From Lachnospiraceae bacterium (GTDB lineage: Bacteria > Bacillota > Clostridia > Lachnospirales > Lachnospiraceae), in NCBI GenBank assembly GCA_016286555.1, contig JAEETA010000003.1, positions 81,556 to 145,555 of the forward strand: DNA of 64,000 nt, written 5' to 3'. Both the position numbers and the translations under genes were made by a program. Shown piece by piece: positions 1 to 64,000 of the stretch (position 1 is the stretch's first letter; every line of letters begins with the position of its first letter). Below the pieces are notes generated by a model. The model saw only the letters and a program-made list of their open reading frames with translations, was not told the origin of the DNA and ran no database searches.

Positions 1-2
1 TT

Positions 3-1637
3 TCCGGGAGAAAGGCATCCCTGGGACTTCTGATCCTGACGGCGTGTGTGTTCTTTACGCCCGGATTTTTTTATCTCACCTTCACCTACGGAAATCTTAT
101 CGGACTGTCCCTGGTAATGAACGCCGTCCTCCTCTTTGAGCGTTTTGCCTCCGAGAAAAAGTGGTGGCAGATGATCACCGCGGTCCTGTGTTGTTATTTC
201 GCAGTGGTGTTAAAGAGCAACTATCTGGTGTTCCTCATCGGCATGCTGGTCTACCTCCTGCTGCTTTTGATAAAACATCGGGAGCTGCGGCTGCTTCTGG
301 GCATGGCCGGGATCGTTCTCGTGATGCTGCTGGAGGATCCCATCGCACGGGGACTCACCAAAGCTGTGACAGGCGTGACGGTTTCGGAGGGTTCTTCCAT
401 GTGGTCCTTCGTGGCCATGGGAATGATGGAGAATCCCCACCGCTACAACGGCTGGCACAACGGCTATGATATCGAGAGCTATCACGGGAATGCCTTTGAT
501 GTGGAGGCACAGGCGACGGAAAATAAGACGAAGGTGGACGAACTGGTGAACTATCTGGTTCACAATCGTGCTTACGCCATCTGGTTTTTCGGCGGGAAAA
601 ATGCGTCTGCCTGGACCAACCCCGATTTCCAGGGCTACTGGCTGAACCGGGCGGAGAGTGGAACGGTGAACGAACCTGCTTATCTCCGGAGGCTTTTTAC
701 CTTGCCGAAGGCTTCCGAACCCTTCTTGAATGCCTATACTTTCCTGATCTATCTGGGAGCGCTGCTGTATGCGCTGCTGGAGCGGCGGAAGTCCCGGGTG
801 GGGTATTTCGCCATGATCACGGTATTCGGTGGATTCCTCTTCCATACCGTGTGGGAGATCAAGGCCCAGTACATGCTCTTTTACTTCCTGTTGCTGATCC
901 CGCTCTTCGTGGTGGGATGGCAGGATGTGGTGATGGCGTTGGAGACGGTGGTCCGGAAGAAACAAGCCACGACTGTATCCGGGAAGCACGATGGAGCACA
1001 GGAGAAAGCGGCGAACAGGACTGCTTTGAAGGATGAGGAGCGCGCAGATGAGGACGGAAAGAACTTCCGGATTCTTGCGATCACCTGCGGCACTCTGGTG
1101 CTGATCACGATTTTGGTTTATCTGCAGCTGATCCCTTCCCTCAACAATCTGGTTGCTCAGAGGGATACGGCATTCTATGAACAGCAGTTGGAGATCTATC
1201 CTTCCGACCGAATGAAGGAAGGCCGTTACAGGGTGATGTCAGCGTCCGGTACGTTTCTGAACTTGGATGCTGCATCAGGACAGGTGCATGCAGGATCTGC
1301 GGATGAGAAACTTCTGCTGACCCATTCTCGCAGTGATGATACTCTCTATATCCGTTTTTCCGACGGATCTGTCATGGAACTGATGAGTGCCGCCGCCGAA
1401 GCAGGGACCGGCGTTGCCGCAGGAGAGGCTTCCGATGAAATGACCCAGCGATGGAACTTTAAGCGGGTATCCGAGCCTCTTTCCGTAGGGGATGCAAACA
1501 CCACCTGCGGGTATCTGCGATACGGCCCCTATAAGGCACTGTCCTGTGATCCCGCAACCGGAGCGGTGACACTGGAATGGTGGAACCTGCAGGACGAGAA
1601 CCAGTTGTGGTATTTCACTGAGTGGGAGAAGCCCTGA
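3..1637 (+). CDS. Polytopic membrane protein, GT-C/GT39-like, with extracytoplasmic beta-rich tail (5' partial)
   Basis: The frame is open to the left edge (codons before the GTG at 48 read in frame), so only the C-terminal part is present. It has several hydrophobic segments in its first half (about residues 15-110 and again near 245-305), then a charged cytoplasmic stretch rich in K/E, one more membrane span (LAITCGTLVLITILVYLQLI) and a soluble tail of about 150 residues. The tail contains repeated aromatic/Gly turns and ends with a Q-x-W-like motif (ENQLWYF), reminiscent of ricin-type lectin repeats. This resembles GT-C family sugar transferases or related cell-envelope membrane proteins of Firmicutes, but the N-terminal catalytic loop is outside the window, so the function is not certain. 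An IS66 copy sits 5 bp after the target duplication that follows its stop codon. Confidence 0.55.
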   Translation, partial: SGRKASLGLLILTACVFFTPGFFYLTFTYGNLIGLSLVMNAVLLFERFASEKKWWQMITAVLCCYFAVVLKSNYLVFLIGMLVYLLLLLIKHRELRLLLGMAGIVLVMLLEDPIARGLTKAVTGVTVSEGSSMWSFVAMGMMENPHRYNGWHNGYDIESYHGNAFDVEAQATENKTKVDELVNYLVHNRAYAIWFFGGKNASAWTNPDFQGYWLNRAESGTVNEPAYLRRLFTLPKASEPFLNAYTFLIYLGALLYALLERRKSRVGYFAMITVFGGFLFHTVWEIKAQYMLFYFLLLIPLFVVGWQDVVMALETVVRKKQATTVSGKHDGAQEKAANRTALKDEERADEDGKNFRILAITCGTLVLITILVYLQLIPSLNNLVAQRDTAFYEQQLEIYPSDRMKEGRYRVMSASGTFLNLDAASGQVHAGSADEKLLLTHSRSDDTLYIRFSDGSVMELMSAAAEAGTGVAAGEASDEMTQRWNFKRVSEPLSVGDANTTCGYLRYGPYKALSCDPATGAVTLEWWNLQDENQLWYFTEWEKP

Positions 1638-1642
1638 GAATT

Positions 1643-1650
1643 GAATCAAC
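1643..1650. repeat. Left 8-bp target-site duplication of IS66 (GAATCAAC)
   Basis: GAATCAAC lies immediately left of the IS66 end and recurs immediately right of the other end. Eight bp is the duplication length known for the IS66 family. It starts 5 bp after the stop codon of the upstream membrane-protein gene. Confidence 0.93.
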
Positions 1651-1697
1651 GTAAGCGTCAAATCATCCGCTACCAGGTAAAAGATACGCCACTGGTT

Positions 1698-3317
1698 TCA
1701 GTGGCGCTGTTTCCTGCATTCGTCCGGTAGCGTGTCCGACCAGGGCATTAAATAGTCCAGGTCTGCAGGATCTATATTTCCTTTTTCATCACACCATTTC
1801 GGTAGCTCCGTCAGGAGATACTTGAAGTAGTGGTACGGCTTGAGGTCATTTAGCTTCGCCGTTTCCGAGATGCTGTAGACCATTGCGCTGGCGTTCGCAC
1901 CCTTGGCTGTGTTGTGGAACATCCAGTTCTTCTTGCCCAGGCAGAAGGTTCGAATTGCCCTTTCCGACGCGGAGTTATCGATTGGAACCTCTCCGTCGTC
2001 CAGGAACACGCGAAGGTACTTCTCCTGATTTATGACATAGGCAAGGCCTTTCCCGGTTTCGCTCTTGGGTGGAACTGTGCCTGACATGATCTGCTGCTTT
2101 GCCCACGCAAAGAAGTCGTCAACCAGCGGTCGGATTTCTTTCTGCCGCTTTTGGAGACGTTCACTTGCAGAGAGCTGTTTCAGCTCCGTGTCTGCATTGT
2201 AGAACTCAGATATCCGCTGCAGTGCCTGGTAGGCAACTGATTGCCGGACAACGGATGGATCTTTTTTGTCCGCTGCCTTAACGGCATCGGCGAACGACCT
2301 GCGAGCATGCGCCCAGCAATTCGCATTTGTCAGATCATCCAGTTTCTTATCGACCAGATGATACTGCGACAGGCCGTCGGTCACAAGGACTCCTTTATAG
2401 TCCTTGTAGAATTCCAGAGGGATGTGATGATCCCGCCCCTTCTGATATTCATAGACCACGATCTTTCGATCCGAATAGAGTTCTCCGGATCGATGCACCC
2501 ACATGTAGCACTTGCTGCTAGGATGCGTACTGTCCTTTATGACCTGTGTGGGTGTTTCGTCAGCCTGCGTGACATGTAGCGTCAGGAGTTCCTGTTTCAT
2601 CCGCTCCACGAAGGGAGCAAAGTACTTCTGAGAGCACTGAATGATCCAGTTCGCCATAGTCTGTCTTGAGATGTTTACTCCGTTCCGCTGGAACTCCTGC
2701 TCAATTCGATGGAGCGCTGAAGAATTAACATACTTCACGTTCAAGATAGATGCCAGGAGTGACGGTGTAACGATGCTGTTCCGGAGTAGATCCTTGGGGC
2801 GGTTGCCGCGAAGAAATTCATCCTGATGGTCTCCATCGGTACCGACATACACTTCAACTGTATGGAGTTCAACCGTCCAGGATTCAGGTTCATGTCTGAG
2901 CCTCTTGTAGGTCTCATCCGGCATCCTGCGCCAGTTGCCCTTGCCATAGAAAGCATCCAGTTCCTCTTCCGGTATGCTATAGGGCGGGATCACTTCCTCC
3001 GGCAGGTCCTTAAGATTGAGGTCGCGAGTATTCTTTTTCTTGCGACGAACATACTCGATCACCTCATCTGCTTCGGGCTCCGGGAGGCTCTCGTCACAGG
3101 TTGCTTCCGCTTCATCAAAGAATGAGAGCTGACCTTCGATCATGTCCATCTTTTCGGAACGCTTGCCAAAGCGATAGTTGTTGGCAATACGAACCTGTTC
3201 GAGAAGGCGCTCGATATTCTCGTTCAGCTGCTCCATCTGGCCCTCCATCATGAGGATCATGGTGATCAGCTCTTCACGGCTGCTATTATTCAATTCCTCA
3301 AGGGTATGCTTGGCCAT
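1698..3317 (-). CDS. tnpC: IS66 family transposase TnpC
   Basis: Main transposase of the IS66 element, 539 aa, the usual full length. The N-terminus is a leucine-zipper-like coiled coil (about residues 1-50), followed by a linker, a zinc-finger/helix-turn-helix-like segment, and the DDE nuclease core. Visible core motifs are QADETPTQV (first Asp), LVTDGLSQYH (second Asp) and the NSASERAIR motif with the final Glu characteristic of IS66. A good ribosome-binding site (AAGGAG) precedes the ATG. It is separated by 265 bp from tnpB. Nothing suggests a frameshift or internal deletion. Confidence 0.95.
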   Translation of the reverse strand: MAKHTLEELNNSSREELITMILMMEGQMEQLNENIERLLEQVRIANNYRFGKRSEKMDMIEGQLSFFDEAEATCDESLPEPEADEVIEYVRRKKKNTRDLNLKDLPEEVIPPYSIPEEELDAFYGKGNWRRMPDETYKRLRHEPESWTVELHTVEVYVGTDGDHQDEFLRGNRPKDLLRNSIVTPSLLASILNVKYVNSSALHRIEQEFQRNGVNISRQTMANWIIQCSQKYFAPFVERMKQELLTLHVTQADETPTQVIKDSTHPSSKCYMWVHRSGELYSDRKIVVYEYQKGRDHHIPLEFYKDYKGVLVTDGLSQYHLVDKKLDDLTNANCWAHARRSFADAVKAADKKDPSVVRQSVAYQALQRISEFYNADTELKQLSASERLQKRQKEIRPLVDDFFAWAKQQIMSGTVPPKSETGKGLAYVINQEKYLRVFLDDGEVPIDNSASERAIRTFCLGKKNWMFHNTAKGANASAMVYSISETAKLNDLKPYHYFKYLLTELPKWCDEKGNIDPADLDYLMPWSDTLPDECRKQRH

Positions 3318-3582
3318 CCGATTGCTCCTTACGGGAATAATTATACCGAAAAAGCAGCAAAATAGCGAATTTCACGCTTCGAACGAACCGTCATAATGCC
3401 TATGGATCACGCCTCGTTAAACGGCGATGAAAGTAAAGAAATATAGAGTTTTCAAGGTTCAAAAAGATCTATTTTAAGTAAACCCAAGGACATCCAACGC
3501 CCTTGTGGGATGGTTAAAACCACTGATAAACACAGGATTCTTGCCTGTTTTTATAGCCTGAAAATTTCTCTGTTTTGCACAA
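3318..3582. other. Non-coding spacer between IS66 tnpC and tnpB
   Basis: About 265 bp with no supported gene. On the + strand it contains a short hairpin followed by a T run (ACAGG / CCTGTTTTTA, about 3532-3556). This would act on transcripts running through the element in the antisense direction to the transposase genes, such as read-through from the upstream membrane-protein gene. Otherwise nothing recognisable. Confidence 0.4.
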
Positions 3583-3939
3583 TCAGTAGGTTTTTCCGGG
3601 TGTTACATTCTTGATCTTTGGATCAAGTGGATTCAGACCCAACATAAGATAACGGAATTGCTCATCCGTGATGTCAGCAGCTTCGGCTTTTGTCCGCGGC
3701 CAGGACAGAGAACCGGCTTCAAATCTTTTGTATAAAAGCAGATAGCCGTCGCCCATCCACAACAAGCCCTTGATTCGATCCGACCGTCGCCCGCAAAAGA
3801 GGAACAAAGTCCCCTGCTCAAACGGGTTCTGATGGTAACGATCGCCAATGATCATGGCGAGGCCGTCGATACCCTTTCGAAGATCCACGGTTCCGCATGC
3901 CAGAACAACCCGCCGGATACCGGCAAAATCCTCAAGCAT
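3583..3939 (-). CDS. tnpB: IS66 family accessory protein TnpB (Orf2)
   Basis: 118-aa protein with the features of IS66 Orf2: the N-terminal VVLACGTVDLRKGIDGLA signature and the LFLFCGRRSDRIKGLLWMGDGYLLLYKR core. It is needed for transposition of IS66-type elements together with TnpA and TnpC, although its biochemical role is not defined. The start codon overlaps the 3' end of tnpA by 8 bp, suggesting translational coupling. Confidence 0.95.
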   Translation of the reverse strand: MLEDFAGIRRVVLACGTVDLRKGIDGLAMIIGDRYHQNPFEQGTLFLFCGRRSDRIKGLLWMGDGYLLLYKRFEAGSLSWPRTKAEAADITDEQFRYLMLGLNPLDPKIKNVTPGKTY

Positions 3940-4315
3940 GTGATACCTCCATGATCAGCTTATGAAGGAGTGACTCCGAAATCTCGTTAGAGACCTCAAG
4001 CGTGATACCATTGCACTTGATCACCGCGACAGAAGCGAGATTACGCTGAACTTCCAACGATTGATCTGATCGAATCGGTGCCGGAAGTTGGATCTCTGCA
4101 AAAGACAGTTCTGTGGATGCCTGTTCCTTCACCGCAGGAGGGAGTTCAGCGTAAGCTTCTTTGCGGAATTTCCGAAGCCAGTAATAATACGTCTTGCGAT
4201 TGACTCCATTCTGATCCAACCAGTCTTTCGCTGACATGCCTTCTGGTCTGGAAAGACATTGACGAACGATTTCCAACCAGTTGTTGCGGCGGATGTTATG
4301 TGTAATCTGATCCAT
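3932..4315 (-). CDS. tnpA: IS66 family accessory protein TnpA (Orf1)
   Basis: 127-aa first gene of the IS66 element. The N-terminal half is a helix-turn-helix of the IS66 Orf1 type (WLEIVRQCLSRPEG ... KDWLDQNGVNRKTYYYWLRKFRKE), so it is probably the element's DNA-binding protein; the rest is less conserved and ends in a short helix. AAAGGAG lies 9 nt before the ATG. It overlaps tnpB and is the promoter-proximal gene of the element. Confidence 0.93.
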   Translation of the reverse strand: MDQITHNIRRNNWLEIVRQCLSRPEGMSAKDWLDQNGVNRKTYYYWLRKFRKEAYAELPPAVKEQASTELSFAEIQLPAPIRSDQSLEVQRNLASVAVIKCNGITLEVSNEISESLLHKLIMEVSHA

Positions 4316-4341
4316 GATAGCTAGCTCCTTTAGACTTTACT

Positions 4342-4365
4342 CGAAAAAACTAACTAGTTTTTTCG
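4342..4365. terminator. Inverted repeat inside IS66 end, likely barrier to read-in transcription
   Basis: CGAAAAAACTA and TAGTTTTTTCG form a perfect 11-bp inverted repeat, with U-rich arms on both strands, just upstream of tnpA and inside the right end of the IS. Hairpins at this place in other insertion sequences block transcription entering from neighbouring genes or sequester the transposase start. The role here is inferred from position. Confidence 0.5.
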
Positions 4366-4425
4366 GCTAATCTAAAGTGTCTCATAAAGCGAGCTACTAT
4401 CCTAGGCGCGTGATTTTACGCTTAC

Positions 4426-4433
4426 GAATCAAC
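4426..4433. repeat. Right 8-bp target-site duplication of IS66 (GAATCAAC)
   Basis: Perfect copy of the left duplication, adjoining the right terminal repeat (...ACGCTTAC). Removing one copy plus the element rejoins the membrane-protein gene to a terminator at about 4482-4515. Confidence 0.93.
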
Positions 4434-4481
4434 AGAGTGCGGATGTGTTGATCTCTGTGAAGATTAGGATGAAACAGAAAG

Positions 4482-4515
4482 GCCCGACTGCCGAATGTGG
4501 CAGCCGGGTCTTTTT
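4482..4515 (+). terminator. Intrinsic terminator separated from its gene by IS66
   Basis: GCCCGACTGCC, a 6-nt loop, then GGCAGCCGGGT and CTTTTT form a G/C-rich hairpin with one mismatch and a T run. It fits the terminator of the membrane-protein gene ending at 1637, now 2.8 kb away because of the IS66 insertion. It may also end transcription of the converging GH31 gene. Confidence 0.75.
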
Positions 4516-4582
4516 GCATCTTCTGTGATGTTCCTACGCATAGGCGATGTTCCGACATGGACCGGAATCGTTGCCTTGGCGC

Positions 4583-6568
4583 TTAAGCTTTTACTGTGAA
4601 TCTGAATACACCATTCTCGGTTTTGAATTCATAGTCGGGCCTTACATAGATTCCAACCTCTCCCAGAGACAGTTCCACATAATGATCCCCTGCTTTCAGC
4701 GGGATCACGTCCACATCCTCGGGACTGCGGAACCGGTACAGAGTCATATCCTCCGGCAGGTACACATACCGCCCGCTCGCATTTTGGGTATAGACCGGTG
4801 CGATCATGAAGGCCTTACCTACCAGCAGCTGATCCTCCACGGTACGGGCTCTTTCGTCTGCAGGGTATGCCAGGGACAGGGGCGTGAAGATCAGGTCATT
4901 TTCCTCCGCTGCCCGGGTAAAGGTATCATACAGATAAGGGATCAGCGCGTAGCGCAGGCGGATGAGATTCCGGAACAGATCTGTCTGTGCAAACTGATAG
5001 AGCTCCTGGTTCCGTGTACCCAGTGCCGCGTGGTTGCGGAAGAGGGGCGTGAACATGCTGATGGCCAGCCAGCGCAGCATCAGGTCCTCGGTGCAGTCAC
5101 CACCGAAGCCTCCGGTATCTGCGCCGCAGAAGAGGAAGCCACACATGTTCAACGCGGGCAGCTGCTGGAGATTCAGCAGGAGATGGCTCCACCAGGATTT
5201 GTTGTCGCCGGTCCAGATGCCGCCGTAACGGTGCATTCCCACGTAGGAAGCACGGGAGAAGAGGAGATATTCACCCTTCGGCATCATTTTTTGAAGCGAT
5301 TCCCCTGCGGCACGCGTCATGTAGTAACCGTAGAGATTGTGCACCAGGTCATGACGGAGGCGACGCCCCTTGTACTCGTGATAGAAAGTGCGGTAGTCTT
5401 CGGGTCTGTTGTTGATGCTGCCCATGAGATCCTGGAATCCGAAGAAGGTCCAGATGTCCATCTCCTCCATGGCTTTGTAATGCTCCAGTTCCTCAAAGAC
5501 TTTTTTCAAGTGGTCCTCGGTGTAGAAGATGGCGGGCTCGTTCATGTCATTCCAGAAGCCTTCGATGCCCTGTTCTGTCAGGAAGCGGTACTTCTCGCCG
5601 AACCATTCTCTGGTCTCCGGTTTCAGGAAATCCGGGAAGTGCACTTTGCCGGGCCAGACGGCGGCTACCAGATCGGTGCCGTCTTCCTTTTTGCAAAAAT
5701 ACTCGCCCTGAACGCCTTCTTCGTAGACAGAATATCCCTTCTCAATTTTGACACCTGCGTCAATAATGGGGATCAGGCGAATGCCCCGATCCTTCATTTC
5801 CTGCACAAACGCAGGAAAATCGGGGAAGGCCTTTTCATCAATGGTAAAGTCCTTGAAATGATCCATATAATCGATGTCCATATAGATCATGCTCAAAGGA
5901 ATATCCGCCTCCGCGTAGCGGTCTGCCACCTCACGGATGTCTGCCGCAGTCTTGTATCCCCAGCGGCTCTGGCCGAAGCCGAAAGCCCACTGCGGGGGCT
6001 GATAGCTTTTGCCGATGAGGGAACGGAACTCCCGGATGAGCAGGAGAGGATCTTCACTTTCCGCATAGTACAAAGCGGCATCGGAGGATGCGATGCGGAT
6101 CTCCAGCTTCTTCAGATCGGTGTAGCCCACATCGAAGGTAACCTTCCCCGGGACATCCACGAAGAGGGCCTGAGCGGCGCCGTCGCCAAAGAGCAGCAGG
6201 AAGTTCTGAGAGGCATAGAGGGAGCGTTTGTCCTCCGTATGATTGGGGTCATCCGCATTATTGGAGACATAGATCCAGCCCCGCTTGTTGATTCCACGGA
6301 GGGTTTCTCCAAGACCGTAGACCAGCTCCCGGTCGGAGAGGGTGCGGGTGAGGATGATCTCACCGGCGGGATCATCCGCGGTGCATGCCTCGCGGGTATA
6401 TTCCTTTGCCGGCTCTGTTTCGAGGCCTTTTCGGCAGATCGTAAAATCCTTCAGGAACGAAACCGATTTTTCTACTCCGGTAAATGACGACTCTGTCGTT
6501 TCTGCGGGTACCTCACAGAGGATTGCTTCCGTATCGATGGGATCTCCCAGGATCAGTTTTTTATACAT
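4583..6568 (-). CDS. Glycoside hydrolase family 31 (alpha-glucosidase/alpha-xylosidase type)
   Basis: 661-aa enzyme expected to release alpha-linked glucose or xylose from oligosaccharides. The GH31 catalytic nucleophile motif is visible as GFWNDMNEPAIF, and the acid/base region as GGIWTGDNKSWW; RNHAALGTRNQE is the typical substrate-binding segment that follows. An N-terminal beta-sandwich (about 1-190) precedes the barrel and a short beta domain follows. There is no signal peptide, so it probably acts on imported oligosaccharides. I chose ATG 6568 (MYKK) because AAGGAA lies upstream; the track's ATG at 6613 overlaps the preceding small gene by 20 bp and lacks a ribosome-binding site. Substrate specificity cannot be read from the sequence. 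Confidence 0.9.
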   Translation of the reverse strand: MYKKLILGDPIDTEAILCEVPAETTESSFTGVEKSVSFLKDFTICRKGLETEPAKEYTREACTADDPAGEIILTRTLSDRELVYGLGETLRGINKRGWIYVSNNADDPNHTEDKRSLYASQNFLLLFGDGAAQALFVDVPGKVTFDVGYTDLKKLEIRIASSDAALYYAESEDPLLLIREFRSLIGKSYQPPQWAFGFGQSRWGYKTAADIREVADRYAEADIPLSMIYMDIDYMDHFKDFTIDEKAFPDFPAFVQEMKDRGIRLIPIIDAGVKIEKGYSVYEEGVQGEYFCKKEDGTDLVAAVWPGKVHFPDFLKPETREWFGEKYRFLTEQGIEGFWNDMNEPAIFYTEDHLKKVFEELEHYKAMEEMDIWTFFGFQDLMGSINNRPEDYRTFYHEYKGRRLRHDLVHNLYGYYMTRAAGESLQKMMPKGEYLLFSRASYVGMHRYGGIWTGDNKSWWSHLLLNLQQLPALNMCGFLFCGADTGGFGGDCTEDLMLRWLAISMFTPLFRNHAALGTRNQELYQFAQTDLFRNLIRLRYALIPYLYDTFTRAAEENDLIFTPLSLAYPADERARTVEDQLLVGKAFMIAPVYTQNASGRYVYLPEDMTLYRFRSPEDVDVIPLKAGDHYVELSLGEVGIYVRPDYEFKTENGVFRFTVKA

Positions 6569-6593
6569 AGTTATCAGTAATTCCTTGTCGTTT

Positions 6594-6791
6594 TTATTTG
6601 TTCTCTTTTTCATCCGTATCCGGAGTTTCCTTCTTCGGGTCTTCCGGCTTGTTTAGTTTTTTCCGGATCTTTCGCATTTCCAGCACATCCGGCGGCGGCC
6701 CCAGGATAACGGGCTTTCCCTGGTTCTTCGCCTTTTCATGCAGCTTTCGTCCGATAGGATCCATCGGCCATTCTTTTTCCGGTGTAGGCAT
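6594..6791 (-). CDS. Small basic hypothetical protein, 65 aa
   Basis: Short ORF with a strong ribosome-binding site (AAAAGGAGA, 5-6 nt before ATG) and a promoter upstream. The protein is proline- and lysine-rich, with a conserved-looking middle (PMDPIGRKLHEKAKNQGKPVILGPPP) and a very charged tail; no membrane segment. It is the first gene of an apparent two-gene unit with the GH31 enzyme, 25 nt upstream of that gene's start. I do not recognise a family. Confidence 0.65.
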   Translation of the reverse strand: MPTPEKEWPMDPIGRKLHEKAKNQGKPVILGPPPDVLEMRKIRKKLNKPEDPKKETPDTDEKENK

Positions 6792-6850
6792 ACAGGTCTC
6801 CTTTTAATCGGCCCTCCAATCTTCGTTCCGTCTGGCCTGATTCTCCTTTT

Positions 6851-6880
6851 ATTATAGTCATTGATGATTCGCAACTGCAA
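6851..6880 (-). promoter_or_regulatory. Sigma-A-type promoter of the 65-aa protein/GH31 unit
   Basis: On the minus strand TTGCAG, an 18-nt spacer and TATAAT lie about 60 nt upstream of the small protein's start. Confidence 0.6.
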
Positions 6881-6991
6881 GAAGAACCTATGTTTTCAGA
6901 CTATGCGCCATACGTATACACCTCCCGCAAAAGAAGTGAACATGAAGATACGCCTCTATGATATAATAAAACACATCAGGAGGTGATCAAA

Positions 6992-7609
6992 ATGGATACG
7001 AAAGCTTTTTACAAACTGTCCTACGGCGTATTTTTTCTCGGCGTGAAATCCGGTGAGAAGGTGAATGCCTGCATCACCAATACCTGCATCCAGGTAGCGT
7101 CGAACCCGACGCGTATCGCCATCAGTGTGCTGAATAACAATTACACCTGTGAACTGCTGAAGGAATCCGGGAGCTTTGCCATTTCCCTGCTGGATCAGGA
7201 TGCAACCTTTGACCTCATCAAACATTTCGGTATGCAGTCCGGCCGGAACGTGGATAAAATGGCCGCTTTCCAAATGCCGACAGACGCAGACGGGAATCCT
7301 TACCTGGGATGGGCTGCCTGCGCCATGTTCTCCGGAAAGGTGGTCAGCAGCCAGGATCTGGGCACCCATACCCTTTTCATCGCGGAAGTGACGGATGCAA
7401 AGGTCCTGAGCGATAAGGATCCCCTGACCTATGCGGACTATCAGAACCATGTGAAGCCAAAGCCGGAAGCGCCCAAGGAAGACCGTAAGATCGTGGGTTG
7501 GAGATGCAAGATCTGCGGCTATGTTTACAAAGGTGCGGAGCTGCCGGGGGATTTCAAGTGCCCTGTCTGCGGGCATTCCGCCGATGATTTTGAACCGGTT
7601 TACGAGTAG
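6992..7609 (+). CDS. Flavin reductase-rubredoxin fusion (high-molecular-weight rubredoxin type)
   Basis: 205 aa. Residues 1-150 form a flavin reductase-like FMN-binding split barrel (KVNACITNTCIQVASNPTRIAISV, then SFAISLLD). A linker leads to a C-terminal rubredoxin-like iron site (about 168-205) with C-K-I-C-G-Y and C-P-V-C-G. The loop between the two cysteine pairs is short, as in rubrerythrin C-terminal domains rather than classical rubredoxin. This resembles Hrb of Moorella, an NAD(P)H-dependent electron donor to a flavodiiron oxygen/NO reductase, so a role in oxygen detoxification is likely by homology. ATG 6992 follows CAGGAGGTGA; the track's GTG at 6983 is inside that ribosome-binding site. 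Monocistronic. Confidence 0.85.
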   Translation: MDTKAFYKLSYGVFFLGVKSGEKVNACITNTCIQVASNPTRIAISVLNNNYTCELLKESGSFAISLLDQDATFDLIKHFGMQSGRNVDKMAAFQMPTDADGNPYLGWAACAMFSGKVVSSQDLGTHTLFIAEVTDAKVLSDKDPLTYADYQNHVKPKPEAPKEDRKIVGWRCKICGYVYKGAELPGDFKCPVCGHSADDFEPVYE

Positions 7610-7683
7610 GCCGGGCAGATAAAATTGCCGATAAATACGCGAGAAAGAGCGAATGGATTGTGCGCTTTTTCGCAAGAAAGGTG

Positions 7684-7712
7684 TTGACTTTCCGTTTTTC
7701 CGGGTTTACAAT
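7684..7712 (+). promoter_or_regulatory. Sigma-A promoter of the rimP-nusA-infB operon
   Basis: TTGACT, a 17-nt spacer and TACAAT, close to the consensus, about 75 nt upstream of rimP. No other comparably strong promoter is seen before nusA or infB, so it probably drives the translation cluster. Confidence 0.8.
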
Positions 7713-7739
7713 GACTTATGTTAATAAGGTAATGAGATT

Positions 7740-7763
7740 AAGAGTGGCTTCGCGGCCACTCTT
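7740..7763 (+). promoter_or_regulatory. Perfect leader hairpin upstream of rimP
   Basis: AAGAGTGGC, loop TTCGCG, GCCACTCTT: a perfect 9-bp stem in the 5' untranslated region between the promoter and the rimP ribosome-binding site. There is no T run, so it is more likely an mRNA structure (stability or NusA/ribosome-linked control) than a terminator. The same arrangement is common before rimP in Firmicutes. Confidence 0.55.
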
Positions 7764-7786
7764 AGTTCGTGTCAGGGGGTATTTCT

Positions 7787-8275
7787 ATGGGAAATGCGAA
7801 GCAGTACGAGGCAAAAACCGAAGAGCTGCTGAAGCCCATCACGGACGAATGCGGAGTCCGCATTTATGATGTGGAATGGGTGAAGGAAGGCAGCGAATAC
7901 TATCTGAGAGCCTACATCGACAAGGACGGCGGTGTGGACATTAACGACTGCGAGAAGGTCAGCCGTGCCTTTAACGAGGTGCTGGACCGGGAGGACTACA
8001 TCGATGAGGCATACATCTTCGAGGTCTCCAGCCCGGGACTGGGCAGAACCCTGAAGAAGGACAGGCACCTGGAGCAGAGCATCGGCGAGGAGGTGGAGAT
8101 CCGCTTCTACAAGCCTACTGAGGATCCCTTCGGCGGCAGCGCCAAGTGCAAGGAACTCATCGGGCTCCTGCAGGGCTTTACGGCGGACACCATCACGGTA
8201 CAGAACGAAGCCGGAACGGAAGCACAGATCCCTCGCAGCGACATCGCGAAGATCAGCCTGACCATTGATTTTTGA
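7787..8275 (+). CDS. rimP: Ribosome maturation factor RimP
   Basis: 162 aa, normal length. RimP acts in 30S subunit assembly. The N-terminal alpha/beta domain (VEWVKEGSEYYLRAYIDKDGGVDINDCEKVSRAFNEVLD ... FEVSSPGLGRTLK in separate motifs) and the C-terminal Sm-like barrel are both present. ATG 7787 is chosen because CAGGGGG precedes it; the track's GTG 7769 would lie before that site. It is the first gene of the rimP-nusA-rnpM-rplGA-infB series. Confidence 0.95.
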   Translation: MGNAKQYEAKTEELLKPITDECGVRIYDVEWVKEGSEYYLRAYIDKDGGVDINDCEKVSRAFNEVLDREDYIDEAYIFEVSSPGLGRTLKKDRHLEQSIGEEVEIRFYKPTEDPFGGSAKCKELIGLLQGFTADTITVQNEAGTEAQIPRSDIAKISLTIDF

Positions 8276-8333
8276 CACAACAAAGAACAAAGAAACCGAA
8301 ACCTACTAAAGAAAACGGAGGAAAACGAAAAAA

Positions 8334-9509
8334 ATGAACACCGAACTGATGGAAGCACTGGACGCGCTGGAGCGTGAAAAAGGGATCGCCAAGGAAGTAC
8401 TTTTCAAAGCGATTGAAGACTCCCTTCTCACCGCATGCAAGAACCACTTCGGCAAGGCCGACAATGTAAAGGTGGAGATTGACAGAGAGACCGGCGATTA
8501 TCTGGTCTATGCAGCCAAGGAAGTGGTGAAGACGCCCGAAGAGGTCGAGGACGATATGCTCCAGATTGCTTTGGATGACGCCAAGAAGCTTGCCAAGTCC
8601 GTGAAGGTGGGAGATGTGCTGAATGTGGAGATCAAGTCCAAGGAGTTTGGACGTATCGCTACCATGAGTGCTAAGAACGTGATCCTTCAGAAGATCCGTG
8701 AGGAAGAGCGCAACGTCATTTACAACCAGTATTTCGAGAAGGAAAAGATGGTTGTTACCGGCGTGGTGCAGCGCTATATCGGCAAGAATGTCAGCATCAA
8801 CCTGGGCAAGGCAGACGCCATGCTGAACGAGAGCGAGATGGTGAAGGGCGAAGAGTTCAAGCCCACCGAGCGCATCAAGGTTTACGTCCTTGACGTGAAG
8901 AACACCCCTAAGGGACCCCGCATCAATGTCAGCCGCACTCATCCGGAGCTGGTTCGCAAGCTCTTTGAGTCCGAGGTTTCCGAGATTTCCGACGGTATCG
9001 TCGAGATCCGCAGCATTGCCCGTGAGGCAGGCAGCCGTACCAAGATCGCTGTCTGGAGCAACAATCCCAACGTGGATCCCGTGGGTGCATGCGTCGGTAT
9101 GAACGGCTCCCGTGTCAATGCCATCGTTGATGAGCTGGGCGGCGAGAAGATCGACATCGTTAACTGGGATGAGAATCCCGGAACTCTGGTGCAGAACGCA
9201 CTGAGCCCCGCATCCGTTGTGGCAGTTTTCGCGGATCCCGATGAGAAGACCGCAAAGGTGGTAGTTCCCGACGATCAGCTGAGCCTGGCCATCGGCAAGG
9301 AGGGACAGAATGCCCGCCTGGCTGCAAAGCTTACCGGCTACAAGATCGACATCAAGTCCGAGACTCAGGCAAAGGATTCTCCCGGATTCCGTTATGAGGA
9401 CTACATGTACGACGAGGACGAGTTCTATGATGAAGAGGGTTACGAAGGCGAGTATGAAGGCGACGTGATCCTGGACGACGAGGCGGAGGCTCCCGCTGAC
9501 GGAGAGTAA
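8334..9509 (+). CDS. nusA: Transcription termination/antitermination factor NusA
   Basis: 391 aa. Domains in order: N-terminal RNA-polymerase-binding domain (1-125), S1 domain (about 135-200), two KH domains (about 205-350, with GACVGMNGSRVNAIVDELGGEKIDI and AIGKEGQNARLAAKLTGYKIDI as the KH signatures) and a short very acidic tail. No proteobacterial AR repeats, as expected for Firmicutes. It lies 58 bp after rimP with a good ribosome-binding site and 4 bp before rnpM. Confidence 0.97.
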   Translation: MNTELMEALDALEREKGIAKEVLFKAIEDSLLTACKNHFGKADNVKVEIDRETGDYLVYAAKEVVKTPEEVEDDMLQIALDDAKKLAKSVKVGDVLNVEIKSKEFGRIATMSAKNVILQKIREEERNVIYNQYFEKEKMVVTGVVQRYIGKNVSINLGKADAMLNESEMVKGEEFKPTERIKVYVLDVKNTPKGPRINVSRTHPELVRKLFESEVSEISDGIVEIRSIAREAGSRTKIAVWSNNPNVDPVGACVGMNGSRVNAIVDELGGEKIDIVNWDENPGTLVQNALSPASVVAVFADPDEKTAKVVVPDDQLSLAIGKEGQNARLAAKLTGYKIDIKSETQAKDSPGFRYEDYMYDEDEFYDEEGYEGEYEGDVILDDEAEAPADGE

Positions 9510-9513
9510 GGAA

Positions 9514-9834
9514 ATGCCTACAGACACTACGGGAAAAAAGAAGCCGCAGCGGCAATGCATCGGATGCGGCGAGCGGCATGACAAAAAGGATCTGATCCGT
9601 ATCGTGCAGTCCCCGGAAGGAAAGCTTTCGGCGGATGCTACGGGAAGGAGCCAGGGCAGGGGCGCATACATCTGTCCGAAGCCGGAATGCCTGCAGAAAG
9701 CCGTGAAAAAAAGAGGCCTGAACCGGGCCTTCAAGCGGGAGATCCGTCCGGAGGAACTCACCGCTGTCACGGAGGATTTTTCCCGGATCTGCGATCAGCT
9801 CGCAGGGACAGGAGGCGGAAATGACGGAACATGA
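9514..9834 (+). CDS. rnpM: YlxR family protein, RNase P modulator RnpM
   Basis: 106 aa. The YlxR fold is recognisable from PQRQCIGCGERHDKKDLIRIV and GRGAYICPKPECL (two Cys pairs), plus a basic C-terminal helix. YlxR/RnpM binds RNA and modulates RNase P in Bacillus, from the literature. It sits in its canonical place between nusA and the L7Ae-like gene and overlaps the latter by 14 bp. Confidence 0.93.
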   Translation: MPTDTTGKKKPQRQCIGCGERHDKKDLIRIVQSPEGKLSADATGRSQGRGAYICPKPECLQKAVKKRGLNRAFKREIRPEELTAVTEDFSRICDQLAGTGGGNDGT

Positions 9835-10141
9835 GCACATCCTTTCCATGCTGGGTCTGGCCGCAAGAGGCAGGAATCTGACCAGCGGCGAAGATCAGGT
9901 GCTGGACGCCGTGCGAAGCGGCAAGGGCAGACTGGTCATTGTGGCCGGAGATGCCTCAGAGAATACGAAAAAGAAGTTTCACGACAAATGTACGTACTAT
10001 GATGTACCGTTTCGCCTGTTCTCCGCGAAGGAGGAGCTGGGACATGCCATCGGCAGGCAATCGCGCACCAATGTGTGTGTCCTGGATGCGGGACTGGCGA
10101 AGAAGATATCAGATTTAATCGATTCAAACAAAGAGGAGTAA
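9821..10141 (+). CDS. rplGA: L7Ae/L30e-family ribosomal protein (YlxQ)
   Basis: 106 aa, L7Ae/L30e/S12e fold: [43 protein letters not shown] in the usual order, which bind kink-turn RNA in this family. Its start lies within the 3' end of rnpM and its stop is 1 nt from infB, consistent with coupled translation in the nusA-infB operon. Confidence 0.92.
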
Positions 10142-10142
10142 C

Positions 10143-13142
10143 ATGGCAAAAATCATTATCAAAGATCTTGCAACGGAACTGGGCATGTCCAACAAGGAGG
10201 TGTTGGCCATTGCTGCAGAGAAAGGGATTGAGGCAAAGGCTTACAACAGCTCTGTAGAGCCTGCCGATGCGGATAAGATCCGTGCGGCTGCCGGAAAGGG
10301 AGGCGCAAAAGCCCCCGCTCCCGAAAAGAAAGAGCCTGCAAAGGAGCAGAAGGCGGTAAAGGAAGAAGCCCCCGCAGCTCCTGCACAGAAGGTGGAGAAG
10401 CCCGCAGAGCAGCAGGCAAAACCTGCAAATGCGGACAGCGCACAGAAGGCACCCGCACAGAGCAAGCCTGCGCAGAAGGGGGATGCTCCCGCAAAGGGGA
10501 ACAGACCTCAGGGTGAGAATGCGCCCAAAAAGAAGAACATCAGCATGGTATTTAACCCCCAGTACTCCCGCATGAACGGCGGTCAGGGCGGCGGCAGAGA
10601 TAATCGCGGCGGCCAGGGCGGCGGATACCAGAGAAATAACGGCGGCGGCTACAACAATCCCCGTCAGGGAAACAGCCAGCCTACTTATGCCAGAACTCCT
10701 ATCAAACCTCTGACACCTCCTTCCGCGACTCCCAGCGTGAACATGGTGCCCGAGCATCATAATCAGCCGAAGAAACCTGCACCCGAGGCAGCAAAGGTGA
10801 ACCCCTCCGTCACCGAAGCAGCGCCCGTAGCTCCCGCAGCACCTCAGCAGCAGGAGAGACCCGCGCAGGCACCTCGTCAGAACACCGGCTCCGCAGATAT
10901 GAATCGCGGCGGCGCTCGTGACACGGGCAGAGACCAGCGTCAGTTCCAGGGCAGACCCCAGGGACAGCAGCAATCCGGAGGAAGGAGCGCAGGCGGCTAT
11001 GGCAACAGAAACGGACAGGGACAGCAGGGACAGGGCTCTTACGGCCAGAGACCTTATCGCCAGGGGCAGGAAAACGCGGGGGGCGGTCAAAGGGGCTCTT
11101 ATGGTAATGCAGCTCCTGGCCGCGGCTATAATAATACTGGCAGAGGTCAGAGACCAGGTGGGGGACAGGGAGGTTCCTTTGGTGGAGGACGCCCGCAGCC
11201 GGGTAAAGGCTTTGGCGGCGCGCCTGCGGCCGGCGACAAGGGCGGAAGAAACGACCGCCGCGGAAAAGGAAACGACCGCAAGAACAAGGAAGTAACATAT
11301 ACCGAGGGAGATGACAGCAAGCTGAATCGCCCCGGACGTTTCATCAAGCCTGTGAAGAAGGTGGAGGAGGCTCCCGAGGAGGTGATCAAGGTGATCACCC
11401 TGCCCGAGACCATCACCATCAAGGATCTGGCAGACAAGATGAAGCAGCGTCCCGCGGACATCATCAAGAAGCTGTTCCTGGCAGGTAAGATCGTTACCGT
11501 GAACCAGGAGATCTCCTATGAGGATGCCGAGAATATCGCAATGGAGTACGAAATCCTCTGCGAGCACGAGGTGAAGGTCAATGTCATCGAGGAGCTCCTG
11601 AAGGAGGAGGACGAAGCAGAAAGCGAAATGGTTTCCAGACCTCCCGTTGTCTGCGTTATGGGTCACGTCGATCACGGTAAGACATCCCTGCTGGATGCTA
11701 TCCGTAATACCAATGTGACCGACCGCGAGGCCGGCGGTATCACCCAGGCCATCGGTGCATATACCGTCAACATCAAGGGCAGATCCATCACCTTCCTGGA
11801 TACCCCCGGACACGAGGCATTTACCGCCATGCGTATGCGCGGTGCTAACGCTACGGATATCGCGATCCTGGTGGTGGCAGCCGACGACGGTGTCATGCCC
11901 CAGACCGTTGAGGCAATCAACCATGCAAAAGCAGCAGGCGTCGAGATTATCGTCGCCGTGAATAAGATCGATAAGCCTTCCGCAAATGTGGACCGCGTAA
12001 AGCAGGAGCTGTCCGAGTACCAGCTGATTCCCGAGGATTGGGGCGGCAGCACCGTGTTTGCCAACGTCTCTGCGAAGACCGGAGAGGGCATCGATTCCCT
12101 GCTTGAAATGATCCTTCTGACCAGCGATGTGCTGGAGCTGAAGGCAAATCCCAACCGTCGTGCGAGAGGTCTCGTTATCGAGGCCGAGCTGGACAAGGGC
12201 CGTGGTCCCGTGGCTACCGTTCTGGTGCAGAAGGGTACCCTGAAGGTGGGCGATTTCATCTCCGCCGGTGCATCCCACGGTAAGGTCCGTGCCATGATCG
12301 ACGACAAGGGCAGAAGAGTGAAGGAAGCCCTTCCCTCCGTGCCCGTAGAGATCCTCGGTCTGTCCGATGTACCTGAGGCAGGCGAGGTCTTTATCGCACA
12401 TGAAAATGACAAGACTGCCAGATCCTTCGCCGAGACCTACATGGCGGAGAACAAGCAGAAGAAGATCGAAGAGACTCAGGGCCGCATGAGCCTGGAGGAT
12501 CTGTTCTCCAAGATCCAGGAGGGCAACCTGAAGGAGCTGAACGTCATCGTCAAGGCAGACGTCCAGGGTTCCGTGGAAGCCGTGAAGGAGAGTCTGACCA
12601 AGCTGTCCAACGAAGAAGTTGTGGTACGCTGCATCCATGGCGGTGTGGGTGCCATCAACGAGAGCGATGTGAACCTGGCAAGCGCATCCGATGCCATCAT
12701 CATCGGATTCAACGTTCGCCCCGATGCCACCGCTAAGGACAAGGCAGAGCAGGAGAATGTGGACGTACGTCTCTACAATGTCATCTATCAGGCCATCGAG
12801 GATATCGAGAAGGCTATGAAGGGCATGCTGGATCCCGTCTTCGAGGAGAAGGTCATCGGCCACGCCGAGGTACGTCAGATCTTCAAGGCATCCGCTATCG
12901 GAAACATCGCAGGTTCCTATGTGCTGGACGGCGAGATCCGCAGAGGATGCAAGGTCCGTATCACCCGTCAGGGTGCGGACGAGCCCGTCTGGGAAGGCGA
13001 GCTGGCATCCCTGAAGAGATTCAAGGATGATGTAAAGGAAGTAAAGGCCGGCTTTGAGTGCGGTCTCGTATTTGAAGGGTTCGACAAGATGCAGGAGGCA
13101 GACGTAGTCGAGGCTTACATCATGGTCGAGGTACCCAGGTAA
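10143..13142 (+). CDS. infB: Translation initiation factor IF-2
   Basis: 999 aa, at the long end for IF-2. It starts with an IF2-N domain (1-50), then a ~350-residue low-complexity region rich in Ala/Pro/Lys and later Gly/Arg/Gln (about 60-400), then a second IF2-N domain, and the GTPase core with GHVDHGKTS (P-loop, about residue 505), DTPGHEAF and NKID. Domains II-IV follow and are full length. The disordered region is G/R/Q-rich in a way that suggests repeat-driven expansion. It delivers initiator tRNA to the ribosome. Starts 1 nt after rplGA. Confidence 0.97.
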
Positions 13143-13154
13143 GACAGGTAAGAA

Positions 13155-13544
13155 ATGAGAAAGAACAGTATTAAAAACACAAGGATCAACGGGGAGGTGC
13201 AGAAGGTCTTAAGCGAGATCATCCGCAACGAGATCAAGGACCCTCGCATCAGCCCCTGGACCAGTGTGGTTGCCGTGGAAGTGGCTCCCGATCTGAAGAC
13301 CTGTAAGGCATGGATCTCCGTGCTGGGTTCGGAGCAGGACCGCATCTATACGGAGCAGGGATTAAAAAGCGCAGCTTCCTTCATTCGCAGGGAGCTGGCT
13401 CACACCCTGAATATGCGCTCCACGCCGGAGATCACCTTCCTGATGGACCAGTCCATCGAGTACGGTGTCAACATGTCCCATCGCATCGATGAGGTGATCG
13501 CGGAAGACAACAGCCACCATGTGTCGGAGGAAACGGATGATTGA
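13155..13544 (+). CDS. rbfA: Ribosome-binding factor A
   Basis: 129 aa with the KH-like RbfA fold (VLSEIIRNEIKDPRI ... VEVAPDLKTCKAWISVLG). It is required for late 16S rRNA 5'-end maturation and cold adaptation in other bacteria. It lies 12 bp after infB and its last 8 bp overlap the start of nrnA (ATGATTGA). Confidence 0.95.
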   Translation: MRKNSIKNTRINGEVQKVLSEIIRNEIKDPRISPWTSVVAVEVAPDLKTCKAWISVLGSEQDRIYTEQGLKSAASFIRRELAHTLNMRSTPEITFLMDQSIEYGVNMSHRIDEVIAEDNSHHVSEETDD

Positions 13545-14484
13545 TTTGATCAAGGAATGCGAGGGCGCCCGGACCATCGGGATCAGCGGCCACGTTCGTC
13601 CCGATGGGGATTGCGTGGGTTCCTGCCTTGCGCTTCGCAAATATCTGCTGAACGCTTTCCCCGATGTACAGGTGACGGTCAATCTGCAGACCCCCCCCAG
13701 GATCTTTCATAACCTGGCGGGTTACGAAGAGGTGCAGACGGAATTTCCCGAGCAGCCTCGCTATGATGTTTATTTTGCACTGGATTGCAACAGAGAACGC
13801 CTCGGCCCTGCCGGTGACTATTTTGATAATGCCGTCAAGACCATCAACATCGATCATCACGTCAGCAACACCGGCGTAGGTCAGATCAATGTGGTGGAGC
13901 CCGAGATCAGCTCAACCGGAGAGCTCCTCTATACGCTCTTCGACAAAAAGTATATGGATGCCCAGGTGGCGGAGGCCCTGTATGTGGCCATGATCCACGA
14001 CACGGGCGTGTTCCAGTATTCCTGCACTTCGCCGCAGACCATGCGGATCGCGGCGGATCTGATGGAGTACGGTCTGAACTTCCCCGTGATCATTCAGGAG
14101 ACCTTCTACGAGAAGACCTATCTCCAGGCCCAGATCATGGGAAGGTGTCTGATGGAGAGTGTCCGTTTTATGGACGGACGCTGCATTGTCAGTGCAGTGG
14201 ATCGCAAGACCGCAGAGTTTTACGGCGTACTTCCGAAGGATTACGAGGGCATCGTCAATCAGCTCATCAACATCAAAGGGGTGGATTGCGCCCTGTTTAT
14301 GTATGAGACGGATACCCTGGAGTTCAAGGTGAGCCTCCGCTCTTCCGAAGCGGTGGACGTATCCAAGGTCGCGGAGCATTTCGGCGGCGGCGGACACGTG
14401 CGCGCAGCAGGCTGCACCATGAAGGGTACCTTCCACGACTGCGTCAATAATCTCTCCAAATATATCGCGGAGCAGATGTCATAA
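13537..14484 (+). CDS. nrnA: DHH/DHHA1 phosphoesterase, NrnA-like oligoribonuclease/pAp phosphatase
   Basis: 315 aa, normal NrnA length. Motifs: HVRPDGDCVGS, NIDHHVSN (the DHH motif), and FGGGGHVRAAGC in the DHHA1 domain. NrnA degrades nano-RNAs to mononucleotides and dephosphorylates 3'-phosphoadenosine-5'-phosphate. The start is ATG 13537, preceded by GGAGGAAACG; the track's 13519 is upstream of that site. Overlaps rbfA, as in many Firmicutes. A hairpin with T run follows it, before truB. Confidence 0.93.
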   Translation: MIDLIKECEGARTIGISGHVRPDGDCVGSCLALRKYLLNAFPDVQVTVNLQTPPRIFHNLAGYEEVQTEFPEQPRYDVYFALDCNRERLGPAGDYFDNAVKTINIDHHVSNTGVGQINVVEPEISSTGELLYTLFDKKYMDAQVAEALYVAMIHDTGVFQYSCTSPQTMRIAADLMEYGLNFPVIIQETFYEKTYLQAQIMGRCLMESVRFMDGRCIVSAVDRKTAEFYGVLPKDYEGIVNQLINIKGVDCALFMYETDTLEFKVSLRSSEAVDVSKVAEHFGGGGHVRAAGCTMKGTFHDCVNNLSKYIAEQMS

Positions 14485-14507
14485 GTGCCGGTTTAGAGCA
14501 TAGGAGG

Positions 14508-14533
14508 ATCCCGCGTTTTTTTCGCGGGATTTT
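14508..14533 (+). terminator. Terminator-like hairpin between nrnA and truB
   Basis: ATCCCGCG, seven T, CGCGGGAT, TTTC. The stem is perfect but the T run is short, so termination may be partial. It would split the cluster into rimP-nrnA and truB-onward units. Confidence 0.55.
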
Positions 14534-14560
14534 CTATGAAAGAGAGTTTTATGGAGTTTC

Positions 14561-15562
14561 ATGCAGACAACTGAGCAATACAACGGAATCATCAATGTTT
14601 ATAAAGAGCAGGGCTTTACCTCCTTTGACGCAGTAGCGGCACTGCGTGGGATCCTCCACCAGAAGAAGATCGGTCACACCGGAACTCTGGATCCCATGGC
14701 CACCGGCGTCCTGCCTGTGTGTCTGGGCAAGGGTACGGGCGTGGTAGAGCTCCTGACGGACTGGGATAAGGAATATGTGGGGGAACTTCTGACAGGACTG
14801 TCAACAGACACCCTGGATGTGACGGGGCAGCGCACGGGAGGAGATCCCGCACTGGCAGCAGCCCTTTCCCCGGAACAGATCCGTGAGGCCGTGTTTTCCT
14901 TCCTGGGAGGATATGATCAGATCCCGCCCATGTACTCCGCCCTGAAGGTGGACGGTCAGCGCCTCTACGACCTGGCCCGGAAGGGACAGGAGGTGGAGCG
15001 AAAGCCCAGGCCTGTGAAGATCCATGAAATGGAGATCCTGTCGGAGGGAAGTGAGGAAATCACTTCGGAATCGGGAGAGACCTTTACCGTACCCACGGTG
15101 CGGTTCCGGGTGCTTTGCTCCAAGGGAACTTACATCCGGAGTCTTTGTGACGACATCGGAAACAAACTGGGCTGCGGCGGCTGCATGAAGTCGCTGGAGC
15201 GCACGGCAGTAGGGCCCTTTACTCTGGAGAACGCAAAGCGGTTGAAGGAGATCGAAAGTCTCCGGGATGCGGCGTTATCGCGGGGAGAGTTCCATCATCG
15301 GGATAATCGGGGAAATGACTGCCCCCCGGGAGAAGTGCTGGGAATCCTGCCCATCGACCTGTTGTTCCGGGATCTGCCGGAGGCAAGGGCGCTTCCCGCA
15401 GGGGAAAAACTCCTGCAAAACGGAAATCCGGTGAAGGCATCGCTGCTGCAGGGATGTCCGGATGCAGAAAGGCTTCGCATCTATCTGGAAGATGACACCT
15501 TTGTCGGAATCTTCCGAAAGAGCGGCGAGTTGTACAAGCCGGAGAAGATTTTTTTGATCTGA
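14561..15562 (+). CDS. truB: tRNA pseudouridine(55) synthase TruB
   Basis: 333 aa. It converts U55 in the T-loop of tRNAs to pseudouridine. The catalytic motif KKIGHTGTLDPMATGVLP contains the essential Asp. KGTYIRSLCDDIG is also diagnostic. The C-terminal extension (about 240-333) carries a PUA-like end, longer than in some Firmicutes. GGAG lies 5 nt before ATG. Confidence 0.95.
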   Translation: MQTTEQYNGIINVYKEQGFTSFDAVAALRGILHQKKIGHTGTLDPMATGVLPVCLGKGTGVVELLTDWDKEYVGELLTGLSTDTLDVTGQRTGGDPALAAALSPEQIREAVFSFLGGYDQIPPMYSALKVDGQRLYDLARKGQEVERKPRPVKIHEMEILSEGSEEITSESGETFTVPTVRFRVLCSKGTYIRSLCDDIGNKLGCGGCMKSLERTAVGPFTLENAKRLKEIESLRDAALSRGEFHHRDNRGNDCPPGEVLGILPIDLLFRDLPEARALPAGEKLLQNGNPVKASLLQGCPDAERLRIYLEDDTFVGIFRKSGELYKPEKIFLI

Positions 15563-15589
15563 GTTTTACACAAGGGAATGGAATCAGAC

Positions 15590-18500
15590 ATGAGATATAA
15601 TGCGTTTATCAGTTACAGACATTCGGAACTGGATATGTTCGTGGCAAAGCAGGTGCACCGGAGACTGGAGACCTTCCGTGTCCCCCGCAAGGTGCAGAAG
15701 GCCACGGGCGTCAAGAATATCAAGAGGGTGTTCCGCGACCAGGAGGAGCTTCCCATCGGAAGTGACCTGGGGGATAACATCAGCACCGCTTTGCAGGAAT
15801 CGGAATTCCTGCTGGTGATCTGCTCTCCCAGAACCCCTCAGTCCTACTGGGTTCAGACGGAGATCAAGACCTTCATCTCCATGCACGGCAGGGAGAATGT
15901 GCTGGCTATTCTCATTGAGGGCGAGCCCAACGAGTCCTTCCCGCCGGAGCTGCTGACGGATGAAAAAGGAAATCCCGTGGAGCCTCTGGCAGCGGATGTC
16001 CGCGGCAAGGATATGCGGGAGGTGAAAAAGAAGCTCCGGACGGAGATCATGCGTCTGGCAGCACCTCTGCTTCACTGCAGTTATGACGATCTGCGGCAGC
16101 GCCACAAAGAGCGTCAGATGCGGAGAGCCTTTGCTTTTATGACTGCGGGCCTGGTGCTGGCATCCGGCATTGCGGCAGCAGCTATCTACACTGCGAAGAC
16201 GGTGCATGATGCGGCCGTAAAGGTGGAAGCGGCTTACGAAGAGACCCAACGTGCGTACGAGGCGGAGCAGGAAAGTCTTCGTCTGCAGAAGATCGCTTAT
16301 CGCGAACAGCTCATCAGCCAGTCCAAGGTCCTGGCGGAGACCGCAGAGGACCTGCTGAAGGAAGGCGACCGTATGCGGGGTATCGCCGTAGCATTGGCAG
16401 CCCTTCCCTCCGAGGAGAATGACAGACCCTATGAGCCCAGGGCAGAGATGGCCCTGAATGAAATGCTCTATGCATACAATTCCGGCGCAGAGCTGGAGCC
16501 GGACCGGATCGTATCCATGCCTCTTCCGGTGAGTGATTTCAAGCATAACCCGAACGGGGATAAGATCGTAGTCAGCGATAATTCCGATGAGGTGGCTGTT
16601 TTTACCACCGTTGACGGAAAGAAGCTCTTTAGCGTACCTGCTCCTCTGGATGACAGAAATGACACCTATGATCTGCGGGATATGCTCATGACGGGAGATG
16701 ACACCACTGTCATTGCGTATGAGAACAGTGTTTCCGCTTATGATTTGGAAGGAGAGCTTCTCTGGACCTTCTCCTATTCGGAATTGGTCGAGGGTCTGCG
16801 CTATTCTTCCGAGCAGGATCTCATTGCCATTGTGTCCCAGCGCACCATCGATTTTGTCAGACCCGGTGGCAGGATTGCCTGCACTTATAACGTGCCGGAG
16901 GAGGAGCCCAGAACCTTTATCGATGCCTGCGGTTTTTCCCCGGATGGAAAGACCTTTGCCTGCACCTTTTATAAGACTTCCTTCTCTCTGTACTCCGATG
17001 CGGAGGATACGGATGAGCGGGGGCATGTAGCCATAGTGGATACCGCAAGCGGTGAGGGCAGGATCGTCCGTGTATCCGCGGGGTATCTTGCTGAGTTATC
17101 CTTTGTGGATAACGAGAGATTTGCCGTGGCTGTGGCTGAGGAAGGAGAGCGGTTGCTCCTGACCGGAAACGGCAGCATCGATTGTGTGAATACGGTCTCC
17201 GGGGCCACGCTCTGGAGTTCCCCTTACCAGTTCAATGCCAATGTGCTGCAGAGCAGCAGTCTGGAGATGTTCTGCAGAGAGATCGAGGATGAAAACGGCA
17301 ACAAGGGAAATAAAGTCGACATCACGGTTGACAGGAATTTCTATGATTACGATGCCGCTGACGGAAAGCTCTGCTTTACCTTTGAGTGCAGTTCTCCCAT
17401 CACCGGACACAATGCGGCACCGGGAAACAGCATCCTGGCCATGTTTGAGCGGGACGGCACCATCGATTATCTGGATGCGGAAGCCGGAAGCGTTTATTCG
17501 GACAACAGAGACAATACGGATCTGACCACCCTGAAGGGCGCTGCCCGGAAGGGATGCCTCGTGATCATGGGGTACAAGTCCCCCGATATCGTCCTCCTTC
17601 GTTACATGGAGGGAGAGGGTAAGACCGAGATCGGATATTACGAGGATTACCTGTCCAATGTGGAATTCAGCGAGGACGGCACTCTGATCCTTCTGGATTA
17701 CGGTCGGAAATACGAAGTCCTGGATGCGCAGACCTACGAGACGGTCTGCAGCGGCGGTGACGGCGAGGAACATGTGAACTTTGTCAGTCTGACGCCTGAT
17801 GATCAGATCCTTCTGTTCCGGGGAAGCTTCCTGGAGCGGATCGATCCCGTCACCGGAGAAAGCGTGAAGCTGGATGCGGATGACTATGAGTTTGCAGAGA
17901 CCATCTATTATCCCGAAGTGGAGCGTCTGGTGTGCTTCGGCAGAGAGTCGGCTGTCATCGACACGAAGGAGATGCAGTACGTCTACACCGATATCCCGGA
18001 TCTGTATGCGGAGTACTACACCCATACCATGGCGGGACTGGGCGGTAAGGACAGTGAGATCCTCTGCATGATGCGCAGCGACAATACGCTCCACATCGTA
18101 AATCTGAAGGATGGGTCCGAACTGGTGGTGGACCGGGAGGAGTTAAAGACTCTGTCAGGCTATGACCACAAGGAGGGCATGACCGTGAGCCGTGACGGAA
18201 GCAAGGTGGCTTTCTTCTGTCTGGACGGCTACGCAAGAGTGCTGGATACTTCCGACGGACACGAGGTGGCAGCCATTCCTTTCACTGCCAGAAGAGAGAT
18301 GTTCCTGGGATTCTCCCCCGACGGAAGCAAACTGATGCTGCAGGGAGATGACTACTATTTCCGCGTCTTCGATCTGGAGACCGGAAAGCTGGTCTACCTG
18401 TCGGATACCCAGTTCTATACCGTTGCTCAGGCAAAATATGAAGAGGAGTCCGGGATTATCATTCTCCGCGCAGGCGTGTATCTGTATGTGTTTGACGCGG

Positions 18501-18697
18501 ATTCCTACGGATGTATTCTGGCGGTTCCTTATGGCAAGGACATGAATCTGAAGGCAAAGCAGGTACTCACGGTGTCCAGGCACACGCTCTACTCCTTCCC
18601 GTATCGTACGCTGGAGGAGCAGATCGAGCTGGCTCATGAGACACTGGGAGACTACGTGCTTTCGGAGGAGAGCAGGATACAGTTAAACGTGGATTAA
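15590..18697 (+). CDS. TIR-domain / transmembrane / beta-propeller protein
   Basis: 1,035 aa counted from ATG 15590 (MRYNAFISYRH), where TIR domains normally begin; ATG 15578 is possible and adds 4 residues. Residues 1-135 are a TIR domain: YNAFISYRHSE, FRDQEELPIGSDL, LLVICSPR, and SYWVQTEI, where W87 and E91 match the WxxxE of NAD+-cleaving TIR domains. A hydrophobic span follows (about 179-202), then a charged coiled coil (204-250). About 730 residues of repeated blades (FSPDGKTFAC-, ASDG-, WSSP-like turns) form a WD40/PQQ-like beta-propeller. The topology suggests a membrane sensor with TIR and propeller on opposite sides. It lies 15 bp after the truB stop codon and before a second DHH gene. 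A role in signalling or defence is inference. Confidence 0.85.
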   Translation: MRYNAFISYRHSELDMFVAKQVHRRLETFRVPRKVQKATGVKNIKRVFRDQEELPIGSDLGDNISTALQESEFLLVICSPRTPQSYWVQTEIKTFISMHGRENVLAILIEGEPNESFPPELLTDEKGNPVEPLAADVRGKDMREVKKKLRTEIMRLAAPLLHCSYDDLRQRHKERQMRRAFAFMTAGLVLASGIAAAAIYTAKTVHDAAVKVEAAYEETQRAYEAEQESLRLQKIAYREQLISQSKVLAETAEDLLKEGDRMRGIAVALAALPSEENDRPYEPRAEMALNEMLYAYNSGAELEPDRIVSMPLPVSDFKHNPNGDKIVVSDNSDEVAVFTTVDGKKLFSVPAPLDDRNDTYDLRDMLMTGDDTTVIAYENSVSAYDLEGELLWTFSYSELVEGLRYSSEQDLIAIVSQRTIDFVRPGGRIACTYNVPEEEPRTFIDACGFSPDGKTFACTFYKTSFSLYSDAEDTDERGHVAIVDTASGEGRIVRVSAGYLAELSFVDNERFAVAVAEEGERLLLTGNGSIDCVNTVSGATLWSSPYQFNANVLQSSSLEMFCREIEDENGNKGNKVDITVDRNFYDYDAADGKLCFTFECSSPITGHNAAPGNSILAMFERDGTIDYLDAEAGSVYSDNRDNTDLTTLKGAARKGCLVIMGYKSPDIVLLRYMEGEGKTEIGYYEDYLSNVEFSEDGTLILLDYGRKYEVLDAQTYETVCSGGDGEEHVNFVSLTPDDQILLFRGSFLERIDPVTGESVKLDADDYEFAETIYYPEVERLVCFGRESAVIDTKEMQYVYTDIPDLYAEYYTHTMAGLGGKDSEILCMMRSDNTLHIVNLKDGSELVVDREELKTLSGYDHKEGMTVSRDGSKVAFFCLDGYARVLDTSDGHEVAAIPFTARREMFLGFSPDGSKLMLQGDDYYFRVFDLETGKLVYLSDTQFYTVAQAKYEEESGIIILRAGVYLYVFDADSYGCILAVPYGKDMNLKAKQVLTVSRHTLYSFPYRTLEEQIELAHETLGDYVLSEESRIQLNVD

Positions 18698-18700
18698 ACA

Positions 18701-18857
18701 GGGGCGAAAAATCATTGTGCGATCATGCTTGCATGAATCGCGCGGTGAATTTGAGCCCCGTCGACCATGAGGAAGAAGTCATATCCTGCATTGCGGGATA
18801 TGACGGGATTCCGAATGGGCGTAGGATGGCGGGAGTTCCGCAGGAACGAAGCCATCC
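18701..18857 (+). ncRNA. Structured intergenic element, copy 1
   Basis: 157 nt directly after the TIR gene. Hairpin 1: closing stem GGGGC/GCCCC around an inner palindrome with loop CATG-CTTG-CATG. Hairpin 2: TCATATCCTGC / GCGGGATATGA (18779-18803), followed by GGGATTCCGAATG. Hairpin 3 (18824-18857): GGATGGC, internal loop GGGA, GTTCC, GCA, GGAAC, internal loop GAA, GCCATCC. Copy 2 at 23140-23330 keeps all three hairpins and loops but with different stem sequences, so base pairing is conserved. No ORF is supported here. It could be a small RNA, a 3'-UTR element or a mobile structured repeat. Confidence 0.65.
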
Positions 18858-18899
18858 GTGTTAAGATTAAGACGAGACATACATCAGGGAGGAAAACAG

Positions 18900-20471
18900 A
18901 TGAAGCTGACAGATCTTTCACCTTTTAATGAGATCGTGATCCAATGTCATGACAATCCGGATGCGGATGCACTGGGCTCCGGCTTTGCGCTTTTGCATTA
19001 TTTTTCCTCTCTGGGGAAAAATGTGCATTTCATCTACAGCGGCAGAGCGAAGGTGACCAAGAGCAACTTAAAACTCATGATCCAGGAACTGGAGATCGCG
19101 GTCACCTATGTGAAGGATGAGGTTGCCTTTGCCAAGGCCGTGGCTGCGTGGCGCGGCATGGAAGGCACCGTAACCGACGGGCCCGAACTGCTGTTGATGA
19201 CAGATTGTCAATACGGTGAAGGTAATGTGACGAAGTTCCCGGCGCAGACCGTTGCGGTGATCGATCACCATCAGGTGACGGGCTCCCTGCCGGAGCTGCA
19301 CGAAGTGCGCAGCAAGAACGGCAGCGCCTGCACCATCGTCTGGGATATGATGAAGCAGGCAGGTTACGATTTTGGTCGTGACTGGAGAGTGTCCACTGCG
19401 CTGTACTACGGACTTTTGACGGATACCGGGAACTTTGCGGATCTGCGGCATCCGCTGGACAGAGATATGCGGGAAGCGCTGGACATTGATGCTACCCTGA
19501 TCCGTCGCCTCTGCAATTCCAACCTGTCTCTGGAGGAGATGAAGGTGGCAGGTGTGGCCCTCATCAGTAATGAGTACCACGAGGATCACCGCTATGCCAT
19601 CATTCAGTCCGAGCCCTGTGATCCCAACATTCTGGGACTCATCAGCGATTTTGCCCTTTCCGTGGACACGGTGGATATGTGTCTGGTGTACACCGTGCTT
19701 TCCGACGGTATTAAATTCTCCGTCAGAAGCTGCATCCGGGAGGCGAAGGCAAGCGAGCTGGCAGCTTACCTTTCTGCGGACATCGGTTCCGGCGGCGGCC
19801 ATCTGGACAAGGCAGGCGGATTTTTGCAGACAGCCCTGATCATCGAGAAATACCCGGAGTATGATTTTTCCCAGAGCAACCGCTTCCTGCAGATCATCCG
19901 CGAGGTGCTGCGGCAGCGCATGAGCGAGTACTTCGACAGCTTCGATGTCATCGACGTGAAGAAGGATAAGCTGAATGAGGATGAGGTGGAGCTCTATCAC
20001 AAGGTGCCCATGACGGTTGGCTACGTGAAGGCTTCCGATGTGGCTCAGGTGGGCTCCGATATCGTGATCCGTACCCTGGAGGGGGACATCCATCTGACGG
20101 TGGAGCCGGATCATTACATCATGATCGGCATCAAGGGAGAGGTGTATCCCATCCACGAGAAGAAATTCCTGGCAGGGTATGAAAAGCTGGACGAGGTCTA
20201 CAACCTGCAGCTGGAGTATGAGCCCAGGATCACCAAGGGCAAGGAGAGCATCCTGCTGCTTCCCTACGCAAAGCAGTGCCGCACCACGGGCAAATCCCAG
20301 ATCCTGGCCCGGAAGCTGACAAAGCCCATGAAGGTCTTTACCGAGTGGGACAGAGAAGGCTATATGTATGGCAAGGTGGGCGATTACGTGGCCTGCCGCA
20401 TGGACGACCACAGCGATATCTATATCGTTGACGGCGATATTTTTGCAAACAGTTACGCCCCCGGTGAATAA
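18900..20471 (+). CDS. DHH-family phosphoesterase with C-terminal extension
   Basis: 523 aa; a typical NrnA is about 320, so there is a ~200-residue extension. N-terminal DHH motifs: CHDNPDADALGSG, LLLMTDCQYG and AVIDHHQVTG; DHHA1-type GSGGGHLDKAGG at about 305-320. The extension (about 345-523) contains two similar beta-rich stretches (SDVAQVGSDIVIRTLEGDIHL, EGYMYGKVGDYVACRMDD) and ends in DGDIFANSYAPGE. All catalytic Asp/His appear present. The substrate may be a short RNA or cyclic dinucleotide-derived pNpN by family, but is unknown. ATG 18900 follows CAGGGAGGAAAACAG; the track start is upstream GTG. It lies 18 bp before ribF. Confidence 0.85.
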   Translation: MKLTDLSPFNEIVIQCHDNPDADALGSGFALLHYFSSLGKNVHFIYSGRAKVTKSNLKLMIQELEIAVTYVKDEVAFAKAVAAWRGMEGTVTDGPELLLMTDCQYGEGNVTKFPAQTVAVIDHHQVTGSLPELHEVRSKNGSACTIVWDMMKQAGYDFGRDWRVSTALYYGLLTDTGNFADLRHPLDRDMREALDIDATLIRRLCNSNLSLEEMKVAGVALISNEYHEDHRYAIIQSEPCDPNILGLISDFALSVDTVDMCLVYTVLSDGIKFSVRSCIREAKASELAAYLSADIGSGGGHLDKAGGFLQTALIIEKYPEYDFSQSNRFLQIIREVLRQRMSEYFDSFDVIDVKKDKLNEDEVELYHKVPMTVGYVKASDVAQVGSDIVIRTLEGDIHLTVEPDHYIMIGIKGEVYPIHEKKFLAGYEKLDEVYNLQLEYEPRITKGKESILLLPYAKQCRTTGKSQILARKLTKPMKVFTEWDREGYMYGKVGDYVACRMDDHSDIYIVDGDIFANSYAPGE

Positions 20472-20489
20472 GGGGTTACGAGGTTCAGC

Positions 20490-21410
20490 TTGGAGATCAT
20501 TACCGGAACGGAAGAATTTCATATTGAAGCGGACACGGCGGTGGCCATCGGAAAATTCGACGGCGTGCACCTGGGACACAGGCGCATTCTGGAGGAGATC
20601 CTGAAAAAACAGAGCGAAGGCCTCCGATCCTGTGTGTTTACCTTTGATCCGTCCCCGGCGGTGCTCTTTGGCGGTGGTGATGTCCGGGAACTCACCACCC
20701 GGGAGGAAAAGCGGCTCCTGCTGCAGCGAATGGGTGTGGAGATCCTGATCGAGTATCCCCTGAGCTTTGAAAATGCGGCGACGCCCCCGGAGATCTTTGT
20801 CCGGGAGATCCTGATCGAGCGCATGGGTGCAGGCTTCCTGGCTGCGGGCCCGGACCTGTCCTTCGGCGCAGGCGGCAGAGGAAATCTGGAGCTCCTGCGG
20901 AAAATGGCACCGGAAAGCGGTCTGGAGATCAGCGAGATCCCCAAACTTCTCTTTGAGGACGGGGGAGAGACGAAGGAGATCAGTTCTTCCCTGATCCGTT
21001 CCTTTGTGGAAGCGGGCCGGATGGAAGAAGCGGGAGAGTGCCTGGGCACGCCCTATCCCATTCTTGGAAAGGTGGTGCAGGGTGCGCATCTGGGACATAC
21101 CCTTGGTTTCCCCACAGTGAATGTGGAGATTCCGGAAGAAAAACTCCTGCCGCCCTACGGCGTGTACACTTCCGTGATGACGGTGGACGGACGTGAGTAT
21201 CAGGGTATTACCAACATTGGCTGCAAGCCTACGGTGGCTTCCGGCATACGCCCTCTCGCGGAAACCTACCTCTATGATTTTGACGAGGAGATCTACGGGA
21301 AGGAAGTGCTGATCGGCCTGAAGGCTTTCAAGCGTCCGGAGCGGAAGTTCCCCGATGTGGAAGCCTTAAAGGAGCAGCTGCGGCAGGATATTGAAAACTG
21401 CAGGCCCTGA
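20490..21410 (+). CDS. ribF: Bifunctional riboflavin kinase / FAD synthetase
   Basis: 306 aa, standard length. The N-terminal nucleotidyltransferase domain has AIGKFDGVHLGHRRIL and the ISSSLIR motif; the C-terminal riboflavin kinase domain has GAHLGHTLGFPTVNV and PPYGVYTSVM. It makes FMN and FAD from riboflavin. The start is TTG (GAGG 6 nt upstream); no in-frame ATG fits better. ribF next to truB and rpsO is a conserved bacterial arrangement, here with three extra genes inserted. Confidence 0.95.
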   Translation: MEIITGTEEFHIEADTAVAIGKFDGVHLGHRRILEEILKKQSEGLRSCVFTFDPSPAVLFGGGDVRELTTREEKRLLLQRMGVEILIEYPLSFENAATPPEIFVREILIERMGAGFLAAGPDLSFGAGGRGNLELLRKMAPESGLEISEIPKLLFEDGGETKEISSSLIRSFVEAGRMEEAGECLGTPYPILGKVVQGAHLGHTLGFPTVNVEIPEEKLLPPYGVYTSVMTVDGREYQGITNIGCKPTVASGIRPLAETYLYDFDEEIYGKEVLIGLKAFKRPERKFPDVEALKEQLRQDIENCRP

Positions 21411-21469
21411 GGATGGCGGATTTTGATCAGGAGATTTTGATATATTAGCCAGGCGAGGAGAATTGGATT

Positions 21470-23131
21470 TTGCGAAAGAAAGCGTACGGAAAAGCGGTGG
21501 TCCGGGGCGTGCTGCTGGCAGCGGCGATGATGCTGTCAGGGTGCGGAGCGGGCGGATCTGCAGGATCGGATGAAGGCGCCGTGAGCACGGAAACGGCGCA
21601 GACAGAGAGCGAATCGGAAAATACGGCCTCGGGGGAAGCCTCGCAGCCGGCAGAAGGAACAAAAGAGCAGGAGGATGTTTCAATGGACTATGCAGAGCTT
21701 TTCAAGGATGTGAAGGTGGCACAGAGCTTCAAGGGAGCGACAAACTGCAACCCCATCATCGAGCAGCACTACGGCGCAGACCCTTATGCGCTGGTGTACG
21801 GCGACGAGGTGTATTTTTACATGACTGCCGATGCCTATGAGTACGATGCCAAGGGAGAGATCTCGGAGAATACCTACGGCAAGATCCGCAGTCTCTATGT
21901 GGTTTCTACGAAGGATATGATCAATTTCACCGACCACGGCGAGATCACCATTGCGGGCGAAGGGGGAGCAACTACCTGGGCACACAATTCCTGGGCCCCT
22001 GCGGCAGCGTGGAAGGAGATCGACGGTAAGCCCAAGTTCTTCCTGTATTTTGCGGACAACGGCGGCGGCATCGGCGTGGTTACCGCTGACAGCCCCGTGG
22101 GACCTTTCCGGGACGAGCTGGGTCACGGCCTGATCCGCAGAGATATGGAAAATTGCGGTAATGTGGAGTGGCTCTTTGATCCCGCAGTGCTGGTGGATGA
22201 TGACGGCAGAGCTTACATCTACTTTGGCGGCGGCGTGCCGAAAGGAAAGGCCTCCCATCCCATGACCGCAAGATGCGCGGAGCTGGGGGAGGACATGATG
22301 AGCCTGAAGGGGGTACCCGAGGTCATCGATGCGCCTTACCTCTTTGAGGATTCCGGCATCCACAAGTTCGGTGATACCTATTATTACACCTACTGCAGCA
22401 ATTTCAGCGTGGACGCGGAAGGCACCGCGGAGTACGGTTTTGAGAACGGCGAGATCTGCGTCATGGAGAGCAAGAGTCCCCTGGGACCCTTCACCTTTAA
22501 GGAGCGGATCCTGAAAAATCCCGGCGCATACTTCGGCGTGGGCGGCAACAATCACCATGCAGTGTTTGAATTCAAGGATCAGTGGTATATCACCTACCAC
22601 ACCCGTATCCTGGAGACCGCGCAGGGCATTCAGAAGGGCTATCGCAGCACCAGCGTCGAGCCCATCAGCATCGCTGAGGACGGCACCATCGGCAACATCG
22701 TCATGACAAAGAACGGCCGCAAGCAGGTGGGTGCGCTGAATCCCTATGAGACCATTAACGGTGCCACCTTCGCAGTGATGGGCGGTGTGGATACCGCTCC
22801 TGCGGATGAAGTGAGCAAGGAGTACGGTTGCGGCAATCTGCTGCTGACCGCCATCGATACCGGAGATTTCGTAATGCTCCGGGGCGTGGACTTCGGCGAT
22901 AAAGGTGCTACGAAGATCAAAGCTACCGTCCGCACGAATGGCCAGACTGGCGCGGTCCGCATCACCACCCGTTTTGCCACCGGCGATGTGGCAGGATACC
23001 TTCCCATCAGCGGAGAGGGAGATACGGTGGTCTGCGAGGCGGAGCTGGATGCACCTCTGACGGGGATCCAGGATGTGTACTTCACCTTCAGCGGAGAAGG
23101 ATACGAGATTTTGGACTGGGTCTTTGAATGA
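21470..23131 (+). CDS. Secreted GH43-like glycosidase lipoprotein with C-terminal CBM6-like domain
   Basis: 553 aa with a lipoprotein signal peptide (lipobox LSGC at about 22-25) and a Ser/Thr/Glu-rich linker. Residues ~85-400 form a five-bladed propeller: NPIIEQHYGADPYALVYGDEVY supplies the catalytic base Asp, FDPAVLVDDDGRAYIYFGGG the middle Asp, and FEDSGIHKFGDTYYYTY the Glu proton donor. Residues ~430-553 form a CBM6-type jelly roll (VMLRGVDFGDKGATKI). GH43 enzymes cut arabinose or xylose side chains. It would sit on the outer membrane face of this Gram-positive cell. Start TTG with AGGAG upstream. Followed by structured element copy 2. Confidence 0.85.
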   Translation: MRKKAYGKAVVRGVLLAAAMMLSGCGAGGSAGSDEGAVSTETAQTESESENTASGEASQPAEGTKEQEDVSMDYAELFKDVKVAQSFKGATNCNPIIEQHYGADPYALVYGDEVYFYMTADAYEYDAKGEISENTYGKIRSLYVVSTKDMINFTDHGEITIAGEGGATTWAHNSWAPAAAWKEIDGKPKFFLYFADNGGGIGVVTADSPVGPFRDELGHGLIRRDMENCGNVEWLFDPAVLVDDDGRAYIYFGGGVPKGKASHPMTARCAELGEDMMSLKGVPEVIDAPYLFEDSGIHKFGDTYYYTYCSNFSVDAEGTAEYGFENGEICVMESKSPLGPFTFKERILKNPGAYFGVGGNNHHAVFEFKDQWYITYHTRILETAQGIQKGYRSTSVEPISIAEDGTIGNIVMTKNGRKQVGALNPYETINGATFAVMGGVDTAPADEVSKEYGCGNLLLTAIDTGDFVMLRGVDFGDKGATKIKATVRTNGQTGAVRITTRFATGDVAGYLPISGEGDTVVCEAELDAPLTGIQDVYFTFSGEGYEILDWVFE

Positions 23132-23139
23132 TGATACAA

Positions 23140-23330
23140 GGGTCATAAGTCAAAACTGCGAGTTATGCTTGCATAAACGAGCATTTTGACTTAAGGACCC
23201 GAACAAACATGAGCAAGTAGCAATTTCCTGCGAAGGCAGGAAATTAGCGGATTGCGAATGCATGACAACAGAGCGCAAAGCGGTCTGTTGTAGTGTAGAA
23301 TTGCGAGAGTTGCGCAGCAACGGAGCAATT
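23140..23330 (+). ncRNA. Structured intergenic element, copy 2
   Basis: 191 nt after the GH43 gene. Hairpin 1: GGGTC and AGTCAAAA pair with TTTTGACT and GACCC around TTATG-CTTG-CATAA. Hairpin 2: AATTTCCTGC / GCAGGAAATT (23222-23245), then CGGATTGCGAATG. An extra hairpin ACAACAGA/TCTGTTGT (23265-23291) is present only here. Hairpin 3 (23299-23330): AATTGC, GAGA, GTTGC, GCA, GCAAC, GGA, GCAATT. The same loops as copy 1 with compensatory stem changes. CATGAG before hairpin 2 is also shared. Confidence 0.65.
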
Positions 23331-23454
23331 TGTTGTATCAGATAAAACAGAAACTGCACCGCTCGTACCGTTTCCGCAATGCCCTTATTATAGTGAAGAA
23401 ACGGAAACGGAACGGAAACGATTAAGTGACCGTAAAATGTGGATTTTACAGGGG
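23331..23454. other. Intergenic stretch before the NlpC/P60 promoter
   Basis: No gene. It contains CGTTTCCG opposite a short tandem CGGAAACGGAACGGAAACG (about 23402-23420), which could pair with it, then leads into the promoter dyad. Nothing else recognised. Confidence 0.4.
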
Positions 23455-23483
23455 TTGACAATAATTTTGTCAGCCCCTATAAT
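23455..23483 (+). promoter_or_regulatory. Consensus sigma-A promoter embedded in an inverted repeat
   Basis: TTGACA, 17-nt spacer, TATAAT: a perfect consensus. The -35 box and most of the spacer lie in GGGGTTGACAA / TTGTCAGCCCC (23451-23477), an 11-bp dyad with one G-T pair, so a regulator bound there would cover the -35 region. It drives the NlpC/P60 gene about 85 nt downstream. Confidence 0.85.
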
Positions 23484-23566
23484 TTATTTGTAATATTTTT
23501 GTAACATTCGATTTGCACAGAGGCGAAATCAGGGGATTGCGCCTCGATTTTATGGGGATACGATTC

Positions 23567-24613
23567 ATGAGAGTTTCAGTTGCAGCCAAGATCATAGCGG
23601 GCGGCCTGCTGGCAGCAGGTCTTTTTCTGGTGCCCGGGACCTGCGCTCAGGCGGAGACTACCAATTCCATCATCGGCGGGGGCGGCGTTGCTGGCGTGAC
23701 CGGCATCACCGATCTGACCGAGGATGAGCTCATCGCCATGGCGGAAGAGTCCGAAGGATCTTTTTACGGCTACACCAATATCGGCATCTGCAATGTGGAA
23801 GAGGGCAACCTGAATGTCCGTGCTGCCGGCACTTCCGACGCTTCCATGCTGGGCAAGCTTCCCAGAAACGCAGCATGCGAGATCCATTACATCGACGAGA
23901 ACGGCTGGGCACAGATCACTTCCGGTGAAGTGAACGGCTGGGTGAATTCCGAGTATCTGCTGATGGGTGCCGAGGCGAGAGTGAAGGCACACGAGCTGGT
24001 CCGTACCGTAGCACTGGTCCAGACCAACGGCCTGAATGTCCGCGAGGAGCCCAGCACCGATTCTGCTATCCTTACCCAGATGCTTAAAGGGCAGGAGCTG
24101 GAGTTCGTTCAATATGTAGACAACGGTTGGATCGAGGTGACGATCGACGCCGATACCTGCTACGTGGCAGGGGAATATGTGGAAGTTACCGAGATGCTGG
24201 ACGTGGCAGTTACCATGAAGGAACTCCTCTACGGCCAGGGCATTTCCGATACCCGCGTTGCTATCTGTGAGTATGCAAAGCAGTTCGTAGGTAACCCTTA
24301 TGTATGGGGTGGCACCAGCCTGACCAAGGGCTGCGATTGCTCCGGATTCGTCATGGTGATCTTCAAGAAGTGGGGCTACTCCTTGAGCCACTCCTCCAGA
24401 GCACAGGCCAACGAGGGAACCAAGATCAAGTTCTCCGAGATCAAGCCCGGCGACCTGATCTTCTACGGCAACAGCCGCGGAACCATCAACCATGTGGGTA
24501 TCTACCTGGGCAACGGACAGGTCATTTCCGCATCCAGCCCCAAGACCGGTATCCGTATCTCTCCTTACAACTACCGTACTCCTCTGAAGTATGTGAGAGT
24601 GATCAAAGACTAA
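23567..24613 (+). CDS. Secreted SH3b-SH3b-NlpC/P60 cell-wall endopeptidase
   Basis: 348 aa. Signal peptide to about residue 28 (KIIAGGLLAAGLFLVPGTCAQA), an acidic linker, two bacterial SH3 domains (each with a LNVR motif, about 75-140 and 155-215) and a C-terminal NlpC/P60 domain. Catalytic Cys is in KGCDCSGF and His in INHVGIYLG. Such enzymes cut gamma-D-Glu-diamino acid bonds in peptidoglycan, for growth or separation. ATG 23567 (MRVSV) starts the signal peptide cleanly; the track's ATG 23513 adds a non-signal-like stretch. Confidence 0.92.
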   Translation: MRVSVAAKIIAGGLLAAGLFLVPGTCAQAETTNSIIGGGGVAGVTGITDLTEDELIAMAEESEGSFYGYTNIGICNVEEGNLNVRAAGTSDASMLGKLPRNAACEIHYIDENGWAQITSGEVNGWVNSEYLLMGAEARVKAHELVRTVALVQTNGLNVREEPSTDSAILTQMLKGQELEFVQYVDNGWIEVTIDADTCYVAGEYVEVTEMLDVAVTMKELLYGQGISDTRVAICEYAKQFVGNPYVWGGTSLTKGCDCSGFVMVIFKKWGYSLSHSSRAQANEGTKIKFSEIKPGDLIFYGNSRGTINHVGIYLGNGQVISASSPKTGIRISPYNYRTPLKYVRVIKD

Positions 24614-24654
24614 AGACCGTAAGACAGTGCGGCAAAATAAATATTTACAATTAT

Positions 24655-24680
24655 CAAGGGATATGGTAACATATCCCTTG
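24655..24680 (+). terminator. Perfect hairpin between the NlpC/P60 gene and rpsO
   Basis: CAAGGGATATG, GTAA tetraloop, CATATCCCTTG: an 11-bp perfect stem. The following sequence is TG-rich rather than a clean T run, so it may be a weak terminator or an RNA processing/stability structure. Confidence 0.5.
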
Positions 24681-24779
24681 TGTTGTGTAATGCGGGCACT
24701 CGGTTTGCGGCTTCTCCGGCCGGGGCTTAGTGTTTCGCCAAATTATGTGGCGCTAAAAGCGCATTAGGAGGTTTTTCAA

Positions 24780-25046
24780 ATGATCACCAAAGAGAAAAAG
24801 ACAGCCATCATGAACGAGTATGCAAGAACCCCCGGCGACACCGGTTCCCCGGAAGTTCAGGTTGCAGTGCTCACCGCAAGAATCCAGGAGCTCACCGAGC
24901 ACCTGAAGGAGAACCCCAAGGATCATCATTCCCGTCGCGGAATGCTGAAGATGATCGGCCGTCGTCGTGGCCTTCTTGACTATCTGAAGCAGGTAGACAT
25001 TGAGAGATATCGTGCTCTGATCGAGAAGCTTGGCCTGAGAAAGTAA
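24780..25046 (+). CDS. rpsO: 30S ribosomal protein S15
   Basis: 88 aa, exactly the usual size. [19 protein letters not shown] and [21 protein letters not shown] are the S15 signatures contacting 16S rRNA helices. Ribosome-binding site AGGAGG. The 100-nt leader carries short hairpins (e.g. GCGC-TAAAA-GCGC next to the ribosome-binding site) that could serve the autoregulation known for S15, although I cannot identify a specific S15 leader class. pnp follows, as in most bacteria. Confidence 0.97.
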
Positions 25047-25054
25047 TCCTAAAC

Positions 25055-25114
25055 TTTACGCGAAAGAATGGGAAACTATGCCGGCGGCATATTTTTTCAT
25101 TCTTTTTGCGTAAT
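25055..25114 (+). promoter_or_regulatory. Long stem structure in the rpsO-pnp spacer
   Basis: ACGC-AAAGAATG pairs with CATTCTTT-GCGT, enclosing a second stem TATGCC/GGCATA. A long imperfect duplex at this place resembles the RNase III-cleaved pnp leader of E. coli, through which PNPase autoregulates. The parallel is by position only. Confidence 0.5.
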
Positions 25115-25171
25115 TGGAGCATTTTCTGGTAACTCGGAATAAAGAGTGTCCACCGAGACCGCTGAAAAGCG

Positions 25172-25195
25172 TGCGAGGGATTCTCGTATTTTTTT
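25172..25195 (+). terminator. Terminator/attenuator upstream of pnp
   Basis: TGCGAG, GGATT, CTCGTA and TTTTTTT: a short hairpin with a seven-T run, 63 nt before the pnp start. It could terminate rpsO transcripts or attenuate pnp. Confidence 0.6.
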
Positions 25196-25257
25196 CAGTA
25201 GTTTCGGTACCTTTTTATTCCTTGTAATAAATCGCCGAAAGGCAAAGGAGGTACCAT

Positions 25258-27351
25258 ATGGCATACCGGACTTATGAAATGGAACTGGCCGGCAGAACCC
25301 TGAAGGTCGACATCGATCGTGTGGGTAAGCAGGCAAACGGCTGTGCGTTCATGCACTACGGTGACACCACCGTTCTGTGTACCGCAACCGCATCTGAGAA
25401 GCCCCGTGACGGGATCGATTTCTTCCCCCTGAGCGTGGAGTACGAGGAGAAGATGTACTCTGTGGGCAAGATCCCCGGAGGATTCAACAAGAGAGAGGGA
25501 AAGGCAAGCGAGAATGCGATTCTTACCAGCCGTGTCATCGATCGCCCCATGCGCCCTCTGTTCCCCAAGGATTACCGCAATGACGTCACCCTGAACTGCA
25601 TGGTGATGAGCGTTGATCCTAACACCCGCCCCGAGTTGGTTGCAATGCTGGGCGCTGCAATTTCCACCTGCATTTCCGACATTCCTTTTGACGGCCCTTG
25701 CGCTATGACCCAGATGGGTCTGGTAAACGGTGAGTTCATCGTGAACCCCAACCAGGAGCAGTGGGCAAAGGGTGACCTGAAGCTGACCGTCGCTTCCACC
25801 CGCGAGAAGGTGATCATGATCGAGGCAGGCGCCAACATCATCCCTGAAGCAAAGATGATCGAGGCTATTTACAAGTGCCACGAGGTCAACCAGACCATCA
25901 TCGCATTCATCGACAAGATCGTTGCAGAGTGCGGCAAGAAGAAGCACGAGTACACCAGTTGTGCGATCCCTGCAGAGCTGTTTGAGGAGATCAAGAAGAT
26001 CGTTCCTCCCGCTGAGATGGAGACTGCAGTCTTCACCGACGAGAAGCAGGTGCGTGAGGAGAATATCCGCAACATCACCGCAAAACTGGAGGAGGCATTC
26101 GCAGACAACGAGGAGTGGCTGGCAGTGCTGGGCGAGGCTATCTACCAGTACGAGAAGAAGACCGTCCGCAAGATGATCCTGAAGGATCACAAGCGTCCTG
26201 ACGGCCGTGAGATCACCCAGATCCGTCCTCTGGCTGCAGAGGTTGATATCATCCCTCGCGTGCACGGTTCTTCCATGTTCACCCGTGGACAGACCCAGAT
26301 CTGCGACGTCGTTACCCTGGCTCCTCTTTCCGAGTCCCAGAAGGTAGACGGTCTGGATCCCAACGTTACCGAGAAGAGATACATCCATCACTACAATTTC
26401 CCTTCCTACTCCGTAGGAGAGACCAAGCCCAGCCGTGGACCCGGACGTCGTGAGATCGGTCACGGTGCACTGGCTGAGAGAGCTCTGATCCCCGTGCTTC
26501 CCACTGTGGACGAGTTCCCTTATGCGATCCGTGCCGTATCCGAGACCTTTGAGTCCAACGGATCCACTTCCATGGCTTCCACCTGCGCATCCTGCATGTC
26601 CCTGATGGCAGCAGGTGTGCCCATCAAGGCTATGGTTGCAGGTATTTCCTGTGGTCTGGTCACCGGCGATACCGATGATGATTTCGTACTGCTTACCGAC
26701 ATCCAGGGTCTCGAGGACTTCTTCGGCGACATGGACTTCAAGGTGACCGGTACCACCGAGGGTATCACCGCTATTCAGATGGACATCAAGATCCATGGTC
26801 TGACCCGCCCCATCGTGGAGGGTGCTATCGCACGCTGCCGCGAGGCGAGACTTTTCATCATGGACAACTGCATGAAGCCCGCTATCGCAGCTCCCAGAGC
26901 TACCGTTAACGAGTATGCTCCCAAGATCATCTCCCTGCAGATCGATCCCGAGAAGATCGGTGATGTGGTCGGCCAGAGAGGTAAGACCATCAACGAGATC
27001 ATCGCTCGCACCGGTGTTAAGATCGATATCGACGACAGCGGCCGCGTAGATGTCTGCGGTGTGGATCAGAAGGGCATGGATGCAGCCATCGAGATGATCA
27101 AGATCATCACCACCGAGTTCCAGGAAGGCCAGATCTTCAAGGGCAAGGTTGTCTCCATCAAGGAGTTCGGCGCATTCATCGAGTTTGCACCCGGCAAGGA
27201 GGGAATGGTTCACATTTCCAAGATTGCCAAGGAGCGCGTGGAGCATGTTGAGGATTACCTGACCCTGGGTGACGAGGTTACCGTTGTATGCCTCGGCAAG
27301 GACAAGATGGGCAGAATCAGCTTCTCCATGAAGGATGTTGCTCAGCACTGA
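25258..27351 (+). CDS. pnp: Polyribonucleotide nucleotidyltransferase (PNPase)
   Basis: 697 aa, full length. Two RNase PH domains (about 1-220 and 305-545, the second with the catalytic SGDTDDD-like segment GLVTGDTDDDFVLLTDI), an alpha-helical linker, a KH domain (KIGDVVGQRGKTINEIIARTG) and an S1 domain (FKGKVVSIKEFGAFIEF). It degrades RNA 3'-5' with phosphate. Strong ribosome-binding site AAAGGAGG. Codon use is strongly biased, as expected for an abundant protein. A strong terminator follows. Confidence 0.97.
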   Translation: MAYRTYEMELAGRTLKVDIDRVGKQANGCAFMHYGDTTVLCTATASEKPRDGIDFFPLSVEYEEKMYSVGKIPGGFNKREGKASENAILTSRVIDRPMRPLFPKDYRNDVTLNCMVMSVDPNTRPELVAMLGAAISTCISDIPFDGPCAMTQMGLVNGEFIVNPNQEQWAKGDLKLTVASTREKVIMIEAGANIIPEAKMIEAIYKCHEVNQTIIAFIDKIVAECGKKKHEYTSCAIPAELFEEIKKIVPPAEMETAVFTDEKQVREENIRNITAKLEEAFADNEEWLAVLGEAIYQYEKKTVRKMILKDHKRPDGREITQIRPLAAEVDIIPRVHGSSMFTRGQTQICDVVTLAPLSESQKVDGLDPNVTEKRYIHHYNFPSYSVGETKPSRGPGRREIGHGALAERALIPVLPTVDEFPYAIRAVSETFESNGSTSMASTCASCMSLMAAGVPIKAMVAGISCGLVTGDTDDDFVLLTDIQGLEDFFGDMDFKVTGTTEGITAIQMDIKIHGLTRPIVEGAIARCREARLFIMDNCMKPAIAAPRATVNEYAPKIISLQIDPEKIGDVVGQRGKTINEIIARTGVKIDIDDSGRVDVCGVDQKGMDAAIEMIKIITTEFQEGQIFKGKVVSIKEFGAFIEFAPGKEGMVHISKIAKERVEHVEDYLTLGDEVTVVCLGKDKMGRISFSMKDVAQH

Positions 27352-27375
27352 GCTAAAAAAACGTAGTTTTTTAAG

Positions 27376-27408
27376 GCCGGTTCCCTGAAAAGGGAGCCGG
27401 CTTTTTTT
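27376..27408 (+). terminator. Strong intrinsic terminator of pnp
   Basis: GCCGGTTCCCT, GAAA tetraloop, AGGGAGCCGGC, seven T. Its T run overlaps the -35 box of the next promoter. Confidence 0.9.
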
Positions 27409-27435
27409 GACTTTACGGCCATTTTTTAATAAAAT
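27407..27435 (+). promoter_or_regulatory. Promoter of the following membrane-protein gene
   Basis: TTGACT, 17 nt, TAAAAT. The -35 box begins inside the pnp terminator's T run, so the two signals are fused back to back. Confidence 0.65.
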
Positions 27436-27489
27436 AATAGTATCTGTGCATTGCTCAAAATGCACTCGATCGAAGGAGCTGTTAGGGGC

Positions 27490-29337
27490 ATGAAGGGCTG
27501 GAAGAAATTCGCTTCCGACAAATGGTATATGATCCCTGTTTTGCTGTTTTTGGCAGTGGTGGGGATATTCTACGCTGTTGTCGGACAGAACAGCTACCTT
27601 GCAATTCATGACGACCTGGATCTGTTCATTCCCCAGTACCGCATCCTGAAGGAGACCCATTCCTTCTTCGCTCACAATACGGAGCTTCCCTTCCTGGGAG
27701 GCATCAGCAGAGATGCCTTTCCTTCGGAATTTTCCCTGTATTCCTTTTTGTTTATGCTGTTGCCGGATTATCCGGCCTATATCGCCGCGTATCTGCTGAA
27801 AGTCGTGATCGCTCTGGTTTCCTGTCTGCTGCTGGCAGATGACATGGCGAAGACCAAGGGCTTTGGTCCCGGCTTTGCGGAATCTCTTTCGGACAAGGGC
27901 CAGCGTGCCATTCTTTGGGGATGCAGCTTTGCCTACGGGATCCTGAATCTGTTCCCTGCCTTCGGTATCGCCTTTGCATCGATCCCGCTGGTGATCTACC
28001 TATTCCGGAAGGTTTACAGAGAGCCTTCACCCAAGTGGTTTGTGGCGCTGTTTTTCTATCCTCTGGTGTCCTATTTTTCCTACTTCGGACTCTTTATCCT
28101 GTTCTATGCTACCCTGGCCTGTCTGATCCTCTGGATCGGTTGCGGGATCCGGAAGAATCCTCCCGCAGGCTTCCGCGGACCGCAGAAAAAACTGTGCCTT
28201 TCTCTGCCGCTGGTGCTGGGGATCACAGTGCTTTCCCTGGGGTATATCCTCTGCGAGTACCGGTTGTTCGCCCTGTTCTTGCTGGGAGGGAGCGAGACCA
28301 TCCGCAGCTCCATCGTTCCCGGGGCGTTAAGCTGGAGCGAGGTTTTCAACACGGGCTGGTATGTGTGGCTCTACGGCATGATGCATGCTAATGACGCTCA
28401 CCAGTATGTGGTGCTGCCGGTGGTGGTGGTCTTTTTCCTGTTCCTGAACATTCGCTATATCGTGCGGGGAAAGGGACGGGATATTTTCCGGGATCCCTTC
28501 AATCTGGGCTTTGTGCTGCTGATCCTGAACGCTCTTTGTTACGGGCTCTATTACCGGGAGCCGGTGCGGAACGAGATCTCCGTGCTGGTGCCGCATCTGA
28601 CCGGATGGCAGTTTAACCGCACCATCTTTTTCAATCCATTCCTCTGGTACGGCCTCTTTTTCCTGGCCTGCTGCAGGGTCTACACCGAGACCCGGAAGGC
28701 GGAGCGGGAGACCACACGAAAGCTGGGAACTGCAGGGGTTTCAGTTGCAATCCTGCTGGCGGTGGGAGCAATCCTGCTGCAGCCCATGGAGTTTAACGAC
28801 CTGTACAATACCGCAGCCGGCACGGCTTACCGGATCGTCCGGGGAGAGTACAGCGACAATCTGAACTACCGGGAATTCTACAGCGAAGAGCTTTTTACCG
28901 AGATCAAGGAGGAGCTGGGATACGAAGGAGAGTGGTCCGTGGCCTACGGCCTGTATCCCGCAGTGCTGGAGTATAACGGCATCGCCACCCTGGACGGCTA
29001 TCTGGGGTACTACGGTCAGGACTATAAGGAGCGCTGGCGGGAGGTTATCGCCCCTGCGCTGGACAGGGTACCGGAATCCGCAAATTATTACGATAATTGG
29101 GGCGCCAGATGCTACCTGTATTGGGGCACCGATGTAACCGTGGATATGACCACCAAGTCCCTGCTGGGGCTTACGGATAGCGATATTTACATCAACACCC
29201 GGGCCCTGTCGGACATGGGATGCAGGTATCTGTTTTCCCGTCTTGAGATCGGCAATGCGGAGGAAGAAGGGCTATCTCTTGCAGGCAGATTTTCCTCCCC
29301 GGATTCGCCCTATGAAATCTACGTCTACACCCCGTAA
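27490..29337 (+). CDS. Large polytopic membrane protein, DUF6044/YfhO-like
   Basis: 615 aa with about 11-12 hydrophobic spans and a soluble C-terminal part. The loop after the first span has NSYLAIHDDLDLFIPQYRIL, an acidic motif in the position where GT-C-fold glycosyltransferases keep their catalytic Asp/Glu. The C-terminal region (about 455-615) is soluble. I recognise only a resemblance to the DUF6044/YfhO group of Firmicutes, whose members decorate cell-wall or lipid-linked glycans (YfhO glycosylates lipoteichoic acid); function here is inference. Start 27490 chosen over the track's TTG 27451 because AAGGAG/AGGGG precede the ATG and the first span then lies close to the N-terminus. Confidence 0.6.
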   Translation: MKGWKKFASDKWYMIPVLLFLAVVGIFYAVVGQNSYLAIHDDLDLFIPQYRILKETHSFFAHNTELPFLGGISRDAFPSEFSLYSFLFMLLPDYPAYIAAYLLKVVIALVSCLLLADDMAKTKGFGPGFAESLSDKGQRAILWGCSFAYGILNLFPAFGIAFASIPLVIYLFRKVYREPSPKWFVALFFYPLVSYFSYFGLFILFYATLACLILWIGCGIRKNPPAGFRGPQKKLCLSLPLVLGITVLSLGYILCEYRLFALFLLGGSETIRSSIVPGALSWSEVFNTGWYVWLYGMMHANDAHQYVVLPVVVVFFLFLNIRYIVRGKGRDIFRDPFNLGFVLLILNALCYGLYYREPVRNEISVLVPHLTGWQFNRTIFFNPFLWYGLFFLACCRVYTETRKAERETTRKLGTAGVSVAILLAVGAILLQPMEFNDLYNTAAGTAYRIVRGEYSDNLNYREFYSEELFTEIKEELGYEGEWSVAYGLYPAVLEYNGIATLDGYLGYYGQDYKERWREVIAPALDRVPESANYYDNWGARCYLYWGTDVTVDMTTKSLLGLTDSDIYINTRALSDMGCRYLFSRLEIGNAEEEGLSLAGRFSSPDSPYEIYVYTP

Positions 29338-29390
29338 AATGGGCATTTTTCAGTTTCTGCTTTTTTAATAAAATCTTTGCGTTTGATTCA

Positions 29391-29419
29391 TTGTATCGCG
29401 TTCCGGAAGCGTGCATAAT
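29391..29419 (+). promoter_or_regulatory. Promoter of the DUF5685-DnaJ unit
   Basis: TTGTAT, 17 nt, CATAAT, followed at once by a hairpin (29425-29448). Confidence 0.5.
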
Positions 29420-29424
29420 GAGGT

Positions 29425-29454
29425 GGAGTGGGTAGCAGTATCCGCTCCGCTTTT
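29425..29454 (+). terminator. Terminator-like hairpin in the DUF5685 leader
   Basis: GGAGTGGGTA, GCAG, TATCCGCTCC, GCTTTT: ten pairs including two G-U. It may terminate the preceding membrane-protein gene. Because it sits just downstream of the putative promoter at 29391, it could instead attenuate the following genes. Confidence 0.5.
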
Positions 29455-29518
29455 ATGTAATCGGATCATTTTTTGAACGGGCCTGCCGGGATCTTACGGC
29501 CGGTGCCGGGAGGATGAA

Positions 29519-30358
29519 ATGTTTGGATATGTGAACATCAACAAGCCGGAGATGAAGATCAAGGATTACGACACGTACCGGTCCTACTATTGCGGTCTGT
29601 GCACGGCGCTGAAGAAGTCCTGCGGTCTGTGCGGGCAGATGAGTCTGAGCTATGACATGACTTTTCTGTACGTGCTTCTCACGGATCTCTACGAGCCGGA
29701 GACCAGAGTGGTGAAACGCCGTTGTCTGGCGCATCCTTTTTCCACGCATCCTGCACGGATCAATGACATCGCCGAGTATGTGGCAGACATGAACGTACTA
29801 CTGACCTATTACAAATGTATGGACGACTGGCGGGACGAGAGGAAGATTCTGCGGCTTTGCTATGGCAAGGACCTGCGCAGATGCTCCCGTAAGCAGCGGA
29901 AGAAATACCGTGAGAAGATCCGGGTGATGCGTGGGCTGCTGGAGGATATCTGGACGAAGGAAAAGGAAAACTGCCAGGATCCGGATGTGATGGCCGGCCT
30001 CTTCGGTCAGATCATGTCCGAGGTTTTCGCTTACCGGAAGGATGAGTGGGAGGACGAGCTCCAGCGCATCGGCTTCAATCTGGGGAAGTTTATCTACCTG
30101 GTGGATGCCTATGAGGATATCCCCGAGGATGTGAAGAAAAATCGTTACAATCCTCTGAAGGAGCGCTATGAGGATCCGGATTTCGAGACGGATACCAGAA
30201 CGGCCCTGACCATGATCATGGCGGATTGCTGTAAGGATTTTGAAATCCTTCCTCTGTTGGAGGAATTGGATATTTTGAGAAACATTTTGTATTCCGGCGT
30301 CTGGTGCCGCTTTGAGACGATTCAGGCGGAGCGGGTAGGCAGAAAGGAACAGGAGTAA
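29519..30358 (+). CDS. DUF5685 family protein
   Basis: 279 aa, soluble and mostly helical. The N-terminus MFGYVNINKPEMKIKDYDTYRSYYCGLC and Cys pairs (YYCGLC, SCGLCGQMSLSYD) are characteristic of the DUF5685 group in Clostridia. The family has no known function; it regularly precedes a DnaJ-domain protein, as here (3 nt gap), suggesting a shared folding or assembly task. The cysteines could bind a metal. Confidence 0.8.
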   Translation: MFGYVNINKPEMKIKDYDTYRSYYCGLCTALKKSCGLCGQMSLSYDMTFLYVLLTDLYEPETRVVKRRCLAHPFSTHPARINDIAEYVADMNVLLTYYKCMDDWRDERKILRLCYGKDLRRCSRKQRKKYREKIRVMRGLLEDIWTKEKENCQDPDVMAGLFGQIMSEVFAYRKDEWEDELQRIGFNLGKFIYLVDAYEDIPEDVKKNRYNPLKERYEDPDFETDTRTALTMIMADCCKDFEILPLLEELDILRNILYSGVWCRFETIQAERVGRKEQE

Positions 30359-30361
30359 ACG

Positions 30362-31090
30362 ATGTATTTTGATCCGTACGCGGTCCTGGGGGTGTCCCGG
30401 GATGCCTCTGAGGAGGAGATCAAAAAAGCATACCGAAGCCTGAGCAGAAAATATCATCCCGACTCCAATGTGGGGAATCCGAATCAGGAGCAGGCAGAGG
30501 AAAAATTCAAAGAGATTCAGGCCGCATACAAGCAGATTATGAAGGAGCGGACGCAGGGGTACAGCAGCAATTTCAGCGGTTTTGGCGGAGGTACCTATGG
30601 CGGCGCTTCCGGTTCATCCGCCGGCAGTACGACCTGGGGAAGCACCAAGGCTTCCTGGGAGAGTGGCAATACTTCTTCGAAATATGGCGGAGAAGCCTGC
30701 GGCTATGAGGAGAACATGGTACTTCGGGCTGCGGGTAATTATGTTCGGAGTGGCTATTACAAGGAAGCCAGGAATCTGCTGGATGAGATCCCGTTTGATG
30801 AAAGAAACGCACGGTGGTATTATTACAGCGCATGTGCGAACAACGGTCTCGGAAACAACCTTCAGGCACTGTCCCACGCCCGCAGGGCGGTAGCGATGGA
30901 ACCTGCAAATCTGGAATACAGGTCCTTCCTGAACAAACTGGAAGTGGCGGGCGAATGGTACACCGAGCGGCAGTCCTTCTACGGATTCCCGGTGACCAGA
31001 GGGGACGATTATTGTCTGAAGATGTGCATCGCCAATCTGCTTTGCAATCTGGCCTGCGGTGGCAGCGGACTGTGTTGCGCAAGGTATTAA
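30362..31090 (+). CDS. J-domain protein with TPR-like region and Cys-rich tail
   Basis: 242 aa. Residues 1-68 are a J domain ([33 protein letters not shown]) with the HPD tripeptide that stimulates DnaK. A Gly/Ser-rich linker (about 65-110) and a helical repeat region resembling TPR (about 115-200, [26 protein letters not shown]) follow. The end is hydrophobic and Cys-rich ([21 protein letters not shown]). Gene order DUF5685-DnaJ-membrane protein suggests a small operon for some envelope or protein-assembly step; partner unknown. Confidence 0.85.
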
Positions 31091-31147
31091 TGACCGGTTC
31101 CGTTCGGCGAACGCTCAGCCGGGAATACGCGGGAGGGAGTTTTTGAC

Positions 31148-31555
31148 ATGGATGAAGAATTGCAAAAAGAGTTACAGTCTCTGAAACGGAGCCTTTTGAT
31201 CAACCGGATCCTGAACGGGGTCCTGCTGGCGGTGATGGTGGTGCTGCTGATCTGCGGTATCCGGATGATCCGGATCATCACTCCGGTGATTGACGATGTG
31301 AAGCAGATCTCGGACACCGTGGAGCGTCTGGAATCTCTGGATCTGGCGACGTTGATGGAGAATGTGGACAGCATCGAAACCCAGCTTTCCTCCGTGGACT
31401 GGGACAAGGTGGTGGACAAGATCGACGCCATCGATATGCAGGCTTTCAACGACGGACTGAACACCATCAAGAGCATCGATGTGGAGCAGTTCGGTAAGGC
31501 CATCGAAAATCTGAATTCCATCATGACGGCATTAAAGAGCCTGCCTTTCTTCTGA
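31148..31555 (+). CDS. Single-span membrane protein, 135 aa
   Basis: Short cytoplasmic N-terminus, one membrane helix (LNGVLLAVMVVLLICGIRMIRIITPVI, about 22-48), then an amphipathic coiled-coil-like extracytoplasmic part with repeated IDxxxxDxxxLxxI patterns. No family recognised. It follows the DnaJ gene by 57 bp with GGGAGGGAG as ribosome-binding site, so it likely belongs to the same operon. Confidence 0.7.
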   Translation: MDEELQKELQSLKRSLLINRILNGVLLAVMVVLLICGIRMIRIITPVIDDVKQISDTVERLESLDLATLMENVDSIETQLSSVDWDKVVDKIDAIDMQAFNDGLNTIKSIDVEQFGKAIENLNSIMTALKSLPFF

Positions 31556-31582
31556 TGGGACAGGACGCCTGAAGAAACAGAA

Positions 31583-31622
31583 AAAGCGGTATTTCCGATC
31601 ACTCGGAGATACCGCTTGTTTT
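31583..31622. terminator. Bidirectional terminator between converging genes
   Basis: AAGCGGTATTTCCGA / TCGGAGATACCGCTT with U-rich flanks on both strands lies between the + strand membrane protein and the - strand nrdG. Confidence 0.8.
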
Positions 31623-31648
31623 AGTGCCTGCTTTGTTCTATGGGCGGC

Positions 31649-32167
31649 TTATCCTTCCCACAGAACCACCTTCCCTGCTTTTCTGGAGGCCTTCACATCG
31701 ATGAGACGCTGATTCTCGGAACCGCGGAAGCGGAGCCTCAGATTGCGCTGGGCAAAGATGAACTCCCCGTCCACCAGGACGTCCAGCAGATCCAGAAGAC
31801 GGTGTACGTACTCGTCCCCTTCCGCCTCCCAGCGGAGCAGATCCTCGTAGAGGTAGCCGGTGTAGCTCCAGATGGTCTTGTCCGGAAAACGGTCGTGGAT
31901 CTTCTGAGCCAGGTCATAGACTACGGGACGGTTCTGGGATTCCATAGGCTCGCCCCCCAGGAAGGTAAAGCCGGAGATGTATTCATGATCGACGGCTTCC
32001 AGGATTTCCTTCTCGGTCTCTTCGGTATAAGGCTGGCCGAAGGTGAAGTTCCAGGTCTCGGCGTTAAAGCAGCCTTCGCAATGATGAGTGCAGCCGCTGA
32101 CAAAGAGTGACACCCGGACGCCGGGGCCGTCGGCCACATCGGTTTTCTTGATCACGGAGTAATACAT
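31649..32167 (-). CDS. nrdG: Anaerobic ribonucleotide reductase activating protein
   Basis: 172 aa radical SAM enzyme. The cluster-binding motif is seen as GCTHHCEGCFN (C-x3-C-x2-C), followed by GFTFLGGEPM, the SAM-binding GGE motif. It generates the glycyl radical on NrdD. It lies downstream of nrdD with a 94-bp gap that contains a terminator-like hairpin, suggesting lower expression than nrdD, in keeping with its catalytic role. Confidence 0.95.
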   Translation of the reverse strand: MYYSVIKKTDVADGPGVRVSLFVSGCTHHCEGCFNAETWNFTFGQPYTEETEKEILEAVDHEYISGFTFLGGEPMESQNRPVVYDLAQKIHDRFPDKTIWSYTGYLYEDLLRWEAEGDEYVHRLLDLLDVLVDGEFIFAQRNLRLRFRGSENQRLIDVKASRKAGKVVLWEG

Positions 32168-32212
32168 AAATGCAGGACCTCGCTTCGAAAATCTATTGGT
32201 GCAGTGAATGAA

Positions 32213-32246
32213 AAAGCCCTATCGGAAGCACTTCCGACAGGGCTTT
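32213..32246 (-). terminator. Attenuator hairpin between nrdD and nrdG
   Basis: Read on the minus strand: AAAGCCCTGTCGGAAG / CTTCCGATAGGGCTTT followed by more T. A 16-bp stem with one mismatch and a T run; partial termination here would set the NrdD:NrdG ratio. Confidence 0.7.
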
Positions 32247-32261
32247 CGATCTGTTGATGGA

Positions 32262-34394
32262 TTAAAGGTGAAGTACGCGTGCCTTGATCTCCTTGGTCTT
32301 TCCGGTGTTCCAGAAATTCTCACCAAGGTATCCGCAGGTGCGGCGGGTGACGTTCATCTTGGAATGATCCTTGTTGTGGCACTGAGGGCATTCCCACTCG
32401 TTGTCCGCATTGATGAGAATCTCTCCGTCGTAACCGCAGACATGGCAGTAATCGGACTTGGTATTGAACTCGCCGTACTGGATGTTCTCGGAGATGTACT
32501 TGATCACCGTCTTCACGGATTCCACATTCTGGGTCAGGTTCGGCACCTCGACGTAGGAGATGGCGCCGCCCAGAGACAGGTTCTGGAACTGACTCTCGAA
32601 TGCAAACTTGTCAAAGGCACTGATGGGCTCACGCACATCGATGTGATAGGAGTTGGTGTAGTAACCCTTGTCGGTGACGTTGGGGATGTCGCCGAACTTC
32701 TCGCGGTCGATCCTTGCGAAGCGGTAGCACAGGCTCTCTGCGGGAGTGCCGTAGAGTGCGAAACCGATGTTGGTCTCTGCCTTCCACTGCTTCACGGCGT
32801 CGTTCAGACGCTTCATGACCCGGAGTGCGAACTCCTTACCCACGGGATCGGTGTGGGACACACCCTTCATGGCGTAAGTGGTCTCGTAGAGGCCGATGTA
32901 GCCCAGGGAGATGGAAGAGTAGCCGCCGAAGAGGAGTTTATCAATGGTCTCGCCCTTCTTCAGACGGGCGATGGCACCGTACTGCCAGTGGATGGGGCTT
33001 ACATCGGATCTGATGCCCAGCAGAGCCTTGTGTCTGCACATCAAAGCTTCGAAGCAGATCTGGAGACGCTCATCCATGAGCTTCCAGAACTTCTCCTCGT
33101 CGCCCTTTGCCAGGATACCGATCTGGGGCAGGTTCAGGGAGACGACACCCTGGTTGAAACGGCCTTCGAACTTATACTCGCCGTTCTCGTCCTTCCAGGG
33201 AGCCAGGAAGGAGCGGCAACCCATGGGCGAGAAGACGTTGCCTTCGTAATTCTCACGCATCTTCTTTGCGGAGATGTAATCGGGATACATTCTCTTTGCG
33301 GAGCACTCGGCTGCCAGCTCGGTGACATAGTCATACTTGCCGCCCTTCAGGCAGTTGTTGTCGTCCAGAACGTAAACCAGCTTGGGGAAGGCGGGAGTCA
33401 CATAAACGCCCTTCTCATTCTTGGTTCCCTCGATGCGCTGGCGAAGGATCTCCTGGATGATCTCAACGGTCTCTTCAATATAAGGATCCGTATCGTCGAT
33501 GTGCAGGAACAGAGTGACGAAAGGAGACTGGCCGTTGGTGGTCATCAGGGTATTGATCTGATACTGGATGGTCTGGACGCCGCTCTTGAGCTCGTCACGG
33601 ACACGAAGCTTTACCACGCGCTCCTTGTCCTCCTGGGACATTGCGGAACCGAACTCCTCGTCCAGCTGACGGCGGAATTTATCACGGCTCTTGCGCAGGT
33701 ACTTGCCCAGGTGCTTGATGTTCACGGACTGGCCGCCGTACTGGTTGGAAGCCACTGCCGCGATGATCTGGGTGGTGACGGTGCATGCCACCTGGAAGCT
33801 CTTGGGAGACTCGATCATCTTACCGTTGATGGAGGTACCGTTGTCCAGCATGTCCTGAATATTGATCAGGCAGCAGTTGAAGATGGGCTGGATGAAGTAG
33901 TCCGCATCATGGAAGTGGATCACACCGTTGTCGTGTGCCAGGGAGATGTGCTCCGGCAGCAGAAGACGACGGGTAACATCACGGGAGACCTCGCCCGCGA
34001 TATAATCTCTCTGGGTGGAAGCGAGACGTGTATTCTTATTGGAATTCTCCTCAGCCAGCTCCTTGTTCTCGTCACGGATCAGCTTGAGGATGGACTCGTC
34101 GGTGGTATTGGACTTACGCAGCAGGCTGCGCTGATACCGGTAGACGATGTACTTCTTGGAAAGGGTGTATTTGTTGTGCTCGACCAGGCTCTCCTCGATC
34201 ATATCCTGGATGTGCTCCACGGTGAGGATCTTGCCCTGTGCGCTCTCAAGCTCGACATCGCGCAGGATCAGGTTGATCAGCTCGTCGCTGGCCCGCTCCG
34301 ATTCCTCCACCTCGTTGTTGGCTTTTTTGATAGCGGCTACTATTTTTTGTGCTTCATAGTCAACAATACGGCCGTCTCTTTTTTGAATCTTCAT
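32262..34394 (-). CDS. nrdD: Anaerobic ribonucleoside-triphosphate reductase (class III)
   Basis: 710 aa. An ATP-cone regulatory domain at the N-terminus (MKIQKRDGRIVDYEAQKIVAAIKKA), the glycyl-radical barrel, a zinc site (CHVCG ... CPQC), and the radical-bearing RRTCGYLGEN near the C-terminus. It makes dNTPs under anaerobic conditions, so it marks a strictly or facultatively anaerobic cell. Start is ATG 34394 with AAAGGAA upstream; the track's 34448 extends into the leader. A promoter with an operator-like dyad lies upstream. Confidence 0.97.
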   Translation of the reverse strand: MKIQKRDGRIVDYEAQKIVAAIKKANNEVEESERASDELINLILRDVELESAQGKILTVEHIQDMIEESLVEHNKYTLSKKYIVYRYQRSLLRKSNTTDESILKLIRDENKELAEENSNKNTRLASTQRDYIAGEVSRDVTRRLLLPEHISLAHDNGVIHFHDADYFIQPIFNCCLINIQDMLDNGTSINGKMIESPKSFQVACTVTTQIIAAVASNQYGGQSVNIKHLGKYLRKSRDKFRRQLDEEFGSAMSQEDKERVVKLRVRDELKSGVQTIQYQINTLMTTNGQSPFVTLFLHIDDTDPYIEETVEIIQEILRQRIEGTKNEKGVYVTPAFPKLVYVLDDNNCLKGGKYDYVTELAAECSAKRMYPDYISAKKMRENYEGNVFSPMGCRSFLAPWKDENGEYKFEGRFNQGVVSLNLPQIGILAKGDEEKFWKLMDERLQICFEALMCRHKALLGIRSDVSPIHWQYGAIARLKKGETIDKLLFGGYSSISLGYIGLYETTYAMKGVSHTDPVGKEFALRVMKRLNDAVKQWKAETNIGFALYGTPAESLCYRFARIDREKFGDIPNVTDKGYYTNSYHIDVREPISAFDKFAFESQFQNLSLGGAISYVEVPNLTQNVESVKTVIKYISENIQYGEFNTKSDYCHVCGYDGEILINADNEWECPQCHNKDHSKMNVTRRTCGYLGENFWNTGKTKEIKARVLHL

Positions 34395-34505
34395 AACTAA
34401 TTCCTTTCCCAAACCCAGTAAATATGCGTAAAAATAAGGGCGTAACAATCGTTATAGAAATCGCCCTTGACTCCACAAGATTTTGTATTCGGTTAGCCGG
34501 TCACT

Positions 34506-34522
34506 AACTACATCTTGTAGTT
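34506..34522 (-). promoter_or_regulatory. Operator-like dyad at the nrdD transcription start (NrdR-box candidate)
   Basis: AACTACA-TCT-TGTAGTT is a perfect 7-bp inverted repeat placed over the expected start site of the nrdD promoter. NrdR, the ATP-cone repressor of reductase genes, binds dyads of similar type and place; that assignment is inference. Confidence 0.55.
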
Positions 34523-34525
34523 TGT

Positions 34526-34554
34526 ATTATATGAGTCGACTCCCGAAAAAGCAA
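34526..34554 (-). promoter_or_regulatory. Promoter of nrdD-nrdG
   Basis: On the minus strand TTGCTT, 17 nt, TATAAT, giving a leader of about 125 nt before ATG 34394. Confidence 0.7.
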
Positions 34555-34626
34555 GTGGCTTACATAAATTAATTGGTGATTCTAAAAAATCTGTGAAAAT
34601 CTACAAAAAATCCCTGAGGGTTTTTG

Positions 34627-34657
34627 TTGACATTGAAGAATCGTTAGTCTATACTAA
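34627..34657 (+). promoter_or_regulatory. Promoter of the Fur-family gene, with dyad over the -10 box
   Basis: TTGACA, 17 nt, TATACT; the -10 box lies within TTAGT-CTAT-ACTAA (34644-34657), so a repressor bound there would block initiation. Confidence 0.7.
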
Positions 34658-34660
34658 CCA

Positions 34661-34691
34661 CTGTTGATAATCGTTTTTCAGTTATCAACAG
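34661..34691 (+). promoter_or_regulatory. Perfect 10-bp inverted repeat downstream of the Fur promoter
   Basis: CTGTTGATAA, 11 nt, TTATCAACAG. The GATAA/TTATC arms resemble halves of a Fur box; it lies about 130 bp before the regulator gene. Autoregulation is a reasonable inference. Confidence 0.5.
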
Positions 34692-34819
34692 CGTAGCGAT
34701 GCGGCAAATTCGCCGTGAGAGCGTCATGAGGCTGCGCAGGTCGGCGCGGCGCGGCGCCCCTCAGGGGGAAGTCTGCCGCAAAACGTTTCATCCCGGCCAT
34801 CGGCCGGATCGGAGGTACT

Positions 34820-35263
34820 ATGGAACAGACAAAAATGGTCAGCACCATGCAGAAGGATATCATCATCCAGCGCCTGCGGGAGCGGGGGTGCAGGATCACC
34901 AAGCAGCGCCTGATGCTGCTGGACATCATCCTGGAGGAGGATTGCTCCAGCTGTAAGGAGATCTTCTACAAGGCGGCCAAGATCGACAATACAATAGGAA
35001 CAGCCACGGTGTATCGCATGATCAACACCCTGGAAGAGGTGGGGGCCATCAGCCGCAAGAACATGTACCGTGTCGCTTGCGGTACGGAGTGCTGCGAGAA
35101 GGAAGCCTGCACCGTATATCTGAAGGACGGCGGTGTGCTGGATCTGAACGGAACGGTATGGAACCGTGTCATTCAGGAGGGGCTGCGTGCCTGTAAGCTG
35201 ATCCGCCCGGATCAGAGGGTGGCCTCGGTGGAGGCCGGCACCTGCGAATGCAGCTGTAAATAA
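34820..35263 (+). CDS. Divergent Fur-family transcriptional regulator
   Basis: 147 aa. The N-terminal winged helix is clearly Fur-like (RGCRITKQRLMLLDIILEE, IGTATVYRMINTLEEVGAI). The C-terminal half is not: the HHHDH-type metal site of Fur/Zur/PerR is absent, and cysteines dominate instead (ACGTECCEKEAC and the tail GTCECSCK, plus CSSCKE in the N-terminal part). It may sense metal, heme or thiol stress through these cysteines, but this cannot be decided from sequence. GGAGG precedes the ATG. Two dyads lie in its own promoter region. Its neighbours (map downstream, nrdD divergent upstream) do not reveal a target. Confidence 0.8.
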   Translation: MEQTKMVSTMQKDIIIQRLRERGCRITKQRLMLLDIILEEDCSSCKEIFYKAAKIDNTIGTATVYRMINTLEEVGAISRKNMYRVACGTECCEKEACTVYLKDGGVLDLNGTVWNRVIQEGLRACKLIRPDQRVASVEAGTCECSCK

Positions 35264-35378
35264 CGGATCCCCTCCCCGGAGCGGACGACAGAGGGCAGAG
35301 ATCCTACGGAGGTAGTGCTTTGAGTGCTCCGAAGTATCGGCCCCACACCACAAAATCAACAACAGGAGATGAACCGAC

Positions 35379-36254
35379 ATGTTTCAGAAGATAGGAAGAA
35401 ACGATCCCTGCTGGTGCGGCAGCGGAAAAAAGTACAAGACCTGCCACGAGGCCTTCGATGCCAGGATCCGTAAGGAACAGATGGCCGGACACATCGTTCC
35501 CCGTCATGACATCATCAAGACCCCGGCCCAGATCGAGAAAATCAAGGAGAGCTGCAAGATCAACATCGCCATTCTGGACGAGATCGAGAAGCAGATCCAT
35601 GAGGGCATGAGCACGGCGGAGATCGATGACATCGTCATGTCCATGAGCGAGGCGGCAGGCGCCATCCCTGCCCCCCTAAACTATGAGGGATACCCCTACA
35701 GCGTGTGCACATCGGTCAACGACCAGGTCTGCCACGGCTTCCCCTCCAAGGACGTGATCCTGAAGAGCGGAGATATCGTCAATGTGGACTGTTCCACCAT
35801 TCTGAACGGGTATTTCTCCGATTCTTCCCGCATGTTCTGCATCGGCGAGGTCAGCGAGGAGAAGCAGCGCCTGGTACAGGTGACGAAGGAAGCCGTCTAC
35901 GCGGGACTGGAGGCCGTAAAGCCCTGGGGCTACCTGGGAGATATGGGCCAGGCTGTCCATGACTACTGCTACGAGCGGGGCTACACCGTGGTCCGGGAGA
36001 TCGGCGGTCACGGCGTGGGTCTGGAATTTCACGAGGATCCCTGGGTAGGGTACCATTCCAAGGCAGGCACCGAGATGCTGCTGGTGCCCGGCATGATCTT
36101 TACCATCGAGCCCATGGTAAATATGGGCAAGGTGGAGATCTACACCGACAAGGAGAACGGCTGGGAGGTCTATACCAAGGATCATCAGCCCTCCGCCCAG
36201 TGGGAGATCATGGTGCTGGTGACTGAGGACGGACACGAAGTGCTGTGCTGGTAG
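35379..36254 (+). CDS. map: Type I methionine aminopeptidase with SEC-C zinc motif
   Basis: 291 aa, longer than the basic ~250 aa because of an N-terminal SEC-C motif (GRNDPCWCGSGKKYKTCHEA). Metal ligands of the aminopeptidase core are visible in NVDCSTILNGYFSDSSRMF (two Asp), GGHGVGLEFHEDP (His), FTIEPMV (Glu) and QWEIMVLVTE (Glu). It removes N-terminal Met from nascent proteins. SEC-C-bearing MetAPs (MetAP-C type) are known from clostridia. Monocistronic. Confidence 0.95.
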   Translation: MFQKIGRNDPCWCGSGKKYKTCHEAFDARIRKEQMAGHIVPRHDIIKTPAQIEKIKESCKINIAILDEIEKQIHEGMSTAEIDDIVMSMSEAAGAIPAPLNYEGYPYSVCTSVNDQVCHGFPSKDVILKSGDIVNVDCSTILNGYFSDSSRMFCIGEVSEEKQRLVQVTKEAVYAGLEAVKPWGYLGDMGQAVHDYCYERGYTVVREIGGHGVGLEFHEDPWVGYHSKAGTEMLLVPGMIFTIEPMVNMGKVEIYTDKENGWEVYTKDHQPSAQWEIMVLVTEDGHEVLCW

Positions 36255-36283
36255 GCGTGATGTCGAAAGCTTTCGCCTGAGAT

Positions 36284-36312
36284 TTGCTTTTCCGATGTCC
36301 AGGAATTACAAT
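36284..36312 (+). promoter_or_regulatory. Promoter of the membrane-protein operon
   Basis: TTGCTT, 17 nt, TACAAT. The start point would fall near 36319, which makes the track's ATG at 36330 nearly leaderless and supports the ATG at 36366. Confidence 0.65.
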
Positions 36313-36365
36313 GGAATTCTGGTGTAGGCATGGAAACGCGGAGGCTTTTGGAGGAAATACGGTCA

Positions 36366-38159
36366 ATGATTGCGCTCCTGCATGATTACGGATATAAAAA
36401 GATTCTTTTTTTATTCCTTGTTGCTGTCGGCGGTTGCATTTTTCTTTTCGCAAGCCGGAAGAAACTATGGGAACGGAGGTACTCGTTCCTGTTTCTTCTC
36501 GGTGTTGTGGCCGTTACAACCCTTCCCGCGTTAACGGGGAAGGGGCTGGCATACGGTCACGATCTGTTATTCCACATGAATCGTGTGGAATCCCTCACAC
36601 AGGAATTGAGACTGGGGCATTTCCCCGCAAAGATCCCGTATTTGTGGATGGATGGGTACGGCTACCCCAGCTCGATTATGTACAACGATATACTTTTATA
36701 CATTCCGGCGGTTTTGAGGTTGATTGGATTTGATCTCAAAACAGTTTTTTTGTGGTATATTCTTTTGATCAATGCGGGAACTGCCCTCAGTTCATGCGGG
36801 TGCTTTTCCAAAATATTCGCTTCGGAACGGATCGGACAGATTCTCAGTCTGGTCTATTGTATGTCCTCTTACCGGTTGGTAGACCTGTATACCAGAGCCG
36901 CTGTGGGAGAGTACAGTGCTTTTTGCTTTTTTCCGGTCATTGCTTTGGCGATGTGGGAACTGTTGTACGAGGAGAAGGTGGGCCTTCGGCAGGCGATTTT
37001 GTTGGCGTTGGGTGTGTCCGGGGTCCTCTCCGTGCATCTTCTCAGTCTGGTAAGCGTTGGCGTCGGCCTGATTGTTGTATTGCTGTTCCATATCAAGGTC
37101 GTGGGAAAGAAAAACTTTCTTTCCGTAATCTTCGGAGCGATGGGGATTTTTGCCGCGTTGAACGCTTATTATCTGGTTCCCTTTGCAGATTATATATTGA
37201 CTGTTCCTATGAAAATTACCGGGATGTCCTATAGTGGAACTCCCTTTGCTGATCAGGGATCCCGGGCCGGAGTTGATCAGATTTTCGGCGTATTCCGCTC
37301 TGTGATGCCGTTAAAGATCACGGACACACAACTTTCCCCCGGCTTGGTCCTGCTGTTAACCCTGGTCTTTGCATTGCTCCTGTTTGTTAAGGGGATGGGA
37401 AACAGAAGGATGCTTTTTCTGGGAGGGGTAAGCCTGTTTTTCCTGTTTCTTTCTTCCGGAATGTTTCCCTGGGAAGAACTGACCGACCTGTTTCCTTTTG
37501 TGCGCAATGTTGATGTGATACAATTCTCTTGGCGGCTGATGACCTTGCCTGTCGTGTTTTTGACACTTTTGCTGGGAGAGTGTCTGTCAGCCGGCTTTAA
37601 GGATAAGAATCCGAAGGACCGTATTTCAAAGTGCATCGTCGGCGGGATCGTTTTTCTGGAGTTGTTCACGGTGCCTTTCCTGTACACGGACCAAAACAAC
37701 TATTGGGCGGCCTTCAGGGATCAATGGGATCTGAACCTGTCCTATGTGGGAAAGGGAGAGTATCTGCGCCTGGGAAGCACTGTTCCGGAAGAAAAAGCGG
37801 ATCCGATCTTTTATGACCTGGAGGGAAGTGTTCTGGGTTTTCATGGGACGTTCTGCCTGCTCTCCGTGCAAGACGCCGGGAAGGAAGCTTTTGTCCAGAT
37901 TCCCGTATTTAATTATAAGGGATACATCGCCGAGAACGAAGTAACCGGGGAGCGGTTAACGATTGTTGACGGCGATAACAATATGATCCGTGTGCTGATC
38001 CCGGAGAGATATTCGGGAAACGTGCTGGTTACGTTCCGGGAATTGTGGTATTGGCGCCTGGCGGAAACGGTTTCACTTTTGTCAGCATTGATCCTCATTA
38101 TCGGCGGTACGATCTGTCTGCACGGAGCGCGGAGATGTCGAAAAAATGCTGTAGCGTAA
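36366..38159 (+). CDS. Polytopic membrane protein, PTPS-related/YfhO-like, paralogue A
   Basis: 597 aa with about 12-13 membrane spans and a C-terminal soluble part (about 460-570) followed by a last span. The loop after the second span carries GHDLLFHMNRVESLTQELRLGHFPAKIPY, typical of the '6-pyruvoyl-tetrahydropterin synthase-related' membrane family; the name is historical and no such activity is implied. The GT-C-like topology suggests a sugar transfer or envelope role. I chose ATG 36366 because GGAGG precedes it and the paralogue 40231 begins at the same aligned position (MIALLHDYGYKK / MLVQLHAYGFKK). First gene of a four-gene operon. Confidence 0.65.
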   Translation: MIALLHDYGYKKILFLFLVAVGGCIFLFASRKKLWERRYSFLFLLGVVAVTTLPALTGKGLAYGHDLLFHMNRVESLTQELRLGHFPAKIPYLWMDGYGYPSSIMYNDILLYIPAVLRLIGFDLKTVFLWYILLINAGTALSSCGCFSKIFASERIGQILSLVYCMSSYRLVDLYTRAAVGEYSAFCFFPVIALAMWELLYEEKVGLRQAILLALGVSGVLSVHLLSLVSVGVGLIVVLLFHIKVVGKKNFLSVIFGAMGIFAALNAYYLVPFADYILTVPMKITGMSYSGTPFADQGSRAGVDQIFGVFRSVMPLKITDTQLSPGLVLLLTLVFALLLFVKGMGNRRMLFLGGVSLFFLFLSSGMFPWEELTDLFPFVRNVDVIQFSWRLMTLPVVFLTLLLGECLSAGFKDKNPKDRISKCIVGGIVFLELFTVPFLYTDQNNYWAAFRDQWDLNLSYVGKGEYLRLGSTVPEEKADPIFYDLEGSVLGFHGTFCLLSVQDAGKEAFVQIPVFNYKGYIAENEVTGERLTIVDGDNNMIRVLIPERYSGNVLVTFRELWYWRLAETVSLLSALILIIGGTICLHGARRCRKNAVA

Positions 38160-38173
38160 AAGGATAAGGTTAG

Positions 38174-40228
38174 ATGAAGGGAAAGAAAGATCGTTTTATT
38201 CGGGAGATAGACTGGAAATCGCTGTATTACGGTCCCGCGATTGTTGCGCTGATAACATTCCTGTTTTTTTTCTGGATGTACGGAGTTCGTATTTTGAATC
38301 CGCTCTATACCGACTGGATGATGTTGGGAGGAGATCTGACGCAGCATTATCTCGGGTGGCAGGCCTTTGCAAATGAGACCTGGATGTTCCCTCTGGGAGG
38401 CTTGAGAACCCTTAGTGCCCCAATGACAACGTCTGTTATTTTTACGGACAGCATCCCGCTTATGGCGATTCCATGCAAACTGATTGCGCATTTGATCAAG
38501 GTGCCATTTCAGTATTTTGGGCTCTGGGGATTGCTCTGCTATGAGGCCCAGGCGCTGATCGCCTACCGAATCCTGTCTTACTATACAGAGAATCGTGTAA
38601 ACGCCGTTCTTGGAGGATTGCTTTCTCTCCTGAATCCTTACTATCTGACTTATATGTTTCGACATACGGCTCTTTCCAGCCATTTTATCCTGCTTTTGGC
38701 GTTGGAACTGTGTCTGACTCCTAAAAAATTCGAGGAGAAACGGCGTTTTTTGATGCGCTGTGCTTTATTGGGGCTGATTGCATCCGCAGTGCATATTTAT
38801 CTTCTTTTGATGGTCGGCATCATTCTGGCTGCCTATTGCTTTGCGGATTTTGTGGTGCATCGGCGCTTTTGGCGAAACGCCATCGGTATGGGAGGATTCC
38901 TGGGGACTTCCCTCCTGACGGTCTACATGCTCGGTGGATTCCTGCAGCAGAGTGATACCTACGAAGGGGGCGGCCTCGGGTATTACAGTTTTAATTTGAA
39001 TGGCTTTTGGAACCCCTGGGGATGGTCTCGGATCCTTCCGGAGCTCCCCAGAGTTTATCCGAAACAGGGTGTAGCATATTTGGGCATGGGTGTGTTCTTA
39101 CTGCTTTTGGTAGCCTGCGTCGGTTTTTTCGTACGGCGCAGGAAGAAGGCCATCCGTAAGTGCCTGGTCTCCGTAATTTCTCTGGTGCTCACCTTCCTGG
39201 TCAGCCTGGGATTTGCCGTAACTTATCAGATTACCTACGGAGACCGGATTCTTCGAACTTTTTCTGTTCCCAAGAGAATCGAGGAATTGTGGGGAATCTT
39301 CCGCGTTACGAGCAGAGTTGCGCAGGTATGCGTATATGCGCTGATGTTGAGCGCACTAATCATGGTGTTGCGCTCGCTCTCTCCCAAAATTGTGACCGCC
39401 GTGGTTTTCGCTGTGCTGTGTCTCCAGGCTTTTGATCTCAGCGAAGGTCTCCTCTCTGCCAGAAAAGGCGAGACGTTTGGCAACGTGACATATGAAAATA
39501 CCCTCTCTGAGTTGGAGGTCATGCAGGTCCTGGCGGAGTGCCCGGAATACAGACGCCTGGTACTGGCATCGGATCTTGGCATGGGAACTCCCACCTATGA
39601 TCCGGATACCCTCTACATGTTGGCAGATTGGACCATTAAGAACGGGAAGACCCAGAGTAACTTTTATTTTGCAAGACTCCTGGGAGCGGAAATGGCATAC
39701 AAGACTCAGGAAATGTTGGAAGCCGGCGATTCGACCGATGTGTTTGTGTTCTTTCCCGGCAATTACTTTTTGGCCAAAGACAGGCCCTTCCACTTTTACC
39801 TGGCGGGAGACCTGTTGATCGGTACGAGAGATCCCCTGGAAGGGGTGGATGAGATTCCTCTGAAGATCACGGAATTTAACCTGATGCCCGCCGCCGGCGA
39901 ATACCTGGATCTGGCGGAGGACGATGAGAGTGGCCGGTTGATTCATTATGGCGGCACCAGCTATGGACCGTATATTGAACTGCCTGCCGCAACTTATGAG
40001 GTGGATGTGTTTGGCAATCTCATCGCAAATGCCAGCATTTCTTTCACGGCGGATCGGGGGCAAACGGAAATTACGGATCAAAGTGAGATCATCGCGGCCT
40101 ATCGGGTATTTCATAGGTTTGTGCTGATGGAGCCCGTCGAGGATTTTGAAATGGTGGTGCGAAATCAACAAACTGTCGATTGTAAACTGGAATACGTGAC
40201 TCTCTATCGACTGGATGGACTGGAGTAG
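38174..40228 (+). CDS. Polytopic membrane protein, DUF6311-like
   Basis: 684 aa, about 11 spans plus a ~200-residue C-terminal soluble domain. The first loop reads TDWMMLGGDLTQHYLGWQAF and then FTDSIPLMAIPCKL, matching the DUF6311 group, a GT-C-like family of unknown function. Starts 14 nt after paralogue A and ends 2 nt before paralogue B, so the three are translationally linked. The central placement between two paralogues hints at a complex or at successive steps on one glycan substrate; that is inference. Confidence 0.65.
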   Translation: MKGKKDRFIREIDWKSLYYGPAIVALITFLFFFWMYGVRILNPLYTDWMMLGGDLTQHYLGWQAFANETWMFPLGGLRTLSAPMTTSVIFTDSIPLMAIPCKLIAHLIKVPFQYFGLWGLLCYEAQALIAYRILSYYTENRVNAVLGGLLSLLNPYYLTYMFRHTALSSHFILLLALELCLTPKKFEEKRRFLMRCALLGLIASAVHIYLLLMVGIILAAYCFADFVVHRRFWRNAIGMGGFLGTSLLTVYMLGGFLQQSDTYEGGGLGYYSFNLNGFWNPWGWSRILPELPRVYPKQGVAYLGMGVFLLLLVACVGFFVRRRKKAIRKCLVSVISLVLTFLVSLGFAVTYQITYGDRILRTFSVPKRIEELWGIFRVTSRVAQVCVYALMLSALIMVLRSLSPKIVTAVVFAVLCLQAFDLSEGLLSARKGETFGNVTYENTLSELEVMQVLAECPEYRRLVLASDLGMGTPTYDPDTLYMLADWTIKNGKTQSNFYFARLLGAEMAYKTQEMLEAGDSTDVFVFFPGNYFLAKDRPFHFYLAGDLLIGTRDPLEGVDEIPLKITEFNLMPAAGEYLDLAEDDESGRLIHYGGTSYGPYIELPAATYEVDVFGNLIANASISFTADRGQTEITDQSEIIAAYRVFHRFVLMEPVEDFEMVVRNQQTVDCKLEYVTLYRLDGLE

Positions 40229-40230
40229 AT

Positions 40231-42051
40231 ATGCTTGTTCAGTTGCATGCTTACGGATTCAAAAAGTTTTTCTTTATAGTACTCAGTGTCATTGCTTTTT
40301 GTGGATGTGTCTTTTGCTGCAGAAAAAAAATCTGGGAAAACAGGAAGATTCTCTGTGGGCTTTTGGGTGTGATGTTTCTTACGTTGCTTCCGGAATTTTT
40401 GGGCATCGGCGTGGTCGCGGGAAATGATCTGGTGTTCCATCACATTCGCCTGGAGGCGCTTGCGCAGGAGTTGAAGTTGGGGCATTTTCCTGCCAGGATC
40501 CCGTATCTGTGGATGGACGGGTATGGGTATCCTAGCTCCATCATGTACAATGATATCCTCCTCTATTTTCCGGCTATACTGCGATTGATTGGATTTGAAC
40601 TGACGACAGCCTATCTGTGGTACGTGGTCCTGATCAATGGGGCTACGGTGATCAGTTCTTATCTGTGCTTTTCAAGGATTTTTTCTTCCAAATCCATCGG
40701 GTTTATCCTTTGTGTGGTATATAGCCTGGTGCCTTATCGACTTCTGGATATCTATACCAGAGCTGCGGTGGGAGAGTACAGTGCCTTTTGTTTTTTTCCG
40801 ATCATTGCTCTGGCAATCTGGGAACTGCTCTACGAAGAGAAGATCGGACTGAGACAGTCCCTCTTGCTGGCCTTGGGAATGACGGGGGTGTTCTCGGTTC
40901 ATATTCTCAGCGTGATCGTTGTCGGGATCGGGCTGTTCCTTGTATTGCTGTTCGGGATCAAGGTGGTGAGAAAAAAGCGTTTTTTTCCTGTGGTTTTCGG
41001 CGCTGTCGGGATCTTTGCCGCATGGAATGCCTATTTTCTGGTTCCATTCCTGGACTATACTCTGACGGTTCCGATGTGGATCACGGGTAAATCCTACGGG
41101 GTTCCCTTTTCGGAGTCGGAGAGAAATGCGACTGTAAAGCAGATCTTTGATTATTTCGGCTCACTTATGAATGAGGCAGTGGCGGATTCTCCCATCACGC
41201 CGGGATTGTCCCTTTCCCTTTCCGTTTTGTTTATGTTGCTCCTGTTTGTCAAAAATAAAGGCAATCGAAGAATGCTGTTTTTGGGAGGAAGCAGCATCAT
41301 GGTGCTGTTTTTGATATCCGAGCATTGTCCCTGGGATCGGATAGTCACGATCCTTCCTTTCCTGAAGGTGCTGGGGGTGATACAATTTTCCTGGCGGCTG
41401 ATGATCCTTCCGGTGGTATTTCTCACTTTATTGCTGGGAGAATGTCTGTCAGTCATGCTGGAGATTGAGGCACTAAAGCCGGTGGTGAGGACCGGGATTT
41501 ATGTAGGGATTCTTTTGACGGCCCTGGTGGTGCTTCCTTTTCAATATGTGGGAAGCAGTGGGCAACGTGCCGTTTTTCGGGACCAATGGGATCTGGATCT
41601 GTATTTTGTTGGCTCCGGTGAATACATGAAGCAAGGGAGCTACATCCCGCAGGAAACCGCGACTCCGGTTTTTCACGATATGACGGGGGAAGTGCTGGGA
41701 TGCAGAGGGACGACATACCTGATCTCCGTGGAAGAGGCGGGGAAAGAGGCATTCGTGCAGATCCCTGTATTTAATTACAAAGGATATGTTGCGAGACAGG
41801 AAGCTACCGGAGAAAAAATGCCGGTCACGGACGGTGAGAACAACCTGGTGAAGGTACTTGTCCCCGAGGGTAGCTCCGGCAATATATTGATCGGCTTTCA
41901 GGAGCCATGGTACTGGCGGCTGGCGGAGGGCATCTCGCTTCTGTCAGTGATCTGCACCGCTCTCACGGCGGCATGCTTCCGGAAGGGTATGAAGGCAAGC
42001 ACCGGCCTTTCCGTGGAAAAAAAGAGAAGGAATAACCCAAATGAAAATTGA
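40231..42051 (+). CDS. Polytopic membrane protein, PTPS-related/YfhO-like, paralogue B
   Basis: 606 aa. It aligns end to end with the 36366 gene: YLWMDGYGYPSSIMYNDILL, YTRAAVGEYSAFCFFP and VIQFSWRLM are shared almost word for word. The N-terminal acidic loop is NDLVFHHIRLEALAQELKLGHFP. GGAG lies 5 nt before ATG. The two copies differ in many loop residues, so the duplication is not recent. Function as for paralogue A unknown. Confidence 0.65.
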   Translation: MLVQLHAYGFKKFFFIVLSVIAFCGCVFCCRKKIWENRKILCGLLGVMFLTLLPEFLGIGVVAGNDLVFHHIRLEALAQELKLGHFPARIPYLWMDGYGYPSSIMYNDILLYFPAILRLIGFELTTAYLWYVVLINGATVISSYLCFSRIFSSKSIGFILCVVYSLVPYRLLDIYTRAAVGEYSAFCFFPIIALAIWELLYEEKIGLRQSLLLALGMTGVFSVHILSVIVVGIGLFLVLLFGIKVVRKKRFFPVVFGAVGIFAAWNAYFLVPFLDYTLTVPMWITGKSYGVPFSESERNATVKQIFDYFGSLMNEAVADSPITPGLSLSLSVLFMLLLFVKNKGNRRMLFLGGSSIMVLFLISEHCPWDRIVTILPFLKVLGVIQFSWRLMILPVVFLTLLLGECLSVMLEIEALKPVVRTGIYVGILLTALVVLPFQYVGSSGQRAVFRDQWDLDLYFVGSGEYMKQGSYIPQETATPVFHDMTGEVLGCRGTTYLISVEEAGKEAFVQIPVFNYKGYVARQEATGEKMPVTDGENNLVKVLVPEGSSGNILIGFQEPWYWRLAEGISLLSVICTALTAACFRKGMKASTGLSVEKKRRNNPNEN

Positions 42052-43834
42052 CGGGAAACGTGATCTCCTAACAAAAAAAGGGTGCAGCGCCGCTGTTTTG
42101 GCGGCGTTATTTCTGCTTGGCACGGTTGTTCGCTTTCTGATTGCCGATTTTGATCGGACAATGTTTACCTATCAGGATGAACTGCGATACTACGCCCTGG
42201 CGCGGAGCATTTTTCTGGGGGAAGGAGTGGCTTATCATGGTGCGACTCTGACGTTTCAAAAGTTGGGCTATACGCTTTTCCTGGTCCCCTTTTTTCGAAT
42301 CACCGATGTGACCCTGCGCTTGAAATGGATTGCTTTGTTCAACAGCGCATTGTTTTGCACCGGGATTTTCCCGTTGTACGGGATTGCGCGGAAGCTGGGA
42401 CTGGGAGACGGTTACTGTTTTCTGGGAATGATTCTGTTCCTGATTTGGCCGGATGGTTCTTACAGTGCGACGTTCCTGTCGGAATCTTTGTATTTCCTTT
42501 TGCTGCTTTGCTTTGTGCTACTCTGGCTTTGCAATCTTGCGGAGCGGAGCGCATGGAGAGCCGTTGGCTTGGGGTTTCTCTGCTATTACGGGTATTTCAC
42601 GAAAGAAGTGTTTCTGATCCCTTTTCTTTGCGTGCTTCTTTATGAAGTGTATGCCGCTGTATTTCCCGGGAAATTGCGGAATATGGGGATGAGGAACACA
42701 GCGCTTTTTGCGATGATATTTGTGGGTACGCATTTGCTGGTCAAGTCGATCTTCTTCAGTGGTTACGGGAACTCCTATGATCAGATGAGTCTGAGTGCCA
42801 TTGGATCACCGGCGTCTTTCGCTTATATGGTCTACGCTTTTTTCTATTATCTGGCGGCGATCCTGACGGCACTGCTGGTGATCCCGGTCGTATGCACTCT
42901 TGTATTGGGAGAAAGAGAGACCGGACCTGTAAAGAGTCTGACGTTCTTTGTCGGGGCCTTTAGCATTGTCTGCGCAGCGACGGTTGCCTACACAATCTCC
43001 GTACGGGAAGATCTTGGCAGAATGGTTCCCAGAGTTCATATGCGATATATCGGGCCGATTCTGCTCCTTTATCTGTTGCTGTTCCTGCGGATTTTGGAGA
43101 AGGGTGATCTGCAAAACACAGACCGGAAGCCTTTGCTGAAGCAGCTTCTTCTGATTGCATCGGTCTATGCGATTGGCATTTTCCGCGGTGTTACCAGAGG
43201 AAGTTCGATCGATCAGTACATCCTGGAATGGTATGCAATCCTGGCGATCAACCTTCCGCGGGCGCTGTTCGGAGGGAGTCTGCCCAATGTATGGATCGCA
43301 TTGGCCCTCAACCTTGTCCTGGGGATCGCTGTCTGGATCTTTTATCGTCTGTCCACGGGAGAAAAACCAGCTGTGGCGCGAAAATTATATATTTCTGCGA
43401 TCGTCCTGGTTTGCCTGGTCGGAAACATTGCGGCCAGGAGCATCTACCAGCATGCGATGGCCATTTCCGGGGAAGAGGTTGCGGAACTGCAGGGCGTACA
43501 GAGCTTTCTGGAACAGCTCCCGAAGGGGACTGTGGTCGCCTATTATACGAATCCGGAAGAGATCACACTGCAGGTAAAGAAATTTGATACGTACATCGAT
43601 CACAAGGGAATCCAATTCCGATCCGATCGATCCTTGAAAGTGGACGGAGAATGGCTGATGACAGGGACGGGAGCAGAGCCGGTGACCGGGGAGGCGCTGG
43701 ATCTGAACGAGGTTCCGGAATACGTTATCCTGGAAAAGGATGCTGCGACTTATGGAATCGCTGATGAGTTGCTCCCGGTAGACCTGGAAGGAACCCCGCA
43801 GAAGAATTATTTTCTGTATCATGTCGTTCCGTAA
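42041..43834 (+). CDS. GT-C-type membrane glycosyltransferase, GT39-like
   Basis: 597 aa, about 12 spans. The first extracytoplasmic loop contains TYQDELRYYALARSIFLGEG; the Asp-Glu pair after the first helix is the catalytic position in GT39/ArnT-like enzymes, which take sugars from polyprenyl-phosphate donors. A soluble C-terminal part (about 470-597) follows. Its start overlaps the preceding gene by 11 bp. It closes the four-gene operon and is its best-recognised enzyme, supporting a glycan or lipid modification role for the whole unit. Confidence 0.7.
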   Translation: MKIDGKRDLLTKKGCSAAVLAALFLLGTVVRFLIADFDRTMFTYQDELRYYALARSIFLGEGVAYHGATLTFQKLGYTLFLVPFFRITDVTLRLKWIALFNSALFCTGIFPLYGIARKLGLGDGYCFLGMILFLIWPDGSYSATFLSESLYFLLLLCFVLLWLCNLAERSAWRAVGLGFLCYYGYFTKEVFLIPFLCVLLYEVYAAVFPGKLRNMGMRNTALFAMIFVGTHLLVKSIFFSGYGNSYDQMSLSAIGSPASFAYMVYAFFYYLAAILTALLVIPVVCTLVLGERETGPVKSLTFFVGAFSIVCAATVAYTISVREDLGRMVPRVHMRYIGPILLLYLLLFLRILEKGDLQNTDRKPLLKQLLLIASVYAIGIFRGVTRGSSIDQYILEWYAILAINLPRALFGGSLPNVWIALALNLVLGIAVWIFYRLSTGEKPAVARKLYISAIVLVCLVGNIAARSIYQHAMAISGEEVAELQGVQSFLEQLPKGTVVAYYTNPEEITLQVKKFDTYIDHKGIQFRSDRSLKVDGEWLMTGTGAEPVTGEALDLNEVPEYVILEKDAATYGIADELLPVDLEGTPQKNYFLYHVVP

Positions 43835-43860
43835 ACGGTGGTTGTGAAGGAATTGGGAGT

Positions 43861-44130
43861 TCAATGCTCCTCCGGGATCACCCACACCCCCTCCTGCTGA
43901 TAGTAGGAGAGCAGCAGCGGGATCAGTTGCTTTCCCCGCTGCACCTGGCAGGAGAAGACCATCACATGGGCGAAGGAGGACTTCACCCAGTAGGTGTCCA
44001 CCTTCAGCGGCGTCCCCTCCATGCGTACATAGAGCGGCGCCACATGCCCCTGGGAATCGAAGGAGGCGATGACGGGCACCGGTGTCACGGGCTTGTAATC
44101 AAAGGATGTATAGGATGGGAAACCGGCCAT
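43861..44130 (-). CDS. Small hypothetical protein, 89 aa
   Basis: Preceded by an excellent ribosome-binding site (AAAGGAGGTACC before ATG), so I consider it real. It is beta-rich: PVIASFDSQGHVAPLYVRMEGTPLKVDTYWVKSS, then HVMVFSCQV. No signal peptide or membrane segment. It converges on the membrane-protein operon. Family not recognised. Confidence 0.65.
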   Translation of the reverse strand: MAGFPSYTSFDYKPVTPVPVIASFDSQGHVAPLYVRMEGTPLKVDTYWVKSSFAHVMVFSCQVQRGKQLIPLLLSYYQQEGVWVIPEEH

Positions 44131-44226
44131 GGTACCTCCTTTCCGCGGATTTTACGATCAGACGGTCCCTTTATGGGACAGTTTTTTTCAGCACACCGAT
44201 CTCTCGTACACCTATTTAAGAACAAA

Positions 44227-44249
44227 TGTTCGGATTTGTAAATCGAACA
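44227..44249 (+). promoter_or_regulatory. Operator-like dyad TGTTCG-11-CGAACA
   Basis: Perfect 6-bp arms 11 nt apart (with further partial symmetry GGATTT/AAATC inside), about 25 bp upstream of the -35 box of the next gene. Likely a regulator site for the carbohydrate operon. Confidence 0.5.
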
Positions 44250-44274
44250 AAATATGAAAAATGACCTGACTCTA

Positions 44275-44304
44275 TTGACAATCGGAAATCTCGATTGTTA
44301 TACT
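44275..44304 (+). promoter_or_regulatory. Promoter with spacer dyad upstream of the 608-aa protein
   Basis: TTGACA, 18 nt, TATACT. ACAATCG and CGATTGT (44278-44298) form a perfect dyad filling the -35/spacer region, so binding there would repress the promoter. Confidence 0.65.
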
Positions 44305-44351
44305 TTTTATTAGTGAGCAACCGATTGCGCAACAATTTTCCGGAGGTACCT

Positions 44352-46178
44352 ATGGAAGAAAAATTCATTGTAAACATTATCCACCGCCCCGAAATGGTGC
44401 CGGAGTATTCCGCCACCGTCACCGGACAGGGAAAGGAAGAGGACATCGGCGACGAGAAGCTTCTGACGGAGTCCCTGGACATTTTCAAGACCCAGCAGCG
44501 ACTGGCCCATGAGAACGGTCTGAAGACTACCATTCAGATGACCTACGCATCCCTTTTCAACGACGAGGCCGTGGAGCTGGCAAAGCATGACCACGAGGTC
44601 TACGGCGACGAGATCGCCCTGAGCCTTCTGGGACTTCCCTGCGAGGAGTTCCGTGAGAAATACCACACCAAGGATTTCTGTATCTGGATGTTCTCCATGG
44701 AGGACAAAAAGGCCATCGTCCGGGATGTGTTCGGGAAGTTCTACGACCGTTTCGGCTTCTGGCCCGAATCTACCGGTTCCTATTACATGGATGCGGATCT
44801 GATCAATTTCATCAAAGCGGAGTACCCCACGGTAAAATGTGCCGTGGCCACCTGCTGGGAGGAGGGCCCCAAGGCCTACCATACCTGCAATAATTCCTGG
44901 TACACCCTCTTTGACGGCGGTCCCTGGGCTCCCTGGATCCCTTCCAAACAGAACACCCACGCCCCTGCGGCAAATGAGGCGGAGGATTCCGGCATCGTGG
45001 CCATCCCCCACCTTTCCAGAGATCTGATCGCCTGCTACGACGGCAACGGATCCAATTTCGGAACCCACCCCCAGAACGTGCTTCGCGGCATGATCTATGA
45101 CAGCAAGACCTGGGAGTTCCCTTATCTGTACAACCTCATCGACCAGTACCGCGCCCTGGCAAAATACAACAACGGCTACGCCTACAACATGATGTTCGTG
45201 GGCCCCGGCTGGATGAACAAAATGGGCCGCTGGGAGGCTCCCTACGAGCTTCTCTACAAGTCATACAGCGAGGGATGTAAATACTACGGCGACCTGAAGA
45301 AGGCCGGCAAACTTTGCGACATGACCATGAGCGAGTTCGCCGACTATTACCGCGAGAAGAAGGGCTACACCGAGCCGGAATGCGCCCTCTGGCGTGACAT
45401 CCTCTACGGCTCCGACAAGCAGCTCTTCTGGTACTGCGATCCCTTCATGAGAGCCTGCGTCAACATGGACCAGGGCGGCGCCATCGTGGACCTGCGCCCC
45501 TATGCGGCGAAGCTGGAGTGGCCCGTGGGCATCGGCACGAAGCATGTCCAGGACGCTTCCTATCCCTTCCTGATCCAGGAAAAATACAGGGCCGGTTACT
45601 TCACCCACTACGCGGGAGAGGGCACCGTCCGCAGCGCAAAGCTCAGCTACAAGGGGGAGGAGGTGGACCTGTGTCTGACCCCCACCAAGGCGCATTTTTC
45701 TCAGGAGGGCAATACCAGGATCCTGACCCTGGATCCCGTCACCATCGAGTTCCGGAACCTGACGGTGAAGCTTCAAACCAGAGAGTACTTCGAGGAAGGC
45801 AGCTCCTCCATTAAGATCGAGCGCACCATTCTGGAGATGAGCGATCCCACTGCAGAGGTGACTCTGAACGAGTACATGGTGGCCTGCTACGGCACCACGG
45901 AGTACCCCGAGGACATGACCTGTATCACCCTGAAGGCAGACGAGAAGGAGATCCGGTACGAGTACAAATGCCGGGAAGAGGCAGTCGCAGGTGCCGGGGA
46001 AGTGTCCGCAGTGATCCCCGCCATCGAGACCCGCGTTTCCATGACCCAGACCGGCGGTGCGGAAGGATACATTAAGGAAGGCTACGCCTTCTCCCCCATG
46101 TTCACCCTGGGATATCGCAAGCAGATCAAGGATAAGGAGGTATTTGCTACATGGCTCAACTTACAAAAGGCAAATTAA
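44352..46178 (+). CDS. Predicted cytoplasmic carbohydrate-active enzyme, family not assigned
   Basis: 608 aa without signal peptide. The N-terminal ~400 residues look like a barrel of the deacetylase/GH38-GH57 type: NGLKTTIQMTYASLFN, VYGDEIALSL (Asp-Glu), RFGFWPESTGSYYMDADLINFI and CAVATCWEEG contain plausible acidic catalytic residues. The C-terminal ~200 residues are a beta-sandwich (VDLCLTPTKAHFSQEG, YEYKCREEAVAGAGE). Start ATG 44352 has CGGAGGTACC upstream; the track's TTG 44295 lies within the promoter. Co-transcribed with a zinc-ribbon protein and near GH53 and an AEC transporter, so it probably handles an imported plant oligosaccharide. Confidence 0.55.
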   Translation: MEEKFIVNIIHRPEMVPEYSATVTGQGKEEDIGDEKLLTESLDIFKTQQRLAHENGLKTTIQMTYASLFNDEAVELAKHDHEVYGDEIALSLLGLPCEEFREKYHTKDFCIWMFSMEDKKAIVRDVFGKFYDRFGFWPESTGSYYMDADLINFIKAEYPTVKCAVATCWEEGPKAYHTCNNSWYTLFDGGPWAPWIPSKQNTHAPAANEAEDSGIVAIPHLSRDLIACYDGNGSNFGTHPQNVLRGMIYDSKTWEFPYLYNLIDQYRALAKYNNGYAYNMMFVGPGWMNKMGRWEAPYELLYKSYSEGCKYYGDLKKAGKLCDMTMSEFADYYREKKGYTEPECALWRDILYGSDKQLFWYCDPFMRACVNMDQGGAIVDLRPYAAKLEWPVGIGTKHVQDASYPFLIQEKYRAGYFTHYAGEGTVRSAKLSYKGEEVDLCLTPTKAHFSQEGNTRILTLDPVTIEFRNLTVKLQTREYFEEGSSSIKIERTILEMSDPTAEVTLNEYMVACYGTTEYPEDMTCITLKADEKEIRYEYKCREEAVAGAGEVSAVIPAIETRVSMTQTGGAEGYIKEGYAFSPMFTLGYRKQIKDKEVFATWLNLQKAN

Positions 46179-46375
46179 ATTACAGGTGTCCTTCCTGCTT
46201 TATGCGTGACCTGGACATCGATATGTTCTACAATAAGGAGACCGGCATCTACAGCTGCATCCGCTGCCAGTACCGCGGTACCGAGGAGGATGTGCTGGCG
46301 AAAAACGAGATGGTGCGTTTCCGCTATGGTGCGATGCATAAGCGTTTCACCAAGTTTGATTTTGATGAGGATTGA
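46151..46375 (+). CDS. Small zinc-ribbon protein, 74 aa
   Basis: Two Cys pairs in a zinc-ribbon arrangement: YRCPSCFMRD and YSCIRCQYRG, then a basic/aromatic tail. It starts 28 bp inside the end of the preceding gene, with AAGGAGG 10 nt before ATG, so it is coupled to it. A DNA/RNA-binding or protein-interaction role is possible; nothing more can be said. Confidence 0.7.
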   Translation: MAQLTKGKLNYRCPSCFMRDLDIDMFYNKETGIYSCIRCQYRGTEEDVLAKNEMVRFRYGAMHKRFTKFDFDED

Positions 46376-46423
46376 GGAAAATGTCGGAGACGGAGCGTAA
46401 GCCCGTCTCCGTTTTCCTTAAAG
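46372..46423 (+). terminator. Terminator-like hairpin between the zinc-ribbon gene and GH53
   Basis: GGAAAA and CGGAGACGG pair with CCGTCTCCG and TTTTCC around AGCGTAAGC. Strong stem with a T4 run; GH53 may be expressed by read-through or by a promoter I could not identify. Confidence 0.65.
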
Positions 46424-46437
46424 AGAGAGGATAAACC

Positions 46438-47568
46438 ATGCGAGATTTCATCAAGGGAATGGACCTGTCCACGCTGCTGGAGCTGGAGCAGTGCCACGCG
46501 GAATACTATGACGGGAATGAAAAGAAGGACCTGCTGGAGATCCTGAAAGCCTGCGATGTGGATACCATCCGCCTGCGGCTCTGGAACGATCCGAAGTCCC
46601 CCGAAGGAGAGGCCTACGGCGCCGGAAACAACGACCTGGAGACCACTCTGGCCATTGGCCGCAAGGTGACGGAAGCCGGCTTCGGCGTGCTCCTGAACTT
46701 CCACTACAGCGACTTCTGGGCAGATCCCGGGAAGCAGTTTAAGCCTAAGGCATGGGAGGGCCACAGCGTCCCGGAACTGGAGACCGATGTATATAATTAC
46801 ACCCGTGATTCTTTAAAACATTTATTGGATAACGGGGTAAATATTGCCATGATACAGGTGGGAAATGAGCTGACCAACGGGCTTCTCTGGCCTGAGGGTC
46901 AAAAGCCCGCCTATGAAAATATCGCCCGTTTTGTTTGCGCCGGACTCAGGGCCTGCAGAGAGGTGGCACCGGAGATCAGGCTCATGATCCACCTGGACAA
47001 CGGCGGCGCCTGTGAGATGTACCGGGACTGGTTCGACCACTATTTTGAACTGGCTCCCCGTTTTCTGAAGGGAGCAAAGGACATCGATTACATCGGTCTG
47101 TCCTACTATCCCTTCTGGCACGGCCGCCTGGATGATCTGGAGAAAAACATGGATCAGCTGGCGGAGCGCTATCACAAGGATCTCATCGTTGCGGAGGTGT
47201 CCATGGGTTATACCATGGAGGACTACTCCTCCTATGAAAAGCTCCGGCCCGAGGAGCGGAAGGGCTATGCCACGAAGCCTTCCCTGTGCGAGAATCTGGA
47301 CTATCCCATGACCGTGGAAGGACAGACGGACTTCGTCCGGGACTTCCTGAACCGCGTAAAAAATGTCCGGGACGGCAGAGGAAAGGGGTTCTTCTGGTGG
47401 GAACCCGCCTGGATCCCGGTGCCCGGCAGCGGCTGGGCCACCCCCGCCTCTCTGGCCTACATGAAGGATCCGGGGCCCTGCGGCAACGAGTGGGCCAATC
47501 AGGCACTGTTTGACTATGACGGGAAAAAGCTTCCCGCCCTTGAGGTGATAAGAGACTTCCATGGATAA
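46438..47568 (+). CDS. GH53 endo-beta-1,4-galactanase
   Basis: 376 aa, GH53 TIM barrel. FIKGMDLSTLLELE is the conserved N-terminal strand; catalytic acid/base Glu lies in MIQVGNELTNGLLWP and nucleophile Glu in LIVAEVSMGY; FFWWEPAW closes the barrel. GH53 enzymes cut beta-1,4-galactan side chains of pectin. No signal peptide is present, which is unusual because most GH53 enzymes are secreted; it likely trims imported galacto-oligosaccharides. Overlaps the AEC transporter gene by 8 bp. Confidence 0.9.
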   Translation: MRDFIKGMDLSTLLELEQCHAEYYDGNEKKDLLEILKACDVDTIRLRLWNDPKSPEGEAYGAGNNDLETTLAIGRKVTEAGFGVLLNFHYSDFWADPGKQFKPKAWEGHSVPELETDVYNYTRDSLKHLLDNGVNIAMIQVGNELTNGLLWPEGQKPAYENIARFVCAGLRACREVAPEIRLMIHLDNGGACEMYRDWFDHYFELAPRFLKGAKDIDYIGLSYYPFWHGRLDDLEKNMDQLAERYHKDLIVAEVSMGYTMEDYSSYEKLRPEERKGYATKPSLCENLDYPMTVEGQTDFVRDFLNRVKNVRDGRGKGFFWWEPAWIPVPGSGWATPASLAYMKDPGPCGNEWANQALFDYDGKKLPALEVIRDFHG

Positions 47569-48535
47569 TCTGATCTTCAGCTTAAATGCCACCATCCCCG
47601 TATTCCTGCTGATGCTTCTGGGGGTATTTTTCCGGAAAATCGGCTGGATGGAGGAAAGCTTTGCGGGAAAATGCAATACCTTCGTATTTCGGGTAGCCCT
47701 GCCGGTGCTGGTCTTCGAGGACCTGGCCACGGTGGATTTCTCACAGGTCTGGAATCTGCGGTTTGTGGGCTTTTGCTTCGGTGCCACCGCACTTTCAATA
47801 ACGCTCGTTACGGCAATCGCATTTCTCCTGGTGAAACCCCGGGAGCGGGGAGAATTCGTCCAGGCGGCATACCGCAGCAGTGCGGCACTTCTGGGGATCG
47901 CTTTCATCCAGAACATCTACGGGGACTCGGGTATGGCGCCCCTCATGATCATCGGCAGCGTTCCCCTCTATAACATTTTTGCAGTGATCGTTTTGTCGGT
48001 ATTAACGCCGGAAACGGCAGAAGCAGGTACGGCGGGACACGAAAATGCCACGCAGCGGCGCGCTCTGTGGAAGAAGACGGTAAAGGGGATCCTTACCAAT
48101 CCCATTTTGATCGGTATCGTTCTGGGCCTTCTGTGGTCTGCGCTGGGGCTCCATCTGACCGGAATCCTGCAGAAAACGGTAAAGAGTGTGGGTGCCATTG
48201 CAACGCCCCTGGGACTCATGGCCATGGGCGCGGGATTTAACGCAAAAAGAGCCCTTGAGAGCGGGAAGCCTTCCATCCTGGCGGCCTTTTTCAAACTCAT
48301 AGGCCTGGCAGGGATCTTCCTGCCCATCGCCGTAGGGATGGGCTTCCGCTCGCAAGAGCTCGTGGCGATCCTGGTGATGCTGGGTTCCGCCACAACCGTC
48401 AGCAGTTATGTCATGGCGAAAAACATGGGACATGAGGGAACGGTCTCGGGAAGCACGGTCATGCTGACCACCCTTCTGAGTGCCTTTACCCTGACCTTCT
48501 GGCTGTGGTTACTCCGCAGCCGCGGTCTCATCTGA
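47561..48535 (+). CDS. AEC family transporter (auxin efflux carrier superfamily)
   Basis: 324 aa, about 10 hydrophobic segments in two five-helix halves (e.g. NATIPVFLLMLLGVFFRKIGW at the N-terminus; TTVSSYVMAKNMG near the end). Bacterial members move organic acids such as malate. It is translationally coupled to GH53 (8-bp overlap) although a sugar substrate is not documented for the family. The 3' end overlaps the converging GH26-like gene by 27 bp. Confidence 0.8.
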   Translation: MDNLIFSLNATIPVFLLMLLGVFFRKIGWMEESFAGKCNTFVFRVALPVLVFEDLATVDFSQVWNLRFVGFCFGATALSITLVTAIAFLLVKPRERGEFVQAAYRSSAALLGIAFIQNIYGDSGMAPLMIIGSVPLYNIFAVIVLSVLTPETAEAGTAGHENATQRRALWKKTVKGILTNPILIGIVLGLLWSALGLHLTGILQKTVKSVGAIATPLGLMAMGAGFNAKRALESGKPSILAAFFKLIGLAGIFLPIAVGMGFRSQELVAILVMLGSATTVSSYVMAKNMGHEGTVSGSTVMLTTLLSAFTLTFWLWLLRSRGLI

Positions 48536-49993
48536 GGGAGGCGCAGGCTTTACTGCCTTGTCGCGGATCCGGATCCGGGGCAATGCGGTCAGCTCCGCGT
48601 AGTAGTTCACGGCCCAATCCTCCCCCTGGGAAGGATCGTTCTCACCGCTTGCAGGAGGCGCATAAATATGCAGCTCCAGTTCCGCAGCACCCTTGAGAGG
48701 CTGCTTGTGGAAGGCGGTCATCAGATCCACTACGGTAACGCCGGGTGCCTTGTAGAACCAGGTGCCGTTACACTCGATCATAAGATTTGCCTCGGGGAGA
48801 TTGCCCTCCTCGAAATACGCTTCGCAAAATACGGGATTGCCGGGGAAGGAAAGAGGCATTGCAATGCCTTCCGCATCCTCGGAGCCGCCCCAGCGCAGAC
48901 GCACGGGAAGCTCGGCCTCGCCTGCATCCTCTGTTACGGGAGAGAAGAAGGGATCTGCGATGATCTCCCGGAAGGTATCCATCAGGGGCTGCTCGATGCC
49001 CACGTTCTGATTGTTGGGATCCTCGATCTCCAGTCCCAGTCTGCCCTTGTCCCGGAACTGATACAGGGTAAAGGCATTCAGCCAGGGATCGGGATCGTTT
49101 TTGATCAGATCCGTAAAGTCCTTCATCATCTGTGCCTGTCCTTCGGCACCGATCACGTCACCGTCCGCATTCAGCTCGGAGAGCACCATGGGACGTACCT
49201 TCCCGCTGAGCTCTTCATAGCGTTTCTTGCTTTTCTTAGCCAGCTCATAGATTTCCTTCACATCGGAAGCGGAGAAGGAAGTTCCGTTGTCGTCCGCCAC
49301 ATCGTAGGGCCAGCCCCAGTGCAGTGCCAGGTAGCGGTCCACGGACATAATGTCCGCAGCATCGATTGCAGAGAGGAAATCGTCCTCTTTTTCCATTTTT
49401 TCATCCTTCAGACTCTTATATCCGTCCAGGCAGAGGATCAGTTTGACATGGGGAGCTTCCTTATGGAAGATCTCGCAGACATGTGCGAAGAAGTCCGAAA
49501 CCTCTTTGTAGGTGGCGCGCTTGTTGAAGGAAAACCAGGAGCCGGAAGCCTCGTGGTTCACTCGCAGCAGGAGACGGCCGAAGGTCCGGAGCTGTCTGGC
49601 TACAGCCACAATATGCTCGTCGGGAAGCTTCGGGTCCATGGTGATGGTCAGCACCACCTCCTGGCCGTGACGGCGCACTTCCCGCATGGAACGGAAGGGC
49701 TCCCCGGTGGTATCCCCGTTTAAGCCGCCCTCAAAGGGAAAATAATCGTCGTAGGGATATCCCCAGGCGCTGTTTCCGGTATCATGGCCGGCAAAAGCTA
49801 CGCTGGCGCGCTGCGGCCAGCCCTTGTCCAGAGGATAGTAGCAGTACATGAGGCTGATGCCCCGCATGGGTCTTCCCAGTTTGCGCAGGATGTAGTCCTG
49901 ATCGACGTACTCGCCGCGCTCGCTTCCGTCTCCCAGATCAACGGCGCAGGCAGCAGGTCCCAAATGGATTTTTTTCACGGAAATGTTTGACAT
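48509..49993 (-). CDS. Predicted glycoside hydrolase, GH26-like TIM barrel
   Basis: 494 aa without signal peptide. RLLLRVNHEASGSWFSFN contains the candidate acid/base Glu in the GH26 style (R-x-x-H-E-x-x-G-x-W), and RPMVLSELNAD a candidate nucleophile Glu. The last ~120 residues form a separate beta domain. GH26 enzymes are mostly beta-mannanases; substrate here is unconfirmed. ATG 49993 (MSNIS) has AAAGG upstream; the track's ATG 50008 has none. Monocistronic with its own promoter and operator. Confidence 0.6.
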   Translation of the reverse strand: MSNISVKKIHLGPAACAVDLGDGSERGEYVDQDYILRKLGRPMRGISLMYCYYPLDKGWPQRASVAFAGHDTGNSAWGYPYDDYFPFEGGLNGDTTGEPFRSMREVRRHGQEVVLTITMDPKLPDEHIVAVARQLRTFGRLLLRVNHEASGSWFSFNKRATYKEVSDFFAHVCEIFHKEAPHVKLILCLDGYKSLKDEKMEKEDDFLSAIDAADIMSVDRYLALHWGWPYDVADDNGTSFSASDVKEIYELAKKSKKRYEELSGKVRPMVLSELNADGDVIGAEGQAQMMKDFTDLIKNDPDPWLNAFTLYQFRDKGRLGLEIEDPNNQNVGIEQPLMDTFREIIADPFFSPVTEDAGEAELPVRLRWGGSEDAEGIAMPLSFPGNPVFCEAYFEEGNLPEANLMIECNGTWFYKAPGVTVVDLMTAFHKQPLKGAAELELHIYAPPASGENDPSQGEDWAVNYYAELTALPRIRIRDKAVKPAPPSDETAAAE

Positions 49994-50029
49994 ATCATGG
50001 CCTTTCATTTTACATTGTTTTCTAACGGC

Positions 50030-50047
50030 TTTGCATTTTAATGCAAA
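50030..50047 (-). promoter_or_regulatory. Palindromic operator candidate for the GH26-like gene
   Basis: TTTGCATT-TT-AATGCAAA, perfect 8-bp arms, located where transcription from the minus-strand promoter should begin. The symmetry and place suit a LacI/GntR-type sugar repressor; identity unknown. Confidence 0.6.
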
Positions 50048-50050
50048 ATC

Positions 50051-50079
50051 ACTATATCTGAAGGAAATTCTTTCCGCAA
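50051..50079 (-). promoter_or_regulatory. Promoter of the GH26-like gene
   Basis: Minus strand TTGCGG, 17 nt, TATAGT, directly upstream of the palindrome. Confidence 0.6.
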
Positions 50080-50152
50080 GAGGATCTTTGTGTTAAAATG
50101 AACTTTAATCGGCATATTGTCGAAACACATTTAATATGAAAGGAACAATACT

Positions 50153-51394
50153 ATGTACTCTCTGGACGAAGTAAAACTGGTTGACCCCGAGGTGGCACAG
50201 GCCATTACCGACGAGATGGATCGTCAGAACAGCCATCTGGAGCTGATTGCTTCCGAGAACTGGGTAAGCAAGGCTGTGATGGCAGCGATGGGAAGCCCTC
50301 TGACCAATAAATATGCAGAAGGTTACCCCGGAAAACGCTATTACGGCGGATGCCAGTGCGTGGACGTCGTTGAGGAGCTGGCCATTGCCCGTGCCAAGGA
50401 GCTTTACGGTTGTGAGTATGCAAACGTGCAGCCTCATTCCGGCGCTCAGGCAAACCTGGCAGTGCAGTTCGCAATCTGCAAGCCCGGAGATACCATCATG
50501 GGTATGAACCTGGATCACGGCGGACATCTGACCCACGGTTCACCGGCCAACATTTCCGGTTCCTATTTCAAGATTGTTCCTTATGGCGTAAATGCACAGG
50601 GCTTCATCGACTATGATGAGGTGGAGCGCCTGGCAAAGGAGTCCAAGCCCCGCATGATCATCGCAGGTGCTTCCGCTTATGCGCGTACCATCGATTTCAA
50701 GCGTTTCCGCGAGATCGCGGATGAGGTTGGCGCCATCCTTATGGTAGACATGGCACACATCGCCGGACTGGTGGCAGCAGGCCTGCATCCCAGCCCCATC
50801 CCTTACGCTCATGTCACCACCACCACCACACACAAGACTCTGCGCGGACCCCGCGGCGGTATGATCCTTTCCAGCCAGGCCTTCGCAGATGAGTATAAAC
50901 TGAACAAGTCCGTTTTCCCCGGCATCCAGGGCGGCCCTCTGATGCATGTCATCGCCGGCAAGGCAGTCTGCTTCAAGGAGGCTCTGACTCCCGAGTTCAA
51001 GGCTTATCAGCAGGGCATCGTCGACAACGCACAGGCACTGTGCAAGGGCCTGATGGATCGCGGCGTCAGCATCGTATCCGGCGGCACCGACAATCACCTG
51101 ATGCTGGTGGATCTGACTCCCTTCGATCTCACCGGTAAGGAAGTGGAGAAGCGCCTGGATGAGGCACATATCACCGCCAACAAGAACACCATCCCCGGCG
51201 ATCCCAAGTCTCCTTTCGTCACCAGCGGTATCCGTCTCGGTACCCCGGCAGTTACCAGCCGCGGCCTGAACACCGAGGACATGGATCGTGTGGCAGAGGC
51301 CATCGCTACCGTCATCAAGGAAGGCGATGCAGGTGTGCCTAAGGCAAGAACTATCGTTGCGGAACTGACCGCAAAGTATCCTTTGAATATGTAA
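50153..51394 (+). CDS. glyA: Serine hydroxymethyltransferase
   Basis: 413 aa. It interconverts serine and glycine with tetrahydrofolate. The PLP-binding lysine is in [26 protein letters not shown] and [16 protein letters not shown] are the N-terminal signatures. AAAGGAA lies before the ATG. It heads a series glyA-hom-aspartokinase, separated by 47 and 68 bp, concerned with one-carbon and aspartate-family amino acids. Confidence 0.97.
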
Positions 51395-51441
51395 TCAGTT
51401 TTCTACAGACCGGAAAATATAGAAGCAGGAAGGTCATAGCT

Positions 51442-52656
51442 ATGGTAAATGTGGCAGTACTCGGCTACGGCACCGTGGGCAGCGGTGTGGTAGAAGTTTT
51501 GGAAGGAAACAGGGATCTCATTGCCGCTCGTGTGGGCAAGGACATCCACGTAAAATACATCCTGGATCTGCGTGACTTCCCCGGGGATCCCTTTGCGGAC
51601 AGAGTGGTCCATGATGTGAACGTGATCCTGGAGGATCCCGAGATCAGCGTGGTCTGCGAAGTGATGGGCGGTGTGGGCGCCGCATATCAGTTCACAAAGA
51701 GTGCCCTGGAAAAAGGAAAGAGCGTCTGCACCTCCAACAAGGAGCTGGTGGCGCTGCACGGCGCAGAGCTTCTGGCCATCGCAAAAGCACATCAGTGCAA
51801 TTACCTCTTTGAGGCCAGTGTGGGCGGCGGTATCCCTCTGATCCGTCCCTTCGTTCGCTCTCTGACGGCAGAGCGGATCCTGAGCATCGTGGGTATCCTG
51901 AACGGCACCACCAACTACATCCTGACCCGGATGGAGGAAGAGGGAGCCAAGCTTCGCGATGTGCTGGCACAGGCACAGGAGTTGGGTTATGCGGAGCGTG
52001 ATCCCGAAGCGGATGTGGAGGGGCATGATGCCTGCCGCAAGATTTCTATTCTGTCTAACCTGATGACCGGACATTACATTGACGCGGAAGAGGTTCCCAC
52101 CAAGGGAATCATGGAGATTTCCGCGAAAGACTTTATCTTCGCCGAGGAGGCAGGCTACACCATTCGCCTTCTGGGCATCTCCAGGCTGGAGAAGGATGAC
52201 CGCCTGTCCGTGCTGGTGGCGCCTCATCTGGTTTCTGTCGGAAGCCCTCTGGCTGCAGTCAAGGATGTTTTTAACGGCGTTCTCATCACCGGCAATATGG
52301 TGGGAGATACCATGTATTACGGTCGCGGCGCAGGCAAGCTTCCCACCGCCAGCGCAGTGGTCAGCGATGTCATCGATGCAGTGCTGACGGGAACCGAGAG
52401 CGTACCCGGCGGCTGGGACGAGACCAAAGTGGAGATCATGCCCATCGAGGAGACCGAGAGCCGCTTCTTCCTGCGGGTGAACAAGGACGATATCCGGAAA
52501 GTTCTGGATGCCTTCCCCGGCGGCGAAGCAGTCCTCAGCGATGAGGTGGTGAACCAGGCAGGCTTTATGACTCCCGTACTGAAGACCGGCGACTTTAATC
52601 GTACCGTGGAAGCCCTGGGCGAAGCGGTGCTGGGTAAAATGCGTGTGCTGAACTGA
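51442..52656 (+). CDS. hom: Homoserine dehydrogenase
   Basis: 404 aa. N-terminal NAD(P) domain with LGYGTVGSGVVEVL, catalytic domain with SVGGGIPLIRP and GILNGTTNYILTRM plus ADVEGHDACRK, and a C-terminal region (about 335-404, RFFLRVNKDDIRKVL) that looks like a single ACT domain for threonine feedback. It makes homoserine for Met and Thr synthesis. Stands between glyA and an aspartokinase. Confidence 0.96.
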   Translation: MVNVAVLGYGTVGSGVVEVLEGNRDLIAARVGKDIHVKYILDLRDFPGDPFADRVVHDVNVILEDPEISVVCEVMGGVGAAYQFTKSALEKGKSVCTSNKELVALHGAELLAIAKAHQCNYLFEASVGGGIPLIRPFVRSLTAERILSIVGILNGTTNYILTRMEEEGAKLRDVLAQAQELGYAERDPEADVEGHDACRKISILSNLMTGHYIDAEEVPTKGIMEISAKDFIFAEEAGYTIRLLGISRLEKDDRLSVLVAPHLVSVGSPLAAVKDVFNGVLITGNMVGDTMYYGRGAGKLPTASAVVSDVIDAVLTGTESVPGGWDETKVEIMPIEETESRFFLRVNKDDIRKVLDAFPGGEAVLSDEVVNQAGFMTPVLKTGDFNRTVEALGEAVLGKMRVLN

Positions 52657-52724
52657 TTTTGTGATCGGAAATATACAGACCTGAACAGAAAGGGGCGAAC
52701 GCCGCAAAAGCGGCAGAGGAGATT

Positions 52725-54044
52725 ATGGCAAAGGTAGTAAAATTCGGTGGCAGTTCTCTTGCCAGCGCAGAACAGTTTGAAAAGGTCGGAAAGATCATTC
52801 ACGAGGACAAGGATCGCCGCTATGTGGTGCCTTCCGCTCCCGGAAAGCGTAATTCCAAGGATACCAAGGTTACGGACATGCTCTATGCATGCTACGACCT
52901 GGCAGAGAGCGGACAGGATTTTTCCGCAGCACTTCGTGCCATCGAGGCCCGTTATGACGAGATCATTTCCGGACTGGGACTGAAGCTGAGCCTGAAGGAT
53001 GAGTTTGCAACCATCGAGAAGTCCTTTAAGAATAAGATCGGCCGTGACTATGCAGCCTCCAGAGGCGAGTACTTAAACGGCCGGATCATGGCAGCATATC
53101 TGGACTATGAGTTCCTGGATGCAGCCACCGTTATCTTCTTTGACGAGAACGGCAACTTTGATGCGGACAAGACCCAGGAGGTCCTTTCCGCAAAGCTGAA
53201 GGAAATGAAAAATGCGGTTGTCCCCGGATTCTACGGCGCTATGCCCGACGGCAGCGTCAAGACCTTCTCCCGTGGCGGTTCCGATATCACCGGTTCCATC
53301 GTGGCAAAGGCCATCCATGCGGACGTCTATGAGAACTGGACCGATGTGTCCGGCTTCCTCATCGCAGATCCCAGGATCATCCGCAACCCCGAGAAGATTG
53401 AATTCATCACCTATCGCGAGTTGAGAGAGCTTGCCTACATGGGTGCCAGCGTCCTTCATGAGGATGCGATCTTCCCTGTCCGTCAGGAGGGAATCCCCAT
53501 CAACATCCGCAACACCAACATGCCCCAGGACAGCGGTACCTGGATCGTGGGCAGCACCTGCCAGAAGTCCCGTTACACCATCACCGGTATCGCCGGCAAG
53601 AAGGGCTTCTGTGCGGTAAACATTGAGAAGGACATGATGAACTCCGAGGTAGGCTTCGGCCGCAAGGTGCTTCAGGCCTTCGAGGAGAGCGATATCTCCT
53701 TCGAGCATCTGCCCTCCGGCATTGACACCATGACCGTCTTCGTGCACCAGGACGAGTTCGTTCACAAGGAGCAGAAGGTGGTATCCGCTATCCATCGTCT
53801 GGCAAAGCCCGACACCGTGGATATCGAATCCGATCTGGCACTCATTGCCGTCGTGGGCCGCGGCATGCGTTCCACCAGAGGAACCGCAGGCCGGATCTTC
53901 TCCGCTTTGGCACATGCGCACATCAACGTTAAGATGATCGATCAGGGATCCTCTGAGATCAACATCATCATCGGCGTGTCCAACAGCGATTTCGAGACCG
54001 CTATCCGCGCCATCTACGATATCTTTGTTGTGACAAAGCTCTGA
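52725..54044 (+). CDS. lysC: Aspartate kinase
   Basis: 439 aa, monofunctional. VVKFGGSSLASAEQFEKV is the kinase signature; FSRGGSDITGSIVAKAI is the Asp-binding loop; two C-terminal ACT domains (GKKGFCAVNIEKDMM; GRGMRSTRGTAGRIFSAL) give amino acid feedback. It starts the aspartate pathway, next to hom. No lysine riboswitch is seen upstream. I cannot tell which feedback isoform it is, so the symbol is nominal. Confidence 0.95.
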   Translation: MAKVVKFGGSSLASAEQFEKVGKIIHEDKDRRYVVPSAPGKRNSKDTKVTDMLYACYDLAESGQDFSAALRAIEARYDEIISGLGLKLSLKDEFATIEKSFKNKIGRDYAASRGEYLNGRIMAAYLDYEFLDAATVIFFDENGNFDADKTQEVLSAKLKEMKNAVVPGFYGAMPDGSVKTFSRGGSDITGSIVAKAIHADVYENWTDVSGFLIADPRIIRNPEKIEFITYRELRELAYMGASVLHEDAIFPVRQEGIPINIRNTNMPQDSGTWIVGSTCQKSRYTITGIAGKKGFCAVNIEKDMMNSEVGFGRKVLQAFEESDISFEHLPSGIDTMTVFVHQDEFVHKEQKVVSAIHRLAKPDTVDIESDLALIAVVGRGMRSTRGTAGRIFSALAHAHINVKMIDQGSSEINIIIGVSNSDFETAIRAIYDIFVVTKL

Positions 54045-54100
54045 TTCGGGAGCCCTATTCCGAAAACTATTGACAAGGGGGCGGAGTTGTGAGAATATTA

Positions 54101-54204
54101 TCTCAAGCAAAAGGGAGTAGCGAGCCGCAGTATTGCAAGCGGGCTTGAGATCGTCAGCCGGTGTCTTCGGACACCCGTATCAAGTGAGAACGCGAGACTT
54201 TTAC
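54101..54204 (+). promoter_or_regulatory. Probable yybP-ykoY (Mn2+-sensing) riboswitch aptamer
   Basis: CAAAAGGGAGTAGC matches the conserved yybP-ykoY 5' motif (AAAGGGGAGUAGC), a later loop has CGTCA, and the 3' end reads GCGAGACTTTTAC, corresponding to the family's GAGACCUUUGC; AAAAG and CTTTT close the element. A GTGTC-TTCG-GACAC hairpin lies between. TTGACA at 54070 is a likely -35 box. The aptamer's 3' strand is shared with a terminator, so metal binding should switch the downstream flotillin gene on. Assignment is by recalled consensus, not by a covariance search. Confidence 0.7.
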
Positions 54205-54238
54205 TGTAACCGTTGTTGCAGTGGAGTCTCGTTTTTTT
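54193..54238 (+). terminator. Expression-platform terminator of the riboswitch
   Basis: CGAGACT and ACTG pair with CAGT and AGTCTCG, followed by TTTTTTT. The left arm (CGAGACTTTT) is also the 3' closing strand of the aptamer, so the two folds exclude one another. This gives an antiterminator-type ON switch as in known yybP-ykoY elements. Confidence 0.8.
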
Positions 54239-54314
54239 ATACACCGGTTCGTGTGAAAACGGCTTCGCTGCCAGTTGCCCGACCCGCCCAGGGGGGCAGA
54301 AAGAGAGGATAGTT

Positions 54315-55799
54315 ATGAAACTCACCATCACTATTGTCGTGGTCGCGATCGTGCTCTTCATCATCGTGGTCACAGGTTATGTGAAGGCCTCCACCGACGA
54401 GGCATTCATCATCACCGGATTGCACAAGGAGCCCAGATATCTCATCGGTCGTGCAGGCATTAAGATTCCCTTCCTTGAGAAGAAGGACGTGCTGAAGCTC
54501 CAGTTGATCCCTATTGATGTCAAGACTTCCTCTGCAGTACCTACCGCAGACTACATCAACATCATGGTGGACGCTACGGTCAACGTACAGATCGGACATA
54601 CCCCGGATCTGCTGAAGAAGGCAGCCAAGAACTTCCTGAACAAGAAGCCCGAGTATATCGCAGCCGTTGCGAGAGAGGTGCTGGAAGGTAATGTTCGTGA
54701 GATCGTAGGTAAGATGCACCTGGAGGAGATGGTTTCCGACCGCCAGAAATTTGCAACCCTGGTCAAGGAAAACGCAGATCCCGACCTGGAGGCAATGGGC
54801 CTGGTGATCACCAGCTTCAATGTCCAGAATTTCGTGGATGACAATCATGTGATCGAGAACCTCGGTGTGGACAATGTGGTCCGGATCCAGAAGGCAGCAG
54901 CCATCTCCCGGGCAGAGTCCGAGAGAGACATCAAGATCGCACAGGCGCAGGCCGACAAGGCTGCTAATGATGAGCAGGTGAAGGCGCAGACCGAGATCGC
55001 TACCAAGCAGAACGAGCTGGCAATCCGCCAGTCCGAGCTGAAGCAGGAAGCCGATACCAAGAAGGCTGCCGCTGACGCTGCTTATGAGATCCAGCAGCAG
55101 GAACAGAGAAAGACCATCGAGATCACCCGTACCAATGCAGACATTGCAAGACAGGAGCGGGAGGTCGAGTTGAAACAGCGCGAGGCTGATGTGACCGAGC
55201 AGGCTCTGAATGCGGAGATTCGCAAGAAGGCAGACGCTGAGAAGTATCGTCGTCAGCAGGAAGCAGAGGCTACTCTCATTGAGAGACAGCGCGAGGCAGA
55301 CGCTCAGAAGTACGAGCAGGAGAAGCAGGCTGAGGCTAAGAAGGCTCAGGCAGACGCAGCTATCTATGCGAAGGAGAAGGAGGCAGAAGGTATTGCCGCC
55401 GTCGGTCGTGCAGAGGCTGAGGCAATCCAGGCCAAGGGTCTTGCAGAGGCAGAGGCTATGGAGAAGAAGGCAGAGGCGTACGCAAAGTACAACAATGCCG
55501 CTATCACCGAGATGATCATTGCTCAGCTGCCCGCAATCGCTAAGGAAGTGGCTGCTCCCATCGCTGCCATTGACAAGGTGACCGTCATCGATTCCGGCAA
55601 CGGAGAGGGCGGTGTGACCAGCGTCGGCGGATATACCCCCGCTGTGATGGCAAAGGTCATCGAGGCCGTTCGCGAGACCACCGGTTTTGATCTTACCGAG
55701 GTCATGAAGGGCTACACCTACGATGCGAAGGTCAACAAGAACATCAATGTCACCGGTGTGGAAGGCATCCTGGGCGACAAGGCCGGTTCCGAGGACTGA
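54315..55799 (+). CDS. Flotillin/SPFH-domain membrane scaffold protein
   Basis: 494 aa. One N-terminal membrane helix (ITIVVVAIVLFIIVVTGYV), an SPFH/band 7 domain (about 30-200, ITGLHKEPRYLIGRAGIKIPF), a long Ala/Glu/Lys-rich coiled coil of the flotillin type (about 215-430, with repeated EAEA) and a conserved C-terminus. Flotillins oligomerise in membrane microdomains. In Bacillus the flotillin operon includes an NfeD partner; none is adjacent here. ATG 54315 follows GAGAGGATAGTT. It is the only gene between the riboswitch and a strong terminator, so it should be the switch's sole target. Confidence 0.93.
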   Translation: MKLTITIVVVAIVLFIIVVTGYVKASTDEAFIITGLHKEPRYLIGRAGIKIPFLEKKDVLKLQLIPIDVKTSSAVPTADYINIMVDATVNVQIGHTPDLLKKAAKNFLNKKPEYIAAVAREVLEGNVREIVGKMHLEEMVSDRQKFATLVKENADPDLEAMGLVITSFNVQNFVDDNHVIENLGVDNVVRIQKAAAISRAESERDIKIAQAQADKAANDEQVKAQTEIATKQNELAIRQSELKQEADTKKAAADAAYEIQQQEQRKTIEITRTNADIARQEREVELKQREADVTEQALNAEIRKKADAEKYRRQQEAEATLIERQREADAQKYEQEKQAEAKKAQADAAIYAKEKEAEGIAAVGRAEAEAIQAKGLAEAEAMEKKAEAYAKYNNAAITEMIIAQLPAIAKEVAAPIAAIDKVTVIDSGNGEGGVTSVGGYTPAVMAKVIEAVRETTGFDLTEVMKGYTYDAKVNKNINVTGVEGILGDKAGSED

Positions 55800-55865
55800 T
55801 TCCCGGAACGGGCAGTCGTGGCAGGAAATGCAGCGAAAATCGCAGATAGTGTAACGTAAGGCATG

Positions 55866-55896
55866 GGGCCGTCGGATTTTCCGGCGGCCCTTTTTT
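55866..55896 (+). terminator. Strong terminator after the flotillin gene
   Basis: GGGCCGTCGGA, TTT, TCCGGCGGCCC, six T. Confidence 0.9.
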
Positions 55897-55994
55897 GTAT
55901 TTCTCTTTTCCTTTGTTTTTATTCTGTGCGTGACACGAAAAAACCTGCTTTTTCCGCCGTTTCTGCTCAACGGGAGTTTTTTTATCAATAAAAA

Positions 55995-56065
55995 TGAAAC
56001 ATAGTTTCAAATTTGTTGACAAAGAGAAATGACATGCTTATAATCGGGAATGAGTTTCAAATTCG
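55995..56065 (+). promoter_or_regulatory. Consensus promoter with TGAAAC dyad and 50-bp-spaced direct repeat
   Basis: TTGACA (56016), 17 nt, TATAAT (56039) is a perfect promoter. TGAAAC-ATA-GTTTCA (55995-56009) is a perfect dyad just upstream, and AGTTTCAAATTYG occurs at 56003 and again at 56053, flanking the promoter exactly 50 bp apart. Such a layout suggests control by a metal-responsive repressor that contacts both sites. Confidence 0.65.
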
Positions 56066-56125
56066 TTTCCGGATCCTCACGGCCGGAGGATGGGAGGAAG
56101 CGGTTATTCATGAGAGGAGAGAAGA

Positions 56126-57265
56126 ATGTTTGATCGTATGAAAAAATCCTTCGCCGTATTTGCATCGGCGATTTTGGCAGCAGGGGTCCTGTCCGGTTGC
56201 GGCTCTGCGGGAGCGTCCGGAAGCGGGATTTCCGCCGGCACCGCGCAGGCGTCTGCCTCCGGGGACAGACTGCAGATCGTTACCACCATTTTTCCCGAGT
56301 ATGACTGGGTGAGAGAGATCCTGGGAGAGAAGGCTGCGAATGCAGACGTAACAATGCTCCTGGACAACGGTGCGGACCTGCACAGCTATCAGCCTTCTGC
56401 GGATGATATCCTGAAGGTTTCCACCTGCGACCTCTTCATCTATGTGGGCGGCGAGTCCGACGAGTGGGTGGAGGATGCGCTGGAGACTGCAGCAAACGGC
56501 GATATGATCGTCATCGATCTGCTGGAGACCCTGGGCGACCGGGTGAAGGAAGAGGAGATCGTGGAAGGCATGGAGGCAGAGCACGATCATGATCACGGTG
56601 ACCATGACGAAGATGAGGACCATGATCACGATGAGGATCATGATCATGACGCAGAGGAAGAGCATGACCATGACGAGGACGCAGATCATGATCATGAGGA
56701 ACATGACCACGAGGAAGAAGAGGAAGAGATGGACGAGCACGTGTGGCTCTCCCTGCAGAATGCGGAGATCCTGTGCGATGCCATCTGCGGCGCTATAAAG
56801 CAGCTGGATCCCGCAAATGCGGATCTCTACCAGGCCAACACCGACGCCTATAAGGAAAAGCTGGCGGCGCTGGATGCGCAGTATGCCGAGGCGGTGGCAG
56901 CAGCATCCGTGAAGACATTGCTCTTCGGAGACCGCTTCCCCTTCCGCTATCTGGTGGATGATTACGGCCTTTCCTATTATGCAGCCTTTGTAGGATGCTC
57001 TGCGGAGACTGAGGCCAGCTTCGAGACCGTGGTATTCCTCTCCGGCAAAGTGGATGAGCTGGGGCTCCCCGCCATCCTGACCATCGAGGGACCGGATCAC
57101 CGCATTGCGGAAACCGTCCGTGACAACACCGCAGGCAAGGACCAGCAGGTCCTCACCCTGGATTCCCTCCAGGCGGTATCCTCCGCAGACGTGGCGCAGG
57201 GAATCACCTACCTTTCCGCTATGACTCAGAATCTGGAAGTATTGAAGCAGGCATTGGGAGACTGA
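56126..57265 (+). CDS. Zinc-binding lipoprotein, ZnuA/AdcA-like, with very His-rich loop
   Basis: 379 aa. Lipoprotein signal peptide (VLSGC), then a cluster A-1 metal-binding fold: QIVTTIFPEYDWVREILG, GADLHSYQPSADDI (first His ligand), and DEHVWLSLQNAE (second His) after an approximately 55-residue Asp/Glu/His-rich insertion (DHDHGDHDEDEDH and similar). The C-terminal lobe has FGDRFPFRYLVDDYGL with His replaced by Phe/Arg. The long loop is a zinc-capture feature of ZnuA-type proteins. No ABC permease or ATPase gene is adjacent: the flanks are a terminator/promoter and the hairpin array, so the transporter is elsewhere. Confidence 0.9.
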   Translation: MFDRMKKSFAVFASAILAAGVLSGCGSAGASGSGISAGTAQASASGDRLQIVTTIFPEYDWVREILGEKAANADVTMLLDNGADLHSYQPSADDILKVSTCDLFIYVGGESDEWVEDALETAANGDMIVIDLLETLGDRVKEEEIVEGMEAEHDHDHGDHDEDEDHDHDEDHDHDAEEEHDHDEDADHDHEEHDHEEEEEEMDEHVWLSLQNAEILCDAICGAIKQLDPANADLYQANTDAYKEKLAALDAQYAEAVAAASVKTLLFGDRFPFRYLVDDYGLSYYAAFVGCSAETEASFETVVFLSGKVDELGLPAILTIEGPDHRIAETVRDNTAGKDQQVLTLDSLQAVSSADVAQGITYLSAMTQNLEVLKQALGD

Positions 57266-57280
57266 GCGATAGACGGGTCG

Positions 57281-57470
57281 CACGAGGTCCGGGGGACCTC
57301 GGAATTGCGACGACCGGAGCGGAGCGGAGAACGCACGAGGTCCGGGGGACCTCGGAATTGCGGCGACCGGAGCGGAGACCGAATGGCGTCCGGGGGACGC
57401 CAGAATTGCGGCGATCGGAGCGGAGCGGAGCGGAGACCGAATCCCGCCCGCGGGTGAGCGCCCTCCGGCG
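57281..57470 (+). repeat. Tandem hairpin array with covarying stems and GGAGC runs
   Basis: Three full units and a degenerate fourth. Units 1 and 2 contain GAGGTCC-GGG-GGACCTC, unit 3 TGGCGTCC-GGGG-ACGCCA-type pairing, so the stem changed on both sides. Each is followed by GAATTGCGRCGAYC and a run of GGAGC/GGAGCGGAG units present in different numbers (2, 1 and 3). No reading frame is supported. It sits between the zinc lipoprotein gene and its terminator. The GGAATTGCG part recalls the segment after hairpin 2 in the structured elements at 18.7 and 23.1 kb, but only loosely. Confidence 0.7.
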
Positions 57471-57484
57471 TTAACTAAAACAAA

Positions 57485-57513
57485 AACCCACATCCATTGG
57501 ATGTGGGTTTTTT
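57485..57513 (+). terminator. Strong terminator upstream of tRNA-Gly
   Basis: AACCCACATCC, ATT, GGATGTGGGTT, TTTT. It ends transcription from the zinc lipoprotein gene and hairpin array, facing the end of the opposite-strand tRNA. Confidence 0.9.
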
Positions 57514-57525
57514 GGAATAAAAAAA

Positions 57526-57598
57526 AGCGATAGACGGGATTCGAACCCGCGGTCTCCACCTTGGCAAGGTGGCGCTTTACCAACTAAGCTACTATCGC
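57526..57598 (-). tRNA. tRNA-Gly (GCC)
   Basis: The reverse complement folds as a full cloverleaf: acceptor GCGATAG/CTATCGC, D-arm GCTTAGTTGGTAAAGC, anticodon arm CCACC-TTGCCAA-GGTGG with anticodon GCC, T-arm GCGGGTTCGAATCCCGT, discriminator U. CCA is not encoded; a T run follows at once and would end transcription. Confidence 0.97.
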
Positions 57599-57629
57599 AT
57601 CTGCTCGCTGTATGTCAGCGACAAGAAAT

Positions 57630-57658
57630 AATATACTGCAAAGGTGTCATCTTGTCAA
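57630..57658 (-). promoter_or_regulatory. Promoter of tRNA-Gly
   Basis: Minus strand TTGACA, 17 nt, TATATT, about 30 nt upstream of the tRNA. Confidence 0.75.
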
Positions 57659-57711
57659 CAAGATTTTTCATATTTTTTTATGCAGAAAATTTCCAAAGTA
57701 AATGCAACAAA

Positions 57712-57732
57712 TGTTGCATTAGAACTGAGACA
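57712..57732 (+). repeat. Outer flank repeat, left copy
   Basis: TGTTGCATTAGAACTGAGACA matches TGTTGCATTTAACCTGAGACA at 61477-61497 at 18 of 21 positions in the same orientation. It lies directly outside the left IS30-type inverted repeat and next to a further ATGCAACAAA motif. Confidence 0.6.
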
Positions 57733-57736
57733 AAAT

Positions 57737-57758
57737 TTTGTTGCATTTGCTTTGAGAT
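57737..57758 (+). repeat. IS30-type terminal inverted repeat, left
   Basis: TTTGTTGCATTTGCTTTGAGAT is the reverse complement of 61448-61469 at 20 of 22 positions. GTTGCA-containing ends are typical of IS30-family elements, and the right copy lies 4 bp after the IS30 transposase stop. Confidence 0.65.
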
Positions 57759-57777
57759 AAAATTTATTGTCTGAAAT

Positions 57778-57806
57778 TTGCATTTGGTATCGTTTTAGGT
57801 TACAAT
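57778..57806 (+). promoter_or_regulatory. Promoter of the PRTase-SLOG pair
   Basis: TTGCAT, 17 nt, TACAAT, about 170 bp upstream of the first gene. Confidence 0.7.
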
Positions 57807-57839
57807 ACAGGTACAGATAACAAGAAAACGAGCTGACAT

Positions 57840-57960
57840 TGCCGACTACAACCGAATAAAGGTGTGGTTGGCTGTTTTTGACTAAGGGGAGTTCCCTACT
57901 ACTTTGTTTTATCAGGGAACGAGCCTAAAGACTCCTTTCCCTGTTTGTAAAAATCTAATG
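57840..57960 (+). promoter_or_regulatory. Structured leader of the PRTase-SLOG pair
   Basis: Two hairpins in the long 5' leader: CAACC / GGTTG with T run (about 57848-57880, terminator-like) and GTTCCCT / AGGGAAC (about 57891-57919), followed by AGACTCCTTTCCC that could pair with GGGGAGT instead. The alternatives suggest attenuation or another RNA-level control of a potentially toxic gene pair. Inferred from pairing only. Confidence 0.4.
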
Positions 57961-57977
57961 GAAAGGATGGTTAAAGA

Positions 57978-58541
57978 ATGAGTAGAGTATTTAAGAATGT
58001 AGAGTGGGAGAAATTATCCATTGCTGGTGGTATTCCACATTTTGGATATTATCGCCCATACCGGATGCCTGATGGAACTGTAAATCCTCGGTTCAGAGAA
58101 GATGGGATTAGCGGATTGATCCTTGATGTAAAGGACAAAAGAGAAAGTGGTCTTAACTTTTTCTTTTCTGTGCTAAATCCCGAAATTGAAGAAGGAATTA
58201 CGATTTGTGTTGTACCATCACATGTAGCAAGCGATACAAACACTTCTGGAATCGCCATCTTGGCAAAGCGCTTGGCATCTGAAGGCCGAATTGACAAAAC
58301 TGATTATCTTCTTCGTCAGAAAACCATTGATAAACTTGCTACTGGCGGCGAAAGAAGTGGTCAGACACATGAAGGCAGTATTGCGACCAACCCGGATATG
58401 ACAGTTTCTGGTGATGTGATTTTGCTTGTCGATGATGTTACTACTTCTGGAGAATCTCTTCGTGCATGTAAAGATATTCTTATGAAAAGTGGTGCAAGCA
58501 GGGTTGCGATGTTCGCATTAGGCGAATCTTTAAGAGATTAA
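57978..58541 (+). CDS. ComF-like phosphoribosyltransferase-domain protein (ShosT-like)
   Basis: 187 aa. The C-terminal half has the PRPP-binding loop of type I phosphoribosyltransferases (DVILLVDDVTTSGESL) and a ComF-like arrangement before it (ICVVPSH, LLRQKTIDKLATGGERSGQTHEGSI). The N-terminus (HFGYYRPYRMPDGTVN) is specific. The stop is 1 nt from the start of a DprA/SLOG protein. A PRTase plus DprA-like pair is the composition of ShosTA, described as a toxin-antitoxin and anti-phage system, in which the PRTase is the toxic part. The genes are AT-rich compared with the rest of the window, indicating transfer. AAAGGATGG lies before ATG. Confidence 0.75.
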   Translation: MSRVFKNVEWEKLSIAGGIPHFGYYRPYRMPDGTVNPRFREDGISGLILDVKDKRESGLNFFFSVLNPEIEEGITICVVPSHVASDTNTSGIAILAKRLASEGRIDKTDYLLRQKTIDKLATGGERSGQTHEGSIATNPDMTVSGDVILLVDDVTTSGESLRACKDILMKSGASRVAMFALGESLRD

Positions 58542-58542
58542 C

Positions 58543-59172
58543 ATGGATACAAAGACTGTTACCAAATTCAATACAACTTTATATTGCAATGGTGATATCT
58601 CGTTGTTGGATCGAATGATAGTGGCAGTGGTTGGAAAAAGGGAGGCACCAGAAGCAGCTCTTCAGGCCTCTTATAATGTAGGGAAGCAACTTGCTAAAGA
58701 AGGGTATGTAGTTCTCAACGGGATGGCTCTTGGTTGCGACAAAAAAGCGATTGAGGGTGCTCTTGATGCAGGCGGGAAAGTGATCGCGGTTTTGCCCTGT
58801 GGTGTTGACTTGATTTACCCATCGTCTTGTAAGGATGTTGCCAACAAAATTCTTTTAAGTGGCGGCCTTATAGTAAGTCAATATCCTAACGGAACTGGAA
58901 TTGAAAAATATCGTTTCGTTGAACGAGATAAAACCCAAGCACTTTTATCAAACAAAGTGATAAGTGTGTATTGCGACGAAAAAAGCGGTACGATGCATAC
59001 ACTTAAATTTGCCAAACGATTAGGTAAGGCGGTTGGCTGTATAATGGATTGCCTCGGAAATGACTATGCATTACAAAAATTGAATGCGAAGAAAATTTCT
59101 GCAGATACCTTAGACTCGTTTGTTAATGAAGAAGAGACGACATACACTCAGTTATCTCTTTTTGATTTATAA
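58543..59172 (+). CDS. DprA/SLOG-fold protein (ShosA-like)
   Basis: 209 aa, a compact DprA core without the SAM and winged-helix domains of true DprA. Rossmann-like features: MIVAVVGKREAPEAALQASYNVGKQLAKEGYVVLNGMALGCDKKAIEGALDAGGKVIAVLPCG, covering the nucleotide/ssDNA pocket, and the motif GGLIVSQYPNGTGIEKYRFVERDK. In ShosTA the DprA-like protein neutralises the PRTase; SLOG domains elsewhere bind nucleotides or ssDNA. It follows the PRTase gene with 1 nt between, so both are produced together. A terminator follows. Confidence 0.8.
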   Translation: MDTKTVTKFNTTLYCNGDISLLDRMIVAVVGKREAPEAALQASYNVGKQLAKEGYVVLNGMALGCDKKAIEGALDAGGKVIAVLPCGVDLIYPSSCKDVANKILLSGGLIVSQYPNGTGIEKYRFVERDKTQALLSNKVISVYCDEKSGTMHTLKFAKRLGKAVGCIMDCLGNDYALQKLNAKKISADTLDSFVNEEETTYTQLSLFDL

Positions 59173-59179
59173 TCCTAGT

Positions 59180-59209
59180 AAAAGGCTGCCCTACCCAGGG
59201 TAGCCTTTT
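59180..59209 (+). terminator. Terminator of the PRTase-SLOG pair
   Basis: AAAGGCTGCCCT / AGGGTAGCCTTT with one G-U pair, then TTT. Confidence 0.8.
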
Positions 59210-59212
59210 ATG

Positions 59213-59247
59213 TTGCCCAGTTTTCTCTGAATGATATAGTATACTAT
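59213..59247 (+). promoter_or_regulatory. XRE-gene promoter with palindromic operator
   Basis: TTGCCC, 16 nt, TATAGT; the -10 box lies in the 12-bp palindrome ATAGTATACTAT (59236-59247). The same ATAGTAT half-sites recur after the gene at 59749-59773. Confidence 0.6.
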
Positions 59248-59280
59248 TACAACACTATCATCTTCTGAGGAGGGAACACC

Positions 59281-59637
59281 GTGGTAAACTACAAGTCCAA
59301 CCCTGAATATGAACCTCTAATGCGTAACCTTTCCATTCGGCTGCAAGACGCCAGGCGAGCCCACAGGTACACACAGGCTGATCTGGCAACAGAGCTGCAT
59401 GTTACCAAGGACTTTATCTCCAAGGTTGAGAACGGTAAGACTCCGGTTAATCCATTCATCCTGAAGGAATACTGCCGGCTCTTTGAATTGTCCGCTGATA
59501 CTGCTCTGGGGCTTGATGAGGCCAGTTCTGTGCCTATGGATAAGGAACTGAGCAAGTATTATAACAAGCTGAGCCGCAGGGGTAAGAAACTGGCTCTCTC
59601 GATCATAAAGCTCATGGCCGAACAGACCACCAAATAA
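59281..59637 (+). CDS. XRE-family transcriptional regulator
   Basis: 118 aa. Residues ~15-75 form a Cro/C1-type helix-turn-helix (SIRLQDARRAHRYTQADLATELHVTKDFISKVENGKTPV). The rest is helical and short. Start GTG with AGGAGGG upstream. An ATAGTAT-type dyad lies at its own promoter and a second one downstream, towards the IS30 transposase, suggesting that it represses itself and possibly the mobile element or the gene pair. Terminator follows. Confidence 0.85.
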   Translation: MVNYKSNPEYEPLMRNLSIRLQDARRAHRYTQADLATELHVTKDFISKVENGKTPVNPFILKEYCRLFELSADTALGLDEASSVPMDKELSKYYNKLSRRGKKLALSIIKLMAEQTTK

Positions 59638-59667
59638 AAAAGTATTTCGTTTTTTGCTTTCAAAAAC

Positions 59668-59692
59668 CACTCTCCCCGGAGGGTGTTTTTTT
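59668..59692 (+). terminator. Terminator of the XRE gene
   Basis: CACTCTCC / GGAGGGTG and seven T. Confidence 0.8.
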
Positions 59693-59748
59693 GTTGGTTC
59701 AATCGTCTCAGCCCTTATTTGAAGCCCTATCAGGAACTTGATGGGTCA

Positions 59749-59773
59749 TATAGTATATCAAGTAGATACTATA
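59749..59773. promoter_or_regulatory. Second ATAGTAT dyad downstream of the XRE gene
   Basis: TATAGTAT, 9 nt, ATACTATA: perfect 8-bp arms sharing the half-site with the operator at 59236. Confidence 0.6.
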
Positions 59774-60091
59774 CGCTACAAAGAATAAAAATAAGCAACC
59801 TCTGTGGAACATTTATCCATTCTGTTGAAAGAGTCTGACATTTTAGATTTTTCTGCTACAATGGGAATTAGAAAAATGAACACAAAAAAAGAGTCCCCTA
59901 ATCCTGGCAGATTTGTACGGACTCTTTTTACGAGGTTAACCACCTCTCCATATGCACCCTTATGGTAGCATTCCCCAAATGTGCTGTCAATAAGGATGAG
60001 TAAACTATACGTAAATTTCAGTTTGTTCTCTTTGCGCCGTTCGGTGCGTCTTTCCCTTCTTATGGTGGTTGCCTCGCTGGAAGGAGGTATT
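59774..60091. other. Spacer before the IS30 transposase, with a hairpin barrier
   Basis: No gene. A TACAAT box (59851) with CTGACA upstream may be a promoter, but AAAAGAGTCC / GGACTCTTTT (about 59887-59931), U-rich on both strands, follows at once and would terminate in either direction. It probably insulates the transposase from outside transcription or yields a short RNA. Confidence 0.45.
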
Positions 60092-61444
60092 GTGCCACGC
60101 AAGAAGAAAAATGTTCCACCAAAGCCCAGAACCCATCTTACGCTGGATGACCGCATCGCGATTGAAAAAGGCCTGGACCATCATGAGTCCATCAGCAAGA
60201 TTGCCCGTGAACTTGGTAAAGACCGTTCTACCATAAGCCGTGAGATCCAGCGGAACTGTATCGTCAAGGAATGTAAAAGTGCTCTATGTGCGTATTTCTG
60301 GAACTGTAAGAAGAATGACCTGTGCCCCAGGAAATGTGGGCCGCGTAAGCACTGTAGTCGCTGCAAGATGATAAAATGCAGTAATACTTGCCCTGACTAT
60401 AAGAAATCTGACGATAGGTGTACCCGGCGTAAGGAACAGGAAGTGTGTAACGGTTGCCTTTATATCAATGATCCGTCTCACTGCTTGTTTACACAGAGAA
60501 TCTATAAGGCAATCAAAGCTGATATAGCGTCCGATGAGCGCTCTTTGGCTGCACGAGGCGGCTTTAACCTGACGGGTGAGCAATTCGCCAGGATTGATGA
60601 AATCGTGTCCCCTCTCCTGCAAAGAGGACTTTCTCCTTATGCTATCCTGGCAAGGCATAAAGACCTGGGTATCAGTGTTCAGACATTGTACCGCCTGGTC
60701 GAGTGTGGGGAGCTTTCTGCCGGAAACCTGGATCTGCGCAATCAGGTGAAGCGAAAGCCCAGAAAAGGCTTAAAAACAAGGAAGATGCGTAATGAGGTGG
60801 TCTCAAAGTTGAAGGAAGGTAGAAAATTCAGCGACTTTGAGGAATATATGGATACCAATAATGTACCGGTGGTGCAAATGGATACCGTTCTGGGGCTGCA
60901 ATCAGAAATGCCGTGCCTTCTTACGCTACACTTACCGTCCGTTCACCTTCAGCTTGCACTTATCCTGGAGGAACATACCAGCGCTTGCGTCGTTCACGCC
61001 TTGGACATCCTCGAAGAGACTCTGGGAACCGAACTGTTTGAAGTGGTATTTCCAGTCATTCTTACTGATAATGGGACGGAATTTACGGATATCATCGGGA
61101 TGGAGCGATCTTGCCTTATTCCAGACCGCCAAAGAACCAGGATCTTCTTTTGCGATCCGAACCGTTCTGATCAGAAAGGTGCCTGCGAAAACAATCACCG
61201 TCTCATTCGTTATGTTCTCCCGAAGGGAACTTCGTTCCTGCCATTGTCACAGACAGACATCAATCTGATGATGAATCACATCAATAGTTACCCTCGGAAG
61301 GAGCTGTACGGGAAGACTCCTTACCAGGCCGCCAGGCTCCTTCTCCCAGAAGATGTCTTTGACCTTTTGGGGCTTGATGAAGTACCGTATGAAGATCTCT
61401 GTTTGAAACCGGTGTTGCTGAAGAAGAAACAGGCGCGTAAATAG
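60092..61444 (+). CDS. IS30-family transposase
   Basis: 450 aa from GTG 60092, which has AAGGAGG 5 nt upstream; the track's ATG 59981 lacks one. N-terminal helix-turn-helix (RTHLTLDDRIAIEKGLDHHESISKIARELGKDRSTISREI), a Cys-rich zinc-ribbon-like insertion (about 65-125, ten or more Cys) typical of a clostridial IS30 subgroup, and the DDE core: VVQMDTVLG, LTDNGTEF, KGACENNHRLIR. Intact. The right inverted repeat lies directly after the stop. No matching left end lies close upstream; the only candidate is 2.3 kb away at 57737. Confidence 0.93.
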   Translation: MPRKKKNVPPKPRTHLTLDDRIAIEKGLDHHESISKIARELGKDRSTISREIQRNCIVKECKSALCAYFWNCKKNDLCPRKCGPRKHCSRCKMIKCSNTCPDYKKSDDRCTRRKEQEVCNGCLYINDPSHCLFTQRIYKAIKADIASDERSLAARGGFNLTGEQFARIDEIVSPLLQRGLSPYAILARHKDLGISVQTLYRLVECGELSAGNLDLRNQVKRKPRKGLKTRKMRNEVVSKLKEGRKFSDFEEYMDTNNVPVVQMDTVLGLQSEMPCLLTLHLPSVHLQLALILEEHTSACVVHALDILEETLGTELFEVVFPVILTDNGTEFTDIIGMERSCLIPDRQRTRIFFCDPNRSDQKGACENNHRLIRYVLPKGTSFLPLSQTDINLMMNHINSYPRKELYGKTPYQAARLLLPEDVFDLLGLDEVPYEDLCLKPVLLKKKQARK

Positions 61445-61447
61445 CAT

Positions 61448-61469
61448 ATCTCAAAGTTAATGCAACAAA
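61448..61469 (-). repeat. IS30-type terminal inverted repeat, right
   Basis: ATCTCAAAGTTAATGCAACAAA, 20/22 complement of 57737-57758, 4 bp after the transposase stop codon. Confidence 0.7.
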
Positions 61470-61476
61470 TCTCTTT

Positions 61477-61497
61477 TGTTGCATTTAACCTGAGACA
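61477..61497 (+). repeat. Outer flank repeat, right copy
   Basis: TGTTGCATTTAACCTGAGACA; imperfect direct repeat of 57712-57732. A further TTTTGTTGCATTA occurs at 61629-61641, so several IS30-like end fragments are clustered here. Confidence 0.6.
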
Positions 61498-61566
61498 GGC
61501 CCGTTTGGGCTTCCTTTGCATACTCAAAACCGGGAAATGAGGGTCAGAGAACGCCGAAAATACGCG

Positions 61567-61617
61567 ATAAAAAGCCAGTCCGGGAGGTGAAAACCCTCTT
61601 CAGGACTGACTTTTTTC
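61567..61617 (+). terminator. Hairpin and T run downstream of the IS30 unit
   Basis: AAAAAGCCAGTCC and GGACTGACTTTTTT pair around a second small stem (GGGAGG...CCCTC). Confidence 0.7.
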
Positions 61618-61770
61618 GTTGATGCTATTTTGTTGCATTAGGGTTGGAAATTAACTTATTTTTTTATGCCCGAAAAATGCTTTAAAATCGGGCTTTTGGA
61701 GACCCCTTCCGAAAAAATCCCGCCGGAGGTCGGAAGAAAAATGCCACCTCTCAGCCCGCACCGGGTCGCC

Positions 61771-61799
61771 TTGCCGTCCCCCTGTATTTGGCATATAAT
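61771..61799 (+). promoter_or_regulatory. Promoter of the MBL-fold hydrolase/thyA unit
   Basis: TTGCCG, 17 nt, TATAAT, about 40 bp upstream of the ATG. Confidence 0.75.
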
Positions 61800-61840
61800 A
61801 TTCCTAAGACCGTAATCCAATCAAAGGAGGATTGCTGCGT

Positions 61841-63445
61841 ATGAAACTGACATTTATCGGTGCCGATCATGAGGTGACCGGAAGCTGTCACTGTCTGGAA
61901 GCCTGCGGAAAACATATTCTGGTGGACTACGGAATGCAGCAGGGCCTGGACGTCTTTGAGAATGCGCCGCTTCCCGTTCCGGAGGCAGCCATCGATTACG
62001 TTTTCTTAACCCACGCCCATGTGGACCACTCGGGACTCCTGCCGTTGCTTTATGCCAGAGGATTCCGGGGCCAGGTCTACGCCACGGACGCTACGGTGGA
62101 TCTGTGCAGCATCATGCTTCGTGACTGCGCTCACATCCAGTTGATGGAGTCCGAATGGAAGGCCAGAAAGGCTAAGCGTGGCGCCGACATCGCTGCCATC
62201 GAGCCACTCTACACCATGGAGGACGCAGAGGGCGTCATCAAGCGCATGGTGGCCTGCCACTATGACAGTATTGTCGAGATCTGCGACGGTATCAAGATCC
62301 GTTTTACCGATGTGGGTCACCTCCTGGGATCTTCCAGTATCGAGGTCTGGCTGAAGGAGGATACCACCGAGAAAAAGATCGTCTTTTCCGGCGACCTGGG
62401 AAATGAGAGGCAGCCCCTCATCAAGGCACCCAAGCGTACCGCGGAAGCGGACTACGTGGTGATGGAGTCCACCTACGGCAACCGCCTCCATCCCGCACCG
62501 GACGGAGACTTTGCAACGGAGCTGGCCGCCATTTTGAAGGAGACCTTCGATCGCGGCGGTAACGTGGTCATCCCCTCCTTTGCGGTGGGCAGGACCCAGG
62601 AGCTCCTGTATTTCCTGAGACAGATCAAGGTGGACCGCATGGTCCCCGGACATGAGAAATTCCCGGTATTCGTGGACAGTCCTCTGGCAGTGGAGGCTAC
62701 GGAGATCTTCCACGCCAACCGCATGGATTGCTTCGATGAGAAGGCCATGGCTCTGGTGAAGGAGGGCATCAATCCCATTTCCTTCGCAGGCCTGAAGCTG
62801 GCCATCACCAGCGAGGAGTCCCGGGAGATCAACTTCAATGATACGCCGAAGGTCATCATTTCCGCTTCCGGCATGTGCGAGGCGGGTCGTATCCGTCACC
62901 ACTTAAAGCACAACCTCTGGCGTCCCGAGAGCACCATTCTCTTCGTGGGATACCAGGCCAACGGTACCCTGGGAAGAGCCATCGTGGAAGGCGCGAAGGA
63001 GGTTAAGCTCTTCGGCGAGACCATCCAGGTTCAGGCCCAGATCCGGCAGCTCCGGGGACTTTCCGGACACGCGGACCAGGCAGGACTGATCTGGTGGCTG
63101 GAAGGCTTCGAGGAGAAACCGAAAAAAGTCTTTATCGTCCACGGCGAGGACAGCGTCGCCACGGGCTTTGCGGAAATGCTTAAGATCGAGCACGGCCAGC
63201 GGGCCTATGCCCCCTACAGCGGCAGTATTTTTGACCTGGGGGCCAACCGCTTTACCTACGAGGCAGAGCCGGTGCGGGTGGAGAAAAAGCGTCCTGTGGC
63301 CAGCGGCGTATATGCGCGCCTGGTGGCAGCTGGTCAGCGCCTCCTGGCCATCATCAAGAAGCTGGACGGCCTCAACAACAAGGATACCGCGAAGTTTGCA
63401 GATCAGGTGCTGAACCTGTGCGACAAGTGGGATCCGGACAAATGA
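61841..63445 (+). CDS. MBL-fold/beta-CASP RNA hydrolase
   Basis: 534 aa. The metallo-beta-lactamase core has THAHVDHSGLLP (zinc motif 2), DVGHLLGSSSIEVW and FSGDLGNE; the beta-CASP insertion and the later SASGMCEAGRIRHHLK and GLSGHADQAGLIWW motifs identify the CPSF73/RNase J-like branch, thus probably a ribonuclease. The ~60-residue C-terminal extension (PVASGVYARLVAAGQRL) is helical. ATG 61841 follows AAAGGAGG; the track's TTG 61832 lies within that spacing. 37 bp before thyA. Confidence 0.9.
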   Translation: MKLTFIGADHEVTGSCHCLEACGKHILVDYGMQQGLDVFENAPLPVPEAAIDYVFLTHAHVDHSGLLPLLYARGFRGQVYATDATVDLCSIMLRDCAHIQLMESEWKARKAKRGADIAAIEPLYTMEDAEGVIKRMVACHYDSIVEICDGIKIRFTDVGHLLGSSSIEVWLKEDTTEKKIVFSGDLGNERQPLIKAPKRTAEADYVVMESTYGNRLHPAPDGDFATELAAILKETFDRGGNVVIPSFAVGRTQELLYFLRQIKVDRMVPGHEKFPVFVDSPLAVEATEIFHANRMDCFDEKAMALVKEGINPISFAGLKLAITSEESREINFNDTPKVIISASGMCEAGRIRHHLKHNLWRPESTILFVGYQANGTLGRAIVEGAKEVKLFGETIQVQAQIRQLRGLSGHADQAGLIWWLEGFEEKPKKVFIVHGEDSVATGFAEMLKIEHGQRAYAPYSGSIFDLGANRFTYEAEPVRVEKKRPVASGVYARLVAAGQRLLAIIKKLDGLNNKDTAKFADQVLNLCDKWDPDK

Positions 63446-63482
63446 TCATTCAAAAACTACCGAGGGTGGGAGGAACCGCTGC

Positions 63483-64000
63483 ATGAGTTATGCGGATCAG
63501 ATTTTTATCGAAATGTGCAAGGACATCCTGGAAAACGGGACCAGCACGGAAGGAGAGAAGGTGCGGCCTCACTGGCCGGACGGCACCGCTGCCTACACCA
63601 TCAAGAAATTCGGTGTGGTGAACCGCTATGATCTGCGGAAGGAGTTCCCGATCCTGACGCTGCGCAGGACGGCATTAAAATCCGCCACGGACGAGATCCT
63701 CTGGATCTGGCAGCGTAAAAGCAATAACATTAACGATCTCCATTCCCACATCTGGGACGAATGGGCGGATCCCGACGGCTCCATCGGCAAGGCCTACGGC
63801 TATCAGCTGGGGGTGAAGCACATCTATAAGGAAGGCGAGATGGATCAGGTGGATCGCGTGCTCTGGGATCTGAAGCACAATCCCTTCAGCCGCCGGATCC
63901 TGACCAATATCTATGTCCATCAGGACCTGCATGAGATGAATCTGTACCCCTGCGCCTACAGCATGACCTTTAACGTGACCCAGCGCCCGGGAGAGGATAA
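63483..64000 (+). CDS. thyA: Thymidylate synthase (3' end outside window)
   Basis: Not in the ORF track because no stop is reached. ATG 63483 with GGGAGGAA upstream begins MSYADQIFIEMCKDILENG; the frame stays open to the edge (172 codons). FGVVNRYDLRKEFPILTLRRT, IWDEWADPDGSIGKAYGYQL and RRILTNIYV are thymidylate synthase signatures, and the catalytic Cys is in NLYPCAYSMTFNV, where many ThyA proteins have PPCH. It methylates dUMP with methylene-tetrahydrofolate; a folate reductase gene often follows. Confidence 0.95.
   Translation, partial: MSYADQIFIEMCKDILENGTSTEGEKVRPHWPDGTAAYTIKKFGVVNRYDLRKEFPILTLRRTALKSATDEILWIWQRKSNNINDLHSHIWDEWADPDGSIGKAYGYQLGVKHIYKEGEMDQVDRVLWDLKHNPFSRRILTNIYVHQDLHEMNLYPCAYSMTFNVTQRPGED

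Follow-up and report, generated by a model that had tools for sequence, protein, structure and literature searches.

Recurrent genomic pairing of TIR genes with a DHH-DHHA1 phosphoesterase gene in Lachnospiraceae and other Clostridia

Results

Gene content of the locus

The DNA analysed here, a stretch of 64,000 nucleotides (the window), belongs to a Lachnospiraceae assembly of 2.93 Mb in 83 contigs. Its closest named relatives are Lachnospiraceae MAGs, of which RUI526 shares the gene order. The features of the locus are listed in Table 1. The gene at its centre, intact and coding for a single protein, is denoted TIRp; the TIRp of RUI526 is 86% identical.

Table 1. Features at the TIRp locus; positions are those of the window unless given as TIRp residues.
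Feature	Position	Strand	Description
NrnA-like gene	13519-14484		second DHH-DHHA1 gene, between rbfA and truB; usual housekeeping copy
truB	14561-15562	+	upstream neighbour of TIRp
TIRp	15590-18697	+	TIR-TM-double-propeller receptor-like protein, 1035 aa
TIRp, TIR domain	residues ~1-130		
TIRp, linker	residues to 175		
TIRp, transmembrane (TM) span	residues 181-199		
TIRp, coiled coil	residues 206-258		
TIRp, hairpin	residues 261-298		
TIRp, tandem WD40-like propellers	residues 306-1002		
Clostridiales-1 structured RNA (RF01699)	18693-18866	+	occupies most of the TIRp-DHH2 gap; 109 bits (cut-off 48)
DHH2	18900-20471	+	DHH-DHHA1 phosphoesterase, 523 aa; found repeatedly beside TIR genes
ribF	20490-21410	+	3' of DHH2; not a conserved partner
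Glycosidase gene	21470-23131		secreted, family-43-like; 3' of ribF, 5' of an NlpC/P60-like gene and rpsO; named by sequence only
RF01699, further copy	23132-23340		83 bits (cut-off 48)

Translation of TIRp likely starts at ATG 15590, since AAGGGAATGGA, 7 bases 5' of this codon, makes a well-spaced ribosome-binding site, whereas the alternative in-frame ATG 15578 lacks one. Counted from the truB stop (15562), this start gives the spacing of 27 bp that had been reported in the first-pass annotation of this DNA. The same annotation located the gene between truB and ribF. It does adjoin truB, and the two are probably co-transcribed in this lineage; on its other side, however, the DHH2 gene intervenes before ribF.

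As the first-pass annotation also stated, neither a Thoeris nor a CBASS partner is adjacent, the neighbours being truB, DHH2 and ribF. No ThsA or other known Thoeris effector lies beside TIRp, and PADLOC gave no ThsB/ThsA match for either TIRp or DHH2. TIRp is devoid of the SAVED or STING domain of a CBASS TIR effector, and the SAVED_TIR model matches it only over the TIR part. A signal-sensing effector was not found among the genes beside the TIRp-DHH2 pair. The implied absence of any partner was nevertheless mistaken, the adjacent DHH phosphodiesterase gene being one that recurs beside TIR genes.

Searched against the genome, the sequence between TIRp and DHH2 gives 11 matches; its folding z-score is -7.8. 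Clostridiales-1 RNA was considered as a component of the system and rejected, as it is missing at nine other pair loci; it is a dispersed element of this genome, outside the conserved pair. Promoter and terminator matches within the TIRp-DHH2 pair were no better than those in shuffled sequences.

Architecture of TIRp

The N-terminus of TIRp matches the Pfam models TIR_2 (38.1 bits, cut-off 28) and ThsB_TIR (31.4 bits, cut-off 21.2), and several WD40/PQQ-type propeller profiles match the remainder. In PDB alignments, the Glu of the SYWVQTE motif falls on the catalytic-position Glu of the plant TIR AT1G72930, the bacterial TIR 7uxr and flax L6. Across 52 homologues, conservation of W87 and E91 is no lower than 95%. 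The WxxxE-type glutamate noted in the initial description is thus conserved and aligned with TIRs of known structure, and the domain is a predicted NADase.

TIRp contains one hydrophobic span, K/R-rich on its TIR side. Of the 46 homologues in which a span was detected, 44 have such an excess of K/R residues on the TIR side; 6 of the 52 TIRp proteins fall below a simple hydropathy threshold. The C-terminal part is acidic (145 D/E versus 71 K/R). By the positive-inside rule, TIRp would be a type II protein (N-in, C-out), with its propeller region outside the cytosol.

An AlphaFold2 model, built from six sequences and of moderate confidence (mean pLDDT 67.6), comprises about 60 strands besides the TIR fold, the TM helix, the coiled coil and a helical hairpin. 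Both the single membrane span after the TIR domain and the coiled coil had been proposed before and are recovered here. The propeller fold attributed to some 730 residues is likewise found, in the profile matches as well as in fold matches of this moderate-confidence model. These residues were first described as one propeller; they are better read as two, because the Foldseek matches of the strand region are tandem WD40 double propellers, including those of Apaf-1 and Utp21. The conserved active-site Glu, the single span, the positive-inside topology and the large acidic propeller part opposite support the earlier reading of TIRp as receptor-like.

DHH2 resembles known nucleotide phosphodiesterases

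The N-terminal 330 residues of DHH2 form DHH and DHHA1 domains, with DHH motifs I-IV and GGGH. Across 83 members, residues D21, D23, D102, D122-H123-H124, D175 and GGGH (298-301) are conserved to no less than 96%. Although the DHHA1 profile scores only 18.7 on the window copy, below the Pfam cut-off of 25.9, the fold and GGGH are present nonetheless. The closest solved folds to the structural model, which is best over these 330 residues, are TmPDE, GdpP, NrnA and DhhP (E down to 7e-19). The C-terminal domain (~170-190 aa), modelled at low confidence, is matched by no Pfam model in the window copy and weakly by PGDYG (E 0.18) in the copy at locus L037.

With these four enzymes, the substrates of which are c-di-AMP, pApA and nanoRNA, DHH2 shares, over its N-terminal 330 aa, the fold as well as every metal-binding and GGGH motif residue. 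It differs in its extra C-terminal domain, in its recurrent TIR neighbour and in scoring far below the cut-off of the NrnA NCBIfam equivalog (20.7 versus 350 bits). It is also distinct from GdpP, as its DHH domain begins at the N-terminus and TM helices, PAS and GGDEF domains are missing. DHH2 is a putative nucleotide phosphodiesterase, for which a TIR product or its derivative is the predicted substrate. To our knowledge, no DHH enzyme acting on TIR products is known.

TIRp and DHH2 in the genus and elsewhere

None of the 31 genomes examined in the genus lacks a TIR-TM-propeller homologue; these belong to a ~1050-aa or a ~800-aa class and are in some cases cut by a contig end. In most of these genomes the ~1050-aa TIRp goes together with DHH2. 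truB, on the other hand, adjoins TIRp in only three (the window's genome, G012 and G020) and is not a conserved partner. The translation cluster, or conserved truB-ribF setting, which the first-pass annotation emphasised, is therefore rejected as the functional one. Elsewhere in the genus, the pair lies at prfA/CarD-like/thrS, at the S10 ribosomal operon (in convergent orientation) and at hisS/aspS; in other genera it lies at clpX/lon/engB, trpE, scpA and elsewhere, gene names at these sites being read from protein sequences and not from annotation.

The other four TIR genes of the window's genome were tried as paralogues of the system and rejected, since they have other architectures (a phosphatase-like part or repeats) and no DHH2 neighbour. 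The ~800-aa class (L072, L074-L081, L086-L088) was rejected as a pair member, since DHH2 does not adjoin it at any locus read; a lipoprotein-like gene precedes several of its members (L072, L077, L079). In genome G058, two TIR genes of this kind, coding for 963 and 268 aa, adjoin in tandem (L148, 6815-10583). One DHH2-adjacent TIRp, in genome G052 (L110, 8458-10356), appears broken by a stop, perhaps as a pseudogene or through an assembly error.

TIR genes are linked to DHH2

In Lachnospiraceae as in other Clostridia, TIR genes adjoin DHH2; the pairs are spread over many chromosomal sites and come in three orientations. Over the loci, 21 pairs are convergent, 17 are DHH-first tandems, 8 are TIR-first tandems and none is divergent. 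Since loci fetched through TIRp favour pairs, the count that matters is the one which starts from DHH2 matches in 200 evenly drawn genomes of the family. There, 17 of the 32 full-length DHH2 genes have a TIR neighbour, 16 of them directly adjacent and one with a single gene between. TIR_2 genes number about one to seven per TIR-bearing genome, so that by chance a TIR neighbour would be expected for well under 1% of genes. Even at 1%, the binomial p is ~5e-26; with no more than seven events counted as independent, it is still 3e-8. A class-wide sample added 18 DHH2 genes, 8 of which have a TIR neighbour. Genome by genome, DHH2 goes with the ~1000-aa TIRp in 16 of 18 cases, compared with 33 of 200 overall (Fisher p = 9e-13). 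In the tree built from 83 DHH2 proteins, presence of a TIR neighbour switches 12 times, at least seven of them on well supported branches; these switches may be gains or losses.

The TIR partner is not always TIRp. Genes for TIR-TM-DUF6273 proteins occupy its place at three loci (L095, L102, L139), and at a fourth (L104) the partner is a short TIR protein of the soluble kind. The best evidence for a link between TIR chemistry and DHH2 is that different TIR subfamilies and ectodomains stand beside the same phosphoesterase.

About half of the DHH2 genes have no TIR neighbour, as in the arrangement purH-DHH2-glnS; evidently, DHH2 is not exclusive to TIRs and has at least one TIR-independent use. 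G718, from another class, has DHH2 with no obvious TIR neighbour, and at L045 and L054 TIRp is found without a DHH2 neighbour. At L121-L125, L090, L099, L101 and L106, DHH2-like proteins are encoded next to purH and/or glnS, and a TIR gene is missing; the copy at L121-L125 is a second, more distant DHH2 paralogue. A published description of a TIR-DHH pair was not found in the open-access article texts searched.

TIRp is under purifying selection

Between the window and RUI526, the TIR domain of TIRp has a dN/dS of 0.047, its TM and coil region one of 0.042 and its propeller one of 0.124; these values come from one genome pair and are compatible with episodic diversification of the propeller. 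The housekeeping neighbours give 0.096 (truB) and 0.125 (infB) in the same comparison. TIRp is thus maintained by purifying selection in the same way as its housekeeping neighbours. Together with conservation of the pair in Lachnospiraceae, this suggests that the pair serves routine signalling and not only phage defence.

Discussion

The notable finding of this work is the TIR-DHH2 pair. TIRp itself is a real, conserved gene, whose first description was correct apart from its context.

We propose that a membrane TIR receptor makes an NAD-derived nucleotide signal which DHH2 removes, an explanation we put forward with a little less than even confidence. The double WD40-like propeller of TIRp, a type II single-span receptor, would lie on the cell-wall side and sense an envelope or extracellular cue. 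The coiled coil would relay this cue and cause the cytosolic TIR domains to cluster, and clustered TIRs would cleave NAD+ by means of E91, yielding an ADP-ribose-derived or related nucleotide signal. DHH2, as a metal-dependent nucleotide phosphodiesterase, would remove this signal or its downstream product, and so set a threshold and end the response. Alternatively, DHH2 might convert or respond to the TIR product rather than end the signal.

There is a precedent for such an enzyme in MAD, the membrane-associated DHH-DHHA1 nuclease of Sulfolobus, which clears an immune second messenger (PMC7854544). MAD differs from DHH2 in that its substrate is the CRISPR messenger cOA4, it is itself membrane-bound and it has no TIR. 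Gut bacterial TIRs, including ones from Lachnospiraceae (not necessarily of the TIRp subfamily), yield ADPR and cADPR variants in vitro (PMC9092222). The one known enzyme degrading 2'/3'cADPR is a phage glycosidase, before which no protein degrading 2'cADPR or 3'cADPR was known (2026 preprint, PMC13232231).

Several known systems resemble TIRp in part. Like Thoeris (ThsB and ThsA), it has a conserved active-site Glu, could make an ADPR-derived signal and matches the ThsB_TIR model. In contrast to Thoeris, it has a membrane anchor and a propeller, its partner is a DHH phosphodiesterase, and no ThsA, SIR2-SLOG, Macro or caspase effector is adjacent. With animal Toll/IL-1R-type receptors it has in common a single span, a cytosolic TIR and a large recognition domain opposite; the polarity is reversed (N-terminal TIR), however, and propellers replace LRR or Ig, so that the likeness is confined to layout. 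STAND/WD40 proteins such as Apaf-1, and the WD40 kinase PkwA, carry C-terminal WD40 propellers as a probable sensor as TIRp does, but TIRp has a membrane span and a TIR in place of a STAND NTPase or kinase.

Antiphage defence is the role of many characterised bacterial TIRs. TIRp could likewise be a NADase that responds to phage at the envelope and kills by NAD+ depletion in abortive infection, with DHH2 as accessory antidote or damage amplifier, and the weak PADLOC matches of its TIR part would agree with this. We consider such a role unlikely for this gene: TIR-TM-propeller homologues are found in every genome of the genus and in housekeeping neighbourhoods, not in defence islands, the dN/dS values of the TIR domain and propeller (from the one genome pair) are unlike those of a fast-turnover immune receptor, and DHH2 is without a PADLOC match. 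Many TIRs work by assembly (PMC7075850), and the TIR of TIRp might be a scaffold whose clustering recruits partners, DHH2 being a separate enzyme with a shared role such as turnover of c-di-AMP or nanoRNA during envelope stress. That enzymes of c-di-AMP and pApA are the nearest folds to DHH2 would fit. Yet a pure scaffold has no obvious need for the nearly invariant Glu and Trp at the catalytic position, which makes this account decidedly improbable.

Bacterial WD40 propellers are often cytosolic. Given the fold match to Apaf-1 and the weak hydrophobic span in several homologues, one may imagine that a re-entrant or reversed span anchors TIRp, its propeller sensing an intracellular ligand in the manner of STAND-WD40 proteins. 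One clear span, the nearly general K/R excess on the TIR side and the acidity of the C-terminal part speak against it, and we regard this topology as very unlikely. An incidental linkage, finally, in which genome organisation holds together two genes common in Lachnospiraceae, is highly improbable. Half of the DHH2 genes do lack a TIR neighbour, and linkage within clades is partly simple inheritance; the frequency of TIR neighbours in the unselected sample, however, is far from the chance expectation, and the TIR families, sites and orientations differ among pairs.

If a membrane TIR receptor and DHH2 do act as we propose, the pair may belong to a core, non-mobile bacterial Toll-like pathway, in which TIR receptors with swappable ectodomains (double propeller, DUF6273) make an NAD-derived messenger and each has a dedicated DHH phosphodiesterase. 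This generalisation is a tentative one, and we hold it to be possible but doubtful. TIR signals connect bacterial, plant and animal immunity. The TIR-DHH2 pair points to an unstudied make-and-break signalling pair, and a conserved host phosphodiesterase encoded beside many TIR genes is a candidate for the means by which bacteria limit their own TIR signalling. Should this be true, TIR signalling would have in DHH2 its first known off-switch of host origin.
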